Assembly (NCBI RefSeq): GCF_029846175.1
Contig: NZ_JARWAC010000016.1
Location: 343,167-407,166, forward strand
From: Sphaerisporangium sp. TRM90804
Lineage (GTDB): Bacteria; Actinomycetota; Actinomycetes; Streptosporangiales; Streptosporangiaceae
Direction: 5' to 3'
DNA: 64,000 nucleotides
In this document: piece after piece, positions 1-64,000 of the stretch
Layout of the letters: every line of letters begins with the position of its first letter
Numbering within the stretch: position 1 is the first letter of the stretch
Program-made: the position numbers and the translations under genes
Notes under the pieces: generated by a model
The model's input: only the letters and a program-made list of their open reading frames with translations
Told to the model about the DNA's origin: nothing
Databases searched by the model: none

Positions 1-122
1 AGTACCCGGTAGGGCTATGCGACGTCATCGTCTCTCCTGATGTCACTGAGGACCGACGCCGTGGCTCGCCCCGCTGGTCGGAACGCGTCCTCTGGCGGGG
101 CGCGACCGACGTGATCGGGCCG

Positions 123-202
123 GATAAATAGGCATGGAGCCCCCGCTGAGATGGCCGTGGAAGGTCAGAGCTCTGCGCGGGGGCTCCTGGTGATCATTTA
201 TC
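123..202. repeat. nested inverted repeat at the left edge
   Basis: Two nested pairs of arms flank a 30-base loop. The outer arms are GATAAAT (123-129) and ATTTATC (196-202). The inner arms are GGAGCCCCCGC (136-146) and GCGGGGGCTCC (177-187). Both pairs are perfect. The AT-rich outer arms stand out in this GC-rich sequence. It lies beyond the 3' end of the PepSY gene, so it could be that gene's terminator, a small structured RNA or a miniature element remnant. The rest of 1-264 shows no gene. Confidence 0.6.
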
Positions 203-264
203 GCAGCTCCTGCTGACATGTCAACACGGTCACGGAGAGCGCATGGTCAATTTGCGGACATGGG

Positions 265-1665
265 TCAGGAGACCGGGCGCGCCGCCCTCCGGGAGCGCAG
301 GCCGAGCAGGACGTCGAGCAGCAGGAAGGCGGCCAGGGAGACGCCCAGGACCGGGAGGAAGACGCCCACCCCGGCCGCGACGACGGCCAGGACCGCCACC
401 ACGCCCGGGTGCGTCCCGCGCAGGGCGCCGCGCTCGTACGGCCGGGCGAACCCGCGGGTGGGGCGGCGCTGCCACCACATGCGGTAGCCGTACAGGACGA
501 GCGTGATCAGCGCCAGGGCGACCGCGGCCAGCGCGATCTGGTTGGCCAGGCCGAACAGCAGTCCCATGTGGGCGTCGATGCCGAAGCGGGTCAGCTTGGC
601 GGCGAACGGGTGGTCGGCGAACCGCAGCTCGTCGGTGACCCGGCCGTCCGCGCCGACCGCCACCTGGTCGCCCCGGATCGGCCACTGCTTGTCGATCTCC
701 TTGACCACGTACGCGCCCCCGGCCTCGGTCGGCCAGACCACTTCGAGCGGTCCGGCCAGGCCCTTGGCCGCCGCCGCGCCGGCGACGGCGTCCACGGCGG
801 CGTCGGCGCTCGCGCCGGTGGGAGCGTGAGTCCCGCCGGAGTGGGCGGCGTGGTCCCCGGCGGCGGACACCGACGGCGTCGACCAGCCCAGCGCGGTGCG
901 CAGGTCGCCCACGTTCTCACCGGCGTACTTCGACCAGGTCAGCCCGGTCGCCGACAGGAACAGCAGACCGGCCGCGACCCACAGCCCCAGGGCGCCGTGC
1001 CGGGGCAGCGTCCGGCGCAGGCCGCCGCCCGCGGCGCGGCCGGGCCAGAACAGGCCGCGCAGCCGCCCGCCCGTACGGCGCCGGCGGGTCAGCCACAGCA
1101 CCAGCCCGCCGAGGGCCACCACCCACAGCCAGCTCGCCGCCAGCTCGCTGTAGACGCGCCCGGGCTCGCCCAGGTGCAGGGTGCGGTGCAGCTTGGAGAT
1201 CCAGGCGCGGACGGGCAGGGCACCGGAGCCTCCGTAGCTCTCCAGCGAGCCGCGCACCTGCGCGGTGGCGGGGTCGACGAAGACCGCGAGCTGGGTGCTC
1301 TCGGCCAGGCCGGGCACCGCCAGCAGGACCCGGGTCGTCTGGCCCGGCTCCTCGGGCGTGCGCACGGCGGTGACGGTGCCCTGGGGGTGGGCCGCACGCG
1401 CCGCGGCCACCTGGCGCGCGAGCGGCAGCGCCGTCCCCCCGGCGGTAGCGGTCAGCTCATGCCGGTAGACGACGTTCTCCACCTGGAAGGACGCCGCGTA
1501 CAGCAGGCCGGTGAACGCGGCGACGAGCAGGAACGGGGCGATGAGGACGCCCGCGTAGAAGTGCAGGCGCAGCACCGCGGGGCGCAGCGCGCCCCAGGTG
1601 CCCCGCCGGGCGGGAGGGGGTTCGGGCGCCTGCGCGGCAGGCTGGACATCGACAGATGAGGTCAT
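265..1665 (-). CDS. PepSY-associated transmembrane protein (PiuB-like)
   Basis: Membrane protein of 466 residues. The ATG at 1665 is chosen because GGAG lies 7 bases upstream; the frame stays open further upstream without a homologous extension. The N-terminal transmembrane segment (about 28-50) is followed by a large external PepSY-type domain. Next comes the family hallmark stretch KLHRTLHLGEPGRVYSE, then a second helix and two C-terminal membrane segments. The central loop is His-rich (DHAAHSGGTHAP), which may bind metal. Family members are linked to iron or copper handling and membrane-bound reductase-like roles, but their reaction is not settled. A small membrane protein is encoded upstream on the same strand. 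Confidence 0.85.
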   Translation of the reverse strand: MTSSVDVQPAAQAPEPPPARRGTWGALRPAVLRLHFYAGVLIAPFLLVAAFTGLLYAASFQVENVVYRHELTATAGGTALPLARQVAAARAAHPQGTVTAVRTPEEPGQTTRVLLAVPGLAESTQLAVFVDPATAQVRGSLESYGGSGALPVRAWISKLHRTLHLGEPGRVYSELAASWLWVVALGGLVLWLTRRRRTGGRLRGLFWPGRAAGGGLRRTLPRHGALGLWVAAGLLFLSATGLTWSKYAGENVGDLRTALGWSTPSVSAAGDHAAHSGGTHAPTGASADAAVDAVAGAAAAKGLAGPLEVVWPTEAGGAYVVKEIDKQWPIRGDQVAVGADGRVTDELRFADHPFAAKLTRFGIDAHMGLLFGLANQIALAAVALALITLVLYGYRMWWQRRPTRGFARPYERGALRGTHPGVVAVLAVVAAGVGVFLPVLGVSLAAFLLLDVLLGLRSRRAARPVS

Positions 1666-1833
1666 CGGCGTGCTCCGTTTCACGAGGGGAGCGCGGGGTG
1701 CGCGAGGGCACGCGGCGCTCCGCCGGGTGTCGACCCGCCGGGCCGGTCGTCTCACGGCCACGGCGGCGAAGGCCGGGGCCGGATCGGCCAGGGCCTCGGG
1801 CCGGGCGTGCGCGCCCGGCCGGACGTCGGGCCC

Positions 1834-2430
1834 TCAGGCCCGACCTGTGAACGGAGACGCCGCGGGCGGCCCGCGCCGCGAGACCACGACCGCGAGCGAC
1901 GCGTGCGCCAGGCGCACCGCGCCGGCCCACGGGACGAGCCGGACGGTGCGCTCGGCCACGAGCGAGGGCGCGAGCAGGCCGGCCACCAGGCGCCAGAGCC
2001 CGGTGACCGAGGTGACGGCCAGGTGGAGCAGGGTCGCCAGCGCCGATTCGCCGCGCTCCAGCCACCAGCTCGACCCGAGCGCGACCACGGTGTGGATCAC
2101 CAGCATCCCGAGCGCGCTGCCGTGCGTGTGCCCGGCGGGCAGCGGGAGGGACGGCTCGGTGAGCGAGGGGGCGGGCGCCGCGCCGGCGGTGAACAGGTGG
2201 TGCGCGCCGTACTGCGCCGCGAAGCAGGCCGCCAGCAGCACCGCCCGCCCGCGCCGGCGCCCGCCGAGCGCGTACGCGCCGGCCCAGGCCAGCGCGAGCG
2301 CCAGAGCCAGGACGCCGGTGCGCACCTCGGCTCCGCCCGCGAGCACGTGCAGCGAGGCCGACGTCGGCACGCACGCCGCCGCGAAGACCGCGGCGCGCAG
2401 CGCGCGCAGAAGAGGCCGGCCCACATGCAC
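1834..2430 (-). CDS. small multi-pass membrane protein
   Basis: Predicted protein of 198 residues starting at a GTG at 2430. It has four to five hydrophobic segments (about 8-25, 36-56, 63-80, 105-125 and 130-175). A histidine-containing loop reads PLPAGHTHGSALG, and QYGAHHLF lies in a helix. I do not recognise a named family. Its position upstream of the PepSY protein on the same strand suggests a shared metal- or redox-related membrane role, which is inference. No strong ribosome binding site is visible, so the start is uncertain. Confidence 0.7.
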   Translation of the reverse strand: MHVGRPLLRALRAAVFAAACVPTSASLHVLAGGAEVRTGVLALALALAWAGAYALGGRRRGRAVLLAACFAAQYGAHHLFTAGAAPAPSLTEPSLPLPAGHTHGSALGMLVIHTVVALGSSWWLERGESALATLLHLAVTSVTGLWRLVAGLLAPSLVAERTVRLVPWAGAVRLAHASLAVVVSRRGPPAASPFTGRA

Positions 2431-2443
2431 GCCGTTATCGTGT

Positions 2444-2453
2444 CAGACGTCTG
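2444..2453. promoter_or_regulatory. palindrome CAGACGTCTG upstream of the membrane protein
   Basis: A perfect 10-base palindrome 14 bases upstream of the GTG at 2430, in the 92-base gap behind the XRE gene. It is a candidate operator for the membrane protein/PepSY pair. The regulator is unknown. Confidence 0.3.
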
Positions 2454-2522
2454 GATCAATGGACATAGACCATCGGTGTCCTGTTTACGGCCGCCGGTGC
2501 GCGGACGGCGCGGGAGCGGGGG

Positions 2523-3371
2523 CTAGACGGCGTATGTCCTGCTCATCTCGCCGATGAGCGCGACCGAGCCGGGCTGGTCGAGCGCGACGGCGCGCAGATG
2601 CGTGATGACCTCTCTGAAACGTTCCAGTTCACGAGGCTTCTCGAGGTAGAAGTCGCCCATCAGGGACTCGACGTAGACGGTGTCCGGAACCATGTTGTCG
2701 GGGAACTCCAGCATGATGAACATGCTGTCGAAGCCGATGTGCGCGCCGACGGTGAAGGGGATCACCTGCACGGTCACGTGCGCGAGCGCCGAGAGCTCGA
2801 CGACGCGTTCGAGCGCGGCGCCCATCACCGCCCGGCCCCCGACGTGCCGGTGCAGCACCGACTCGTCCAGCAGCACCGCGCACTGCGGCGGCTCGCTCTG
2901 CATGAGCAGGCGCTGGCGCTTCAGCCGGGCGTCCACGCGTTCCTCCAGCACCTCCTGCTTGATGCGGGGAAGGCAGCCGCGGATGACCTCCCGGGCGTAG
3001 TCCTCGGTCTGCAGGAGGCTGGGGATGGTGGTCGTCTCGTACATCGTGATCGACGACGCCTCGCCCTCCAGGCCGATGTAGGGGTCGAGGTCGAGGTCCT
3101 CGTACTGCTGCCACCACCCGGGCCGGCGGGCCTCCCTCGCCATGGTCATCAGCGCCTCGGCGTCCGCCTGGCCCACCCCGTAGATGTGGCACAGGTCGCG
3201 CACGTCACGGGGGATCACGCCGCGGTGGGCGGTCTCGATGCGGCTGATCTTGGCCGGGGAGCATTCGAGCCGGTTCGCGGCCTCCTCGATGCTCAGCCCC
3301 GCGACCTTGCGAAGTTCGCGCAGGCGGGTGGCGAGCTGGCGGCGCCGCAGGGTCGGATTGGCCCCGGCCAT
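2523..3371 (-). CDS. XRE-family regulator with DUF5753 domain
   Basis: DNA-binding protein of 282 residues. An N-terminal helix-turn-helix (about 10-70, with LRKVAGLSIEEAANRLECS) is followed by the DUF5753 domain, recognisable from ARRPGWWQQYEDLDLDPYIG and the later VLDESVLHRHVGG and HVTVQVIPF stretches. Such proteins are very numerous in filamentous actinobacteria, often beside DUF397 or HATPase partners; no such partner is adjacent here. The ATG at 3371 has AGGTGAG upstream. A diverged fragment of the same family lies at about 40.8 kb. Confidence 0.93.
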   Translation of the reverse strand: MAGANPTLRRRQLATRLRELRKVAGLSIEEAANRLECSPAKISRIETAHRGVIPRDVRDLCHIYGVGQADAEALMTMAREARRPGWWQQYEDLDLDPYIGLEGEASSITMYETTTIPSLLQTEDYAREVIRGCLPRIKQEVLEERVDARLKRQRLLMQSEPPQCAVLLDESVLHRHVGGRAVMGAALERVVELSALAHVTVQVIPFTVGAHIGFDSMFIMLEFPDNMVPDTVYVESLMGDFYLEKPRELERFREVITHLRAVALDQPGSVALIGEMSRTYAV

Positions 3372-3760
3372 CGGCGCTCACCTCTTCCTGACGCGGCGCC
3401 GCCACGTGCTTCGGGTCCAGCGTCGGCGCGCTGTCAACGCAAGAGTATTGCGTCCGCGCGGATCGTCCCAGGTATACCTCGCCGACAGAGTCTTGTGGCA
3501 ATTGCCATTGGCGGTTGCTCTTGGCACGAACCAGGGTAAACAGAAGGTTAGCCCCTAACCGAGCAAGGCGTCGGCCCCTAACACCATCGGAGTCCCAAGC
3601 GAACGGCGGCCGTGCCGGGGACGGGCAGCCGCGCGGCGAGCGGCGCGCGGCCGGCGGCACCGCGCGCGGCGCCGTGCCCGGACGGGCCGCGGCGGGGGGC
3701 GGCGGGCCGGCCGGGAGGAGATCAGACGGGGGAGCGAAAGCCGAGAGGAGACGATCCCCG
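3372..3760. promoter_or_regulatory. divergent control region with palindrome GGCAATTGCC
   Basis: This gap of 389 bases separates the divergent XRE and zinc-finger genes. It holds a perfect palindrome GGCAATTGCC at 3497-3506, followed closely by a related TTGGCGGTTGC stretch, and two direct copies of CCCCTAAC (about 3552 and 3577). These are candidate operator elements, possibly for autoregulation by the XRE protein. The 3' half (3600-3720) is extremely GC-rich and shows no gene. Confidence 0.35.
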
Positions 3761-4066
3761 ATGAACGTACGCCTCGCCGGGGCCGGGATCGGACTGTGGA
3801 CCCTGATACGCGAGCAGACCGTGACCCGCCCCTGGCGGCTCAGCGACGCCGCGTTCGCCGAGATCGACGGATTCGCCTGGGTGCAGGGCTGGGTCATCGC
3901 CCGGCACCGCACCCGGCACACCTACCGAGACCCCCGCTTCGACCGGGTGGTCGTCTGCTGCACCTGTGAGGGATACGGCGCGGGCGACGACGGCCAGGCC
4001 TGCGCGACGTGCAAGGGCGACGGCCTGCTCAACTTCTGCGAGCCTCCGGCCGCGGGCGCGGCCTGA
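3761..4066 (+). CDS. small protein with DnaJ-type zinc-finger motifs
   Basis: Protein of 101 residues; the ATG at 3761 follows GAGAGGAG. The first 65 residues are unrecognised. Residues about 68-92 carry CTCEGYGAG and CATCKGDG, two CxxCxGxG-type knuckles as in the DnaJ cysteine-rich domain, which would bind one zinc. There is no J domain. It may be a zinc-dependent adaptor or chaperone accessory. It stands alone between the XRE gene and the trehalose operon, so context gives little help. Confidence 0.75.
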   Translation: MNVRLAGAGIGLWTLIREQTVTRPWRLSDAAFAEIDGFAWVQGWVIARHRTRHTYRDPRFDRVVVCCTCEGYGAGDDGQACATCKGDGLLNFCEPPAAGAA

Positions 4067-4329
4067 GCCCGACGGGGTGGCGCCGCCCGGTACGGCGGGA
4101 GCCGTACCGGGGGCCCGTCGCGCTCCTCCGAACTGCGCGGACAAGTCTCCTCCGATCGGGGCCGCCAGGCGCCCCGCGGCGCCCAAGCGCGGGTGGCGCG
4201 TCGGTCAAGAGCCGGTCAAGGTTCGGTCGCGGCCGGACGGCCCGCGCCCGCCGGGTCGCCCGCCTCGCCCGCCCGTCCGGCGCGCCCGTGACGGTGGCGC
4301 GGGGAGTGTCCGGGGCCGGTGTGGCCGGT

Positions 4330-4350
4330 GGTGTCGAGTAGCCTGACACC
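4330..4350. promoter_or_regulatory. inverted repeat GGTGTC-n9-GACACC upstream of glgX
   Basis: The 438-base gap before glgX contains perfect arms GGTGTC (4330-4335) and GACACC (4345-4350). The spacer includes TAGCCT, an acceptable actinobacterial -10 sequence. An operator overlapping the -10 of the glgX-treY-treZ promoter would fit. Two GGTCAAG direct repeats lie upstream (about 4203 and 4214). No gene is seen in the gap. Confidence 0.35.
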
Positions 4351-4504
4351 GGCCGCCGTAGGTGGCGGCCACCCGCGCCCGCGGCGCGAGGCGAGACGCT
4401 GGAGAGTTCACACCGTCCGACGCCGGCGAGTGAATGACCCCAGTCCGCTGCGCCCGGCCGCATGGTCGCGGGAACATGGGGCAAATCCTTATCCGGGTGG
4501 TGAC

Positions 4505-6610
4505 ATGATCGAAACTTGGCCCGGCGACCCCTATCCGCTCGGGGCTACGTACGACGGCGCGGGCACCAACTTCGCGCTCTACACCGAGGTCGGCGAGCGC
4601 GTGGAGCTCTGCCTCTTCGACGACGAGGGCGGGGAGCAGCGCGTCGCGCTCACCGAGTGCGAGGCGTTCGTCTGGCACGGCTACCTTCCGCGCGTCGGCC
4701 CGGGGCAGCGGTACGGCTACCGCGTGCACGGGCCGTACGACCCCTCACAGGGCCAGCGCTGCAACCCCTCCAAGGTGCTGCTCGATCCCTACGCCAAGGC
4801 CATCGAGGGCGGCGTCAAGTGGGACCAGGCCGTGTACGGCTACAACTTCGGCGAGCCCGACAGCCGTAACGACGAGGACTCCGCCGCCTTCGTGCCGAAG
4901 TCGGTCGTCGTCAACCCGTTCTTCGGCTGGGGCCACGACCGCCCGCCGGCCACGCCGTACCACAACACGGTGATCTACGAGACGCACGTGCGGGGCCTGA
5001 CCATCCAGCACCCGCGCATCCCCGAGCGCATCAGGGGCACCTACGCGGCACTGGGGCACCCCGAGATCATCGACCACCTCACCGGCCTCGGGGTGACGGC
5101 CGTCGAATTGATGCCCGTGCACCAGTTCGTGACCGACGACACCCTGCAGCAGCGCGGCCTGACCAACTACTGGGGCTACAACACCATCGGGTTCTTCGCC
5201 CCGCACAACGCCTACTCCAGCTCCGGCGAGCTGGGCGGCCAGGTGCTGGAGTTCAAGGCGATGGTCAAGGCCCTGCACGAGGCCAACATCGAGGTCATCC
5301 TCGACGTCGTCTACAACCACACGGCCGAGGGCAACCACCTGGGCCCGACGCTCAGCATGCGCGGCATCGACAACGAGGCCTACTACCGGCTCGTCGACGA
5401 CGACCAGCGCTACTACATGGACACCACGGGCACCGGCAACAGCCTGCTCATGCGCTCGCCGCACACGCTGCAGATGATCATGGACTCGCTGCGCTACTGG
5501 GTCATCGAGATGCACGTCGACGGCTTCCGCTTCGACCTCGCCGCCACCCTGGCCCGCGAGCTGCACGAGGTCGACCGGCTGTCGGCCTTCTTCGACCTCG
5601 TCCAGCAGGACCCCGTGCTCAGCCAGGTCAAGCTGATCGCCGAGCCGTGGGACGTCGGCCCCGGCGGCTACCAGGTGGGCAACTTCCCGCCCCGGTGGAC
5701 CGAATGGAACGGCCGCTACCGCGACACGATCCGCGACATGTGGCGCGGCGAGCCGGCCGCGCTGCCGGAGTTCGCCTCCCGGCTCACCGGCTCCAGCGAC
5801 CTGTACCAGGACGACAGCCGACGCCCGGCCGCCTCCATCAACTTCGTCACCTGCCACGACGGCTTCACCCTGCGCGACCTGGTCTCCTACAACAACAAGC
5901 ACAACGAGGCCAACGGCGAGGGCAACCGCGACGGCACCGACGACAACCGGTCGTGGAACTGCGGCGAGGAGGGGCCCGCGTCCGACGCGGTGGAGACCCT
6001 GCGCGAGCGGCAGAAGCGCAACTTCCTGGCCACGCTGTTCCTGTCCCAGGGCGTGCCCATGCTGTCGCACGGCGACGAGCTGGGCCGCACGCAGCGCGGG
6101 AACAACAACGCCTACTGCCAGGACAACGACATCAGCTGGGTCGACTGGTCCGACGTCCGGGAGAACTGGCTGCTGCTGGAGTTCTCGCAGCGGCTCGCCC
6201 GGCTGCGCCGCGACCACCCGGTGTTCCGCCGCAGGCGGTTCTTCTTCGGGCGCGCGGTGCGCGGGTCCGGCGACGAGCTGTCCGACATCGCCTGGCTCAC
6301 CCCCTCCGGCGGCGAGATGGAGGACGCCGACTGGCACAACGGGTACGCCAAGTCGCTGTGCGTCTTCCTGAACGGCGAGGCCATCACCGAGCCCGACCGG
6401 CGCGGGCGGCGCATCGTGGACGACTCGTTCCTGCTGATGTTCAACGCTCACCACGAGACCATCCCCTTCACGATCCCCAAGGGGTACGGCGACGCCTGGC
6501 TCCCCGAGATCGACACCGCCGAGCCGATCTTCGTGGACTCCCAGCTCTACCGCCCGGGCGAGCAGGTGCCGGTGGCGGGCCGTTCGGTGCGCGTGCTGCG
6601 GCGCGCCTGA
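4505..6610 (+). CDS. glgX: glycogen debranching enzyme GlgX (isoamylase type)
   Basis: Hydrolyses alpha-1,6 branches of glycogen or limit dextrins, giving linear malto-oligosaccharides for TreY. The 701-residue product has the family's usual length. It has an N-terminal CBM48 fold (about 8-110), then the GH13 barrel. The catalytic pair is visible as Asp344 in DGFRFDL and Glu380 in LIAEPWDVG, with the third carboxylate in VTCHDGFTLRD. The ATG at 4505 is chosen because MIETWPGDPYPLG matches the family N-terminus; the frame extends upstream without homology. It is first in the glgX-treY-treZ cluster, 103 bases before treY. Confidence 0.96.
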   Translation: MIETWPGDPYPLGATYDGAGTNFALYTEVGERVELCLFDDEGGEQRVALTECEAFVWHGYLPRVGPGQRYGYRVHGPYDPSQGQRCNPSKVLLDPYAKAIEGGVKWDQAVYGYNFGEPDSRNDEDSAAFVPKSVVVNPFFGWGHDRPPATPYHNTVIYETHVRGLTIQHPRIPERIRGTYAALGHPEIIDHLTGLGVTAVELMPVHQFVTDDTLQQRGLTNYWGYNTIGFFAPHNAYSSSGELGGQVLEFKAMVKALHEANIEVILDVVYNHTAEGNHLGPTLSMRGIDNEAYYRLVDDDQRYYMDTTGTGNSLLMRSPHTLQMIMDSLRYWVIEMHVDGFRFDLAATLARELHEVDRLSAFFDLVQQDPVLSQVKLIAEPWDVGPGGYQVGNFPPRWTEWNGRYRDTIRDMWRGEPAALPEFASRLTGSSDLYQDDSRRPAASINFVTCHDGFTLRDLVSYNNKHNEANGEGNRDGTDDNRSWNCGEEGPASDAVETLRERQKRNFLATLFLSQGVPMLSHGDELGRTQRGNNNAYCQDNDISWVDWSDVRENWLLLEFSQRLARLRRDHPVFRRRRFFFGRAVRGSGDELSDIAWLTPSGGEMEDADWHNGYAKSLCVFLNGEAITEPDRRGRRIVDDSFLLMFNAHHETIPFTIPKGYGDAWLPEIDTAEPIFVDSQLYRPGEQVPVAGRSVRVLRRA

Positions 6611-6614
6611 TCCT

Positions 6615-6645
6615 GCTCCGGCGGGGCATGTGGCCCCGCCGGAGC
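6615..6645 (+). terminator. perfect 13-bp hairpin between glgX and treY
   Basis: Arms GCTCCGGCGGGGC (6615-6627) and GCCCCGCCGGAGC (6633-6645) enclose the loop ATGTG, four bases after the glgX stop codon. No U-tract follows. It may terminate part of the glgX transcript or protect its 3' end, reducing treY expression relative to glgX. Confidence 0.55.
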
Positions 6646-6713
6646 GCCCGCTCCGTTCCGGCGGGGAGCCGCGCGCCCCGCCGCCCGGCCGACCTTCGGA
6701 AAGGGACCCCTAC

Positions 6714-8975
6714 GTGACCGAACCCGTGAAGCCAGCGACGTCCGTGGAACCGGCGACGGTCCCCGCGACCCGGCCCACCGCCACCTACCGCCTCCAGCTC
6801 ACCCCCGAGTTCGGGTTCGCCCAGGCGGCCGGCCTCGTCGCCTACCTGGCCGAGCTGGGGGTCAGCCACCTGTACCTCTCGCCGATCCTGCAGGCGGCGC
6901 CGTCGTCCCAGCACGGGTACGACGTCACCGACCACACCCGCGTCCGGGCGGAGTTCGGCGGTATCGAGCGGCTGCGCGAGCTGGCGGCCATGGGGCTTCC
7001 CATCGTGGCCGACATCGTGCCCAACCACATGACCGTTCCGGTGCCGGAGTCCGGCAACCCGCGGCTGTGGGAGGCGCTGAGGGACGGCCCGGGCTCGCCC
7101 GCGGCGCGGTACTTCGACATCGACTGGTCCGACGGCACGGTGGCGATGCCGGTGCTGGGCGACGGCGCCGACGTCGAGTCGGAGGTGGTGGTCGACGGCG
7201 ACGTCGTGCGCTACTTCGACCACGAGTTCCCGGTGCGGCCGGGCAGCGGCGGCCGGCTCGGCGAGCAGCACTACCGGCTGGTCCCGTGGCGCAACGGGCC
7301 GGGGTACCGGCGGTTCTTCGACGTCTCGTCGCTGATCGGGCTCAGGGTCGAGGACCCCGAGATCTTCGACGCCACGCACGAGCTGATCCTCTCCCTGGTC
7401 GCCGAGGGCCTGATCACCGGCCTGCGCGTCGACCACCCCGACGGGCTGGCCGACCCTCGCGGCTACCTCGCCCGGCTGCGCGAGCGGGCGCCGGTGTGGA
7501 CGGTGGCCGAGAAGATCCTCGTCGGCGAGGAGCGGCTGCCCGCCGACTGGCCGGTCGACGGCACGACCGGGTACGAGGTGCTCAACATGGTGACCCGGCT
7601 GTTCGTCGACCCCGCGGGGTCCGAGCGGCTGATCGACACCTTCGTCAAGCACACCGGGGTCACCGGCGACTACGACGTCGTCGTCTACGAGGCCAAGAAG
7701 CAGGTGCTCGCGCAGTTCTTCGGCAGCGAGCTCGACCGGCTCACCAGGGACGCCCCCGAGCTGCGCGCGGCGATGGCCGAGCTGCTCGCCGCCATGCCGG
7801 TCTACCGGGCCTACGTCGTGCCCGGCGAGGAGCCGCCGGCCGAGAGCGTCCGGCTGATCCGCGAGGCCGCCGAGGTGGCCGCCGGTCGCGCCGACCCCGA
7901 CGCCGTCCGGCGCGCGGCCGACCTCGTGCTGCACGGCCCGGCCGAGACCGTCACCCGCTTCCAGCAGAACTGCGGGCCCGTCATGGCCAAGGGCGTGGAG
8001 GACACCGCGCTGTACCGCTGGTACCCGCTGTCGTGCCTGAACGAGGTCGGCGGCGAGCCCGACCGCTTCGGCGTCTCGCCGGAGGAGTTCCACGCCTTCG
8101 TCGCCGAGCTGCCGCCCTCCACGATGACCACGCTGTCCACCCACGACACCAAGCGCTCGGAGGACGTTCGCGCGCGCCTGGCCGTGCTGTCGGAGCTTCC
8201 GGCCGAGTGGGCCGAGGCGGTCGCGGAGTGGTCGGCGCTGGCGTCCTTCGACCCCCGGCTCGACTACCTCGCGTGGCAGAACCTCATGGCCGCCTGGCCG
8301 ATCAGCGTGGAGCGCTTCACCGACTACCTGCACAAGGCGGCCAGGGAGGCCAAGACCTCCATCTCGTGGATCAACCCCGACCCGGCGTACGAGCGGGGGC
8401 TGCGCGACTTCGCCGCCGAGGCGATCAACACCTGCGGCCCGTCCGTCGCCGCGTTCACCGAGCGCGTCGACCGCTACGCCCGGGTGAACTCCCTCGGCCA
8501 GAAGCTGGTGCAGATCCTGATGCCGGGCGTCCCCGACGTCTACCAGGGCAGCGAGACGACCGACTTCTCCCTGGTCGACCCGGACAACCGCCGCCCGGTG
8601 GACTTCGCCTACCGCCGCTCGCTGCTCGCCCACCCGCGCGGCGGGAGCTGGGACGCCGACAAGATGCGGGTCACCACCACGGCGCTGCGGCTGCGCGCCC
8701 GGCTCGATCCCGCGCTGCCGTACGTGCCGCTCGACACCCGGTCCACCGGCGTGGCCGGCGAGCACGCCGTCGCCTTCGCCCGGGGCGACCGGGCGGTCGC
8801 GGTCGCCACGCGGCTGCCGGCAGGCCTCGAACGGCGCGGCGGCTGGGGCGCCGAGACCCTCACCCTGCCCCACGGCCGGTGGCACGAGCTGCTCACCGAG
8901 ACGGTGCACACCGGGCGCATCCCGCTCGGGCACCTGCTCGCGCGTTATCCCGTCGCCATGCTGGAAAGGGGATAG
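6714..8975 (+). CDS. treY: malto-oligosyltrehalose synthase TreY
   Basis: Rearranges the reducing-end alpha-1,4 bond of a malto-oligosaccharide to alpha,alpha-1,1, making maltooligosyltrehalose. The 753-residue GH13 protein starts at GTG 6714, with GGAAAGGG nearby; the frame's upstream extension has no homology. It begins with TATYRLQLTPEFGF, typical of TreY. Catalytic-region motifs include IVADIVPNHM, ITGLRVDHPDGLADP (nucleophile Asp), VAEKILVGEE (acid Glu) and LSTHDTKRSEDVRARL. It is followed by treZ after 54 bases. Confidence 0.96.
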   Translation: MTEPVKPATSVEPATVPATRPTATYRLQLTPEFGFAQAAGLVAYLAELGVSHLYLSPILQAAPSSQHGYDVTDHTRVRAEFGGIERLRELAAMGLPIVADIVPNHMTVPVPESGNPRLWEALRDGPGSPAARYFDIDWSDGTVAMPVLGDGADVESEVVVDGDVVRYFDHEFPVRPGSGGRLGEQHYRLVPWRNGPGYRRFFDVSSLIGLRVEDPEIFDATHELILSLVAEGLITGLRVDHPDGLADPRGYLARLRERAPVWTVAEKILVGEERLPADWPVDGTTGYEVLNMVTRLFVDPAGSERLIDTFVKHTGVTGDYDVVVYEAKKQVLAQFFGSELDRLTRDAPELRAAMAELLAAMPVYRAYVVPGEEPPAESVRLIREAAEVAAGRADPDAVRRAADLVLHGPAETVTRFQQNCGPVMAKGVEDTALYRWYPLSCLNEVGGEPDRFGVSPEEFHAFVAELPPSTMTTLSTHDTKRSEDVRARLAVLSELPAEWAEAVAEWSALASFDPRLDYLAWQNLMAAWPISVERFTDYLHKAAREAKTSISWINPDPAYERGLRDFAAEAINTCGPSVAAFTERVDRYARVNSLGQKLVQILMPGVPDVYQGSETTDFSLVDPDNRRPVDFAYRRSLLAHPRGGSWDADKMRVTTTALRLRARLDPALPYVPLDTRSTGVAGEHAVAFARGDRAVAVATRLPAGLERRGGWGAETLTLPHGRWHELLTETVHTGRIPLGHLLARYPVAMLERG

Positions 8976-9029
8976 CCGGCGCGGTCACTCGTCGCGTTCG
9001 TCACGTTCAGGGGTACTTCGGGGAGAGAC

Positions 9030-10754
9030 ATGTTCGAGGTGTGGGCACCGGCCGCCGGCCGCGTCGACGTCGAGATCGACAGGGCGCGCCGTCATGAGAT
9101 GACCCCCCGTGGCGACGGGTGGTGGTCGGCGGAGGTGCCCGGGGCCGGGCACGGCACCGACTACGCCTTCAGCCTCGACGGAGGGGATCCCCTCCCCGAC
9201 CCCAGGACACGCTGGCAGCCGGAGGGCATCTTCGGGCCGAGCCGCGTCTACGACCACGACCGCTTCGCCTGGGGCGACCAGGCGTGGCGCGGGCGCGCCC
9301 TGCCCGGCTCGGTGATCTACGAGCTGCACGTCGGCGCCTTCACCAAGGAGGGCACGTTCGACGCCGCCGCGGCCCGGCTCGGGCACCTGGTGGAGCTGGG
9401 CGTCGACTTCGTGGAGCTGCTCCCCGTGCCGCCGGTGCCCGGCCGCCACAACTGGGGCTACGACGGCGTCGACCTGTACGCGGTGCACGAGGAGTACGGC
9501 GGCCCCGACGGGCTCAAGCGTTTCGTCGACGCCTGCCACCGGGCCGGCGTCGGCGTGCTGCTGGACGTCGTCTACAACCACCTGGGGCCGTCGGGCAACT
9601 TCCTGGCCCCCTTCGGCCCCTACTTCAACGAGTCGGCGGCGTCGTTCTGGGGCCAGGCCGTCAACCTCGACGGCCGGGACTCCGACGAGGTGCGCCGGTA
9701 CTTCGTCGGCAACGCCGTGCAGTGGCTGCGCGACTACCACATCGACGGGCTGCGCCTGGACGCCGTGCACGCGCTGGTCGACAGCCGTGCGGTGCACTTC
9801 CTGGAGGAACTGGCGGTCGAGGTCGACGCCCTCTCGGCCGCCGTGGGCCGGCCGCTGACGCTGATCGCCGAGTCCGACCTCAACGACCCGCGCCTGGTCA
9901 CCCCGCGCGAGGCCGGGGGCTACGGCCTGGCGGCGGCGTGGAACGACGACGTGCACCACGCCCTGCACTCGGCGGTGACGGGGGAGCGGCACGGCTACTA
10001 CTGCGACTTCGGGTCGATGGAGGTGCTGGCCAAGGTGTTCACCTCGGCCTACCTGCACGACGGCACGTACTCCACCTTCCGCGCGCGCACCCACGGCCGC
10101 CCGGTCGACCGCCGCACCGTGCCCGGGCACCGCTTCGTCTGCTGCCTGCAGAACCACGACCAGATCGGCAACCGCGCGGCCGGCGACCGCATCCCGCCCG
10201 AGCAGCTCAAGATCGGTGCGGGCCTGCTGCTGACCTCGCCGTTCACCCCCATGCTGTTCATGGGCGAGGAGTGGGGGGCCGGCTCGCCCTTCCTGTTCTT
10301 CACCGACCACGTCGAGCCGCACCTCAAGCAGGGCGAGGCCGAGCGGCGGCAGCGGGAGTTCGCCGACTTCGGCTACGACGACTGGAGCGCCATGGCGCCC
10401 GACCCCTCCGACGACGCCACCTTCCACCGCTCCAAGCTCGACTGGGACGAGCCGTCCTCCCCGGGCCACGAGGAGCTCCTGCGCTGGTACCGCGACCTCA
10501 TCGCCCTGCGCAAGGCCCACCCCGACCTCGCCGACCCCCGCCTCGACCGCGTCGCGGCCGACTTCGACGAACGGTCCCGCTGGATCGTCCTGCACCGAGG
10601 CGCCCTGAGGGTCGTGGCCAACCTCGGCGACACCCCCGTCACCATCCCCTTCCCCCCGGCCGACCTCCTCCTGGCCTCCACCCCCGAGATCACCCGAACC
10701 CCCGGCCTCACCCTCCCCCCCACCTCCCTGGCGATCCTCCGCCCCCACCCCTGA
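9030..10754 (+). CDS. treZ: malto-oligosyltrehalose trehalohydrolase TreZ
   Basis: Cleaves trehalose from maltooligosyltrehalose, completing the TreY/TreZ route. 574 residues, normal for the family. The N-terminal carbohydrate-binding fold starts MFEVWAPAAGRVDVEID. The GH13 barrel carries LLDVVYNHLGPSGN, the nucleophile in IDGLRLDAVHAL, the acid in LIAESDLNDPRL and the third carboxylate in CLQNHDQIGNRA. The start at 9030 follows GGGGAGAGAC. The last 100 bases of coding sequence are almost pure C/G third positions. It is convergent with the NitT/TauT operon. Confidence 0.96.
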   Translation: MFEVWAPAAGRVDVEIDRARRHEMTPRGDGWWSAEVPGAGHGTDYAFSLDGGDPLPDPRTRWQPEGIFGPSRVYDHDRFAWGDQAWRGRALPGSVIYELHVGAFTKEGTFDAAAARLGHLVELGVDFVELLPVPPVPGRHNWGYDGVDLYAVHEEYGGPDGLKRFVDACHRAGVGVLLDVVYNHLGPSGNFLAPFGPYFNESAASFWGQAVNLDGRDSDEVRRYFVGNAVQWLRDYHIDGLRLDAVHALVDSRAVHFLEELAVEVDALSAAVGRPLTLIAESDLNDPRLVTPREAGGYGLAAAWNDDVHHALHSAVTGERHGYYCDFGSMEVLAKVFTSAYLHDGTYSTFRARTHGRPVDRRTVPGHRFVCCLQNHDQIGNRAAGDRIPPEQLKIGAGLLLTSPFTPMLFMGEEWGAGSPFLFFTDHVEPHLKQGEAERRQREFADFGYDDWSAMAPDPSDDATFHRSKLDWDEPSSPGHEELLRWYRDLIALRKAHPDLADPRLDRVAADFDERSRWIVLHRGALRVVANLGDTPVTIPFPPADLLLASTPEITRTPGLTLPPTSLAILRPHP

Positions 10755-10831
10755 CCACGCCCCCGCCTCGAAACCTCAGTGGGTCGTCGGTGGAGGTGGG
10801 GTGGCCCTGTGTGGGTGGCTGGGAAGCCTGT

Positions 10832-10854
10832 GCGGCGGGTCGTTCCCCCGCCGC
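10832..10854. terminator. hairpin between convergent treZ and importer permease
   Basis: Arms GCGGCGGG (10832-10839) and CCCGCCGC (10847-10854) with a 7-base loop lie in the 189-base gap between two convergent genes. This fits a bidirectional terminator, although no clear U-tract is present. Confidence 0.45.
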
Positions 10855-10943
10855 TCCGCTGTGGAATCGCTTAGACGGCGCCGGTGCGGCGGGTCGTGGG
10901 GGCGGTGAGGGCGGCGCCGGGTGCGGCGGGGAGCCGGTGCGCG

Positions 10944-11813
10944 TCAGGGAGTGTCGTGGGCGCCGCTGTGCCAGGCGAGGGCTCGGCGTTCGACGTGGAG
11001 GAAGGCGGCGTTGAAGAGCAGGCCCAGGAGGCCGAGGATGACGATGGCGGTCCACATGGAGGGGATGTCGACCTGTCCTTGGGCGACGAGCATGCGGTAG
11101 CCGACGCCCTCGGTGCTGCCGATGTACTCGGAGATGATCATCATGATCAGGGCCAGGCCGATGCTGAGCCGCAGGCCGGCGAAGATCTTCGGGGCGGCGG
11201 CCGGCAGGATGACCCTCGTGAGCCGGATGGTCCTGGACAGGCCGAACGCCTGGCACGTGTCCAGGTACCGCCGGTCCACGTGGCGGGCCCCGTCCAGGGA
11301 GTTGAGCAGGACCGGCCACACCACGCCGAAGACGATCGCCGTGATCTGGAGCGGCGTGCCGACGCCGGTCATGGTCATGAAGATCGGGATGAGCAGCGGC
11401 GGCGGCACCGAACGGAAGAAGTGGATCAGCGGCTCGGTGACGTCGCCCAGCAGGCGGGAGCGGCCCAGCAGCACGCCGAGCGCGACGGCGGCGACGCACG
11501 CCGCCACCCAGGCCACCACCACGCGGGCCAGGCTCGGCAGCAGGTGGTCGACGGCGTCCTCGGTGAGGAACGCCCGGCCGGCGGGGCCGGAGAACCACAG
11601 CTCGTGCAGGTGTACCACGATCAGCGACGGCGGCGGGAAGTAGACGGCCGCGGCCACCCGGGTCGCCGCCTCCCACGCCAGCAGCGCCACCGGCACGATC
11701 CACAGCCCGGCCGCCCGCGAGGCGACCCGCCGCGCGGCGCCAGTCCGGTCGGGGCGCACGGGGCGGTTCACCCGAGAGATGGGCCGCCGCGGGCGGCCGG
11801 CGGGGCGGGTCAC
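10944..11813 (-). CDS. NitT/TauT-type ABC transporter permease (second)
   Basis: Inner-membrane permease of 289 residues of the SsuC/TauC/ThiX type. The GTG at 11813 overlaps the stop of the preceding permease by four bases (GTGA), so translation is probably coupled. About six membrane segments are visible. The cytoplasmic EAA-like loop reads TCQAFGLSRTIRLTRVILPAA, typical of this class. It forms an operon with the preceding permease and the binding lipoprotein. No ATPase gene is nearby, so an ATPase must come from elsewhere. Confidence 0.9.
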   Translation of the reverse strand: MTRPAGRPRRPISRVNRPVRPDRTGAARRVASRAAGLWIVPVALLAWEAATRVAAAVYFPPPSLIVVHLHELWFSGPAGRAFLTEDAVDHLLPSLARVVVAWVAACVAAVALGVLLGRSRLLGDVTEPLIHFFRSVPPPLLIPIFMTMTGVGTPLQITAIVFGVVWPVLLNSLDGARHVDRRYLDTCQAFGLSRTIRLTRVILPAAAPKIFAGLRLSIGLALIMMIISEYIGSTEGVGYRMLVAQGQVDIPSMWTAIVILGLLGLLFNAAFLHVERRALAWHSGAHDTP

Positions 11814-12583
11814 GGGGTTTCCTGAGACGAGCGCGTGTGGTGCCAGCGGAAGGCGCGGCGCTCCGTGGCGGCGAGCAGGGTGTTGACGAGCAGGCCGATC
11901 ACGCCGGTCCACAGCGTGGCAGCGATCATGAGGTCGCGTCGGTTGCCCGCGGCGGCGTCGCTCACGAAGGTCCCGATGCCGTCGCCGCCCGCGACCAGTT
12001 CCACGCTCACCGCGACGATGAGCGCGACCGACGCCGCGATGCGCACGCCGGTCGCGATGAACGGCGCCGCGCTCGGCAGCGAGACCCGCCGCACGACGTC
12101 GAGGGACCCGAACCCGAAGCTGCGCAGCGTCTCCTTGGCCAGCGGGTCGACGTCCCGCATGCCGTACATCGTGTTGATCAGCAGCGGCCAGCAGCACGTG
12201 TAGACGACCAGCGCGATCTTCCCCTGCTCCCCGCTGGTGAACAGGAACATCGCCAGCGGCAGCAGCGCCACCGACGGGATCGGCCGCAGGAACTCCACCA
12301 GCGGACGTACGGCACGGTCGACCGCGGGCAGGGTGCCCATCACCAGCCCGGACGGCACCGCCAGCGCGCAGGCGAGCAGCAGCCCGGCCGCGCAGGACGA
12401 CAGCGTGCCGCCCACCCCGGCCAGGAAGCCGGGGTCGGCGAGCAGCCCGGCCGCCCCGGCGAGGATGGAGGACACGAGCGGCAGCGTGTAGGTGTCGATC
12501 ACCCCCGCGCGGCCCAGGGCCTCCATCAGGAGAAGGAACCCCGCGGCGCCGAGCGCGCCGCGAAGTGCCCTTCGGCCGGTCAC
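11810..12583 (-). CDS. NitT/TauT-type ABC transporter permease (first)
   Basis: Inner-membrane permease of 257 residues. It starts at GTG 12583, overlapping the stop of the binding protein by four bases (GTGA). It has six membrane segments and the EAA-like loop ETLRSFGFGSLDVVRRVSLP. It is similar in plan to the second permease, so the two probably form a heterodimeric channel. The substrate could be a sulfonate, nitrate, a pyrimidine or another small organic compound; the sequence does not decide. Confidence 0.9.
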   Translation of the reverse strand: MTGRRALRGALGAAGFLLLMEALGRAGVIDTYTLPLVSSILAGAAGLLADPGFLAGVGGTLSSCAAGLLLACALAVPSGLVMGTLPAVDRAVRPLVEFLRPIPSVALLPLAMFLFTSGEQGKIALVVYTCCWPLLINTMYGMRDVDPLAKETLRSFGFGSLDVVRRVSLPSAAPFIATGVRIAASVALIVAVSVELVAGGDGIGTFVSDAAAGNRRDLMIAATLWTGVIGLLVNTLLAATERRAFRWHHTRSSQETP

Positions 12584-13563
12584 CGCGGGGAGGTCGCCAC
12601 GAGGGTGGTGGCGTCGGCCCTGCCCTTGGTGACCTGGAACTCCTGCAACAGGTCGGCCACGCGCTGGACGCGGGAGGGGTCGAGCGAGGTGGAGAACCGG
12701 CCCAGCGCCATGGTGGCGGCCACCTCGGCGGGGATCTGGGTGAAGGTGGGGATCACCTTGTCGAGCGCGGCGCGGTCGCTCGCGGCGATGCGCTGCGCCT
12801 TGCCGATCGCCCGCTGGAAGGCGGCGGCGGTCTTGGGATGCTTGGCGACCCAGTCGGCGGTGGCGGCCCAGCCGTCGAGCGGGAGCCCTTCGGTGGGGCC
12901 GGTCAGGGTGTCGACGAGCAGGCGCGCGCCGAGCTCCTTCTTGGCCGCGGAGATGTAGGGCTCGGTGGTCCACGCCGCGTCGACGGTGCCGGCCCGAAGC
13001 TGGGTGAGGTGCTCGGCGAACGGCACCGGCACGAAGCTGACGTCCCCCGGGGTCAGGCCGTTGGCCTTCAGGTGCGCGCTGACGCTGACTTCGCCGAGCG
13101 CCTTGACCACGTTCACCGCGATCTTCTTGCCCCGCAGGTCCTTCACGTCCTTGAGCGGGGAGTCGCCGGCGACGACGACGCCGTTGACGCCGGGCGCGGC
13201 CTCCTGCGACTGCGCGAGCATCTTCAGCTTGGCGGCACCGGACTCGCTGATGGTGATCAGTGAGACGTAGCTGGTCAGGAAGGCGTCCATGCTGCCGTTG
13301 AGGATCTTCGGCATGACGGCCTGCGGCGCCTGGATGGTCTCGGTCTCGACGGTCAGGCCCTCCTGCCGGAAGAAGCCCTTCTCCTGCGCGATGAACAGCG
13401 GCGCGGACGACGGCACCGGCACGATGCCGATCGTCAGCTCGGCCTTCTCCAGGCCACCCCCGGTGGCGGGCCGGGGCGCTTCGGTGCCCGAGCCGCAGGC
13501 GGCGAGGGCGAGCACCGTGGCGAGAGCGGCCAGCGACGCGCGGACGGAAAGTCCCGTCCTCAT
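12580..13563 (-). CDS. NitT/TauT-type substrate-binding lipoprotein
   Basis: Extracytoplasmic solute-binding protein of 327 residues. Residues 1-23 are a lipoprotein signal with the lipobox LALAAC. The mature part begins with a short Gly/Thr-rich linker, then LTIGIVPVPSSAPLFIAQEKGFF, the fold start shared by SsuA, TauA and ThiY proteins. Other motifs are LRGKKIAVN and PTEGLPLDGWAA. The ATG at 13563 has AAGGAG 8 bases upstream. It heads the three-gene operon with coupled downstream permeases. Confidence 0.92.
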   Translation of the reverse strand: MRTGLSVRASLAALATVLALAACGSGTEAPRPATGGGLEKAELTIGIVPVPSSAPLFIAQEKGFFRQEGLTVETETIQAPQAVMPKILNGSMDAFLTSYVSLITISESGAAKLKMLAQSQEAAPGVNGVVVAGDSPLKDVKDLRGKKIAVNVVKALGEVSVSAHLKANGLTPGDVSFVPVPFAEHLTQLRAGTVDAAWTTEPYISAAKKELGARLLVDTLTGPTEGLPLDGWAATADWVAKHPKTAAAFQRAIGKAQRIAASDRAALDKVIPTFTQIPAEVAATMALGRFSTSLDPSRVQRVADLLQEFQVTKGRADATTLVATSPR

Positions 13564-13684
13564 CTGTGCTCCTTCGGTCGTGGAAGCCGCGCCCGGCCCG
13601 CAGAATTCCCCGGCGAGGAGACACGGCAGGACAGCGGCGAGCCTAGCGGACCAGGACCGCGAAGACCCGGGATGCGACCGCTAT

Positions 13685-13700
13685 AACCGGGCTACCGGTT
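13685..13700. promoter_or_regulatory. palindrome AACCGG-GCTA-CCGGTT
   Basis: A perfect inverted repeat 122 bases upstream of the binding-lipoprotein gene and 102 bases beyond the sigma-factor gene, which reads in the same direction. It could be the importer operator or a weak stem after the sigma gene. The flanking bases (TATA, TTGATTTG) are AT-rich for this genome, which favours a promoter region. Confidence 0.4.
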
Positions 13701-13801
13701 GATTTGCATACCTTTCCGGAACCCGTGGCGGAGCAGGGGGTTACGGGCGCGGGAGCCACGCTCGCGAGCGCCCGGGGGCGGGCCGGGAGCCCGCCGGGAG
13801 G

Positions 13802-14326
13802 TCAGGCGGCCGTCCGCGAGAGGACGGCCGACAGCTTGCGCAGGCCGCGCGCCGTGCGGGCCTTGACGGTGCCGAGCGGCACGTCGAGGCGCTCGGCGAT
13901 CTCTCGCTGGGTGAGCTCGCCGTAGTAGGCCAACTCGATCGCCTCGCGCTGCGGACCGGGCAGGATGGCGAGGGCCCGGCGGAGCTGGTCGCGGCTGCCG
14001 AAAGCGTCGGCGGTGTCGCGGCCGTCGCCGTCCCTGGGCTCGGCCACGCTGTCCAGCGGGACGGTCGTGAGCGTGCGCACCCGCAGGTGGTCGATGGCCC
14101 GCTTGCGGGCGATGCCCAGCAGCCACGCCTCCAAGCTGCGGCCGGGGTCGTAGCGGTGGGCCGAGCGCCACACCTCCGAGAACACGACCTGACGCACGTC
14201 GTCGATGTCCTGAGGCGGCACCAGCCTGCGCAGGTAGCCCGCCACCAGGGCCGCGTACGTCTGGTAGCACTCCGCGAGGGCGTCTTCGTGGCCCTCGGCA
14301 AGCCGGGTGCCGAGCGTGCTCTCCAT
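13802..14326 (-). CDS. ECF-type RNA polymerase sigma factor
   Basis: Sigma factor of 174 residues. Region 2 spans about 12-80, with VRQVVFSEVWRSAHRYDP and AWLLGIARKRAIDHLR. Region 4 spans about 115-165, with LPGPQREAIELAYYGELTQ then REIAERLDVPLGTVKART as the helix-turn-helix. The ATG at 14326 has GGAGGAGG upstream. No anti-sigma gene is adjacent, so how it is held in check is unclear. The MerR/B12-type regulator and photolyase next door hint at light or redox stress, since ECF factors pair with LitR in other actinobacteria; that link is inference. Confidence 0.93.
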   Translation of the reverse strand: MESTLGTRLAEGHEDALAECYQTYAALVAGYLRRLVPPQDIDDVRQVVFSEVWRSAHRYDPGRSLEAWLLGIARKRAIDHLRVRTLTTVPLDSVAEPRDGDGRDTADAFGSRDQLRRALAILPGPQREAIELAYYGELTQREIAERLDVPLGTVKARTARGLRKLSAVLSRTAA

Positions 14327-14548
14327 GGGAGCCTCCTCCGGCAGAAAACTTATTCAAAACCTATTCATAGCGAAGTCGAACGGCGTGGCGCAACCCGGTC
14401 GGCCCAAATCCGGGACAGGCCTTCCCCAAAGAGATCGACGTCGCGATGGCATGCGGGCGAGACCGCGAACAGGCCCGGCGGCGCGCTGACGGGCCGCTCG
14501 CGCGGCACGGCGGAAACGGTGGCGCGACCGGGTGGGGACGGGGACGCG

Positions 14549-15481
14549 CTAGCCGAGCGCGGCCAGCACCTGCGTGACGGCGTCGGCCAGCGAGTGCGCG
14601 CGCGCGACCCCGGCCGGCGGGCGCCGGTCGCCCCAGCCGGGGCCGCCGAGGACGATCCGGCTCGCCGGGCGCAGCACCGGCAGCCGCTGGAGCGGCGCAG
14701 GGTCGCCGGTCGCCTCCAGTTGCGACCAGACGAAGACCGCAACCGGGCCGAGGCGCCGCATGGCGTCCCCGAGCGCCGAGTACGGCGTGCGCGGGCCGAG
14801 CACCCGCGTCTCCAGGCGGTGCGCGGAGGTGAGCGTGGCGGCCAGCGCGTACACCGGCAGGCTGTGCTGGTCGTCCTCGGCGCACGCCAGCAGCACCGGG
14901 CGCGGGTGGGCGGGGTCGGCGGGGCGGCCGGTGAGCCGGCTCAGCGCCGAGAGCAGCCGCTCGGAGAACAGGTGCTCGATCTCCACGCCCGCGCCCGTGG
15001 TCTCCTGGCGCCGGCAGATCGCGTCGAGCACCGGCAGGGCCAGCCGCTCCCACGTCCAGGCGACCCCGTGCGCGGCCAGCGCCGCGTCCAGGTGCTCGAC
15101 CACCGCCACCGCGTCGAGGTTGAGCGCGGCCCTGGCCAGGACGGCGCTGCTCGCCACGCGCGCGGGGGTGCCGGCGCCCACCTCCGGCAGGGGGGCCGCC
15201 GCGCCCCGGGTGTTGAGGGCCGCCTGCGCCGCCTCGGCGGGCGGCAGACCGGCCTTGATCAGCCGGTTCATCGTCTCAAGGCGCACGAGATCGGCGGCGT
15301 CGTAGCGCCGGTGCCCGCCGGGGCTGCGACGGCTCGGCCCGATGCCGTAGCGCAGGTTCCAGGTTCGCAGGGTGGGCGCGGGGACGCCGAGCCGGCGAGC
15401 GACCGCCCCGATGCCGTAGCTCGGACCGTCGTCGCCCGGGTCGCCGGACTCGCCGGCCGTCACCTCGCTGTGATCATCCAT
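14549..15481 (-). CDS. MerR-type regulator with B12-binding domain (LitR/CarH-like)
   Basis: Likely cobalamin-using light sensor and repressor of 310 residues. The MerR helix-turn-helix spans about 21-90 (YGIGAVARRLGVPAPTLRTW and SPGGHRRYDAADLVRL). A four-helix domain follows (about 108-185), then a Rossmann-like B12 domain (about 195-310). Relative to CarH, the Glu169-His170 pair and a candidate lower-ligand His206 (EDDQHSLP) are kept, but the conserved Trp of the Wx9EH motif is Gln159. It is divergent from the photolyase gene, the usual LitR neighbour. The ATG at 15481 matches family lengths. Confidence 0.85.
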   Translation of the reverse strand: MDDHSEVTAGESGDPGDDGPSYGIGAVARRLGVPAPTLRTWNLRYGIGPSRRSPGGHRRYDAADLVRLETMNRLIKAGLPPAEAAQAALNTRGAAAPLPEVGAGTPARVASSAVLARAALNLDAVAVVEHLDAALAAHGVAWTWERLALPVLDAICRRQETTGAGVEIEHLFSERLLSALSRLTGRPADPAHPRPVLLACAEDDQHSLPVYALAATLTSAHRLETRVLGPRTPYSALGDAMRRLGPVAVFVWSQLEATGDPAPLQRLPVLRPASRIVLGGPGWGDRRPPAGVARAHSLADAVTQVLAALG

Positions 15482-15667
15482 CCGATCGTTCCTGGTCCGC
15501 GCCCTCCGCACCCCCCGTCGAGGCGACGGGGGAGGCCGACGTACAGCCTGGCAGGCGCAGGGCGATGGCGGGGGCCGTCCGTACCGGGCGGCATCCCACC
15601 CCCTCCTTCGGGCGGCCCCCCACGGCCGGACGCAACCGCGCGCCGTGGAGTGCCCGAAGAACTCTAC

Positions 15668-16957
15668 GTGGACACAGTCATCGTGCTGTTCACCCGAGAT
15701 CTGCGGGTTCACGACCACCCCGCTCTGGCCACGGCGTGCGCGCGGGCCCGGTCCGTCGTCCCGCTGTTCGTCGTGGACGAGGCCATAGCGCCGCACCACC
15801 GCGGCGGGTTCCTCGCCGAGGCCCTGGATGATCTGCGCTCCACGCTGCGCGACCTCGGCGCGGACCTGGTGGTGCGCCGGGGCGACCCGGTGGCCGAGGC
15901 GGTGAAGCTGGCGTGGGAGGTGCGGGCCCAGGCGATCTGGGTCTCCGCCGACGTCAGCGCCTACGCCCGGCGGCGCGAGCGGCGCTTCGCCTCCGCGTGC
16001 GGCGAGCGGCGCCTGGAGTTCCGCACGTTCCCCGGGCTCACCGTCGTCCCGGCCGGCGAGCTGACGCCGCTCGGGGGAGACCACTACCGGGTGTTCACGC
16101 CCTACTGGCGGGTGTGGTCGGGGGCCGAGCGGCGGCTGGTGCTCCCCGCGCCTTCCTTCGTCCCCCTGCCCGAGGGCGTCGACCCCGGAGAGCTGCCCGA
16201 GGTGCCGCGCAGGCCGCACGGGAACCCGCCCGGCGGGGAGACGGCCGCGCGGCGGCGGCTGGAGCTGTGGCTCAAGCTGTGCCTGGCCGACTACCCCGAC
16301 GCCCACGACGATCTGGGTGAGGACGGGACGTCGATGCTCAGCCCGTACCTGCGGTTCGGCTGCGTGTCGCCGCTGGAGGTGGTGACGCGGGCCGAGGGGC
16401 TCCCGGGCGGGCCGGAGTTCGTCCGTCAGCTCTGCTGGCGCGACTTCTACTACCAGGTGGCCCTGGCCTTCCCCGACCTGCCGCGGCGCGACTACCGGCC
16501 CCGGGACGTCGACTGGCGCGACGACGAGCTCGCCGCCGACGCGTGGCGCGAGGGCGTGACCGGGATCCCCATCGTCGACGCCGGGATGCGCCAGCTCCGC
16601 GCCGAGGGGTGGATGCACAACCGCGCCCGCCTGATCGTCGGCTCCTACCTGACCAAGAGGCTGCGCATCCATTGGCGGGTGGGCGGCGACCACTTCGCCG
16701 ACCTGCTGCTGGACGCCGACATTCCCAACAACTGGGGCAACTGGCAGTGGGTCGCCGGCACCGGCAACGACACCCGGCCGAACCGGACGCTCAACCCGCT
16801 GCGCCAGGCCATGAAGCTGGACCCGGCGGGAGACTACGTACGGCGCCACGTCCCCGAGCTGGCCGGCGTGCCCGCGCCGCTGGTGCACGCCCCCTGGAAG
16901 GCGCGCACGCCCATCCCCGGTTACCCGGCGCCGATCGGCGGCCTGGACAATGAGTGA
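15668..16957 (+). CDS. phr: deoxyribodipyrimidine photolyase
   Basis: Light-driven repair of UV-induced pyrimidine dimers using FAD. About 429 residues. The photolyase antenna domain begins VIVLFTRDLRVHDHPAL. The FAD-binding half has GTSMLSPYLRFGCVSP, FVRQLCWRDFYYQV, GMRQLRAEGWMHNRARLI and DIPNNWGNWQWVAGTGND, all class I hallmarks. The GTG at 15668 is preferred by alignment to family N-termini; GTG 15650 is an in-frame alternative. It is divergent from the LitR/CarH-like regulator, which probably represses it in the dark. Confidence 0.94.
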   Translation: MDTVIVLFTRDLRVHDHPALATACARARSVVPLFVVDEAIAPHHRGGFLAEALDDLRSTLRDLGADLVVRRGDPVAEAVKLAWEVRAQAIWVSADVSAYARRRERRFASACGERRLEFRTFPGLTVVPAGELTPLGGDHYRVFTPYWRVWSGAERRLVLPAPSFVPLPEGVDPGELPEVPRRPHGNPPGGETAARRRLELWLKLCLADYPDAHDDLGEDGTSMLSPYLRFGCVSPLEVVTRAEGLPGGPEFVRQLCWRDFYYQVALAFPDLPRRDYRPRDVDWRDDELAADAWREGVTGIPIVDAGMRQLRAEGWMHNRARLIVGSYLTKRLRIHWRVGGDHFADLLLDADIPNNWGNWQWVAGTGNDTRPNRTLNPLRQAMKLDPAGDYVRRHVPELAGVPAPLVHAPWKARTPIPGYPAPIGGLDNE

Positions 16958-17257
16958 ATGATCATTGCTTTCTCCGTGACCCCGCTCGGCGTGGGCGAGG
17001 GCGTGTCCGAGCCGGTCGCCCGCGCGGTGCGGGTGGTCCGTGACAGCGGCCTGCCCAACAGCACCGACGCCATGTTCACCACGCTCGAAGGCGAGTGGGA
17101 CGAGGTGATGGACGTCGTGCGGCGGGCCGTCGAGGCCGTCGCGGAGGTGGCCCCGCGGGTCAGCCTCGTGCTGAAGGCAGACGTCCGCCGGGACACCCAC
17201 GACGCCATGACCACCAAGGTCGAGTCCCTGGAACGCCACCTGGACGGCACCGGCTGA
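16958..17257 (+). CDS. thiamine-binding protein of the MTH1187/YkoF-like family
   Basis: Small 99-residue protein starting immediately after the photolyase stop, so probably co-transcribed. The fold is recognisable from [20 protein letters not shown], with the later [19 protein letters not shown] and [12 protein letters not shown]. Characterised relatives (MTH1187, YkoF) form ferredoxin-like tetramers or dimers and bind thiamine or related ligands. Its role beside a photolyase is unclear. Confidence 0.88.
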
Positions 17258-17354
17258 CCGCGCCCCGCTCCCGGCCCCCGGCCCGCGCCCGCCCGCCGGT
17301 CCCCGCCGGTCGCCGGCCCGCGCCGTCCCCGTGCGGGGGGGTCGCCGGGCCCGG

Positions 17355-18482
17355 CTAGAAGAGCCGGAGCCGCCCGGTGCGCTGCGCCCGGGCCTCGCCG
17401 AGCCGTAGCGCCGCGACGGCCCCGAGCAGGCAGGCCGCCGACAGCGCGGCCACCCACAGCAGGGCGGGCGTGAGCTGCCCGAGCGTCTGCCCGTCCAGCA
17501 GCGCCCCCCTGACGACCGCCAGGCTGCCGGTGAGCGGCAGCAGCGAGCCCGCCGCCCTGATCCACCCGGGCAGCGCGAACAGCGGCAGCCGGACGCCCGC
17601 GGCGAACCACATGGGGTCGTCGAGCAGCGTGTAGAGGAAGGCCGAGTCGCGGGAGAAGATCAACAGGCTGTTGAGCAGCGCGCCCCACGCGACGGCGGGC
17701 ACCAGCACGGCGAGCAGCACGACGGCGTACATCCCCGGGTGGGCCACGCGCGCCACGTCGAGCACGGTGAACATGGCCACCGTGAAGCAGGTGAACAGCC
17801 ACGCGTTCTGCACCAGGGCGCCGAACCCGTTGGCCACGACGATGGCGAGCCGGTTGGCCGGCGACAGGAACAGCAGCTCCAGCGTGCCGGTGACCCGCTC
17901 GAACGAGAAGTGCCAGGCCGACTGCACCAGGGAGAAGAAGAACGTGAACCCGAGCGCGCCGGTGGCGAGGAACGCCAGCAGCCGCTCCGGGTCGGCCGCC
18001 AGCGGCCACCGCCCGGCGATCCCGGGCGTCGCCGCCAGCGGGCGCACGGTGTAGTACGTCGCCGCGAGCTGCATCAGCGGCCAGATCAGCATCGAGAAGA
18101 CCACGAGCTTGCCGCCGAAGATCCGCCGGTGCTGCTTGAGCGCCTCCGCCGCGAAGACCCGCCCCGCGTGCCGCAGCGCCCGGCCCCTCCGGAACGCGCG
18201 AGGCCCGGTCCCTTCCCGGCCGCGCCCCGGCTTCCCGCCCAGGCCGTACAGCAGCGTCTCGTGCGGCCGGGGGGCCATCCGATCATGGGCCCCCGCGCGC
18301 CGCGAGAACGCCCCGGCACGGCCGTGCGGCGCGGACTCCCGCCGTGGGCCGGCCGCCGCGGCCCGCCAGACGGCCTCGGTCCGGCGGTATGACGGGGGCT
18401 CCTCCTGCCGTGGACCGGCCGTCGCGCCCCGCGAGAGGTCCCCGAGGCGGTACGGCGGGGTCTCGTGGGCCCGTGACGCCAT
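17355..18482 (-). CDS. ABC-2 type transporter permease with a repeat-derived N-terminus
   Basis: Exporter membrane subunit of 375 residues. The core (about 105-375) has six membrane segments typical of ABC-2 permeases, including FSFERVTGTLELLFLSPANR. The ATG at 18482 overlaps the ATPase stop (TGATG), indicating coupled translation. Residues 1-90 are unusual: charged, Pro/Arg-rich and built from degenerate repeats (SRAHETPPYRLGDL versus PRPHETLLYGLGGK). They have no family counterpart that I recognise. An internal ATG at MAPRPHE could be an alternative start. It partners the ATPase and second permease upstream. Confidence 0.85.
   Translation of the reverse strand: MASRAHETPPYRLGDLSRGATAGPRQEEPPSYRRTEAVWRAAAAGPRRESAPHGRAGAFSRRAGAHDRMAPRPHETLLYGLGGKPGRGREGTGPRAFRRGRALRHAGRVFAAEALKQHRRIFGGKLVVFSMLIWPLMQLAATYYTVRPLAATPGIAGRWPLAADPERLLAFLATGALGFTFFFSLVQSAWHFSFERVTGTLELLFLSPANRLAIVVANGFGALVQNAWLFTCFTVAMFTVLDVARVAHPGMYAVVLLAVLVPAVAWGALLNSLLIFSRDSAFLYTLLDDPMWFAAGVRLPLFALPGWIRAAGSLLPLTGSLAVVRGALLDGQTLGQLTPALLWVAALSAACLLGAVAALRLGEARAQRTGRLRLF
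18238..18482. repeat. four degenerate repeats of about 65-70 bp inside the permease 5' end
   Basis: Four related blocks start near 18238, 18310, 18372 and 18441. Each resembles a GGCGGTACGGCGGGG core followed by CTCGTGGGCC and a G/C-rich spacer. They encode the unusual N-terminal 80-90 residues of the permease. This looks like expansion of a short repetitive element within or just before the gene. Confidence 0.55.
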
Positions 18483-19447
18483 CACGCGGTGACCAGGCGG
18501 GGGGCGTCGGCGAGGGCCAGGATGGCGTCCTCCAGGGACGGCTCGGCCACCTCCAGGCCCGCGAGGGTGCCTCCGGCGGCGACGACGGCCATGGCGAGCG
18601 GGCCGGCGACGTCGTCGGGGTGGCTCAGCGAGACCACCACGCCTCCGTCGTCGGCCGGCTCCAGCCCGGCGTCCGTGCCGAGCCGGGCGGCGAAGGCGGC
18701 CACGGCGGCCTCGACCCCCGGCGACCGCTCGGCCAGCCGGATGCGGACGGTGCGGTGACAGCCGGCCCGCGCGGTGAGCTCGGCCGGGCTGCCCGCGGTG
18801 ACGTGCCTGCCCTCGCCGATGACGTACACGTGCCCGCACAGCTCCTCGACCTCGGTCAGGTAGTGGGAGGTGAGCAGCACTCCGGTGCCCTCGCGGGCCA
18901 GCCGGGCCACCAGCCGGCGCAGGTCGCGCGCGATCGGCGCGTCCAGTCCGAGGGTGGGCTCGTCGAGCAGCAGGTAGGCCGGGTCGTTGACCAGCCCGCG
19001 CGCGATGGACAGCCGCTGGGCCATGCCGCGCGAGTAGCGCTCCACCGTCGTGTCGGCGGCGGCGGTCAGCCCCACCAGCTCCAGCAGCTCCTCGACGCGG
19101 CCGCGCAGGACGGCTCGGGGCACGTCGTAGAGGCGGCCGAAGTACCAGAGGTTCTCCCGGCCGGTCATGCGGGCGTAGACCATGCGCTCGCCGCCCGCGA
19201 TGAGGTTGATCCTGCGGCGCACGGCGTCCGGCTGCCGCAGCGGGTCGAGCTCGTCCACGCGCACGGTGCCGCTGGTCTGGTGGAGCAGCGTGGCCATGAT
19301 CTTGATGGTCGTGGTCTTGCCGGCGCCGTTCAGCCCGAGCAGGCCGGTGACGCGCCCTCGCGGGACCTCCAGGGTGAGCCCGTCCACCGCCACCGCCGTG
19401 GTGCGGCGGGTGCGGAACTCCTTGCGCAGGTCGTCCGTCCTGATCAT
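18482..19447 (-). CDS. ABC-2 exporter ATPase (DrrA/CcmA-like)
   Basis: ATP-binding subunit of 321 residues. Walker A is GLNGAGKTT (about 37-45), the signature is YSRGMAQRLSIARG, and Walker B is YLLLDEPTLGLD. The C-terminal 90 residues form the extra domain seen in drug- and polysaccharide-exporter ATPases. The ATG at 19447 lies two bases after the stop of the upstream permease. It forms a three-gene exporter unit with permeases on either side. The substrate is unknown; the divergent redox-type regulator suggests a stress-related substrate. Confidence 0.94.
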   Translation of the reverse strand: MIRTDDLRKEFRTRRTTAVAVDGLTLEVPRGRVTGLLGLNGAGKTTTIKIMATLLHQTSGTVRVDELDPLRQPDAVRRRINLIAGGERMVYARMTGRENLWYFGRLYDVPRAVLRGRVEELLELVGLTAAADTTVERYSRGMAQRLSIARGLVNDPAYLLLDEPTLGLDAPIARDLRRLVARLAREGTGVLLTSHYLTEVEELCGHVYVIGEGRHVTAGSPAELTARAGCHRTVRIRLAERSPGVEAAVAAFAARLGTDAGLEPADDGGVVVSLSHPDDVAGPLAMAVVAAGGTLAGLEVAEPSLEDAILALADAPRLVTA

Positions 19448-19449
19448 GA

Positions 19450-20268
19450 TCAGTAGCTCCTCTGCATGGCGTGCCGTTCGGCGAGGGGAAGCCAGCGCAG
19501 CCCGGCGACGGCGTAGGCGAGGCCGAGCCCGAGGGCCGCGGCCAGGCGGCCGGGCGACACCCCGGCGCCCGTGGTGAAGGCGCCCCTGACCACGTCCATC
19601 GCCGCGGTCGTGGGCACCAGCTCGCCGGCCCACCGAAGGACGGCGGGCAGGTCCTGGCGCGGGAAGGTGAAGCCCGACAGCAGGGCGATGGCGAAGAACA
19701 GCGTGTTCTGGGTGATGTGCGCCTCGCCCGCGATGATCATCACGGCGCTGAGCACCGCCGACATCCCGAACACCGCGACACCGAGTGCCAGCACGGCCAG
19801 CAGCGCGTCCGGCGGGCCGGTCGACTCCAGGCGCACCCCCAGGACGCGGGCGCACGCCACCAGGACGGTCACCTCCAGGGCGATCGCGGTGTAGGCGAAG
19901 GCGGTGAACCCCGCCAGGTACGGCAGCCGGCCAGGCGGCGTGACGAGCAGGGCTCCGAGTGTCCCCTCGCGCTGCTCCTGGATCAGCGCCTTGGCGACCC
20001 ACAGGATGCCGTGGGTGGTGAACATGAAGGCCGCGGCGCCGACCGTGATGTACCCGAGGTAGTCGGCCGTGCCGGTCGCCGCGGCGAAGCTGGCCGCCAC
20101 CCGCCCGCCGCCGATCGCCTCCAGCCCGAGGTGGGCGAGGCCCACGGTGAAGACGCCGAGCATCAGCGTCCCGACGAAGTACGACCAGGGGTACGCGCGC
20201 CGGGTGACCGACCAGGTCCTGTGGAAGGTCGCCCAGGCGACGGTCACCGCGGGCGGGGGCGTGGGCAT
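19450..20268 (-). CDS. ABC-2 type transporter permease
   Basis: Exporter membrane subunit of 272 residues with six predicted membrane segments. The motif KALIQEQREGTLGALLVTPP is characteristic of ABC-2 permeases. The ATG at 20268 has AAAGGAG upstream. It is the first gene of the exporter operon and divergent from the HxlR-peroxiredoxin gene, with 64 bases between the two starts. Both promoters therefore share one short control region. Confidence 0.92.
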   Translation of the reverse strand: MPTPPPAVTVAWATFHRTWSVTRRAYPWSYFVGTLMLGVFTVGLAHLGLEAIGGGRVAASFAAATGTADYLGYITVGAAAFMFTTHGILWVAKALIQEQREGTLGALLVTPPGRLPYLAGFTAFAYTAIALEVTVLVACARVLGVRLESTGPPDALLAVLALGVAVFGMSAVLSAVMIIAGEAHITQNTLFFAIALLSGFTFPRQDLPAVLRWAGELVPTTAAMDVVRGAFTTGAGVSPGRLAAALGLGLAYAVAGLRWLPLAERHAMQRSY

Positions 20269-20332
20269 AGTCAGTCTCCTTTGGGAACTGATGAGTTCCT
20301 ATCAGAGACCGACGCGGGTGTAAAGTTCGCGC
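20269..20332. promoter_or_regulatory. 64-bp divergent control region of exporter and HxlR-peroxiredoxin gene
   Basis: The region contains GGGAACTGATGAGTTCCTATC: GGAACT and AGTTCC form a perfect inverted repeat with a 4-base spacer (about 20283-20298). This is a good operator candidate for the HxlR regulator acting on both genes. Confidence 0.5.
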
Positions 20333-21349
20333 ATGGGTCGTGAACTACGTGACCGGGATCTGTGGTGCGCGATCGCGCAGGCCGCCGCGGTCGTCGGCGA
20401 CTGGTGGAGCCTGCTGATCGTCCGCGAGGTGACCCGCGGCCACCACCGCTTCGAGGAGCTGCTCGCCGAGCTGGGCGTCTCGCGCAAGGTGCTCAGCGAG
20501 CGCCTCAGGCACCTGGTCGACCACGAGGTGCTCGAACGCCGCCCCTACCAGACCGGCCCCACCCGCCACGAGTACGTGCTGACCCCCACCGGCGCGGCCC
20601 TGGCCCCCGTCCTCATCGCCATGCAGGACTGGGGCGACCGCTGGCTGCTGGCCGACGGCTCCCTCACCGGCAGCGCCGCCCCCGAGAGCGCCGAGTCCGC
20701 CCGCGTCCACGCCCTCCTGGGCACGCCCATCCCGTCCCCCCTCCGCCTCCCCGCCACGACGCCCCCCACCCGAGTCCCCGCCCCCTCCGGCGCACCCACG
20801 GGCGACACGGTCCGCTCCGGCGGCCCCGGGCGCGACACTGATCGCTCCGGAGCGCCCGGGCGCGAGGACGCGATCTCCGGCGCGGGGCTCGGCGGGACGC
20901 CGGCGGAGGTGGACGTCGTCGCGGCGGCGCGGGCCACGATCCTGTTCGCCTACCCCGCGACCGGCATCCCCGGCCCCCTGCCGCCCGGCTGGGACACGGT
21001 CCCCGGCGCGGTCGGCTGCACGCTGGAGAACCGCCTGTTCCGCCAGGCGGCCCCGGCCCTGGCGGCCGACGGCGTGGCCGTCCGCGGCGTCAGCACCCAG
21101 CGCCCCGACGAGCAGGCGGTCTTCGCCCGCGCGGAGGACATCGCCTTCCCCCTGCTGTCCGACATGGACCTGCGCCTCACCGCCGCCCTGCGCCTGCCCA
21201 CCTTCAGGATCGGCCAGACCCTCAGGATGAAACGGCTGATCCTCGTCACCGACGCCTCACGCGTCGTCCGCCACGTCGTCTACCCCGTGCTGGACGTCGC
21301 GACGGCGGTCGCCGAGGCGGCCGACGCCGCCCGCGAGGTCGCGCGCTGA
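20333..21349 (+). CDS. HxlR-family regulator fused to a peroxiredoxin-like domain
   Basis: Predicted redox-responsive transcription factor of 338 residues. Residues 5-110 form an HxlR winged helix (GDWWSLLIVREVTRG, FEELLAELGVSRKVLSERL), with the Cys12 that is common near the N-terminus of this family. A Pro/Gly/Arg-rich linker (about 125-185) follows. Residues about 195-338 match peroxiredoxins: ATILFAYPATGIPG, DTVPGAVGCTLENRLFR with candidate peroxidatic Cys229, then VAVRGVSTQ and IAFPLLSDMDLRLTAALRLP. The usual nearby second Cys is absent (Asn/Arg region). The divergent ABC-2 exporter is its likely target. The fusion is unbroken and in frame. Confidence 0.88.
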   Translation: MGRELRDRDLWCAIAQAAAVVGDWWSLLIVREVTRGHHRFEELLAELGVSRKVLSERLRHLVDHEVLERRPYQTGPTRHEYVLTPTGAALAPVLIAMQDWGDRWLLADGSLTGSAAPESAESARVHALLGTPIPSPLRLPATTPPTRVPAPSGAPTGDTVRSGGPGRDTDRSGAPGREDAISGAGLGGTPAEVDVVAAARATILFAYPATGIPGPLPPGWDTVPGAVGCTLENRLFRQAAPALAADGVAVRGVSTQRPDEQAVFARAEDIAFPLLSDMDLRLTAALRLPTFRIGQTLRMKRLILVTDASRVVRHVVYPVLDVATAVAEAADAAREVAR

Positions 21350-21371
21350 ACCCGGCCGCGAGCCGGCCGGG

Positions 21372-22142
21372 TCAGGGCTTGCGGGCGACGGCGCCGAAGC
21401 CGAGTCTGCTGTAGGTCGGCAGGACGTCCTCGGTGGCGTAGCGGTCGGGGTCCACGCGCTCGAAGTCGCCGAAGAACACGTCGACCTCCTCCGGCGTGCG
21501 CGGGACGAGGGGCGTGCTGGTCTTGGCGTAGATCTCCTTCAGCCGGTTCGCGCTGGGGGTCCGTTCCTCGACCGACGACAGGTGGCTGATCGCCAGGTGG
21601 CTGCCGGGCGCCATCATGGCGCGCAGGCGGTTCAGGTGCTCCTCCGGCTCGGCCAGGTAGTGCAGCACCGCGACCATGAGCATGCCCACGGGCTGGTCCC
21701 AGTCGATGAGGCCGGTGCGGGAGATCTGGTCGTGCAGGTCCTCGGGCTTGCGCAGGTCGCCGTGGATCATGGCGACGGTGGCTGTGTTGGCCAGCAGGGC
21801 ACGCCCGTGCACGCACACCACGGGGTCGTTGTCGACGTACACCGTGCGCGCGAGGGGATGGACGGCCCGGGCGACCTCGTGGACGTTGGGCTGCGTCGGC
21901 AGCCCGGCGCCGATGTCGACGAACTGCTGGATGCCCTCCTCGGCGGCCATGTACCGGACGGCGTTGACCAGGAACACGCGGTTGTAGCGGACGGCCTGGC
22001 GGGCCTCGGGGAACGCCTTCATGATCTGCTCGGCCGCGGCACGGTCGGGGGCGAAGTTGTCCTTGCCGCCGAGCATGTAGTCGTAGATCCTCGCCGAGTT
22101 CGGCGTGGTGGGGTCGAAGCCGTCCGGAGATTCTCGGCTCAA
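21372..22142 (-). CDS. SAM-dependent methyltransferase, DUF574 type
   Basis: Protein of 256 residues of the actinobacterial family recognised by NSARIYDYMLGGKDNFAPDR. It has an AdoMet-binding motif FVDIGAGLPTQPNVHEVA, YVDNDPVVCVHGRALL and a post-motif GMLMVAVLHYL. The substrate is unknown. The start is assigned to TTG 22142 because GGAGGAGG lies six bases upstream, and this gives the family's usual N-terminus; an upstream ATG at 22307 would add 55 residues without homology. These genes are abundant in Streptosporangiales and Streptomyces. Confidence 0.9.
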   Translation of the reverse strand: MSRESPDGFDPTTPNSARIYDYMLGGKDNFAPDRAAAEQIMKAFPEARQAVRYNRVFLVNAVRYMAAEEGIQQFVDIGAGLPTQPNVHEVARAVHPLARTVYVDNDPVVCVHGRALLANTATVAMIHGDLRKPEDLHDQISRTGLIDWDQPVGMLMVAVLHYLAEPEEHLNRLRAMMAPGSHLAISHLSSVEERTPSANRLKEIYAKTSTPLVPRTPEEVDVFFGDFERVDPDRYATEDVLPTYSRLGFGAVARKP

Positions 22143-22460
22143 CGCGTCCTCCTCCGTCCGGCGACCACGGTCGCGATCGGGCCACGGCCCGGACAGGCCG
22201 CCGGACCAGGCGTCCGGCGCCGGAATGGGAGCGGCCGGTCGTCGCGGATCCGGCCGGTCCACCGCCGTCCCGATCCTACTGGAAAGCCCCCTTACAAACT
22301 GGGTCAAACCAGCTGTTCAACGCGAATGACGCACCTCCCACCGCAATAGCCGAGGTGAGTAGCATCAGCCATGGGTCGCCACATGCCCCGGAAACCGGTG
22401 GAATGCGAAAGACCGGGGTAGTCGGCCCCCGACCGTGACGAGCGTGGACGAGGAGTTCTG
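22143..22460. other. intergenic region between divergent methyltransferase and pgm
   Basis: A gap of 318 bases with two divergent promoters expected. The middle (about 22285-22370) is less GC-rich. I see no convincing paired -35/-10 boxes and no gene. Confidence 0.5.
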
Positions 22461-24116
<1,656 letters not shown>

Positions 24117-24140
24117 GACGCCTGCCCCCGCGGCGGGCGG

Positions 24141-24818
24141 TCAGGGCAGTTTCCACTCGATGGGCGAGGCGCCCTGCTGTTCGAGCAGGGCGTTGGCCCG
24201 GCTGAAGGGCCGGCTGCCGAAGAAGCCGTTGCGCGCCGACAACGGGCTCGGGTGCGCAGACTCCACGGACGGCACGTGCTTGAGCATCGGCTTGAGCGAG
24301 CGGGCGTCGCGGCCCCACAGGATGGCGACGAGCGGCTCCCCACGCGCGACCAGCGCGTGGATGGCCTGCTCGGTGACCTCCTCCCACCCCTTGCCGCGGT
24401 GGGAGGCGGGCTTGCCGGGCGCGACGGTGAGCACCCTGTTGAGCAGCAGCACGCCCTGTTCGGTCCACGGCGTGAGGTCGCCGTTGGACGGCGGCGGCAG
24501 GCCGAGGTCGGCGGCGTACTCCTTGTAGATGTTGACGAGGCTGCCGGGCAGCGGGCGGACGTCCGGGGCGACCGAGAAGCTGAGGCCGACGGCGTGCCCG
24601 GGGGTCGGGTAGGGATCCTGCCCGACGATGAGCACCCGCACCTGGTGGAAGGGCTGCTGGAAGGCCCTGAGCACGTTGGGCCCCGCCGGGAGGTACTGCC
24701 TGCCTTCGGCGATCTCGCCTCTGAGGAAGTCGCCCAGGGCGGAGACCCGCGGGCCCACGGGCTCCAGGGCCTGGGCCCACCCGGCTTCGACGACTTCGTG
24801 TAATGGACGACCGGTCAT
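24141..24818 (-). CDS. ung: uracil-DNA glycosylase
   Basis: Family 1 UDG of 225 residues that removes uracil from DNA. The catalytic loop is [20 protein letters not shown], with the activating Asp. The uracil-contact region is [11 protein letters not shown]. The leucine loop is [18 protein letters not shown]. The ATG at 24818 gives the normal family length. It is convergent with pgm, with 24 bases between stops. Confidence 0.96.
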
Positions 24819-24889
24819 GCCGGGATCCTAGTCGCGCGGGCCCGCGGGCGAACCGGAACGGGCCAAGCGCCGGAAGAAGATCGTGAACG

Positions 24890-24940
24890 GATTCGCCGGG
24901 GCGCCCGCCTGCCCCCGCGAGACGGGCGCCCCGGCGAATC
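24890..24940 (-). terminator. perfect 18-bp terminator hairpin after the sugar importer operon
   Basis: Arms GATTCGCCGGGGCGCCCG (24890-24907) and CGGGCGCCCCGGCGAATC (24923-24940) are fully complementary with a 15-base loop. The hairpin begins four bases past the permease stop codon. It is the longest perfect stem seen in the window and most likely ends the importer operon. Confidence 0.85.
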
Positions 24941-24944
24941 GGGG

Positions 24945-25847
24945 CTACTTCACCGAGCCCGCGAGCAGGCCCTGGACGAAGTAGCGCTGGAAGGAGAAGA
25001 AGAGCACCAGGGGGATGATCAGTGACAGGAAGGCTCCCGGCGCGAGGATGTCCACGTTGGTACCGAACTGGCGCATCTGCGACTGCAGCGCCTTGGTCAT
25101 CGGCTGGGCCCCGGTGTCGGCGAAGACCAGCGCGATGAGCAGGTCGTTCCACACCCACAGGAACTGGAAGATGCCCAGCGAGGCGATCGCAGGCTTGGCC
25201 AGTGGGAACACCACGGTCGAGAAGATCTTCCACTCGCTCGCGCCGTCCATGCGCGCCGCTTCCAGCAGCTCCTTGGGGATGCCGGCGAAGAAGTTGCGCA
25301 GCAGGAAGATGGCGAACGGCAGCCCGAAGGCCACGTGGAACAGCACCACGCCCGGGATGGACCCGAAGATGCCGAAGAACCCGTAGAGCTTGGCGATCGG
25401 GATCAGGGCGATCTGGATGGGCACCACGAGCAGCCCGACGACCACCAGGAACAGCCCGTCGCGGCCGGGGAACTCGATCCACGCGAAGGCGTAGCCAGCC
25501 ATGGCCGCGATGCCGATGACCAGGACGGTCGTCGGCACCGTGATGGCCACGGTGTTCCAGAACGACGACGTGAACCCGCTGGCCAGCAGGTTCGTGTAGT
25601 TGTCGAGCGTCAGCTGCGCCGGCTTGGTGAAGAACGTCCACCAGCCGCTGGAGTTGTTGTCGGCGTCGCCGCGCAGCGACACCACCAGCAGGCCGAGGGT
25701 CGGCAGCAGCCAGAACAGCGCGAGCACGATGAGGACGACCTGCACCAGGCCGCCGCCCAGTTTGTCCACCACCCGCCCCAGGGGGCTGCGGCGCACCGCG
25801 CCCGCGGCGTCGCCCGTGTCCGGGCGCGCGGCCGTAAGCGTCGTCAT
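24945..25847 (-). CDS. sugar ABC transporter permease (MalG-like)
   Basis: Carbohydrate-importer membrane subunit of 300 residues. Six membrane segments are visible. The EAA loop EAARMDGASEWKIFSTVVFPL, near residues 210-230, contacts the ATPase. The ATG at 25847 overlaps the upstream permease stop by four bases (ATGA). It pairs with the MalF-like permease and the binding lipoproteins. No ATPase is encoded, as is usual for actinobacterial systems that share an MsiK-type ATPase. Confidence 0.94.
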   Translation of the reverse strand: MTTLTAARPDTGDAAGAVRRSPLGRVVDKLGGGLVQVVLIVLALFWLLPTLGLLVVSLRGDADNNSSGWWTFFTKPAQLTLDNYTNLLASGFTSSFWNTVAITVPTTVLVIGIAAMAGYAFAWIEFPGRDGLFLVVVGLLVVPIQIALIPIAKLYGFFGIFGSIPGVVLFHVAFGLPFAIFLLRNFFAGIPKELLEAARMDGASEWKIFSTVVFPLAKPAIASLGIFQFLWVWNDLLIALVFADTGAQPMTKALQSQMRQFGTNVDILAPGAFLSLIIPLVLFFSFQRYFVQGLLAGSVK

Positions 25848-27355
25848 GACTGCTCCCTCCGGAACCGCCGGATGTTGATCGCCATGAACGGCAGCACCAG
25901 CACCAGCAGGAAGATCGCGAGCGCGCTTCCCAGCCCCTGGTTCCCGCCGCCGCCGAACGACACCCGCCACATCTCCAGCGCGATCACGTTGGCCTCCGGT
26001 TGCACCGACCCGGGCGCGATGACGAAGACCAGGTCGAACACCTTGAGGGTGTTGATGATCATCGTCACCAGGACCACGAGCAGGACGGGGGAGAGCAGGG
26101 GGATCGTGATCCGGCGGAACACCTGCCACTCGGTGGCGCCGTCGATGCGCGCCGCCTCCAGGGCGTCGCGCGGGATGGCCGAGAGCCCCGCCGCGATCAG
26201 CACCATGGCGAACCCGGCCCACACCCAGATGAACGCCCCGATGATCGCCGGGGTGATCAGCGCCGGGCCGAGCCAGCTCGCCCCGCCGAACTGCGCGGAG
26301 AAGTTCGACTGCGGCAGCCGCACCTCGTAGGAGCCCTCGGGCAGGCCGGCGAACTGGAAGGTGCCGTCGGGGGCGGTCGTGGTGGTGCCCTTGACCGCTC
26401 CGCCGGACACCGCTTCCACGGTGATGCCGGGCATGCCCCGCTCGTTGCCGTCGATCTGGTTGACCGTGCCGCCGCCGGGGGTGAAGTCGAGCCACACCGT
26501 GCCGGCCAGCCCCCCGGGCGTCGCGGACGCCTGCTTGGCGCCGGCCGCGTCGTCGGGCAGCGCGTCCGGCCGCAGGCCGACCAGCGGGATCATCACCTGC
26601 TGGCCCGCCTGCGCGGGCTGCTTGGTGACGACGGCGCCCTGGTCGGCGGCCACGGGCGCCTGGTCGTTCTCGCGCGGCCGTGCGCCGGGGTAGCCGCTGC
26701 TGGACGCGAACACGTCGTGCACCGAGGTGATGATCGCGTTGGCGACGCCCTTGTCGGGGTCCTGCTCGTAGACCAGCCGGAAGATGACTCCGGAGGCCAG
26801 CAGCGACACCGCCATGGGCATGAACACGATGAGCTTGAACGCGGTGGCCCAGCGGATCCGCTCGGTCAGCACCGCGAAGATCAGGCCCAGCACGGTCACC
26901 AGGCTCGGGGCCACCACGACCCAGATGAGGTTGTTCCTGATCGTGGTCAGCGTGCTGGGGTCGCTGAAGATCGCCCCGTAGTTCTCCAGCCCGACGAAGC
27001 CGCCGCCGCCGGCGTCGTACAGGCTGCGCCAGATCGAGTAGACGATCGGGTAGATCACCCAGGCTCCGAGCAGCACGAACGCCGGCAGCAGGAAGAACAG
27101 GGCGATCTTGGGGGAGGGGCCGAGCACGCCCGACGCGCCGTACGCGACCTTGCCGGCCGCCTGGCCGGTGGCGACCGCGGGGGGAGCGCCGCTGGTGGAG
27201 CCGTCCTCGCCGGAGGCGACGTCCGCCAGGGCGGGGTGGGTGGCGGTGGGCGCCTGGGCGCCCGGGGGGGTCTCGTCAGGTCCGGGGGAGGCCCCGCGGG
27301 CGACGGCGTCGCCGTCGCCGCGCGGGGTCTGCGGGCCGTCCAACCGATCGGTCAC
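25844..27355 (-). CDS. sugar ABC transporter permease (MalF-like) with an external SdrB/prealbumin-like insert
   Basis: Importer membrane subunit of 503 residues, against about 300 for ordinary relatives. A hydrophilic N-terminus of about 75 residues precedes the first helix (IALFFLLPAFVLLGAWVIYP). Between early and late membrane segments lies an extracytoplasmic insert (about 195-358). The end of this insert resembles a carboxypeptidase-regulatory/SdrD-B-like beta domain: GTVWLDFTPGG, GNERGMPGITVEAVSGG, TTTAPDGTFQFAGLPEGSYEVRLP-like segments. The EAA loop is EAARIDGATEWQVFRRITIPL. The GTG at 27355 with AGGAG upstream is 11 bases after the binding-protein stop. Confidence 0.9.
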   Translation of the reverse strand: MTDRLDGPQTPRGDGDAVARGASPGPDETPPGAQAPTATHPALADVASGEDGSTSGAPPAVATGQAAGKVAYGASGVLGPSPKIALFFLLPAFVLLGAWVIYPIVYSIWRSLYDAGGGGFVGLENYGAIFSDPSTLTTIRNNLIWVVVAPSLVTVLGLIFAVLTERIRWATAFKLIVFMPMAVSLLASGVIFRLVYEQDPDKGVANAIITSVHDVFASSSGYPGARPRENDQAPVAADQGAVVTKQPAQAGQQVMIPLVGLRPDALPDDAAGAKQASATPGGLAGTVWLDFTPGGGTVNQIDGNERGMPGITVEAVSGGAVKGTTTTAPDGTFQFAGLPEGSYEVRLPQSNFSAQFGGASWLGPALITPAIIGAFIWVWAGFAMVLIAAGLSAIPRDALEAARIDGATEWQVFRRITIPLLSPVLLVVLVTMIINTLKVFDLVFVIAPGSVQPEANVIALEMWRVSFGGGGNQGLGSALAIFLLVLVLPFMAINIRRFRREQS

Positions 27356-27366
27356 GGCCGCCGCTC

Positions 27367-28686
27367 CTACTTCTTCCAGGCCTTGGCGGCGTCCGCCTCG
27401 AGCTTCTCCTGCGTGCCCTTGATGTCCGAGGGGTTGCGCACGAAGTCCTGCAGGTGCTTCCACTCGCCCTTGCCGTCGGTGCCGCCGAAGGCGCTGGGCG
27501 CCAGGTCGGACATGTCATACCGGACGTCCTCGCCCGCCGAGATGATGGTCTGGGCGAGCTGCTTGGTCAGCGCGTCGGGGTAGTTGTCCGGCGAGACGTT
27601 GCGGTTGGGGGACAGGTAGCCGGGGAGCTTGGCCCACACCGCGCCGCCCTCGGCCGAGGCCAGGTACGCCAGCAGCGCCATGGCGCCCTTGGAGTCCTTC
27701 AGCGCCACCGCGATGTCGCCGCCGAGCACGACGGGGGCGGTGTCGCCGGCCTTCGGGAACGGCATGATCTGCGCGTCCTCCCCGATCTTGGCGCCCGACT
27801 GGGCGGCCGAGGCGGCCACGAAGTCGGCCTCGATGACCATGGCGGCCTTCTTCTGGCCGTAGACCTGGGTGACGCAGGTCGGGAAGTCGGTCTGCAGGGC
27901 GCCGGAGGCGCCGCCGAGCAGGAACTCCTTCTTGCCGACGAGCTGGCCGATCTTCTCCAGCGCGGCCGTCACCGAGGGGTCGGTCCACGGGATCTCGTGC
28001 TTGGAGAGCTTGTCGTAGTTCTCCGGGCCCGCGGTGGACAGGTAGACGTTCTCGAACAGGTCGGTCAGCGTCCAGCCCGACGCGCCGCAGAGCGCGAACG
28101 GCGGGGTGCCGGAGTCGGCCAGGGACTGGGCGGTCGTGCCGACCAGCTCGTCCCAGGTCGTCGCGGGCTGCGCGCCGGCGTCCTCGAAGGCGGGGGTGCG
28201 GTACCAGATCAGCGACTTGTGCGCCGCCTTCACCAGCACGCCGTACACCTGGCCGCCGGCCGAGCCGAGGTCCTTCCAGTACGGGGTGTAGTTCTGGTCG
28301 ATCTGGGTCTGGACCTCCGGCGTCAGCGGCTTGAGCGCGTCCTGGTCGGCGTACTGCTGGACCAGGCCGGGCTGCGGCAGGATCGCCACGTCCGGCGGGT
28401 TGCCGCCCTGGATGCGCGGCCCGAGATAGGCGCCGGTGTCCTCGCCGGTGGAGGCGTAGGTGACCGTGGCGCCGGTCTTCTCCTCGAAGGCGGTGAGCAC
28501 CTTCTCGAAGTTGGCCTGCTCCTCGGCGGTCCACTTGGCCGCGACCTCAAGGGTCGTGCCCTGCAACGGCTTGGCGGCCGGCGCGCTGGCGCTGGCCGAG
28601 GGCTGGGCCTCGTTCGACTGGCCCCCGCACGCGGCGAGCGCGAGCATGAGCCCCGCGACCGCCGCCGTCGTCGTTCTGCCACGCAT
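27367..28686 (-). CDS. sugar ABC transporter substrate-binding lipoprotein
   Basis: Family 1 solute-binding protein of 439 residues with a lipoprotein signal (lipobox LALAAC, about residue 19). Mature-domain features include LTAFEEKTGATVTYASTGED-like early strands, NPPDVAILPQPGLVQQYA and the family segment KAAHKSLIWYRTPAFEDAG. The C-terminus has SAEGGAVWAKLPGYLSPNR. The ATG at 28686 has AGGAGGTAG upstream. It is upstream of the two permeases, making a complete importer except for the ATPase. Alpha-glucosides would fit the trehalose context, but this is inference. Confidence 0.94.
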   Translation of the reverse strand: MRGRTTTAAVAGLMLALAACGGQSNEAQPSASASAPAAKPLQGTTLEVAAKWTAEEQANFEKVLTAFEEKTGATVTYASTGEDTGAYLGPRIQGGNPPDVAILPQPGLVQQYADQDALKPLTPEVQTQIDQNYTPYWKDLGSAGGQVYGVLVKAAHKSLIWYRTPAFEDAGAQPATTWDELVGTTAQSLADSGTPPFALCGASGWTLTDLFENVYLSTAGPENYDKLSKHEIPWTDPSVTAALEKIGQLVGKKEFLLGGASGALQTDFPTCVTQVYGQKKAAMVIEADFVAASAAQSGAKIGEDAQIMPFPKAGDTAPVVLGGDIAVALKDSKGAMALLAYLASAEGGAVWAKLPGYLSPNRNVSPDNYPDALTKQLAQTIISAGEDVRYDMSDLAPSAFGGTDGKGEWKHLQDFVRNPSDIKGTQEKLEADAAKAWKK

Positions 28687-28797
28687 GGTGCTACCTCCTG
28701 GTGAAGGCCCCGAATGTGCGATGAATTGTGATCTTGATGAGGATGTTGAGGATGAGGGGTGATCGGGCGCTATAGGCGGTGAGGGGGTCGCCCTCGC

Positions 28798-30057
28798 CTA
28801 GGGACGGCGAACGATCTCGCCGAGTTCCTGCTTCAGGGTGGCGACGGTCTCGTCGCTCGGTTTCCTGAGGTTGAGCGCGTCGGAGACGCCGCTCGAAATC
28901 ACCAGGCTGACCTGGTCGTATTGGGAGCTGACCGGTCGTTTCCGGGCAGACATGATGCTCTGCTTGAGCACCGGGAGATACGGATGACGCTTGATCATGC
29001 CGGGGTCGTCGTACAGCTCCGACCACACCGGCGGGAAGGAGCCCTCGGACAGCACCCGGCGCTGGTTCTCCAGGCCGGTGAAGTACCGGATGAACTCCAG
29101 GGCCGACTTCTGGTGCTTGGAGTAGGCGCTGATGGCCAGGTTGAGCCCGCCGAGCGTGCTGGACCCCGGCCCGTCGAGCCCGGGCAGCCGCGTCACCGCG
29201 AACTTGCCGCCCACGGCCGACCGGGTGGCCGGGCCGTACGCGTGCGGCCAGTTGCGGGCGAACAGCAGCCGGCCCTCCTGGAACGCCAGCCGCGACTCCT
29301 CCTCCTTGTAGGAGAGCGCCTCCTGCGGGATCCAGCCCTCGCGCAGGCCGCCGACCAGGAAGTCCAGGCCGGTCCGCGCGGTGCCGAGGTCGAGCGCGAC
29401 CCCGGTGCCGTCGGGGCTGAGGATCTCGCCGCCGGCTGACTGCACCGCCTCGGCGAAGTTGACCGTCAGGCCCTCGTAGGCCAGGAACTGGCCCGCGTAG
29501 CCGTCCAGCTTGTACTTCCTGCCCAGACGCCTGGCCTGGTCGCGCAGCTCGGCCCAGGTCTTGGGCGGCTGCAGGCGCTCGGCGTCCAGGATGTCCTTGC
29601 GGTAGTAGAGCAGCCCCGCGTTGCTGGAGTACGGCACCGCGTACAGCTTGTCGCGGTAGACCGCGGTGTCCACCACGGGCGCCAGGAACCGGTCGAGCGG
29701 GAACATGCTGCGGTCGAGCGGGACGATCCAGCCGGCGTCCGCGAACTCGGCCGTCCACACCACGTCCAGGCCGAGCACGTCGTAGCGCTCGCTCCTGGCC
29801 TGCAGGTTGGCGACCATCTGCGCGCGCTGCTCGTCGGCGGCCTCCGGCAGCTCCAGCAGCGTCACCTGCTCGCCGGGGTGGGCCCGGTTCCAGGTGTCGA
29901 TCAGCGGCTGGAGGTAGGCGGTGGTGTCGCGCCCGGTGGCGAAGGTCATCGGGCCGGTGCCGTCGTTGCCGGGCACGCGCCCGGTGTCGGCCTCGCCCAG
30001 GCCCGCGCAGCCGGCGGCCAGCAGGGCCGCGAGCAGTAGCGGGGCGAGGCGCCGCAC
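28798..30057 (-). CDS. second sugar ABC substrate-binding lipoprotein
   Basis: Solute-binding protein of 419 residues starting at GTG 30057, with GGAGGA just upstream. The lipobox is LLAAGC (Cys about 16). Segments typical of family 1 binding proteins are VLGLDVVWTAEFADAGWI, AVPYSSNAGLLYYRKDIL and GLNLAISAYSKHQKSALEF. It is co-directional with the other binding protein, 111 bases upstream of it, so one importer may use two receptors. The two proteins are clearly different. Relatives of this type occur in trehalose/maltose systems (ThuE/LpqY-like), which would fit the neighbourhood. Confidence 0.92.
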   Translation of the reverse strand: MRRLAPLLLAALLAAGCAGLGEADTGRVPGNDGTGPMTFATGRDTTAYLQPLIDTWNRAHPGEQVTLLELPEAADEQRAQMVANLQARSERYDVLGLDVVWTAEFADAGWIVPLDRSMFPLDRFLAPVVDTAVYRDKLYAVPYSSNAGLLYYRKDILDAERLQPPKTWAELRDQARRLGRKYKLDGYAGQFLAYEGLTVNFAEAVQSAGGEILSPDGTGVALDLGTARTGLDFLVGGLREGWIPQEALSYKEEESRLAFQEGRLLFARNWPHAYGPATRSAVGGKFAVTRLPGLDGPGSSTLGGLNLAISAYSKHQKSALEFIRYFTGLENQRRVLSEGSFPPVWSELYDDPGMIKRHPYLPVLKQSIMSARKRPVSSQYDQVSLVISSGVSDALNLRKPSDETVATLKQELGEIVRRP

Positions 30058-30081
30058 GTGTCCTCCAGGTATTTCTTGGGT

Positions 30082-30118
30082 TACATGCGTGTTATGTAGA
30101 TGCATTCATGTTATGCAT
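30082..30118. promoter_or_regulatory. two tandem inverted repeats between PadR and sugar-binding genes
   Basis: TACAT-n7-ATGTA (30082-30098) and ATGCAT-n7-ATGCAT (30100-30118) are perfect, share the 7-base spacer and have centres 19 bases apart. Both spacers end in TGTT. The region is strikingly AT-rich. PadR regulators commonly bind ATGT/ACAT-type dyads, so these are likely operators for the adjacent PadR protein. They could control it, the exporter behind it and perhaps the divergent importer. Confidence 0.65.
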
Positions 30119-30185
30119 GACGGTAATGTGAACGTCAACGGATGGTCGTGTAACACTCAGGTAACTTGCCCGAGGGAGGTGGAGC

Positions 30186-30692
30186 GTGCGGCTCCAGCTG
30201 CTGGCGCTCCTGGCCAAGGAACCTGCCCACGGCTACGAGCTGAAACAGGCTCTTGAGCAGATCTTCGGCGACGCCTACCCCTCGCCCAACATCGGGCAGA
30301 TCTACGTGACGCTCGGCCGCCTCGAGAAGGACGGCCTGGTGCGCAGCGTCGACGTCGAGCAGTCGAACCGTCCCAACAAGAAGGTCTACTTCTGCACGGC
30401 CGAGGGCCGCGAAGCCCTTCTCGAATGGGTGGACGAGCCCACAGAGGGGCCGCGGGTGCGCGACGAGTTCTTCATGAAACTGGTGCTCGCCCCCATGACC
30501 GGCATCGCCGACCGCATGGCGCTGATCAACCGGCAGCGCCGACATTACCTCGGCATCATGCGCGATCTGGTAGAACTCGCCCAGCGGACCGACCAGGACA
30601 ACCGCCCCGCGCAGCTCCTCATCGAAGGCGCCATGCTGCACCTTCAGGCCGATCTCGACTGGCTCGAACGCTGCCAGGAGGACCTGGCGTGA
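30186..30692 (+). CDS. PadR-family transcriptional regulator
   Basis: Repressor of 168 residues beginning at GTG 30186 after GGGAGGTGGAG. The winged helix covers about 1-80: LLALLAKEPAHGYELKQAL, PSPNIGQIYVTLGRLEKDG and NRPNKKVYFCTAEGREAL. The C-terminal half is a helical dimerisation region (PadR_C type). It lies 52 bases upstream of an ABC exporter ATPase gene, a classic PadR arrangement in which the repressor controls the exporter and itself. Confidence 0.94.
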   Translation: MRLQLLALLAKEPAHGYELKQALEQIFGDAYPSPNIGQIYVTLGRLEKDGLVRSVDVEQSNRPNKKVYFCTAEGREALLEWVDEPTEGPRVRDEFFMKLVLAPMTGIADRMALINRQRRHYLGIMRDLVELAQRTDQDNRPAQLLIEGAMLHLQADLDWLERCQEDLA

Positions 30693-30744
30693 CGAGCTGA
30701 GCCACCCCGCGACGACGCGGGGCGCATGTACGCAAGGAGAGCCG

Positions 30745-31500
30745 ATGAGCATGGTGAGCACGCCGCCGGCGCTGCGCACGGTGAACCTGGTGAAGATCTA
30801 CCAGACCGGCGGCCTTCCCGTGCCGGCGGTGCGCGGCGTCGACCTCACGGTGCGGCCGGGCGAGTTCGTCGCCGTCATGGGCCCGTCCGGGTCGGGGAAG
30901 TCCACGCTCGTCCACATGCTCGGCGGCCTCGACACCCGCACCAGCGGCGAGATCTGGGTGGAGGGCACCCGCGCCGACACCCTCGGCGAGAGCGCGTGGG
31001 CCCTGCTGCGCCGCCAGAAGATCGGCTTCGTGTTCCAGTTCTTCAACCTCGTCGACAACATGACCGTCGCCGACAACGTCGAGCTGCCGGCCCTGCTCGT
31101 GGGCGCCTCGCCCAAGCACGCGCGCGAGCGCAGAGACTACCTGCTGGGCGAGCTTGGGCTGTCGGGCAAGGCCGACGCGGCGCCCGCCCAGCTGTCCGGC
31201 GGGGAGCAGCAGCGGGTCGCCCTGGCCCGCGCGCTCGCCAACCAGCCGCAGGTCCTGCTCGCCGACGAGCCCACCGGCAACCTCGACAGCCGCAACACCA
31301 AGGACGTGCTCCGCCTGCTCGGCGAGGTGCACCGCCAGGGGCAGACGATCGTCCTGGTCACCCACGACGCCCGGGTCGCCGGGCTGGCCGACCGCGTGGT
31401 CACGCTGCTCGACGGCCAGATCGTCGACGACGGCGCCGTCCTGTCCGCCCGCCGCCGCCCCAAGAGCGGCGCCGGCGACGTCGTCGAGCTGCGAGGCTGA
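30745..31500 (+). CDS. ABC transporter ATPase (LolD/MacB-like)
   Basis: ATPase of 251 residues. Walker A is GPSGSGKST, the signature is LSGGEQQRVALARAL, and Walker B is VLLADEPTGNLDSRN. IGFVFQFFNLVDNMTVADNV is typical of the LolD/MacB/FtsE branch. The ATG at 30745 follows AAGGAG. The FtsX-type permease starts 4 bases after the stop. Together they form a mechanotransmission-type exporter, often for antimicrobial peptides, lipoproteins or signalling. Confidence 0.96.
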   Translation: MSMVSTPPALRTVNLVKIYQTGGLPVPAVRGVDLTVRPGEFVAVMGPSGSGKSTLVHMLGGLDTRTSGEIWVEGTRADTLGESAWALLRRQKIGFVFQFFNLVDNMTVADNVELPALLVGASPKHARERRDYLLGELGLSGKADAAPAQLSGGEQQRVALARALANQPQVLLADEPTGNLDSRNTKDVLRLLGEVHRQGQTIVLVTHDARVAGLADRVVTLLDGQIVDDGAVLSARRRPKSGAGDVVELRG

Positions 31501-31503
31501 TCG

Positions 31504-33765
31504 GTGAACCCGGCCGAGGTGCGGTGGATCCGCGCCGACCTGCGGGCGCGGCGCGTCCAGGCGCTGCTCGCCGTGCTCGCGGTGACCGGCATCGTCACCG
31601 CGCTGATCACCGCGGCCACGCTGCTGGAGGACGGCACCAACCCCTGGCGCGGGCTGTTCGAGCGCGGCAACGGCGCGCACGTGTGGATCCACACCAAGGA
31701 CGCCCCCGACCCGGCGACGCTCAGGACGCTGAACGGCGTCGCCGACCTCGCGGGCCCGTACCGCAGCGCCCCGGCCACCCTGTCCCAGGAGGGCAAGAAG
31801 ACGCCGGTGGCGCTGCGCGAGACCCCCGCCGTCCCGCCGTCGGTGGGCCGCCCGCTCATGCGCGAGGGCCGCTGGCTCGACCCGCGCGACCCGCGCGGCG
31901 TGGTGGTGGAGCGCTCGTTCGCCCGCGCACTCGGCCTGCGCCCCGGTGGCCCGTTCTCGGTGGTCGGCCTGAACGGCGCCACGCACACGCTCACGGTCGC
32001 CGGGACGGCCGAGAGCGGCGACCAGGGCTTCTACCCCGAGTGGGCGCCCGGCCTGGTGTGGACGCTGCCGCAGACCCTCGCCCAGGTCGAGCCGAAGGTC
32101 GCACGGAGCGAGTCGGTGACCGGGCTGCGCCTGGCCGATCCCGACGCCACCGCCCTGGTCGCGCAGCGCGCGATCACCAAGCTCGCCGGCCAGGTGCAGC
32201 GCGTGTCCACCTGGCACGAGGTGCGGGCGTCCATGGAGCTGGACAACCGGCTGCTGGGGGTGCTGCTCGGGCTGTTCGGCGCGGCCGGGCTGGTGGCCGC
32301 CGTCCTGGCGATCGCCAACGCGACCGGCGGGCGCATCCTGTCCCAGCGGCGCGACATCGCCACGCTCAAGTCCCTCGGCTTCACCCGGCGGCAGGTCGTG
32401 CGCATGCTCGTCGTCGAGCACGGCAGCCTCGGCCTGCTCGGCATCGCGCTCGGCGTGCTCTGCGGGCGGCTGATCACCGTCTACGCGCTCGCCGAGACCG
32501 TCGTCGTGCCGCTGTCGTCGGCCCCGCTGCTGGGCATCGCCTTCGGCACCGCCCTGGTCGTGCTGGTGGCCGTCTGGCTGCCCGCCTGGCGCGGCGGACG
32601 CACGCCCCCGCTGCCCGCCGCCGCCGCGCCGCCCCGCGGACACCTGTCGCGGGCCGCCCGCCTGGCCTTCCTGGTGCGGCTGCCGCCCGCGCTGGTGCTC
32701 GGCGCCAGGGACGCCTTCACCCGCAGGCTGCCGGCGCTCCTGACGGCGTTCGGGCTGGCGATCCCGATGATGATGATCACCATCGGGCTCGGCTACTGGG
32801 CCACCCTCGACGACTTCCGCGACCGTCCCGAGCAGGTGGGCCAGGCCGCCGCGCTCACCGTCCGGCCCGGGATGATGACCTCCGAGGACGCCCACCGCGT
32901 GGCCCTGGCCGACCCCGACGTGGTGGCCGCCTTCCCCGGCACGGAGGTGGACGCCCTGGTGCCCGGGCAGACCCGCACCGTGCGGGCCCGCGCGCTGGGC
33001 ACCGTCAGCGACCCCTACCCGTTCGCGGTCGTGGAGGGCCGCCTGTTCCGCGACCGGGGCGAGGCGGTCGCGGGCCAGGGGCTGCTCGACCTGCTCAACG
33101 TGCGCGTCGGCGACCGCACGCGGCTGACGATCGGCGGCACCCCGCTGATCGTGCGCATCGTCGGCCGGGTGCTGGAGCCGGAGCAGGACGGCGAGGTGCT
33201 GTCGGTGGCGCTGGACAGCCTGGCGCCCAAGGACGCCGTCCCGCCGCAGTTCTACGGCCTGGTGCTGCGCGAGGGCGCCGACCCCGGGGCCGTCCGCTCG
33301 CGGCTGCAGGGCGAGGCGCTGGAGGTCTCCCAGGCGGTCAGCCTGGCCGACCGGCTCTCGGTCATCCGGGTGATCATCGTGGCGCTGGTGGTGGTGCTCG
33401 CGCTGATCGGCCTGGCCAACCTGCTCACCGCCAGCGCGCTCGGGCTGCGCGACCACGCGCTCGACCTGGCCGTGCTCAAGGCGATGGGGCTCACCCCGCG
33501 CCAGGTCATGGCCACGCTGGTGACGGGCACGGGCCTGCTCGTGGTGCTGGGGGTGGGCGCCGGCGCCGCGGCCGGGGCGCTGGTCTCCTCGGGCCTGATC
33601 GACCTGCAGGGGGCGGCCAGCGGCATCGGCGCGGGCATCGGGCGCGCCCCCGCCCCGCTGACCCTGCTGCTCGCCGTCCTGGTGGCCGTCGGGGCCGCCC
33701 TGCTGGTCGCGCTCATCCCGGCCAGGAAGGCCGCCCGCGCCCGCATCCCGGTCACCCCCCGCTGA
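31504..33765 (+). CDS. FtsX-like ABC transporter permease
   Basis: Membrane protein of 753 residues starting at GTG 31504. It is a two-FtsX-domain (MacB-like duplicated) permease. The first membrane segment (about 20-40) is followed by an extracytoplasmic domain. A three-helix FtsX core (about 255-370) follows, with ATLKSLGFTRRQVVRMLVV. A second external domain follows LPALLTAFGLAIPMMMITIG. The C-terminal FtsX core (about 620-753) has AVLKAMGLTPRQVMATLVT. It works with the preceding ATPase under likely PadR control. Confidence 0.95.
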   Translation: MNPAEVRWIRADLRARRVQALLAVLAVTGIVTALITAATLLEDGTNPWRGLFERGNGAHVWIHTKDAPDPATLRTLNGVADLAGPYRSAPATLSQEGKKTPVALRETPAVPPSVGRPLMREGRWLDPRDPRGVVVERSFARALGLRPGGPFSVVGLNGATHTLTVAGTAESGDQGFYPEWAPGLVWTLPQTLAQVEPKVARSESVTGLRLADPDATALVAQRAITKLAGQVQRVSTWHEVRASMELDNRLLGVLLGLFGAAGLVAAVLAIANATGGRILSQRRDIATLKSLGFTRRQVVRMLVVEHGSLGLLGIALGVLCGRLITVYALAETVVVPLSSAPLLGIAFGTALVVLVAVWLPAWRGGRTPPLPAAAAPPRGHLSRAARLAFLVRLPPALVLGARDAFTRRLPALLTAFGLAIPMMMITIGLGYWATLDDFRDRPEQVGQAAALTVRPGMMTSEDAHRVALADPDVVAAFPGTEVDALVPGQTRTVRARALGTVSDPYPFAVVEGRLFRDRGEAVAGQGLLDLLNVRVGDRTRLTIGGTPLIVRIVGRVLEPEQDGEVLSVALDSLAPKDAVPPQFYGLVLREGADPGAVRSRLQGEALEVSQAVSLADRLSVIRVIIVALVVVLALIGLANLLTASALGLRDHALDLAVLKAMGLTPRQVMATLVTGTGLLVVLGVGAGAAAGALVSSGLIDLQGAASGIGAGIGRAPAPLTLLLAVLVAVGAALLVALIPARKAARARIPVTPR

Positions 33766-33790
33766 GGGGGCCTGCGCGGCGGGCCCACGC

Positions 33791-33858
33791 GTCCGGTGGG
33801 CTCACGCGTCCGGTGGGCTCACGCGTCCGGTGGGCTCACGCGCCCGGTGGGCTCACGC
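33791..33858. repeat. four 17-bp tandem repeats
   Basis: The unit GTCCGGTGGGCTCACGC occurs at 33791, 33808, 33825 and 33842; the last copy has one substitution (GCCC). A partial copy precedes it. The array runs from just after the permease stop into the base of the terminator hairpin. Confidence 0.9.
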
Positions 33859-33892
33859 GCCCGTCCCGGCGGGGGCCGCCGGGACGGGCGCG
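33856..33892. terminator. 17-bp bidirectional terminator hairpin
   Basis: A perfect stem of 17 base pairs (33856-33872 with 33876-33892) and a GGG loop lies between the convergent exporter and treS genes. The stem core CCCGTCCCGGCGG is GC-rich and lacks a U-tract, as is common in this group. Confidence 0.8.
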
Positions 33893-33896
33893 CGGC

Positions 33897-35585
<1,689 letters not shown>

Positions 35586-35595
35586 AGTTCGCTCG

Positions 35596-35624
35596 CATAA
35601 AAGGGGAGGGCGGTATGTGTGCAA
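35596..35624 (-). promoter_or_regulatory. candidate treS promoter
   Basis: On the minus strand TTGCAC (35624-35619) and TTTATG (35601-35596) are separated by 17 bases. The -10 ends ten bases before the ATG at 35585, so the message would be nearly leaderless. The remaining sequence to 35917 holds no recognisable gene. Confidence 0.45.
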
Positions 35625-35917
35625 GGAGGGCTCGCGCCGCCGGAGCCGTCATCCCTGCGACTCCCGCCCGCCGCCGCACCGAAGGGGTGTCTCGGTGACA
35701 GCGTGATTACGGCGCTGTTTCGCGGAACATTAGCAGCCCGCGGAGCGTGCGCGAATCCGGCCGGGCGCCGTCGGCGGGTGCGGGCCGCGTATTCGCCGGC
35801 GCCTGCGGGAATGCCCGCGTAAACCACCCGATACTGTCCGTGTCCGGCCAGGTCAGGCGGGGGTCACGCCGGACCGTGGACGGCGCCCGCGAGGTCTTTC
35901 CGTGGCCCGCGAAGGCC

Positions 35918-37810
35918 TCAGGGGGTTTCCGCCCACGGCGGGGTGAGATCGCCCAGTACGTCCCCGTAGTCCGCGATCCAGGAGCCGAAAAGCACCAGGC
36001 CGCGCAGCCAGAATCGCGAGTTCCACGATCCGAAGTCCGTCAGCGCGTCCGGGCCGCGCCCGACGACCTCCAGCATCGGCTCCGACAGCAGGCCCGGCAC
36101 CCGCGCCGCGTTGACCAGCATCCGGTGGTTCCACTCGCGGGCGGCCGGCCCGCCCGAGCGCAGCGGCACCCTGCGGTGCGGCAGCGCGCCGTTGGTGGTC
36201 GGCAGCGCGGCCACCCGGGGGTTGGCGGCCCGGAGGATCTCCTGGTAGAACCGGCCGCCCTCCTTGCGGTCGACGGGCACCGACAGCGCGGCGTCGAACA
36301 GGTCGGGGTGCAGGAACGGGAAGACCGGCGTGACCTCCGGGCCCACCAGGTTGACCGGGGAGCGCGCGATGCCGCGCGCCGTGCGGGTGTGCAGGACGCT
36401 GAGCGGCAGCTCCGACCGGTGCCCGCGCAGCATCGAGGTGGCCCGCGCGAACGCCGTGCCGACCCGGTCGTCCATGAAGGCCAGGGCCTGATCAGACAGC
36501 ATGGGCAGGTGCGGCTCGCCGGTCGCCAGGGCCGCCAGCAGGGCGGCCTGACGGTCGGCGGTGGACCCGGCGCCGACGGCGTCGGCGGTGATGAGGAAGT
36601 TCTTCATCAGTGGCCCGCCCGCCAGGCCGTCCACGACGGGCCTGCCCTCCTTGTGCACCTCGCGCGCGAAGGGGGAGTACCAGGCGTGGTGGCTGGTCAG
36701 GTACTCCAGCCTGCGGGCGGCCCACCGCGCCTCGGCGGGGTGGTCGGCGGCGTCCTGCGGCACGACGCGGTGGGGGATGCCCAGCTCGCGGGTCACGTAG
36801 CGGGCGAAGTCGAGGTCGTTGTCCAGGCCGTCGTCCGGGCTGGTCGTCCACGACCGCACGTCCATGCGGCGGGCGACGGCGATCGAGGCCAGCAGGCGGG
36901 AGTCGTAGCCGCCGCTCACCGGCACCAGCACCGGCCGGTCGTCGAACGGCTTGAGCGCCTCGTGCAGCAGGGCCACCATGTCCCCGCCGGTGACGCCCCG
37001 GTCGAACGGCTCCTCGCGCACCCAGCGCGGCGCCCGCCTGTCCACGCTCACGCGCCGGGTCTCGCGCGACCAGACCAGCGCCGTGGAGCCGGGCAGCCGC
37101 CGGATCTCACGGTAGGGCGTGTCCTCCAGCAGCGGGTAGGTCAGCTTGAGGATGGCCGCCCAGGCGTCCCAGTTGACCTCGTACGGCCTGCGCGCCAGCG
37201 CCAGCAGCGGCTCGATGGCGCCCGCGAAGTAGATCGCGTCCCCGTCGTCCAGGTAGTACACGTCGACCAGGCCGAAGGCGCCCGTGTGCAGGGTGACGGC
37301 GCCGGGCGCGTCGATCAGGCCCGGCGCCTCCCACGTCTCGGCCACGGCGAGCCAGGAGGCGGCCCCCTCCGGGCGCCGTTCCCCCCAGGCGAAGCTCACC
37401 CCGCCCGTGGCCGTCCGCCCCGCCGAAGCGAGCCCGAGCCCTGCGTCTGCGCCCGGCCCCGCGCCCGCGTGAGTCGCCGAGGTATGTCCCGGCCCCGCGC
37501 CCGCGCTCGTCCCGACGTGAGGCGCCGAGGCGTAATCCGGTCCCGCGTCCGCGCCCGTCCCCGCGTAAGCCGCTGACGTGTGCCCCGGCCCGCCACCGGC
37601 GCCCGGCGGCGGCTCGACGGCGCCGGTGGCCGTCCCCGCGTAGGGGGCCAGCGGCGTGGAGGCGAACAGCGCCGCGCCCGGCGAGCGGTGCGCGAGGTGG
37701 ACCGACGGGCCGGCCTTCGTCAGCAGTTCCAGCCGCGCCGGGTCGTAGGCCCCCATGGCGCCGCAGACGTACGGCCGCGCCGCGTACCGCGGCCACTCCC
37801 CGTTGCGCAC
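35918..37810 (-). CDS. asparagine-synthetase-like protein with degenerate N-terminal half
   Basis: Protein of 630 residues. The C-terminal half carries the ATP-pyrophosphatase loop VLVPVSGGYDSRLLASIAVA (SGGxDS), as in asparagine synthetase B and beta-lactam-synthetase-like enzymes. The N-terminal half resembles a class II glutaminase only weakly: CGAMGAYDP sits at residue 16 instead of Cys2, so glutaminase activity is doubtful. A low-complexity insert (about 70-125) of degenerate 16-residue repeats interrupts it (AGPGHTSA, AGPDYASA, AGLGLASA). The GTG at 37810 has GGGAGAGG upstream. It is divergent from a glycosyltransferase-like gene. It may modify a peptide or glycan; the substrate is unknown. 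Confidence 0.82.
   Translation of the reverse strand: MRNGEWPRYAARPYVCGAMGAYDPARLELLTKAGPSVHLAHRSPGAALFASTPLAPYAGTATGAVEPPPGAGGGPGHTSAAYAGTGADAGPDYASAPHVGTSAGAGPGHTSATHAGAGPGADAGLGLASAGRTATGGVSFAWGERRPEGAASWLAVAETWEAPGLIDAPGAVTLHTGAFGLVDVYYLDDGDAIYFAGAIEPLLALARRPYEVNWDAWAAILKLTYPLLEDTPYREIRRLPGSTALVWSRETRRVSVDRRAPRWVREEPFDRGVTGGDMVALLHEALKPFDDRPVLVPVSGGYDSRLLASIAVARRMDVRSWTTSPDDGLDNDLDFARYVTRELGIPHRVVPQDAADHPAEARWAARRLEYLTSHHAWYSPFAREVHKEGRPVVDGLAGGPLMKNFLITADAVGAGSTADRQAALLAALATGEPHLPMLSDQALAFMDDRVGTAFARATSMLRGHRSELPLSVLHTRTARGIARSPVNLVGPEVTPVFPFLHPDLFDAALSVPVDRKEGGRFYQEILRAANPRVAALPTTNGALPHRRVPLRSGGPAAREWNHRMLVNAARVPGLLSEPMLEVVGRGPDALTDFGSWNSRFWLRGLVLFGSWIADYGDVLGDLTPPWAETP
37430..37590. 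repeat. degenerate 48-bp tandem repeats within the asparagine-synthetase-like gene
   Basis: Three or four related blocks, the clearest beginning GCCCCGCGCCCGCG near 37461 and 37495, with a third near 37543. Each contains a CGCCGAGG- or CCGCTGAC-like core. They encode the Ala/Gly/Pro/Thr-rich insert of the protein and probably arose by slippage. Confidence 0.6.
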
Positions 37811-37946
37811 GGAACCTCTCCCTCGGCGTCGCGGAACCGCCCACAGGCGGACACCAGCCTGAGTGTACGGACTTGTATGGGTTCGAGATGGTCGGCCGGG
37901 ATGTGTGACTATCCTTGCTCCCGACCTCTGGGGACACGGTGATGGC

Positions 37947-40136
37947 ATGAGTGATGAGTTGGAGAGCACCCGGCAGGCCCTGCAGGCGGCCGTGGCGGCG
38001 GCGGCCGGCGCCGCCGAGCTCGCCCGGCTGCTGGAGGACTACCAGCGGCGGCTCGCCGAGGCGGCCGCGTCGGAGGCGGAGGCGGTCACCCGGCGGCGCG
38101 AGGCCGAGGCCCGGCTGAAGGCCGTCGAGAAGCGGACGGCCCTGCTCGCCCGGAACCTGGCCGAGCAGCGCTACCAGACCGAGGTCGCCCAGTGGCGGCT
38201 GGAGGGCGTCCAGGGCAGCCGGTGGTCCCGGCTCGGCGACGCCATCCACACCAAGAACCCCGGCGAGGTGGCCCGCACGCTCAAGAGCCCGGTGTCCCGC
38301 CGTCCCGCCCCCAAGCGCTCGGACTTCTCACCCGTGCCGCCCCCGGCCGAGGCCGAGCCGGTGGCCCCGGCGGTGCCCGAGCCGTCCGGACCGGCCGTGT
38401 CCACCGCGATGGCCGAGGGCTTCGTCGTCCCCAAGGGCCCGCTGACCCGGCCGTACCTCACCGTCGCGGCGATCGTGGACCGCCAGTCGGAGGCCCTGTT
38501 CCGGTACGAGTGGCGCCAGGTCACCAACTTCGGCCCCGACAACTGGCGGGAGATGCTGGACGAGCACCGCCCGCACCTGCTCTTCGTGGAGTCGGTGCGC
38601 CCCGGCCCCCGCCAGGGCAACGGCGGGCGCTGGCTGGAGGAGCTGGCGGGCCGCTCCCGGGGTCTGCGCGACCTCGTCGAGGAGTGCGGCCGCAGAGGCA
38701 TCCGCACGGTCTTCTGGCACTCCGGCGGCCCGGTGTCCGTCAGCGTCCCGATGGCCGGGTACTTCGACCACGTCCTGGCCACCTCCCAACAGCGGGCCCG
38801 CGAGTGGCGCGCCGCCCTCCGTCACGACCGCGTGGCCGTCCTCCCCCACGCCGTCCAACCCCGAGTCCACAACCTCATCCCCGCCGCCCCACGCCCCACG
38901 GCGCCCCGTCCGGCCCCCACGGCGCAGCCGGCCCCCACCGCCGAGACCGCGTCCGAGGCCACGCCCGGCCTTCCCGGGACATCGCCGGACGCCGCATCCG
39001 GCGCCGCCTCCCACACGGCGCGGCCGGGTCTCGACCCCGCGACGCAGGCCAACGGCGGTGCCGCGTCCCATGGCCCGCTGCCGGTGGCGAACGGCCGTGC
39101 CGGGGTCGGGCTGCTCGGGACCGTGCTGCGGGGGGCGCCGCCCGCGGACCTCGGATGGCGGCCGCTGATCGACGGGAAGGCCTCCTACGACGACCTGCTG
39201 ATCGCCTACCGGTCGGTGTCGCTCGTCCTCGCCGGCCCGGACGCCGAGGCCAGGACGCTGGCCGAGCTGGCAGCCTGCGGCACCCCCGTCATGCGGCTCA
39301 CCGCACCGGTCGAGGCGGACGAAGAGGCGCTGCGCCGGACGGCCGAGGCCGTCACCGCCCACCTCGCGGCCGAGGCCGAGCGCACCGCGGAGGCACACCA
39401 CGCCTGGCGGGCGTCGGTCCCGGTGACCCCGCTGCTCGACCCCATCCTCGACTGGATCGGCGTCCCGTCCGTGCGGAACACCGCGGAGATCACCGCCATC
39501 GCGGCCGTCACCGGGCAGGCCGAGCTGGACAACCTGCTGGCCGCTCTGCGCCACCAGGCCCGCCGCCCCGGCCAGCTGGTGATCGTCGCCGAAGGCCTGG
39601 ACGGCGCCGTGGTGGAGAAGGCGGCCCAGGCGGTCCACAAGGGCGAGCTGACCGTCCGCGAGGCCCGCGAGCCCGTGACCCGGGGCGCCGCCCTCGACCG
39701 CGCCCTCCGCCTCGCCGACGGCGACCTGGTGGCCGTCCTCGACCCCCGCGACCGGTACGGCGAGCACTACCTGGCCGACCTCGCCGCCTACCTCACCGCC
39801 GTGGACGCCGAGATCATCGGCAAGGCGTCCTTCTACACCCACATTCAGTCCACCGGCGCGACCCTGCTCCGCCAGCCCGGCGCCGAGCACCGCTTCCTCC
39901 CCGAGGTCACCGGCGGCACCGTCCTGGCCCGCCGCCAGACCCTGACCGCGCTGGGCATAGCCGACCTGTCCGAAGACTGGGACGAGACCCTCATGCGTCA
40001 ATGCCGCACGGACGGCATCCGCGTCTACTCCGCCGACCGCCACAACTACACCCGAACCCGCCCCACCCCCACCCCCCACCTCCTCACCTCCGCCCACCTC
40101 CTCCCAGACTCGACGCCCTTGCAGATCATGCTCTGA
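37947..40136 (+). CDS. large glycosyltransferase-like protein with coiled-coil N-terminus
   Basis: Protein of 729 residues. Residues about 5-90 form an Ala/Glu/Arg-rich coiled coil. A CgeB-like region follows (about 165-310), with FGPDNWREMLDEHRPHLLFV and TVFWHSGGPVSVSVPM. A Pro/Ala-rich linker (about 315-385) leads to a second Rossmann-like part with LRLADGDLVAVLDPRDRYG, a GT2-like DxD region. It is probably a cell-surface or spore glycan glycosyltransferase. The donor and acceptor are unknown. It starts at ATG 37947, divergent from the asparagine-synthetase-like gene. Confidence 0.78.
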   Translation: MSDELESTRQALQAAVAAAAGAAELARLLEDYQRRLAEAAASEAEAVTRRREAEARLKAVEKRTALLARNLAEQRYQTEVAQWRLEGVQGSRWSRLGDAIHTKNPGEVARTLKSPVSRRPAPKRSDFSPVPPPAEAEPVAPAVPEPSGPAVSTAMAEGFVVPKGPLTRPYLTVAAIVDRQSEALFRYEWRQVTNFGPDNWREMLDEHRPHLLFVESVRPGPRQGNGGRWLEELAGRSRGLRDLVEECGRRGIRTVFWHSGGPVSVSVPMAGYFDHVLATSQQRAREWRAALRHDRVAVLPHAVQPRVHNLIPAAPRPTAPRPAPTAQPAPTAETASEATPGLPGTSPDAASGAASHTARPGLDPATQANGGAASHGPLPVANGRAGVGLLGTVLRGAPPADLGWRPLIDGKASYDDLLIAYRSVSLVLAGPDAEARTLAELAACGTPVMRLTAPVEADEEALRRTAEAVTAHLAAEAERTAEAHHAWRASVPVTPLLDPILDWIGVPSVRNTAEITAIAAVTGQAELDNLLAALRHQARRPGQLVIVAEGLDGAVVEKAAQAVHKGELTVREAREPVTRGAALDRALRLADGDLVAVLDPRDRYGEHYLADLAAYLTAVDAEIIGKASFYTHIQSTGATLLRQPGAEHRFLPEVTGGTVLARRQTLTALGIADLSEDWDETLMRQCRTDGIRVYSADRHNYTRTRPTPTPHLLTSAHLLPDSTPLQIML

Positions 40137-40253
40137 CCCAAGCGCGTCCCCCGCCAAGGCATGGGCCTCGCCTCCGCGCGCTGCGCGCACTCCGGCTCGG
40201 GCTGTACCTCCCAGGGGGCTCCGCCCCTCGCTCACCGATAACCCCCGAGCCAG

Positions 40254-40517
40254 TCGGGGCAGTTCCCCGCCGTGGTCGGTGACCCTGAGGCACAGGTCTT
40301 CGGGCGTCGCCCATAGGGAAAGCCGAATCGGTGGCGTCCCGTGGCAGACGGCGTTGCCGAGCAGTTCGCCGACCACGAGGACGACGTCGTCGACCAGGAT
40401 TTCGAGCCCCCAGCCGATGGGCCTCTCCCTGACTCTGCCTCGAACATCGCTGATGACCGCCAGGTCGTGCGGAACGTCCCATGCCACGGTGCGAAGCCCG
40501 TCAGGGGGCGCGGTCAT
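40254..40517 (-). pseudogene. truncated HATPase-type (anti-sigma-factor-like) ATP-binding protein
   Basis: The ATG at 40517 has AAGGAG nearby and begins a normal small serine-kinase-like HATPase protein: LVVGELLGNAVCHGTPPIRL gives the N box and LRVTDHGGELPR the G1 box. After residue 88 homology stops. The reading frame runs on through unrelated GC-rich sequence and into the opposite strand of the glycosyltransferase gene with no stop. The G2 region needed for nucleotide binding is missing. It is interpreted as a 3'-truncated remnant. Confidence 0.65.
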
Positions 40518-40601
40518 CGAGACTCCTTCCGAAAGGGGTGCGGGGGATCGGCGTGCTCCGTGAAGGGGCGTCGGTCGCGCACCGACGTTTCCAACCGGCG
40601 A

Positions 40602-40757
40602 GCCCACGAACTCCGCCTCGCGCATCGACACCCGTAGTTCGTCGACCGAACGGGCCACCACGGTCACGGGAACGGGCGTCGGCCACGTGGCGATGGCATG
40701 AAACCGACGGCTGCCGACGCCGTACCAGACGGCCCACGCGGGCTCCGTCTGATCCAC
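40602..40757 (-). pseudogene. fragment of a small conserved actinobacterial protein
   Basis: On the minus strand the segment WAVWYGVGSRRFHAIATWPT and the following TVVARSVDELRVSMREAEF resemble a short protein seen beside HATPase and XRE-DUF5753 genes in this group. Here there is no stop codon before the HATPase start, so the two frames are fused. No good ribosome binding site precedes it. Function unknown; family recall is from memory. Confidence 0.45.
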
Positions 40758-40799
40758 CTGGTCTGCCGCCGCCCGCTCGGCCTCATCCCAACTCCTCCG

Positions 40800-40905
40800 G
40801 CGAACCGGCGTGACGAGATCGTCGACCTCGCCCGGGACGCCCGGAAGAAGGGCTGGTGGCAGGCGTATGGCGACCTGCCAACGGAGTACGCCAGTTACAT
40901 AGCTG
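40800..40905 (+). pseudogene. fragment of an XRE-DUF5753 regulator gene
   Basis: About 35 codons on the plus strand read RDEIVDLARDARKKGWWQAY then GDLPTEYASYIA, the beginning of a DUF5753 domain (compare ARRPGWWQQYEDLDLDPYIG in the intact gene at 2.5 kb). No helix-turn-helix precedes it, and the sequence switches abruptly to an ATPase fragment in another frame. It is a recombination or deletion junction. Confidence 0.7.
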
Positions 40906-41218
40906 CTCACCCTGCCAGGCCTCCCCCACCTCGTGGTGCTGGACGAGCCCGAACTGGGCCTGCACCCCTACGCCACCGTCCACCTGGCCGACATGTCGCG
41001 AGCCGCCTCACGCGATCGCCAGGTCCTCATCGCAACCCAGTCCGTGACGCTGACGAACCAGTTCGCGCTGGACGACCTCGTCGTGGTCGAGCGGTCTGGG
41101 TGACTCGTCCACCTTCGATCGCCTCGATCCTGGACGACTGCACGACTGGCTGGCGCTGTATCCGCTGGGTGAGCTCTGGGAGAAGAATCTGCTCGGCGGG
41201 AGACCACAGGCCCAGTGA
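40903..41218 (+). pseudogene. frameshifted C-terminal fragment of an AAA ATPase (OLD/RecF-like)
   Basis: From 40903 the frame reads LLTLPGLPHLVVLDEPELGL, then HPYATVHLADM and DRQVLIATQSVTLTNQFALD, giving Walker B (LVVLDEPELGLHP) and the following histidine-switch-like segment of an SMC/OLD-type ATPase. A stop occurs at 41101. A -1 shift at about 41099 restores the natural ending (STFDRLDPGRLHDW then LGELWEKNLLGGRP) to 41218. The N-terminal two thirds, including Walker A, are missing. It is a dead gene remnant. Confidence 0.75.
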
Positions 41219-41407
41219 TGACGGGCGGACTGGGTGATCTTCCGCTGTCCTTGATCGGGCCTCGTTCCCGGCGTATCGAAGCGCTGCGGGCTTCGTCGGC
41301 AGGACGGGTCTGTCTTCGGGGTTAGGAGAACAGCCCGAGCGTAGCGAGGCCCACTTGCGAGACGGGGAGCCTTCCCACAGGCCGGGGAGCGGGTCCCGGC
41401 CGGGGAG

Positions 41408-41425
41408 TGAGTAGGGCCTTACTCA
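41408..41425. promoter_or_regulatory. inverted repeat TGAGTA-n6-TACTCA upstream of the MACPF-like gene
   Basis: Perfect 6-base arms TGAGTA (41408-41413) and TACTCA (41420-41425) end 35 bases before the preferred ATG at 41461. The site is AT-rich relative to its surroundings and is a candidate operator for the two-gene unit. The gap 41219-41407 shows no gene. Confidence 0.45.
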
Positions 41426-41460
41426 TGTGGTCTTGGGCGGGGGTGCGGTTGCCTCGGGGT

Positions 41461-43101
41461 ATGGCAGATACGCAGCGCACGGTCCCATTCATGGATGGGA
41501 TGGCCCTGGGGCTGGGGCTGAACGATCTCACGGGGGCGGTCGGGTCGTTGGCCGCGGTGACCTATGGGGGAGTGGTGTCGGCGGACGGCGACTCCGGCAT
41601 GGAGGCGCGGTACGACACGGCGCTCATCTACTCCAGCGAGCAGATGTACGAGTCGCTCGGCATCAGCGTCAGCGCCGAAGGCAGGTACGGGCTGTTCAGC
41701 GGCGAGGGCAAGTTCAAGTTCGCGGAGGAGTCCAAGTTCAACTCCCAGTCGACGTTCCTCATGGCGCGCGCCGACATCCAGAACGCGTTCACCCGCGTCG
41801 AGGCCCCCACTCCCGTCGAGGACGCCAAGGAGCTGGTCCGCAAGGGCGAGCAGGAGACGTTCCGCAAGCGGTACGGCGACCTGTTCATCCGGGGGGTGAA
41901 GAGCGGCGGCGAGTACGTCGCGGTGCTGTCGATCACGTCGCAGAGCCAGGAGGACCAGCGGTCGCTGGGCGTCGCGCTCAAGGCGGGGTTCGACGGCATC
42001 GTGGCGGGCGGCTCGATCAACTCCGACCTGCAGACGAAGATCTCCTCCCTGCGTCAGCGGTCCGAGATCAGGGTGACCACCTACCAGCGCGGCGGGTCGG
42101 GCGAGCAGGTCTCCTACACCGGCACCATCGAGACGGTCATGGAACGGCTGCGGACGTTCGCCACCGCGGTCCAGCAGAGCCCGAAGGCGTACTCGGTGCA
42201 GGCGGCGTCGTACGAGACGCTCGTGTTCCCCGACCAGCCGAGCCCGTTCGACATCGAGCAGGCGCGTGAGGTCCTGGAGGACTGCATGCGCAAGCGGCTG
42301 CAGATCATGACCATCCGCAACGACATCGAGCTGGTGCTGCTGCATCCGGAGTACTTCAAGTCGCCGCCGGCCTCGGCGGTGCTGAACGGCTGGAGCCGCG
42401 CGATCACCGAGCAGCTCAACGCGCTCGACCGCCACGTGCGGCGCGTCATCTCCCACGGGGCCGGGGACACCGAGTTCTTCCCGCTGGTCCTGCCCGACGG
42501 CCTGGCGATCCCCGAACGGCTGCTGCACTCCAGCGCGCAGGTGGAGATCTACACGCACGCCGACTACCAGATGGAGCCGTGGCAGGGCATCCCCGGCCGC
42601 AAGCAGGTGCTCGCGCCCGGCTGGTACGACGACGCCAAGAGCCAGATCCTCGTCGGCAACGACCAGATCAGCTCGCTGAAGGTGCCGGAGGGTCTCGCGG
42701 TCAGGGCGTACGAGCACGCCTGGTTCCAGGGCGCGTTCATCGACTTCACCACCGACGTGCCGGCCGTGCCGATGGACTGGAACGACCGCATCTCCTCGCT
42801 CGTGATCTTCCCGGCGGCCGGCCAGCCCCCGCGGGTCGACCACATCGTGGCGCTCGACTTCGCGTGGACGCTCCGCGCCCTGGTGCTCAAGCCGGGCCGC
42901 TACCCCGACCTCGGCGGCACGCCGCTGGGCGCCGGGCACCTGGGCGCGCTGCTCATCCCGTCGGGAATGCTCGTCCGGCTCTGGGACGGGCCCGGGTTCA
43001 CCGGCGCGTCCACCGAGTTCCTCGGCGACGTCGTCGAACTGCCCGCCGACTGGAACGACCGCGCGGTGTCCATCGAGGTGGAGGACCTGCGCCCGCGGTG
43101 A
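41461..43101 (+). CDS. MACPF-like protein with C-terminal beta-gamma-crystallin domains
   Basis: Putative calcium-responsive pore-forming protein of 546 residues with no signal peptide. Residues about 15-250 resemble the membrane-attack-complex/perforin fold: helical and strand segments leading to RYGDLFIRGVKSGG (Tyr138-Gly139 and Gly149-Gly150), in the position of the YGTHF signature. Residues about 360-455 form a beta-gamma-crystallin domain with two canonical calcium motifs, NDQISS (400-405) and NDRISS (441-446). Residues about 460-546 form a second copy with one degenerate motif NDRAVS (532-537). The ATG at 41461 is preferred over GTG 41407. A leaderless serine protease gene follows after 45 bases. 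The MACPF call is from motif pattern only. Confidence 0.7.
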   Translation: MADTQRTVPFMDGMALGLGLNDLTGAVGSLAAVTYGGVVSADGDSGMEARYDTALIYSSEQMYESLGISVSAEGRYGLFSGEGKFKFAEESKFNSQSTFLMARADIQNAFTRVEAPTPVEDAKELVRKGEQETFRKRYGDLFIRGVKSGGEYVAVLSITSQSQEDQRSLGVALKAGFDGIVAGGSINSDLQTKISSLRQRSEIRVTTYQRGGSGEQVSYTGTIETVMERLRTFATAVQQSPKAYSVQAASYETLVFPDQPSPFDIEQAREVLEDCMRKRLQIMTIRNDIELVLLHPEYFKSPPASAVLNGWSRAITEQLNALDRHVRRVISHGAGDTEFFPLVLPDGLAIPERLLHSSAQVEIYTHADYQMEPWQGIPGRKQVLAPGWYDDAKSQILVGNDQISSLKVPEGLAVRAYEHAWFQGAFIDFTTDVPAVPMDWNDRISSLVIFPAAGQPPRVDHIVALDFAWTLRALVLKPGRYPDLGGTPLGAGHLGALLIPSGMLVRLWDGPGFTGASTEFLGDVVELPADWNDRAVSIEVEDLRPR

Positions 43102-43146
43102 GCCGGGCCCCGCCCATCCCAACGACCTACACGAGACAGGTGCGAA

Positions 43147-44106
43147 ATGGACATACCCCAGGAAATGGTGGACGCCCTTCCCGCCCTCGGGGCCGAAGTG
43201 CTGCCGCTCGACGGCGTGAACGGCATGGACATCGGGCTCGACCCGTTCGGCGAGCCCGCCATCCGCCTGCTGGTCACCGACCCGGACGACCCGCCGGGCG
43301 GGCTGCCCGGCAGCTTCGCCGGCTTCCCGGTCATCCTGGTGGCCGGGACGCCGATCACCGAGGCCGTCACCCCGGACGCCGGCAAGCACGCCCCCGTGCT
43401 CGGCGGGATCCAGCTGGGCCGCCGGGAGATCGTGGGCGGGCTCGCCACCACCGGAACGCTCGGCTGCGTCCTCCGGGACGGGTTCTCCGGCGAACCGGTC
43501 GCGATCAGCAACGCCCACGTGCTGCTCGGCGACATCACGAGCGGCGGGTTCGCCGTCGGCGACGTGATCCAGCAGCCGGCGCCCACCACCGACCCGCCGC
43601 CGACCGCAGAGCGCCTCGGCACCCTGCTGCGCTGGCGGTTCCCCGACACCCCGGCCCTGTTCCCGTCGCCGGGCAGCGGCGGCGTGTCCGGCTTCTGGGA
43701 CGCGGCGGTCTGCTCGATCGACGAGGGGCGGGGCGCGAGCGTCGGCGAGATCGCCGAGATCGGCACGGTCACCGGCATCGGCACCGCGCGCCTCGGCGAG
43801 ACCGTGCGCAAGCGCGGCCACCGCACGCTGCTCACCTTCGGCACGGTCGTCGGCCTGTTCGGCAGCTACGCGGTGTGGGACTCCAACGGCGCCTTCCAGT
43901 GGTGGATGCTGGGGCAGATCGCCATCGACGTCATCGACGACGCGAGCCTGAACCCCGACGGCATCTGGTCCAACTCCGGGGACTCCGGCTCCGTGGTGGT
44001 CAACGAGGCCAACGAGATCATCGGCCTGCACCACGCGGGGGACGCCACCACGGGGTACGCCTCCGACTTCGGGCCGCTCGCCCTCGCCCTCGACATCACC
44101 CTGTAG
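43147..44106 (+). CDS. leaderless trypsin-like serine protease
   Basis: Predicted cytoplasmic serine protease of 319 residues without a signal peptide or membrane segment. The catalytic triad is intact: His124 in AISNAHVLL, Asp185 in GFWDAAVCSID and Ser280 in SNSGDSGSVVVNE. The first 95 residues form an N-terminal domain not found in secreted trypsins. RKRGHRTLLTFGTVVGLFG is typical of the bacterial Nal1-like branch. It is 45 bases after the MACPF/crystallin gene on the same strand, so it is likely co-transcribed. It may process that partner; this is inference from adjacency. Confidence 0.88.
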   Translation: MDIPQEMVDALPALGAEVLPLDGVNGMDIGLDPFGEPAIRLLVTDPDDPPGGLPGSFAGFPVILVAGTPITEAVTPDAGKHAPVLGGIQLGRREIVGGLATTGTLGCVLRDGFSGEPVAISNAHVLLGDITSGGFAVGDVIQQPAPTTDPPPTAERLGTLLRWRFPDTPALFPSPGSGGVSGFWDAAVCSIDEGRGASVGEIAEIGTVTGIGTARLGETVRKRGHRTLLTFGTVVGLFGSYAVWDSNGAFQWWMLGQIAIDVIDDASLNPDGIWSNSGDSGSVVVNEANEIIGLHHAGDATTGYASDFGPLALALDITL

Positions 44107-44157
44107 CCCGGCGAGATCGGCCCCCGAGCGGGACGGCGGACACCCCGGCCCGGCCTC

Positions 44158-44163
44158 TATCCT
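44158..44163 (+). promoter_or_regulatory. -10 box TATCCT for a leaderless DALR-protein transcript
   Basis: TATCCT ends six bases before the ATG at 44170, the spacing expected when transcription starts at the start codon. No ribosome binding site is present. No convincing -35 is visible. Confidence 0.4.
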
Positions 44164-44169
44164 GCGGGC

Positions 44170-44910
44170 ATGTGCGTGGAGGCGCTGACGGCGGCGCTCG
44201 GGGCGGCCCCGGTGCCGCGCGGCGGCTGGGGTCGGACGGCGGCGTTCGTCTCGTCGGCGGCGGCCGGTGACGGCGCGAGCGGGGCGGGGGAACTGGCGGC
44301 GCGGGTGCGCGCCGTGCCCGGCGTCCGGAAGGTGGACGTCCGGGCGGACGGGCTGCTGGTGATCGAGGTCGCCGTGCCGGGGGAGATCGTGCGGGAGATC
44401 CTCACGCGCGCGGGCGCGGGGGAGCGGGCGCGCGAGGCGGACGGGACGGGCGTCGGCACGGGGGCGGCAGGGGTGGGCTCCGCAGATGAGGGGGAGGAGC
44501 GGGGCGGCCCCTGGCCGGACTTCCCGCGCACCTGGAGCAACCCCGGGTTCGCCGTCAGGTACGCGTACGTGCGGGCCGGGGACGTCGCCCGCTGGGCTCG
44601 TGAGCTCGGCGTGGAGGGGGCCGCCGGGTTCCGGCCGGAGCTGCTGGCGGACGCGACCGACCGGGCGGTGCTGCGGGTGCTGGCGGAGCTGCCCAGCAGG
44701 CGGGAGAGCCGGGACCCGGGCTGGCAGGCCTACCTGGAGCGGCTGGCGGCGGCCTACCACGACGCGTTCGAGCGGGCTCCGGCGCTGCCGCGCGGGGACG
44801 AGGCGCCGTCCGCGACCCACGTTGCGCGGGTGTGGACGGCGCGAGCCGTGCGCGAGGTGCTCGCCGAGGGCATGGCGGCGCTCGGCGTCCCGCCCCCGGC
44901 GAGGATCTGA
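44170..44910 (+). CDS. DALR anticodon-binding-domain protein (ArgS C-terminus-like)
   Basis: Protein of 246 residues related to the arginyl-tRNA synthetase C-terminal half but lacking the catalytic HIGH/KMSKS domain. Residues about 5-85 look like the ArgS additional domain (VRAVPGVRKVDVRADGLLVI). Residues about 115-246 are the DALR helical bundle, with NPGFAVRYAYVRAGDVARWA, AYLERLAAAYHDAFERA and the terminal VREVLAEGMAALGVPPPARI. A stand-alone DALR protein just upstream of lysA is common in related actinobacteria. It may bind tRNA or assist ArgS; its function is unproven. Confidence 0.88.
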   Translation: MCVEALTAALGAAPVPRGGWGRTAAFVSSAAAGDGASGAGELAARVRAVPGVRKVDVRADGLLVIEVAVPGEIVREILTRAGAGERAREADGTGVGTGAAGVGSADEGEERGGPWPDFPRTWSNPGFAVRYAYVRAGDVARWARELGVEGAAGFRPELLADATDRAVLRVLAELPSRRESRDPGWQAYLERLAAAYHDAFERAPALPRGDEAPSATHVARVWTARAVREVLAEGMAALGVPPPARI

Positions 44911-44972
44911 TCGCCCGGCCCGGTCACCGGGCCCGGTCGTCGGATTCGATCATCGGCCTGGTCGCCGGATCC

Positions 44973-45016
44973 GGCCATCCGGTCCGGGCATCGGGCCCGG
45001 CCATCGGGTCCGGTCG
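44973..45016. repeat. degenerate 13-14-bp tandem repeats before lysA
   Basis: Successive units resemble CCGGATCCGGCCAT, CCGGTCCGGGCAT, CGGGCCCGGCCAT and CGGGTCCGGTCG; related sequence continues upstream to about 44915. They fill most of the 264-base gap between the DALR gene and lysA. No gene is seen there. Confidence 0.65.
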
Positions 45017-45161
45017 CGGGGAGTCGAACGCCCATACGGAGGGTGATCGAAAAGCGGCGAACGATCACAACGGGCGCATCGTGGGACGGGGCGCCGGGGA
45101 GATCTTTCTGTTGGCCGTCTCGCAGGGTGGGCAACGGGCGCGGGGGGATCAGAGGGTCGGA

Positions 45162-45167
45162 TAGCCT
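45162..45167 (+). promoter_or_regulatory. -10 box TAGCCT for a possibly leaderless lysA transcript
   Basis: TAGCCT lies seven bases before GTG 45175, which has no ribosome binding site of its own. This spacing suggests transcription starting at the start codon. The -35 region is GC-rich and unconvincing. Confidence 0.4.
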
Positions 45168-45174
45168 CGTTCGG

Positions 45175-46557
45175 GTGAGCCGATTCGCCCATCCCGCTGG
45201 TGACCGCCACGCCGAGGTAATGCCTGAAGAGCGGCCTCCCCGGGCTCCCGCCGATCTCAATACGCTCGTGCCGTCCATCTGGCCGCGAACGTCCGGCCGC
45301 GCCGACGGCGCGGTGACGATCGCCGGCGTGGACGTCAGAGACCTCGCCCGTGAGTACGGCACGCCCCTGTACGTCGTCGACGAGGCCGACTTCCGGTCCC
45401 GCGCGCGCGACTACAAGGCCGCGTTCGCCGGCGACGACGTCTACTACGCGGGCAAGGCGTTCCTGTGCAAGGAGGTCGCCCGCTGGGTCGACCAGGAGGG
45501 CCTGGGCCTCGACGTCTGCAGCGCCGGCGAGCTCGCCGTGGCGCTGAGCGTCGGCTTCCCGCCCGAGCGCATCGCCCTGCACGGCAACAACAAGTCGTAC
45601 GCCGAGCTGGAGCGCGCCCTGCGCGCCGGTGTGGGCCGCATCGTCGTCGACTCCTTCGACGAGATCGCGCGCGTCGGCTATCTCGCCGACGAGCTGGGCG
45701 TGCGGGCCAAGGTGCAGATCCGCATCACCACCGGCGTCGAGGCGCACACGCACGAGTTCATCGCGACCGCGCACGACGACCAGAAGTTCGGCCTGTCCCT
45801 CAACAGCGGCGCGGCGGCCGAGGCCGTCCGCCGCGTGCTGGCGCTGCCCCAGCTCGAGCTGGTCGGCCTGCACTCCCACATCGGCTCGCAGATCTTCGAC
45901 ACCGCCGGCTTCGAGGTCGCGGCCCGCCGCCTGGCGGTGCTGCTGACCCAGGTCAAGGAGGAGCACGGCGTCATCCTGCCCGAGCTCGACCTCGGCGGCG
46001 GGTACGGCATCGCCTACGTCGAGGGCGACGACCCGCCCGACATCAAGATCGTGGCCGACAACCTGCGCCAGATCGTCGCCCGGGTCTGCGAGGACGCCGG
46101 GCTGCCGGTGCCGCGCCTGACCGTCGAGCCCGGCCGGGGCATCGTCGGCCCCGGCGGCGTCACGGTCTACGAGGTCGGCACGGTCAAGGACGTCGAGGGC
46201 ATCCGCTCCTACGTCAGCGTCGACGGCGGCATGAGCGACAACCTGCGCACCGCCCTGTACGCGGCCGAGTACACCTGCGTGCTGGCGTCGCGGGTCAGCG
46301 ACGCCCCGCCCGCGCTGTCGCGGGTGGTCGGCAAGCACTGCGAGAGCGGCGACATCGTCGTCCGCGACGTCTGGCTGCCGGGGGACGTCGTGCCCGGAGA
46401 CCTGCTGGTGGTCCCGGCGACGGGCGCCTACTGCCGGTCGCTCGCGCACAACTACAACTACCTGCCCCGGCCCGCCGTGGTCGCGGTCAAGGACGGCGAG
46501 TCACGGGTGATCATGCAGCGCGACACCGAGGAAGACCTCTTGAGGGGGCAAGTGTGA
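45175..46557 (+). CDS. lysA: diaminopimelate decarboxylase
   Basis: Last step of lysine biosynthesis: PLP-dependent decarboxylation of meso-diaminopimelate. 460 residues. The PLP lysine is in [43 protein letters not shown] and the active-site Cys motif GKHCESGDI are all present. The GTG at 45175 gives the standard N-terminus; an ATG at 45220 is an alternative. The stop overlaps the hom start (GTGA), so lysA and hom are translationally coupled. Confidence 0.96.
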
Positions 46558-47951
46558 AACCCGTCGCCCCTGGGGGCTCCGCGGAGCCGGGCGCCGCCGG
46601 AGCGGCCGCGGCCGAACGGCGGGGCAGGCACGAGCGCCTGGGAACCGGGCGCTCCGAGGGGCCGCTCAAGGTCGCGCTGCTGGGCTGTGGCGTCGTCGGG
46701 TCGCAGGTCGTGCGGCTCATGCACGAGCAGGCCGACGATCTCGCCGCCCGCATCGGCGCGCCGCTGGAGCTCGCCGGGGTGGCCGTCAGGCGGCTCGGCC
46801 GCAAGCGCGACAGCGACGTCGACCCCGCCCTGCTCACCACCGACGCCGAGGGGCTGGTCACCCGCGACGACGTCGACATCGTCATCGAGGTGATCGGCGG
46901 CATCGAGCCGGCCCGGTCGCTCATCCTGGCGGCCATGGCGGGTGGCAAGTCGGTCGTCACCGCCAACAAGGCCCTGCTCGCGCAGGACGGCGCCGTCATC
47001 CACGGCGCCGCCAAGGAGCACGGCGCCGACCTCTACTACGAGGCCAGCGTGGCCGGGGCGATCCCGCTGCTCCGCCCGCTGCGCGAGTCGCTGGCCGGCG
47101 ACCGCGTGCACCGCGTGCTCGGCATCGTCAACGGCACCACGAACTACATCCTCGACAAGATGGACACCAGCGGCGCCTCGTTCGTCGACGCCCTCGACGA
47201 GGCCCAGTCCCTCGGGTACGCCGAGGCCGACCCGACCGCCGACGTCGAGGGCTTCGACGCCGCCGCCAAGGCCGCCATCCTGGCCGGCCTGGCGTTCCAC
47301 ACGCGGGTGACGGCGGCCGACGTCCACCGCGAGGGCATCACCGAGATCACCGCGACCGACGTCGCCAGCGCCAAGGCGATGGGGTACGTCATCAAGCTGC
47401 TGGCGATCTGCGCGCGCTCCGACGGCGGCGGCTCGGTCGGGGTGCGGGTGCACCCGGCCATGATCCCGAGGAGCCACCCGCTCGCGGGCGTGCGCGAGGC
47501 CTACAACGCGGTGTTCGTGGAGGCCGAGTCCGGCGGGCAGCTCATGTTCTACGGCAAGGGCGCGGGCGGCGCGCCGACCGCCTCGGCCGTGCTGGGCGAC
47601 CTGGTGGCCGTGGCGCGCAACCGGCTGGCGGGCACCCACGGGCCGCAGGAGTCCACCTACGCCGACCTTCGCGTCCACCCGATGGGCGAGACCGTCACGC
47701 GCTACCACGTGTCGCTGGACGTCGCCGACAAGCCCGGCGTGCTCGCCAGGGTCGCCGACATGTTCGCCAAGCAGGACGTGTCCATCCAGACCGTGCGCCA
47801 GGAGGGGCACGGCGACGAGGCACAGCTCGTGCTCGTGACCCACCGGGCCGCCGACTCCGCGCTGTCGGCCACAATAGAGGGCCTGCGCGAGCTCGACATC
47901 GTCAGAGACGTGCCGAGTGTGATGCGTGTGGAAGGCGAGGACAACCACTGA
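46554..47951 (+). CDS. hom: homoserine dehydrogenase
   Basis: Reduces aspartate semialdehyde to homoserine. 465 residues. The NAD(P)-binding motif is [14 protein letters not shown]. The catalytic region includes [11 protein letters not shown] and the substrate-binding [20 protein letters not shown]. The C-terminal ACT domain (about 385-455, [20 protein letters not shown]) suggests threonine feedback. It starts at GTG 46554, overlapping lysA. Unusually, thrC does not follow; glycosyltransferase genes come first. Confidence 0.96.
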
Positions 47952-47983
47952 CCTGCGCCTATCGGCCTGGCAGGAGGTGACGG

Positions 47984-49096
47984 GTGTCGTCCGAGGGTGC
48001 CGCCACCCCGCTCGGTTACGTGCGCACGCCCACCGGAGGGTCCGCCGACCTCTCCTTCGACGGAGGGCGGCCCGTGCTCGCCGGCGAGCCGTCTGGCGCG
48101 CCGCCGACGGCCGCCGCGGTGGCGCGGCTGCGCTCGTTCGACGGGCTGCGGGTGTGCTGGCCCGGGTCTCCGGCGGGCGTCATCGAGACGCTGCTCCCGC
48201 TGGCCGCCGCCGGGGTCCCGCTGTACGCCGCCGATGCGCCGGCCTGGGTGAAGGAGGCCGATCCCGAGCTGGCCGGGCTGCTCACCTCGTGGGCGCCGGG
48301 CCCGGCCGAGGCGTCCCTCCGCTCGGTGGGCGACCTGCGCAGGGAGGAGCACAGCGTGCGGCTGCGGCGCCACGGCGCGCGGGCCGGGCGTCCGGCCGCC
48401 GCGCCCAAGGTCAGCGTGGTGATGTGCAGCAAGCGGCCGCACCTGCTCGGGTCGGCGCTCGCCCAGATCGCGCGGCAGCGGCACGTCGAGGCCGAGGTCC
48501 TGCTCGGCCTGCACGGCGTGCCGGCCTCGCACGACGACGTGCGCCGGGCCTTGGACGCCTTCCCGCTCCCGATCACCGTCGTCGAGGCCGAGGCGGCCAC
48601 GCCGTTCGGCGCGGTGCTGAACGAGGTGGCGTCCAGGGCGGCCGGCGACGAGATCGCCAAGTGGGACGACGACGACTGGTACTCCCCGGAGCACCTCGGC
48701 GACCTGATCATGGCCCGCGACTACTCCGGCGCCGACATCGTCGGCACCGCCGCCGAGTTCTTCTACCTGGAGCCGCTCGACCTCACCGTCCGGCGCACCG
48801 ACTACACCAGCGAGGTGTGGTCCGACCACGTCGCGGGCGGTACGATCTTCGTTGCTCGGGCGAAATTTCACGAAATAGGGGGCTTTGGGCAGGTGGCGCG
48901 CGGGGTGGACTCCCACTTCCTCAAGGCCGCCCACGCGGCCGGCGGCCGCATCTACCGCACCCAGGGCCTCGGATACGTACTGCGCCGCTCGCTGGCCGAA
49001 GACCACACCTGGCGGCTTCCGCTGGCCCACTTCATACGCGTCGCGGCGAACCAGTGGCGCGGCTTCCGCCCGAGCCTGATCCTGGAAGCCTCATGA
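47984..49096 (+). CDS. GT2-family glycosyltransferase
   Basis: Protein of 370 residues beginning at GTG 47984 after a strong AGGAGGTGA. The N-terminal 130 residues are a separate alpha/beta domain. The GT-A domain begins KVSVVMCSKRPHLLGSALAQ and carries the metal-binding EIAKWDDDDWYSPEHLGDL. There are no membrane segments. Its start is 32 bases from the hom stop and its end overlaps the next glycosyltransferase (ATGA). It is likely part of a surface glycan pathway; donor unknown. Confidence 0.9.
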   Translation: MSSEGAATPLGYVRTPTGGSADLSFDGGRPVLAGEPSGAPPTAAAVARLRSFDGLRVCWPGSPAGVIETLLPLAAAGVPLYAADAPAWVKEADPELAGLLTSWAPGPAEASLRSVGDLRREEHSVRLRRHGARAGRPAAAPKVSVVMCSKRPHLLGSALAQIARQRHVEAEVLLGLHGVPASHDDVRRALDAFPLPITVVEAEAATPFGAVLNEVASRAAGDEIAKWDDDDWYSPEHLGDLIMARDYSGADIVGTAAEFFYLEPLDLTVRRTDYTSEVWSDHVAGGTIFVARAKFHEIGGFGQVARGVDSHFLKAAHAAGGRIYRTQGLGYVLRRSLAEDHTWRLPLAHFIRVAANQWRGFRPSLILEAS

Positions 49097-50763
49097 CCCC
49101 CCTGATCCGCGCCAACGACTACACCGTGCTCGACCCTCCAGAGCTCGGGTCCTGGACGCCCGGCCTGACGGTCAGCGTGGTCGTCCCCGCCTACAACGGC
49201 CACGACAAGCTCGACCTGGTGCTCGCCGGCCTCGCCGTCCAGAGCTACCCGGCCGGGCTCATGGACGTCGTGGTCGTCGACAACGGCAGCAGCCCGCCCC
49301 TGCGCCTGCCGGAGCTGCGTCCCCGGCGCACCCGGCTGGTCGTGTGCGACACGCCCGGCCGGGCCGACGCCCGAAACGCCGGCCTGGCCGCCGCCGAGGG
49401 CGAGGTCGTGCACTGGCTCGACTCCGACGTCGTCCCCGACCGGCACGAGGTCGAGGCGCACATGCGCTGGCACCACCTGGCCCCCTACCTGGTGGTCACC
49501 GGCTACCTTCGCTTCACCGCCCGCACGCCGCCCGGCCCGGAGGCCGTGGCCGAAGCCGCCGACCTCGCCGAGCTGTTCGAGCCCGCCGAGCCCCACGAGT
49601 GGCTCGTCGACCTGGTGGAGCGCACCAACGGCCTGACCCGGGCGGCCAACCGCGCCTTCAGCCTGCACGTCGGCGGCGCCACCTCGGTGAGCCGGCGACT
49701 CCTGGACGACGCCGGCCCCATGGACGAGGACCTGGTCCTCGGGCAGGACACCGAGATGGGGTACCGGCTGGCCCAGGCCGGCGCCGTCTTCGTCCCCGAG
49801 CCGCGCGCCCGCGGCTACCACCTGGGGCCGTCGATGCGCATGCGCGACAAGCAGCTCATCGACCGCGTCAGCCACGCCACGATCGGCGACCGCGTCCCGC
49901 AGTACCGGTGGCTGCGCACCCATCCCACCCGGCAGTGGAAGGTGCCCTACCTGGAGGTCGTCGTCGAGGCCGCCGGCTACGAGGACACCCGCGCCACCGT
50001 GGACGCCGTGCTCGCCGGCACCGTGCCCGACGTCTCGGTGCTGCTGGTCGGCCCCTGGGACACCCTCGTCCCCGAACGGCGGGCGCCGCTCAAGGACCCC
50101 CACCTCGACCTCACGCTCATCCACGCCCACTACGCCCACGAGGGGCGCGTGCGCGCCACGCCGGCCGAGACCGGGCGCCTGGCGCCGTTCCGCCTGCGGC
50201 TGCCTGCCGGCTGGGTGCCGGGGGAGGACACCCTGGCCCGGCTGCTCGACCTCGCGGTGGACGGCGAGCACGGCCTGGTGGAGGTGCTGCTCGCCGAGGG
50301 CGCCGGCGGCGTGGTCGCCGCCCGGCTGGAGCGCCGCGCCGCCTTCGCCCGCGCGGCGCTGGTCGCCGGGCGCGGCGACACCCTGGACGACGTCGTCGAC
50401 GACGTCTACGGCAGCCTGTGGACCGACGGCGAGACCTGGGGCTTCGTCCCCGCCTCCGAGGCGGCCCCGGGCAAGGGGCGCAGGGCGGCCTACCGCGCCC
50501 GTCTGGAGACCGAGGCCGAGGTCGTCCGGCTGACCAAGGAGGCCGAGCGCCTGCGCGGCCAGGTGGCCAAGTGGCGCGAGGAGTCAGGGCGCTGGCGCAA
50601 GTCGGCCGTCGACCTGCGCCGCGAGGTCGGCACCCTGCGCCGCGAGGTGGCCGCCCTGAAGGCGGGCCGGCTCCGCGCGGCGATCAAGAAGATCTCCGCC
50701 AGGCGCGCCCGCCCGCCGGGCGCCGACGGCGAGCCCGTGGCGCCGGGCACCGAGAGTCCCTGA
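49093..50763 (+). CDS. GT2-family glycosyltransferase with C-terminal coiled coil
   Basis: Protein of 556 residues starting at ATG 49093, overlapping the upstream gene's stop. The GT-A domain (about 20-260) has [40 protein letters not shown] and LVLGQDTEMGYRLAQAGAV. A second domain (about 285-460) follows. A Lys/Arg/Glu-rich coiled coil occupies about 475-535. It is clearly paralogous to the convergent gene at 50.8 kb: both open with HNDY/ANDY, then SWTP or GWTP, then LTVSVVVPA. Confidence 0.9.
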   Translation: MTPLIRANDYTVLDPPELGSWTPGLTVSVVVPAYNGHDKLDLVLAGLAVQSYPAGLMDVVVVDNGSSPPLRLPELRPRRTRLVVCDTPGRADARNAGLAAAEGEVVHWLDSDVVPDRHEVEAHMRWHHLAPYLVVTGYLRFTARTPPGPEAVAEAADLAELFEPAEPHEWLVDLVERTNGLTRAANRAFSLHVGGATSVSRRLLDDAGPMDEDLVLGQDTEMGYRLAQAGAVFVPEPRARGYHLGPSMRMRDKQLIDRVSHATIGDRVPQYRWLRTHPTRQWKVPYLEVVVEAAGYEDTRATVDAVLAGTVPDVSVLLVGPWDTLVPERRAPLKDPHLDLTLIHAHYAHEGRVRATPAETGRLAPFRLRLPAGWVPGEDTLARLLDLAVDGEHGLVEVLLAEGAGGVVAARLERRAAFARAALVAGRGDTLDDVVDDVYGSLWTDGETWGFVPASEAAPGKGRRAAYRARLETEAEVVRLTKEAERLRGQVAKWREESGRWRKSAVDLRREVGTLRREVAALKAGRLRAAIKKISARRARPPGADGEPVAPGTESP

Positions 50764-50816
50764 CGATCGATCCGCCGGAGGGGCCACGCGACGCCGCCGC
50801 CGGCGGCGACCGGCGG

Positions 50817-52430
50817 TCAGCGTCCGCCGATGGCCGATCGCAGCCGGCTCATCAGCGCGTCCCGGGCCGATCGCGACGACGCCGGGGCTGCGCTCGCCGG
50901 GCCCGGGGCCTGCGGGGCCGTGCCGCCCCGCCCGGCCGCGGGCTGGTCCTGCGGCGCCGCCGCCGCGCGGCGGGCCGAAGAGGCGGCGTCGCCGCGCTGG
51001 GGGGCGGGAGGCCAGAACTCGGCTGCCTGGGCCCGGCGCACGCCGTGGGTCTGGGCGACGACCTCGGTCAGGTCCTCGCCGGGGCCGGCGAGCAGGCGGG
51101 CGCGGTTCACGGCGTCGGTGCGCTCCAGGCGGGCCGTCCGGCCGCCGGGCAGGCCGACCAGCAGCAGCCCCGAGCGGTCCTCGGTGACCGCCTTGATCAT
51201 CAGCTCCAGGGAACGGCGTCCCAGCGGCACGTCGACCGGGCCGGTGTAGCGGAACGGGACCGGCGCGGCGTCGGGCGCGGGGGTGGAGACCAGGTGGACG
51301 GCGTCGTCGTACTGGAACTGCTCGCGGATCAGGCGGGCCTCGAAGCCGGGGTCGCCCAGCAGGGGGTGACGGCCCGCGGGCAGCTCGGCCCAGGGGCCGG
51401 TGAGCGTGACCCGCACGTCTGGGACGCTGCCGCTCAGCGCCGCGCTCACCGCCGCCCGCACCTCGGGCTCGCCGCGGCCGGCGGCGTCCAGGACGACCTC
51501 CACGTACGGCACCTTCCAGCGCCGGCCCGGCTCCTTGCGCAGGTCGCGGCGGAGCGGCACGCGGTGGGCCAGGAACGGGGAGACCACGCGAACGATCGCG
51601 TCGCCGTCGACCCGCTGCGCGGGCAGGCCCAGGTGGACGGCGCGGGCCTCCGGGTCGGGGACGAAGACGGCGCCGCTCATGGCCAGCCGGTAGGCGAACT
51701 CGGTGTCCTGGCCCCGCAGCACGTCGGTGTCGAACCCGCCGAGCCGGTGGAACAGGGCGCGGCGGAACGACACGGTCGGCCCGGTGGCCACGTGGTAGGG
51801 GTTCTTGCTCGCCCGCAGCCCGTCGAGGCGCCGGATGGTCGCCTCGGTGGAGCTCGGCACCGCCCGCTCCAGGTCGAACAGCGTGTCCAGCGCGCCCGCG
51901 CGCACGCCCGCGTGCACCTGGGCGGGCGTCAGCTCGGGCTCCTCGACGAAGCTCTTGGCGCCGATCGTCACCAGGTAGTCGGCCAGGTGGTGCCAGCGCA
52001 TCAGGGCCTCGATGTGCTCGCGGCCGGTGACCATGTCGGCGTCCAGCCGCTGGACGACGTCCCCCTCGGCGAGCGTGACGCCGCTGTTGAGGGCGTGCGA
52101 GGCCCCCCACCCGCCCGGCGCGGCCCGCACCAGGCGGGTGCGCTCGGGGCGGATCTCCGGCAGGCGCAGCGGCGGCCGGCTGCCGTCGTCCACGACGACG
52201 ACCTCCATGAGGCCCGACGGGTAGGTCTGCGCGGCGAGCGCGGCGAGCGTCAGGTCGAGGCGGTGCTGCGCGCCGTGCGCGGGGACGACCACGCTGACCG
52301 TCAGGGTGGGCGTCCAGCCCCCGAGCGGGGGAGGGACGAGCGGCGAGTAGTCGTTGTGGCGGAGCCTGGGCCGGTCGTGCACGCCGCCAGGCTCCCGTCC
52401 GCTGGAGCCGGAGCTCCTGGTTTCAGCCAT
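50817..52430 (-). CDS. GT2-family glycosyltransferase, paralogue of the convergent gene
   Basis: Protein of 537 residues. The GT-A domain has [40 protein letters not shown] and [19 protein letters not shown], aligning throughout with the glycosyltransferase ending at 50763. The C-terminus is Ala/Pro/Arg-rich rather than coiled coil. The start is uncertain: ATG 52430 is chosen, with GTG 52445 just upstream as an alternative. Its two-domain plan and length suggest tail-to-tail duplication of one ancestor. Confidence 0.88.
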
Positions 52431-52445
52431 GAGAAGCAAGTCCAC

Positions 52446-52512
52446 ACCTCCCCCACGGACCTCCGGCCTCGCGGAGGCGGGTGGCCTCCGGCTCCGCCCG
52501 TGGGGGGGAGGT
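52446..52512. promoter_or_regulatory. long inverted repeat in the glycosyltransferase/thrC divergent region
   Basis: Arms ACCTCCCCCACGG (52446-52458) and CCGTGGGGGGGAGGT (52498-52512) pair with a two-base bulge, enclosing further GC-rich stems around 52460-52495. The left arm, read on the minus strand, includes the GGAGG nearest the glycosyltransferase start. Folding could therefore hide that ribosome binding site. Confidence 0.45.
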
Positions 52513-52562
52513 CGAGATGATCGATGTCCTTTTCGCATCGTTCGCGGCCGGCGATTCGACCC

Positions 52563-52568
52563 TATACA
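52563..52568 (+). promoter_or_regulatory. candidate -10 box TATACA upstream of thrC
   Basis: TATACA is the best -10-like hexamer in the 328-base divergent gap. It would give thrC a leader of about 185 bases. The -35 position (TTCGCG) is poor. A second -10-like TAGACT lies at 52667. No gene is seen in the gap. Confidence 0.3.
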
Positions 52569-52758
52569 AGGAATCTGGGAGCTTCGTGTGAGTGCTGGGA
52601 CGACCCCTCGGCGCCCGGCCGGGTTCCATCCTGTGGACAACGGAACGGCGGGGGCGGTGGCGGCCGTAGACTCGGGATCTGATACCGCTGGTCGTGGACC
52701 GGCGAGTTACGCGCCGTCGAGAACGCGTCACGCCGGGCCGGGCGCGGGAGGAGCAGCG

Positions 52759-53817
52759 ATGTTGAGGGCATGGCGTGGGCTGATCGAGGAGTACCGTGAC
52801 CGGCTTCCCGTGACCGCCACGACCCCCGTGGTCACCCTGCTCGAAGGCGGCACGCCGCTGGTCCCCGCGAGGCGCCTCTCCGATCTCACGGGCTGTGAGG
52901 TCCACCTGAAGGTCGAGGGCCTCAACCCCACGGGCAGCTTCAAAGACCGCGGCATGACCGTCGCCATCAGCAAGTCGCTCGAAATGGGCGCTAAGGCGGT
53001 CATCTGCGCCTCCACCGGCAACACCAGCGCCTCCGCCGCGGCCTACGCCGTTCGCGCCGGGCTCACCTGCGCGGTCCTCGTGCCCCGGGGCAAGATCGCC
53101 ATGGGCAAGCTGGCGCAGGCGCTCGTGCACGGCGCCAAGCTCATCCAGGTCGACGGCTCGTTCGACGACTGCCTCGACATGACGCGGAAGCTCGCGGAGA
53201 ACTACCCCATCGCGCTGGTCAACTCCGTCAACCCCCACCGCCTGCAGGGCCAGAAGACCGCGGCCTTCGAGATCGTCGACGCCCTGGGCGACGCGCCCGA
53301 CATCCACTGCATCCCGGTCGGCAACGCCGGCAACATCTCGGCGTACTGGATGGGATACCGCGAGTATGCCGCCGACGGCGTCGCCACCCAGACCCCGCGC
53401 ATGCTCGGGTTCCAGGCCAGCGGCGCCGCGCCCATCGTCAACGGCGCCCCCGTCACCCACCCGCACACGATCGCCACGGCCATCCGCATCGGCAACCCGG
53501 CCTCCTGGAAGCTCGCCGAAGCCGCGCGCGACGAGTCCGGCGGCGTCATCCAGGCCGTCACCGACCGCCGCATCGCCGCCGCGTACAAGCTGCTGGCCCA
53601 AGAGGAGGGCGTGTTCGTCGAGCTGGCCTCGGCCGCGAGCGTGGCGGGCCTGCTCCAGGCCCACGAGCAGGGCCTGGTCACCCCGGGGCGGCGTGTGGTG
53701 TGCACGGTCACCGGCAACGGCCTAAAGGATCCCGACTGGGCGATCTCCGGTGCCCCGACACCGGTGACGATCCCCGTCGACGCCTTCGCCGCCGCCGGCG
53801 CCCTCGAACTCGCCTGA
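52759..53817 (+). CDS. thrC: threonine synthase
   Basis: PLP enzyme converting O-phosphohomoserine to threonine. 352 residues. The PLP lysine is in [14 protein letters not shown]. The phosphate-binding loop is [25 protein letters not shown] and [15 protein letters not shown] are also characteristic. The ATG at 52759 follows GGGAGGAG. thrB follows after 34 bases. It has been separated from hom by the glycosyltransferase genes. Confidence 0.97.
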
Positions 53818-53851
53818 CCCGCCGCGACGCCCGCACCGAACCGAGGTACGA

Positions 53852-54799
53852 ATGTCATCCAGCAGCACCGTCGTCGTTCGCGTGCCCGCGACCAGCGCCA
53901 ACCTCGGCCCGGGCTTCGACTCCCTCGGCCTGGCGCTGTGCCTGTACGACGAGGTCGAGGCGAGTGTCTTCGAGCCGGCCGGCGCGCCCGCCGTCGAGGT
54001 CGGCGTCGAGGGCGAGGGCGCGGGGGAGCTCGACACCGGCGAGGGCCATCTGATCATCAGGGCGATGCGCGCCACCTTCGAGCGGGCGGGCGTGCCGCAG
54101 CCGACAGGCCTGCGCCTGCGGTGCCTCAACCGCATCCCGCACGCGCGCGGCCTCGGCTCCTCCTCGGCGGCGATCTGCGCCGGCATCCTCGCCGCCCGTG
54201 CCCTGGCGGCCCCCGGGCTGTCCGACGACGAGGTGTTCGCCCTGGCCACCGAGATGGAGGGGCACCCCGACAACGTCGCCCCCTGTCTCTTTGGCGGCCT
54301 TACCATCGCATGGAGCGACTTGTCGGGAAATCCGAGTAAGCTGAAGTTGAGCCCGCATGGGGGCGTCCGACCAGTGGTGTGTGTGCCGAGAACCCGGCTC
54401 TCCACCGAGGAGGCGCGCGGGCTCCTGCCGAAGGACGTGCCGCATGCCGACGCCGCGGCGAACGCCGGACGCGCGGCCCTGCTCATCGCGGCCCTTACCC
54501 AGCGGCCCGAGATGGGGCTGTTGCTCGCCGCCACGGAAGACCGACTGCACCAGGCCTACCGCGCGCCTGCCATGCCGCGGACCGCGGAGCTGGTACAACG
54601 TCTCCGCGAGGCGGGGGTTCCCGCCGTCGTGTCGGGGGCCGGGCCCACGGTGCTGGCGCTCGGAGCAGCGGATACCCATGATTTGATCGCGTCGAAAGCG
54701 GGTAGTGACTGGCACATCCAGCCATTGGACGTCGACCAGTCTGGTGCGCGCGTCATTTTCCCGAGACACGCTGATGCATCTTCGACCCTCAAGGAATAG
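53852..54799 (+). CDS. thrB: homoserine kinase
   Basis: GHMP kinase of 315 residues that phosphorylates homoserine for ThrC. The N-terminal VVVRVPATSANLGPGFDSLG and the ATP loop IPHARGLGSSSAAICAGILA (motif 2) are diagnostic. EMEGHPDNVAPCLFGGL and VVSGAGPTVLAL (motif 3) complete the family set. It sits directly after thrC in the same direction. Confidence 0.97.
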   Translation: MSSSSTVVVRVPATSANLGPGFDSLGLALCLYDEVEASVFEPAGAPAVEVGVEGEGAGELDTGEGHLIIRAMRATFERAGVPQPTGLRLRCLNRIPHARGLGSSSAAICAGILAARALAAPGLSDDEVFALATEMEGHPDNVAPCLFGGLTIAWSDLSGNPSKLKLSPHGGVRPVVCVPRTRLSTEEARGLLPKDVPHADAAANAGRAALLIAALTQRPEMGLLLAATEDRLHQAYRAPAMPRTAELVQRLREAGVPAVVSGAGPTVLALGAADTHDLIASKAGSDWHIQPLDVDQSGARVIFPRHADASSTLKE

Positions 54800-55225
54800 C
54801 AGTGTGCGCTGGTGATGTTAGGCTGATAGCCGCACCAGATGCCCCCGTTGCGGGTGCGTGCTTGTCAGCCATACATCGCTGGGTCGCGCCTCTCGTCGCA
54901 AGACGTGAGCCGCACAGCGGGCTTCCCGAATCCATCGCCTCCGGTTGGTCCACATCCGGTTGGCGCGTCGAGAAGCGGCGTAATCGGGGACATGCGCGTT
55001 CGAATCACATCGACATCTGGGCGGCGGTAACCAGCCGGGGGGCGACCCCCGGGCCCCCAACGGCTCGCGAATCTCTACGGTGACGGCTCTGTGCCGGTTC
55101 GACGCACCGGCTTCCCGACACCTTGGAAATTCGTCCAGCCCGACCCGGTCTGTCCCGCCGGGTCGAACCACCGGGACGCCTCGCTGATCATGGCCGGCGC
55201 CCGACCCCTGGGAAGGACCTTTTAG
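54800..55225 (+). promoter_or_regulatory. 426-base rho leader and promoter region
   Basis: No conserved gene is seen. The stretch is less GC-rich than its neighbours around 54800-55020, with TAGGCT (54819-54824) as a possible -10. A long leader is expected for autoregulated rho genes. Near 55040 a G-run/C-run stretch (CCGGGGGGCGACCCCCGGGCCCCC) can fold. A 63-codon frame (54839-55030) lacks a ribosome binding site and is not annotated. Confidence 0.4.
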
Positions 55226-57229
55226 TTGAGCGACACCACCGAACTCCTCTCCGACGCCTCCGGCGCAGTGCCGCCGACCGCCGGCGACACCCCCACCCGT
55301 GCCGCGGCCCGGCCGCGCCGTCGCTCCGGCACCGGCCTGTCCGCCATGGTGCTCCCTGAGCTGCAGGCTCTCGCGTCGAGCCTCGGCATCAGCGGGATCG
55401 GGCGCATGCGCAAGAGCCAGCTCATCGCGGCCATCCAGGAGAAGCAGGGCGTGGCCTCCGAAGGCGCGCCCTCCTCCGCACCCGCTGAGCCCACTCCCGT
55501 CGCGGCGCCCGTGGCGACCGCCGAGCCGGTGGCCGAGCGCCCCGCCCGCACGCGCAGGGAACGTTCCCGTCCCGCGCCGGTCGAGGCCGTCGTAGAGCCC
55601 CGCGAGGAGCGCGCCCCCGTCGTGGAGGCGCCGCCCGTCGAGCAGGCTCCCGCCGCCGTCTCCGCACCTCCCGCCGCGGCTTCCGCTCCCGCCGCCGACC
55701 CCGGTCAGGCCGAGGGCAGGCCCGAGCGCGGCGAGTCCCGCCGCGAGCGCGGGGAGCGCCGCGGACGCGGCGACCGTCGCGACCGCGGGGACAACCGCCC
55801 CGACAACCGCAACGACAACAGCCGTCCGGAGCAGCGCGCCGCCGACGCCGGCGACGCCCGCCGTGAGCAGGGCCGCGACCGCGACCAGGGTCGTGAGCAG
55901 AGCCGCGACCAGGTGCGCGACCAGGGCCGCGACCAGGTGCGCGAGCAGTCGCGCGGCGACCAGTCCCGCGGCGACCAGTCCCGCGACCCGCAGGGCGACG
56001 ACGACCGTCGTGGCCGCCGCGGCCGGTTCAGGGAGCGCAACCGCCGGGGCCGCGACCGCTTCGACAGCAACGAGCCCGTGATCGGCGACGACGACGTCCT
56101 CATCCCGATCGCCGGAATCCTCGACATCCTCGACAACTACGCGTTCGTGCGCACCAGCGGCTACCTGCCGGGCGCCAACGACGTCTACGTCTCGCTGGCG
56201 CAGATCCGCCGCAACAACCTGCGTAAGGGCGACGTCATCACCGGCGCCGTGCGCCAGCCCCGCGACGGCGAGCGGCGCGAGAAGTTCAACGCGCTCGTGC
56301 GGCTCGACACCGTCAACGGCATGGATCCCGAGCAGGGGCGCAACCGTCCCGACTTCTCCAAGCTCACCCCGCTGTACCCGCAGGAGCGGCTGCGCCTGGA
56401 GACCGACCCCAACATCCTGACGACCAGGATCATCGACCTGGTCGCCCCGATCGGCAAGGGTCAGCGCGGCCTCATCGTCTCCCCGCCCAAGGCCGGCAAG
56501 ACGATGGTGCTGCAGTCGATCGCCAACGCGATCACCAGGAACAACCCCGAGTGCCACCTGATGGTCGTCCTGGTCGACGAGCGTCCCGAAGAGGTCACCG
56601 ACATGCAGCGGTCGGTGAAGGGCGAGGTCATCCACTCGACCTTCGACCGCCCCGCCGAGGACCACACCACCGTCGCCGAGCTCGCCATCGAGCGCGCGAA
56701 GCGCCTGGTGGAGCTGGGCCACGACGTCGTGGTGCTGCTCGACTCCATCACCCGCCTCGGCCGCGCCTACAACCTGGCGGCCCCGGCGTCCGGACGCATC
56801 CTGTCCGGTGGTGTCGACTCCACCGCGCTGTACCCGCCCAAGCGCTTCTTCGGCGCCGCCCGCAACATCGAGAACGGCGGCTCGCTGACGATCCTCGCCA
56901 CGGCGCTGGTGGAGACCGGCTCCAAGATGGACGAGGTCATCTTCGAGGAGTTCAAGGGCACCGGCAACGCCGAGCTGAAGCTCAACCGCTCCCTGGCCGA
57001 CAAGCGCATCTTCCCCGCGGTGGACGTCGACGCGTCCGGCACCCGCAAGGAAGAGATCCTGATGTCCAAGGACGAGCTGCAGATCGTCTGGAAGCTGCGC
57101 CGGGTGCTGCACGCGCTCGACATGCAGCAGGCGCTTGAGCTGCTCCTGGAGAAGATGCGGGAGACCCAGTCCAACGCGGAGTTCCTGCTGCAGGTGCAGA
57201 AGACGACGGTCAGCTCCGAGCGCGACTAG
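55226..57229 (+). CDS. rho: transcription termination factor Rho
   Basis: Hexameric RNA-dependent ATPase and terminator of 667 residues, starting at TTG 55226 after GGAAGGACC. The N-terminal helix bundle ([20 protein letters not shown]) is followed by a long disordered insert (about 80-280), first Pro/Ala-rich, then Arg/Asp/Gln-rich with RDQGREQ/RGDQSRG repeats, as usual in actinobacterial Rho. The RNA-binding OB fold ([19 protein letters not shown]) and the ATPase core with Walker A (SPPKAGKT), [11 protein letters not shown] and Walker B ([13 protein letters not shown]) follow. Confidence 0.97.
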
Positions 57230-57253
57230 CGCGAGGGCGGCATCGACGCATGA

Positions 57254-57348
57254 GGGCCCGCGCCCGGCGCGGGCCCGGCGGAAGGGCGGGGCCGTGGGCC
57301 TCGCCCTTCTGTCATGCCCGGGGGTGGGGCTACCCCCACCCCCGGGCA
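57254..57348 (+). terminator. three tandem hairpins downstream of rho
   Basis: Hairpin 1: GGGCCCGCGCC (57254-57264) with GGCGCGGGCCC (57266-57276). Hairpin 2: GAAGGGCG (57281-57288) with CGCCCTTC (57302-57309). Hairpin 3: TGCCCGGGGGTGGGG (57315-57329) with CCCCACCCCCGGGCA (57334-57348), loop CTAC. All are perfect, and together they fill most of the rho-to-histidine-kinase gap. Confidence 0.75.
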
Positions 57349-57470
57349 CTGGCGCCCGCCCCATGGCGCCGGGCGCGCGGGCTTGGCAGGCTTCAAGCCG
57401 TCCGGCCCACGTCACGGTCTCAGCGGTTCCACCGAACGCGCCCGGGTGAGGGCTCGACGGGAGGGGAAGC

Positions 57471-58766
57471 ATGACTGCCGAGGCGGCGGCACCGGGGCGC
57501 GCACCGTTACGACTACGTGTGCCGTTCGGCCCCCGAGGGCCGCTGGGCCTGCTGGTCGACCCGATGACGTGGCGCACCGCCCCCTACCTGATCTTGGCGT
57601 CCGTCACCGGATTCGTGTGGTTCGTCGTGCTGGCGGTGACCGTCCCGGTCTCGCTGGTGCTCTTCGGGGTGTGGGTCGGCCTGCCGCTGCTGGTGCTCAC
57701 GATGCTCCTATGGCGCGCGGGAGCGATGCTTGAGCGCCGCCTCCTGCGGCTGGCCCTGGGCGTCGCCATCCCGGACCCGTACCGGCCGCGGCCGATCTCG
57801 GGGGTGATGAGCCAGCTCGGCTGGCTGTTCCGCGACCCGGCCACCTGGAAGGATCTCGGCTACCTGCTCCTGCTGTTCCCGCTGGGCATGGTCGAGGCCG
57901 GGGTGACGGTGGTCCTGTGGATCTGCTCGGCCGGTCTCCTCGGTCAGCCGATCCTGGTGCTGCTGGGTGTTCCGACGTCGATCACCGAGCGGCTGGTGAT
58001 CGACACCATCCCCGAGTCGCTGCCGTGGGTGCTGGTCGGTGCGCTGCTCACGATCGTCACGCTCTACGTCGTGCGTGCCATGGGCTGGCTGCACGGGCTG
58101 CTGGCGGTGGCGCTGCTCGGAGCCGGCGACGAGGAGCGGGTCACCCACCTGCGGGCGAGCCGGGCCAGAGGCGTGGACGCGGCCGAGGCCGAGCGGCGCA
58201 GAATCGAGCGCGACCTGCACGACGGGGCCCAGCAACGGCTGCTGGCGGTCGTCCTCGATCTGGGCAGGGCCCGCTCCAAGTTCGACTCCGACCCCGAGGA
58301 GGCCCGGGAGCTGCTCACGCAGGCGCACGCGGGCACCAAGGCGGCCATCACCGAGCTGCGCGACCTGGCGCGCGGCATCTACCCAGCCATCCTCACCGAC
58401 CGGGGGCTGGACGCCGCCCTGTCGGCGCTCGCCGCCCGCGCGCCGGTCAGGGTGGAGGTCACGGTGGAGATCACCACCCGGCCGCCGGCCGCGGTCGAGA
58501 GCATCGCGTACTTCATCGTCGCCGAGGCGCTCACCAACATGGCCAAGCACTCGGCGGCCACCCAGGCGTCGGTGCGCGTGGCCCGTGAGGACGAGCGGGT
58601 CGTCGTCGAGGTGCGGGACGACGGCGTGGGCGGCGCGCTGGCGCGCCCGGGCGGCGGGCTGGCCGGCCTGGCCGACCGCGCCGCCACCATCGACGGCGCG
58701 CTTATCATCCGGAGCCCCGAAGGCGGGCCCACGCTGATCCGCGCCGAGCTACCGTACGAATGGTGA
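57471..58766 (+). CDS. sensor histidine kinase (NarL-type partner, HisKA_3)
   Basis: Membrane kinase of 431 residues. Four membrane segments lie in the first 210 residues (for example LILASVTGFVWFVVLAVTVP), with a repeated-loop architecture of the bacterial sensor family that begins with a short membrane domain. The phospho-acceptor His is in ERRRIERDLHDGAQQRLLAV. The ATPase domain has the N box VAEALTNMAKHSAATQ and the G box VRDDGVGGALARPGGGLAGL. The response regulator follows with overlapping or adjacent start. The stimulus is unknown; membrane stress is plausible. Confidence 0.95.
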   Translation: MTAEAAAPGRAPLRLRVPFGPRGPLGLLVDPMTWRTAPYLILASVTGFVWFVVLAVTVPVSLVLFGVWVGLPLLVLTMLLWRAGAMLERRLLRLALGVAIPDPYRPRPISGVMSQLGWLFRDPATWKDLGYLLLLFPLGMVEAGVTVVLWICSAGLLGQPILVLLGVPTSITERLVIDTIPESLPWVLVGALLTIVTLYVVRAMGWLHGLLAVALLGAGDEERVTHLRASRARGVDAAEAERRRIERDLHDGAQQRLLAVVLDLGRARSKFDSDPEEARELLTQAHAGTKAAITELRDLARGIYPAILTDRGLDAALSALAARAPVRVEVTVEITTRPPAAVESIAYFIVAEALTNMAKHSAATQASVRVAREDERVVVEVRDDGVGGALARPGGGLAGLADRAATIDGALIIRSPEGGPTLIRAELPYEW

Positions 58767-58795
58767 CCGGGCGGTGGGCTGAGGGGGCGGGCGCG

Positions 58796-59443
58796 GTGCG
58801 CGTGGTGATCGCCGAGGACTCCGTCCTGCTCCGGGAGGGGCTGATCAGGCTGCTCGCCGACGGCGGCATCGAGACGGTGGCCGCCGCCGGCGACGGCCCG
58901 GGGCTGGTCGACGCGGTGCGCGAGCACGAGCCCGACCTCGCCGTCGTGGACGTGCGGATGCCGCCGTCCCACACCGACGAGGGGCTCAAGGCGGCGCTGG
59001 CCGCCCGCTCCATCCGGCCCGGCCTGCCCGTGCTGGTGCTCTCCCAGTACGTGGAGGAGCGTTACGCGACCGAGCTGATCGGCCGCGGCGCGGCGGCCGT
59101 GGGCTACCTGCTGAAGGAGCGCGTCGCCGACGTCGGCGAGTTCCTCGACGCGGTCCGGCGGGTCGCGGCCGGCGGCACGGTCATCGACCCCGAGGTGGTG
59201 GAGCAGCTGCTGAGCCGGCGGCGCCGGGGGCACCCCCTCGACGCGCTGACCTCCAGGGAGTCGGAGGTCCTGGGGCTGATGGCGCAGGGCCGCTCGAACA
59301 ACGCCGTCGCCGCGCGCCTCAACGTCACCGAGGGGGCCGTGGAGAAGCACATCTCCAGCATCTTCGGGAAACTCGGTCTCGATCCGGCCCCGGACGACCA
59401 CCGCAGGGTCCTCGCCGTGCTCGCCTACCTGGGGCGGGTCTAG
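58796..59443 (+). CDS. LuxR/NarL-family response regulator
   Basis: Receiver plus DNA-binding protein of about 215 residues. The receiver has the acidic pair in VVIAEDSVLLREGL, the phospho-Asp in LAVVDVRMPPSHTDEG and the Lys in VGYLLKERVAD. The C-terminal helix-turn-helix reads LTSRESEVLGLMAQGRSNNA then LNVTEGAVEKHI. GTG 58796 is chosen because family members begin (M)RVVIAEDS and GAGGGGG precedes it; ATG 58760, overlapping the kinase stop, is an in-frame alternative. Cognate to the upstream kinase. Confidence 0.94.
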   Translation: MRVVIAEDSVLLREGLIRLLADGGIETVAAAGDGPGLVDAVREHEPDLAVVDVRMPPSHTDEGLKAALAARSIRPGLPVLVLSQYVEERYATELIGRGAAAVGYLLKERVADVGEFLDAVRRVAAGGTVIDPEVVEQLLSRRRRGHPLDALTSRESEVLGLMAQGRSNNAVAARLNVTEGAVEKHISSIFGKLGLDPAPDDHRRVLAVLAYLGRV

Positions 59444-59635
59444 GCCCGGCGGCCGGAAACCCGCCGCCTCGCCGCCGGTGGGCGGCGTGGGAATGCGTGG
59501 CGGGCCGGGGTGGTTAGAGGATCTGGCACACTGGTAGCCGACGAACGGCGGTTCCGGTTCCCGCCCCCCCTCGCCCGATCATCGGGCGGTGAGAGACGAG
59601 GGCGACCCGGCGGCCGCGCCAGGAGAGGAATACAC

Positions 59636-59854
59636 ATGAAGCCCGACATTCACCCGCAGTACGCCACCACGCAGGTGACCTGTGCCTGCGGAGCCAGCTT
59701 CACCACCCGCAGCACCGCCAAGAACGGCGTGATCCACGCGGACGTCTGCTCCGCCTGCCACCCGTTCTACACGGGCAAGCAGAAGATCCTCGACACCGGT
59801 GGCCGGGTGGCCCGCTTCGAGAAGCGTTTCGGCAAGAAGCCGGCCGGCAACTAG
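59636..59854 (+). CDS. rpmE: ribosomal protein bL31, zinc-binding form
   Basis: Large-subunit protein of 72 residues. The start ATG at 59636 follows AGGAGAGG. It carries the zinc cysteines CAC near residue 16 and [11 protein letters not shown] near residues 37-47, the zinc-containing C+ form. A zinc-free paralogue, if present, lies elsewhere. It lies 104 bases before prfA in the conserved rho-rpmE-prfA-prmC order, here with a two-component system inserted after rho. Confidence 0.97.
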
Positions 59855-59958
59855 CTGGGCGAGGAACGCCGGCTCGGAACCGTCCCCGCTCAGGGGGCGC
59901 GCCCGGGTCGGCGTTCTTGGTGTGATCCCGTTTTCTCGCCTGGAAGGAAGGACGCACG

Positions 59959-61011
59959 GTGAAACTCGACGAGTTGCTCGGGGAGTACGCGGAGCTGGAG
60001 CTCAAACTCGCCGACCCCGCCGTGCACGCCGACCAGAACAAGGCGCGCACGCTGGGCAAGCGGTACGCCCAGCTCACACCCATCGTGTCCACCTACCGCG
60101 AGCTGGAGGCCGTCCGCGACGACCTCGCGGCCGCCAGGGAGCTCGCCCACGAGGACGCCGGTTTCGCCGCCGAGGCGACCGAGCTGGAGGCCCGCGTGTC
60201 CCCGCTCGAGGAGCGCCTGCGGCACCTGCTCGTCCCGCGCGACCCCAACGACGACAAGGACACCATCATGGAGATCAAGGCGGGTGAGGGCGGCGAGGAG
60301 TCCGCGCTGTTCGCCGGCGATCTCCTGCGCATGTACCTCCGCTACGCCGAGCGGGCGGGCTGGAAGACCGAGATCATCGATGCCCAGCACTCCGACCTCG
60401 GCGGCTACAAGGACGTCACCGTCGCGGTGAAGGGCAAGGGCTCCGACGGCGTCTGGTCGCACCTGAAGTTCGAGGGCGGCGTCCACCGGGTCCAGCGGGT
60501 GCCGGTCACCGAGTCGCAGGGCCGCATCCACACCTCCGCGGCCGGCGTCCTGGTGTACCCGGAGGCCGAGGAGGTCGAGGTCCAGATCGACCCCAACGAC
60601 CTGCGGATCGACGTGTTCCGCAGCTCCGGCCCGGGCGGGCAGAGCGTCAACACCACCGACTCGGCGGTGCGCATCACGCACGCGCCGACCGGCGTGGTCG
60701 TCTCCTGCCAGAACGAGAAGAGCCAGCTCCAGAACAAGGAGTCGGCGATGCGCATTCTTCGCGCCCGGCTGCTCGCGATCGCGCAGGAGGAGGCCGACGC
60801 CGCCGCCTCGGCCGACCGCAAGTCGCAGGTGCGCACGGTCGACCGCTCCGAGCGCGTCCGCACCTACAACTACCCGGAGAACCGCATCAGCGATCACCGC
60901 GTAGGGTTCAAGGCCTACAACCTCGACCAGGTTCTGGACGGCGATCTCTCCGCGGTCATCCAGGCCCTGACGGACGCCGAGATGGCCGAGAAGCTGGCCG
61001 CGCACTCATGA
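59959..61011 (+). CDS. prfA: peptide chain release factor 1
   Basis: Recognises UAA and UAG stop codons and triggers peptide release. 350 residues starting at GTG 59959. The codon-recognition domain has the family PxT-type region near [18 protein letters not shown]. The catalytic GGQ lies in [20 protein letters not shown], the target of methylation by PrmC, encoded next. Length and motifs fit RF1 rather than RF2. Confidence 0.97.
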
Positions 61012-61066
61012 GCGGCCCCACCGCCGTACCGCCCACGACCACATAGATATAGCTGACGAAACTTCC

Positions 61067-61921
61067 ATGACCTTGCTGATGGACGAGATAGCGCTGGCCA
61101 CCGCCCGGCTCGCCGAGGCCGGGGTCCCTTCTCCGCGGACCGACGCCGAGGAGATCGCGGCGTTCGTCCACGGCGTCCGGCGCGGAGAGCTCCACACCGT
61201 GGCCGACGGCGAGTTCGACGCGCTGTTCTGGGAGGGGGTCGCGCGGCGCGAGGCACGCGAGCCTCTTCAGCACATCACCGGCCGCGCCTACTTCCGTTAC
61301 CTCTCGCTGGAGGTCGGCCCCGGGGTCTTCGTGCCCCGCCCGGAGACCGAGGTCGTCGCGGGCTGGGCGATCGACCGCCTGCGTGAGATGGACGTCGCCT
61401 CGCCCGTGGTGGCCGATCTCGGCACCGGGTCGGGGGCCATCGCGTTGTCCATCGCCCAGGAGGTCGCGCTCGCCCAGGTGCACGCGGTCGAGGTCGATCC
61501 CGAGGCGTACGGCTGGGCCAAGCGCAACATCGTCGAGCATGGTCAGGGCCGCGTGTCGCTGCACCCCGAAGACCTCGCCGACTGCCTTCCCGAGCTCGAC
61601 GGCCGCGTCGACCTGGTGGTCTCCAACCCGCCCTACATCCCTCCCGGGGCCGTGCCGCGCGATCCCGAGGTGCGCGACTACGACCCCTCGCGGGCGCTCT
61701 ACGGCTCCGGCGCCGACGGTCTGGACGAGATCCGCGCCGTCGAGCGCACGGCCCGCCGCCTGCTGCGCCCGGGCGGCATGGTCGCGGTGGAGCACGCCGA
61801 CGAGCAGGGGTCGGCCGTCTACCTGGTGTTCCCCGAAGATCGCGGATGGCGCGACACCCGCACCCACGCCGACCTGACCGGCCGCGACCGCTTCGTCACC
61901 GCCCGCTTCGGCCGCGAGTGA
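61067..61921 (+). CDS. prmC: release factor glutamine methyltransferase
   Basis: Methylates the GGQ glutamine of release factors. 284 residues. The AdoMet-binding motif is VVADLGTGSGAIALSIAQ and the catalytic motif is LVVSNPPYIPPGAVP. The helical N-terminal domain that binds release factors covers about 1-80. It starts 55 bases after prfA, the usual pairing. Confidence 0.96.
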   Translation: MTLLMDEIALATARLAEAGVPSPRTDAEEIAAFVHGVRRGELHTVADGEFDALFWEGVARREAREPLQHITGRAYFRYLSLEVGPGVFVPRPETEVVAGWAIDRLREMDVASPVVADLGTGSGAIALSIAQEVALAQVHAVEVDPEAYGWAKRNIVEHGQGRVSLHPEDLADCLPELDGRVDLVVSNPPYIPPGAVPRDPEVRDYDPSRALYGSGADGLDEIRAVERTARRLLRPGGMVAVEHADEQGSAVYLVFPEDRGWRDTRTHADLTGRDRFVTARFGRE

Positions 61922-62118
61922 GCTTCCCGGGCTCGGCGTCGCCGTAGGAGTTCCGCGTTCGGTTCGCAGGTCGTCTCGGTGGTTCCGGCGCGCCGCCGGT
62001 TCCGCCTCCCTCCGCGCGTCGGCCGCTGTGGTCGTCCGGGTCGCCGCGCCGGGATGGGGAACGGTTGTCCACAGGCTGCGGGGTCCTGGTCCGGAGCGTG
62101 CGGCGCACGTGGAAGGAT

Positions 62119-62134
62119 TCGACTCGTGAGTCGA
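62119..62134. promoter_or_regulatory. perfect 16-bp palindrome spanning the sua5 start codon
   Basis: TCGACTC-GT-GAGTCGA is fully self-complementary, with its centre at the GTG start codon (62126-62128). It lies directly after the GGAAGG ribosome binding site. An RNA hairpin here would bury the start codon; as DNA it could be an operator. Confidence 0.55.
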
Positions 62135-63223
62135 CGTTATGACTGTTCGAACATGCAGGAGCGTGCCGCCGGGCTGGCCGACGCCGCATCGGCGATTCGC
62201 GCGGGCGAGCTGGTGGTGATCCCCACCGACACCGTCTACGGCATCGGTGCCGACGCCTTCACGCCGCACGCGGTCGCGGCGCTCCTGGAGGCCAAAGGGC
62301 GCGGCCGAGACGTCCCGGTGCCCGTCCTGGTCGGCACGGTGCGGGCGGCGAACGCCCTGGTGGACGATCTGGGCGTCTACGGCCAAGATCTCATCGACAA
62401 CTTCTGGCCGGGCCCGCTGACGCTGATCTGCCGGGCCGGCCGGTCCCTCAACTGGGATCTCGGCGACACCAAGGGCACGGTCGCGATCCGCATGCCGCTG
62501 CACGCGGTCGCGCTCGAACTGCTCAAGGAGACCGGCCCGATGGCGGTGAGCAGCGCCAACCGCAGCGGCGCCCCGCCTGCGACGACGGCCGCCGAGGCCG
62601 AGGAGCAGCTCGGCGAGTCGGTCGCGGTCTATCTCGACGGCGGCGCGTGCGCCGACGACACGCCCTCGACCATCATCGATCTCACCACGCCCGTGCCGCG
62701 CGTGCTCCGCAAGGGCGCCATCCCCGTCGAGAAGCTCCGCAGCGTGATCGGCTACGTGGCCACCGACGCCACCCCCGAGCCGTACTCCCCACCCGAGACA
62801 GACGCTCACGAGGCCAAGCCGGCTCCCGAAGCCGCCACCACCCTGCCCGATGACGTCCCCGGGGCCGCGGGCGCCGCCGAAGGCGTGTCCAAGGCCGACG
62901 AAGGCGCCGAGGCCGATCAGGTCGTCCCGGCCCCGTCCGAGCCTGGTGGGGCGGCGACGCAGGAGGGCAAGGAGCCCCGGGCCCAGACGAGTCAGGGCGA
63001 TGCGAGCGGGTCGGAGGCCGACCGGCCAGGGACGGGTGAGCCCCGAACGGGTTCGGCTGGGGCGACTCAAGCCGGAACAGGTGAGCCCGGAACGGGTCAG
63101 GCTGGAACGGGTGAGCCCGGAACAGGCGAGCCCGGAACGGGGCAGGCCGGGGCGGGCAAGCCGCCCGGCGGTTCGGCCGAGGGTGTGGAGGCGGAGCGGA
63201 AGGGGCCGGGCGCACAGGGCTGA
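62126..63223 (+). CDS. tsaC: threonylcarbamoyl-AMP synthase (Sua5/TsaC) with a repetitive C-terminal tail
   Basis: Makes threonylcarbamoyl-AMP for t6A modification of ANN-decoding tRNAs. 365 residues from GTG 62126 after GGAAGG. The YrdC fold covers about 10-205: AIRAGELVVIPTDTVYGIGA, NFWPGPLTLICRAG and AVSSANRSGAPPATTA. After about residue 220 there is no Sua5 domain; instead an acidic, then Gly/Glu/Pro-rich tail of about 140 residues includes repeats of AGTGEPGTGQ. The tail is probably disordered and is unusual for this enzyme. Confidence 0.92.
   Translation: MSRRYDCSNMQERAAGLADAASAIRAGELVVIPTDTVYGIGADAFTPHAVAALLEAKGRGRDVPVPVLVGTVRAANALVDDLGVYGQDLIDNFWPGPLTLICRAGRSLNWDLGDTKGTVAIRMPLHAVALELLKETGPMAVSSANRSGAPPATTAAEAEEQLGESVAVYLDGGACADDTPSTIIDLTTPVPRVLRKGAIPVEKLRSVIGYVATDATPEPYSPPETDAHEAKPAPEAATTLPDDVPGAAGAAEGVSKADEGAEADQVVPAPSEPGGAATQEGKEPRAQTSQGDASGSEADRPGTGEPRTGSAGATQAGTGEPGTGQAGTGEPGTGEPGTGQAGAGKPPGGSAEGVEAERKGPGAQG
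63074..63163 (+). repeat. six 15-bp tandem repeats encoding the Sua5 tail
   Basis: Units resembling GGAACGGGTGAGCCC begin at 63074, 63089, 63104, 63119, 63134 and 63149. They alternate between GTGEP- and GTGQA-type five-residue translations. A looser copy lies near 63030. Confidence 0.85.
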
Positions 63224-63506
63224 GGCTCGCCCGGCGCCCGGCCCGGTGAAGGCGTGCTGGTTCTCGTGGGAGGTTCGCGTCGGACGCGGTCCGGTTCAGC
63301 GCGGGGGCCGGCCGCTCGGTGCGGGGCCACCTGGAATCATGCCCTCTGGCTATCGCTGAGCCGTAACGGCGAGTGGCGTGAGTACCGTGATGTGCGTCTT
63401 TGCTCTTGAGTCGCTAGCTGTGGCGAGAGAGCATGGCTGCGGGCGGGCGGTGAGCCCGCTCCGGTGAGCGGCCAGGGGAGTGCGACCACGAGCACGGGAG
63501 ACGCCC

Positions 63507-64000
63507 ATGGGCAAGCTGGACGGAATGGACCCCACCCTGGTCCGCGCGCTGCTCGCCGAGGTCGGCCGCGCGGGTGAGCAGATGCGGACCGTCGAGTCCC
63601 GCATCGCCCAGCTGACGGGCGCCGCCGGCCTTTCGGTTCCGGCGACCCACCGCCCCGCCCAGGTGGCCGACGCCGGAGCCACCCTGGTGCGCGACGTCAA
63701 CGCCCGCCTGGTCCTGCTCGAGAAGCAGGAGAAGCAGAAGCAGTCCCCGACCGGCCCCACCGGCATGGACGTCACCGCTCCCGACAAGCAGGACACCACA
63801 AAGCCCCAGAGCGACCAGTCCGAGAAGGCCGACAAATCCGACAAGGACGACGCCCCGAAGGGCGACAAGCAGGACAAGGACGACGCCCCGAAGGGCGACA
63901 AGCAGGACAGGGACGACGCGCCCAAGGGCGACAAGCAGGACAGGGACGACGCGCCCAAGGGCGACAAGCAGGACAGGGACGACGCGCCCAAGGGCGACAA
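63507..64000 (+). CDS. unrecognised helical protein with 11-residue tandem repeats (cut by the window edge)
   Basis: Starts at ATG 63507 after GGGAG and remains open to the edge, at least 164 residues. The first 75 residues form a helical domain (MDPTLVRALLAEVGRAGEQM, VADAGATLVRDVNARLVLLE) reminiscent of small WXG100-like or surface-complex helpers, though no WxG motif is visible. A Lys/Gln/Asp-rich linker leads to perfect 11-residue repeats, DDAPKGDKQDR, continuing off the window. Composition is strongly charged and likely disordered. Function unknown. Confidence 0.75.
   Translation, partial: MGKLDGMDPTLVRALLAEVGRAGEQMRTVESRIAQLTGAAGLSVPATHRPAQVADAGATLVRDVNARLVLLEKQEKQKQSPTGPTGMDVTAPDKQDTTKPQSDQSEKADKSDKDDAPKGDKQDKDDAPKGDKQDRDDAPKGDKQDRDDAPKGDKQDRDDAPKGD
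63846..64000 (+). repeat. 33-bp tandem repeat array
   Basis: Units begin at 63846, 63879, 63912, 63945 and 63978 (last one incomplete). The first two have Lys-ending or synonymous variants; the later units are identical, beginning GACGACGCGCCCAAGGGCG. In-frame period, so copy number can vary without breaking the gene. Confidence 0.92.

What the first reader, a model, noticed from the sequence alone, without database searches (positions are those of the whole stretch)
41408..44106. Candidate two-gene system: leaderless MACPF/beta-gamma-crystallin protein plus leaderless serine protease
The first product combines a perforin-like region (YGDLF at 138-142, GG at 149-150) with calcium-type crystallin domains. 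The second is an intact-triad trypsin-like protease (His124, Asp185, Ser280). Neither has a signal peptide, they are 45 bases apart, and a dyad operator candidate precedes them. A cytoplasmic pore-former next to a cytoplasmic protease recalls the logic of bacterial gasdermin-protease defence pairs, but with a different pore fold. That parallel is inference. The location beside dead mobile-type remnants supports an accessory, possibly defensive or competitive, role.
Basis: partly seen in the sequence, partly recalled or inferred. Interest (0 to 1): 0.82.

Follow-up and report, generated by a model that had tools for sequence, protein, structure and literature searches.

The report
Paired pore-former and NAL1-type protease
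An actinomycete carries two adjacent genes in a variable part of its chromosome, one for a protein predicted to punch pores in membranes and one for a protease with the predicted fold of the rice leaf-shape protein NAL1; the same pair turns up, broken, at an unrelated place in another genus, so the two likely travel and work together, the protease probably switching the pore-former on.

The parts
41461..43101 (+). gene 1: MACPF / beta-gamma-crystallin protein without an evident leader, 546 aa
41461..42222 (+). MACPF core, residues 1-254 (signature YGDLF-x6-GG at residues 138-150)
42532..42825 (+). first crystallin domain, residues 358-455, two N-D-x-x-S-S calcium-type motifs
42835..43098 (+). 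second crystallin domain, residues 459-546, no such motif
43147..44106 (+). gene 2: NAL1-type serine protease without an evident leader, 319 aa, His124/Asp185/Ser280
43147..43389 (+). NAL1-like N-terminal domain, residues 1-81
   Evidence: NAL1 chains align over model residues 1-319 or 2-319, trypsin-only chains start at 82-85
41408..41425 (.). 18-base dyad upstream of gene 1, weak operator candidate
40882..41215 (+). last third of a decayed gene (ATPase by my reading), frameshifted near 41100; older content of the interval, not part of the unit

Best explanation
Genes 1 and 2 form a two-gene unit that has likely moved between genomes, encoding a leaderless protein predicted to form MACPF pores and a protease predicted to be of the NAL1 type that likely cuts its neighbour to license pore formation. 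Shown by calls: the fold families (from predicted structures and sequence profiles), the conserved catalytic triad, no evident leader, the adjacency at two non-syntenic loci in two genera of one family, and low dN/dS on both parts. Inferred: the pore-former stays soluble in the cytoplasm; the protease trims it, most likely in the linker (about residues 333-357) between the helical stalk and the crystallin pair, because the protein begins near where the cut form of Mpf2Ba1 begins; the crystallin pair binds calcium and is the targeting or restraining module; and the product acts on a foreign membrane after release by lysis. The direction of action (outward rather than on the producer itself) is the least certain step.
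Against: No cleavage or pore assay exists. None of 12 other MACPF-family loci examined has the protease (L128 and L129 with only 1.5 kb of flank), so the MACPF protein usually does without it. Of six genomes with a close protease (E 1e-15, 341 searched), four have no MACPF gene in the stretch taken (in G982 the contig ends about 1.9 kb upstream). None of the other protease loci fetched (1.5-kb flanks, at most 30 loci per call) carries a gene 1 match. The protease has another recurrent neighbour, an 898-aa protein of unknown kind or a relative, at three loci. No fused MACPF-protease protein appeared among 51 profile hits. MACPF evidence is uneven: PF01823 is below cut-off in the window protein, Mpf2Ba1 scores only E 0.033 with the family profile (9.9e-4 with the single sequence), Foldseek TM-scores to MACPF chains are low (0.21-0.31 in the rows shown), and the model's pTM is 0.53. 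Release by lysis rests on no data; the one contractile-injection family tested was absent.
Confidence: 0.4

Rival explanations
1. Gasdermin-like suicide pair: the protease is held inactive, senses phage infection or stress, cuts the MACPF protein, and the pores open the producer's own membrane (abortive infection).
For: Neither protein shows a leader; adjacent at two loci, in a variable interval; the logic is known for gasdermins (passages of PMC9612521) and for nuclease-protease pairs (passages of PMC12799240).
Against: No PADLOC match to either protein at E 1; among 78 neighbour proteins scanned, 75 of them neighbours of related proteases, the only PADLOC matches were two CARF models, each with 2 members; no sensor domain is visible in the Pfam scan; a solved relative, Mpf2Ba1, acts on insect cells; the MACPF family mostly lacks the protease.
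Confidence: 0.2
2. Accidental neighbours: a MACPF gene and a NAL1-type protease gene that happen to be carried together, each with its own role.
For: Most homologues of each are found without the other; the protease has a different recurrent neighbour.
Against: Same order, strand and end points at an unrelated site in another genus, with similarity confined to the two genes.
Confidence: 0.25
3. The protease is a co-effector or an inactivator: it degrades target proteins or the MACPF protein (self-protection) rather than activating it. The crystallin domains also score as I36 peptidase-inhibitor domains, so they may instead bind the protease.
For: PF03995 (Inhibitor_I36) 30.7 bits against a cut-off of 21.1 in the window protein and matched in 28 of 40 rows at E 0.01.
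Against: I36 inhibitors share the crystallin fold and act on metalloproteases (both recalled); crystallin scores slightly higher (32.1 bits) and calcium-type motifs are present.
Confidence: 0.12

Closest known systems
Mpf2Ba1 / GNIP1Aa / Aegerolysin-L (MACPF pore-formers)
   Same: MACPF core; sequence match to Aeg-L and Mpf2Ba1; the top three Foldseek rows; Mpf2Ba1 needs proteolysis
   Different: C-terminal crystallin pair instead of Mpf2Ba1's beta-prism; residue 62 of gene 1 aligns with residue 102 of full-length Mpf2Ba1 but residue 60 with 71 of the shorter pre-pore chain, so the cut N-terminal piece has no counterpart; a protease gene is co-encoded
Rice NARROW LEAF 1 (NAL1) serine protease
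   Same: N-terminal domain plus trypsin-like domain, full-length fold match, profile match, conserved triad
   Different: 319 aa against chains of 333-409 in the structures shown; about 19% identity; bacterial, beside a pore-former; assembly state untested
Bacterial gasdermin-protease systems
   Same: leaderless pore-former next to a protease gene
   Different: MACPF fold; a C-terminal crystallin pair where gasdermins are cut about 20 residues from the C-terminus; NAL1-type protease
Nuclease-protease pairs of Hachiman and AVAST (PMC12799240)
   Same: effector gene immediately upstream of a trypsin-like protease gene, acquired as a pair
   Different: effector is a pore-former; protease is not fused to a defence enzyme; no defence gene seen nearby
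CDC-like proteins (CDCLs)
   Same: MACPF/CDC superfamily, proteolytic activation
   Different: CDCLs are two-component pore-formers activated by C11-type proteases
Protein S and clostrillin (beta-gamma-crystallins)
   Same: crystallin domains with sequence matches
   Different: fused here to a MACPF core

Membership tests
MACPF/CDC superfamily | signature region Y/W-G-T/S-H-F/Y-x6-GG (pattern recalled) | tested here: met
   YGDLF-x6-GG; G139, G149, G150 invariant in 40 rows; the T/S-H of the recalled motif is D-L here
MACPF/CDC superfamily | MACPF/CDC fold | tested here: met
MACPF/CDC superfamily | Pfam PF01823 above its cut-off | tested here: inconclusive
   window protein 15.9 bits, below 21.5; P0003 26.1 bits, above; 24 of 40 rows at E 0.01, not the window protein
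MACPF/CDC superfamily | oligomeric transmembrane pore | not testable with these tools
   needs liposome or EM work
beta-gamma-crystallins, calcium type | crystallin fold and N/D-N/D-x-x-S/T-S motifs (pattern recalled) | tested here: met
   (motifs in domain 1 only)
NAL1 proteases | NAL1 N-terminal domain plus trypsin-like domain with H-D-S triad | tested here: met
   Pfam Nal1_C does not list the window protein: it reaches P0081 above cut-off and P0082 and the L108 protein below
NAL1 proteases | hexameric assembly (recalled) | not testable with these tools
   no complex prediction was available
bacterial gasdermin systems | gasdermin fold | tested here: inconclusive
   no gasdermin among the 50 rows shown in each; a family that is not listed is not excluded
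bacterial gasdermin systems | protease gene next to the pore-former | tested here: met
   but 0 of 12 other MACPF-family loci
anti-phage systems in PADLOC-DB 2.0.0 | match to a model | tested here: not met
   0 families for both proteins at E 1; among 35 protease rows one weak family, PDC-M35A, 2 members, best E 0.037

The most novel reading that the evidence does not exclude
A perforin-fold counterpart of the gasdermin systems: a mobile two-gene suicide unit in which a NAL1-type protease cuts a MACPF/crystallin protein so that its pores open the infected cell itself. It would place the NAL1 protease family, known from plant development, in bacterial conflict systems, with the protease as a travelling activator that is paired with different effectors (MACPF here, an 898-aa protein in other genomes).
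Probability: 0.18. Interest if true: 0.88.

Novelty: new variant of a known kind. Interest (0 to 1): 0.55.

Why it matters
Protease-licensed effectors are a growing theme in bacterial conflict (gasdermins, nuclease-protease pairs, CDCLs). A MACPF protein with its own co-transferred protease would extend it to the perforin fold, and would give a compact bacterial relative of the rice protease NAL1 with a candidate substrate next door. Two purified proteins and one cleavage assay would decide it.

Tried and rejected
Phage records: no MACPF match; the protease was not searched there. IMG/VR: none for MACPF, two distant protease relatives, 26-28%. Plasmids: 6 records match gene 1, one of them (H4) in the crystallin part only; only H1 was opened; no protease match. 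Fused MACPF-protease proteins: none among 51 profile hits (candidates limited by length and to 7999). Export by a contractile injection system: no match to the one sheath family tried (PF04984) in G000 or G549, 0 of 2; the control rang in 3 of 14 genomes. tRNA or RNA family near the site: no tRNA in the window; one Rfam match, far away. Operator: the dyad is weak. Neighbours of related proteases: scattered families, 25 of 37 shown, no clear pattern. Viral protease names from Pfam (S32, S7) are hits below cut-off around the GDSG motif and were set aside.

What was dropped: of 85 same-strand neighbour ORFs I passed 75, plus 3 of my own choosing; the 10 left out were from loci already in, close copies of such loci, or the remnant's own upstream gene. 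L108 and L011 are the same gene and both were counted. For the count of 12 MACPF-family loci without protease I left out crystallin-only matches (G005, G433, G542, G483, G879) and the five plasmid hits that I did not open. The genome searches score only the best few candidates per genome (6, 7, 3), so misses are possible. The close protease homologues P0049-P0051 lie on contigs that I had no tool to open.

Literature: searches (0 papers; 1; 29, of which 12 listed; 0) showed no paper on a MACPF-crystallin protein with a protease; I saw titles and abstract starts only. Search 41 asked for Aeg-L (0). Searches asked about NAL1; none dealt with bacterial NAL1 in what I saw. The library lacks most subscription journals.

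Full report
What is there. The window lies in an 8.3-Mb, 86-contig genome of an actinomycete whose family includes Planotetraspora (inferred: contig C31 of G527 has the length of the Planotetraspora mira contig). Gene 1 runs 41461-43101 (546 aa), gene 2 runs 43147-44106 (319 aa), same strand, 45 bases apart. The GTG further upstream is not supported: homologues and the second locus start at the ATG.

Is the pair real? In 341 genomes of the family, six have a gene 2 relative at E 1e-15. I examined the surroundings of all six: two have gene 1 beside it, the window and G549; G007, G945, G963 and G982 do not (in G982 the contig ends about 1.9 kb upstream). G549:C31 holds only a deletion remnant: codons 1-32 of gene 1, then codons 221-319 of gene 2, in another frame. 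Nucleotide similarity to the window starts at gene 1's ATG and ends at 44097, nine bases before the end of gene 2; the rest of window 39500-46000 has no match in 19.5 kb there. This is what an internal deletion of the same two-gene unit would leave, at a different chromosomal place. dN/dS of both pieces is low, though part of that divergence may postdate the decay. The other six genomes of G549's genus have no gene 2 relative.

How general is it? Not general. MACPF-family loci L001-L007, L111, L112, L115, L128 and L129 have no protease relative in the fetched stretch, 0 of 12 (L128 and L129 with 1.5 kb of flank only). None of the other protease loci fetched (1.5-kb flanks, at most 30 loci per call) has a gene 1 match; in those searches 21 of 396, 25 of 200 and 40 of 295 genomes matched the gene 2 profile at E 1e-3. 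In the genus of G033 only 3 of 392 genomes match gene 1 at E 1e-15, one of them in the crystallin part alone, and the closest protease there (G760, 56%) has no MACPF in the 18 kb taken. Other neighbours of MACPF relatives: an LGFP-repeat protein on a Streptomyces plasmid, a DUF3238 match in Kribbella, and a small protein shared by Planotetraspora and Chitinophaga (40% identical). Other neighbours of protease relatives: an 898-aa protein without Pfam match in G982 and G963 and a 31% relative of it in G626, and in G065 an LGFP-repeat protein 65% identical to the one beside the plasmid MACPF gene. That LGFP link joins the two gene families through a third party, but it rests on one locus each and may be chance.

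Where it sits. Between a glycosyltransferase-like gene (37863-40136; sub-threshold Pfam match) and a DALR-domain gene followed by lysA- and hom-like genes (44170-47951; my reading of the translations, not scanned). Of ten genus mates, five keep the glycosyltransferase-like gene in the fetched stretch: G010 has 0.1 kb in between, the other four 3.5-4.7 kb of other DNA. None has the pair: in the genus, gene 1 as a whole and the close form of gene 2 occur only in the window's genome (G005 has a crystallin-only match, G007 a distant protease elsewhere). G001 has an intact gene next to the glycosyltransferase-like gene, an ATPase by my reading, of which the window keeps the last third in two frames. 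So the pair is accessory content of an interval that turns over; I saw no integrase or transposase with it.

How it probably works. The pore-former is made soluble and without an evident leader. Related MACPF and CDC-like toxins need proteolysis (passages of PMC10344926 and PMC11952106). In Mpf2Ba1 the cut is N-terminal; gene 1 residue 62 aligns with residue 102 of the full-length chain and residue 60 with residue 71 of the shorter pre-pore chain, so gene 1 starts near the cut form and another cut site is expected, most plausibly the linker before the crystallins (inference). The co-transferred protease is the obvious candidate enzyme (inference). Direction: outward action is favoured because Mpf2Ba1 acts on insect cells and the C-terminal module is exchangeable; suicide is possible because both proteins lack evident leaders and bacterial immunity uses such pairs (passages of PMC12799240 and PMC9612521). 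No defence model matched, and the one contractile-injection family tried was absent.

Verdict. The pairing is real but local; the mechanism is untested. After re-checking the calls I mended several counts and labels and left the odds as they were.

Noticed in passing
window 40136-44170: The interval between a glycosyltransferase-like gene and the DALR/lysA-like/hom-like genes turns over in the genus: 0.1 kb in G010, 3.5-4.7 kb of other DNA in G001, G004, G006 and G009.
   Followed up: yes
L125:6527-9223 (-), L126:6806-9493 (-), L079:2347-3843 (+): An 898-aa protein without Pfam match (a 31% relative in L079) sits directly downstream of NAL1-type proteases at three loci; in L125 and L126 the protease itself is broken.
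   Followed up: partly
L156:7986-9690 (-) and L115:7415-9593 (+): LGFP-repeat proteins, 65% identical, lie beside a NAL1-type protease in one genome and beside a MACPF-family gene on a Streptomyces plasmid.
   Followed up: partly
L005:11371-11820, L006:11396-11770: A small protein, about 40% identical between an actinomycete and a Bacteroidota genome, follows shorter MACPF-family genes of 457-458 aa.
   Followed up: partly
window 40882-41215: Frameshifted last third of a gene (ATPase by my reading) that is intact in G001.
   Followed up: yes
window 59548-59615: L31-Actinobacteria ribosomal protein leader, Rfam RF03158, 43.2 bits.
   Followed up: no
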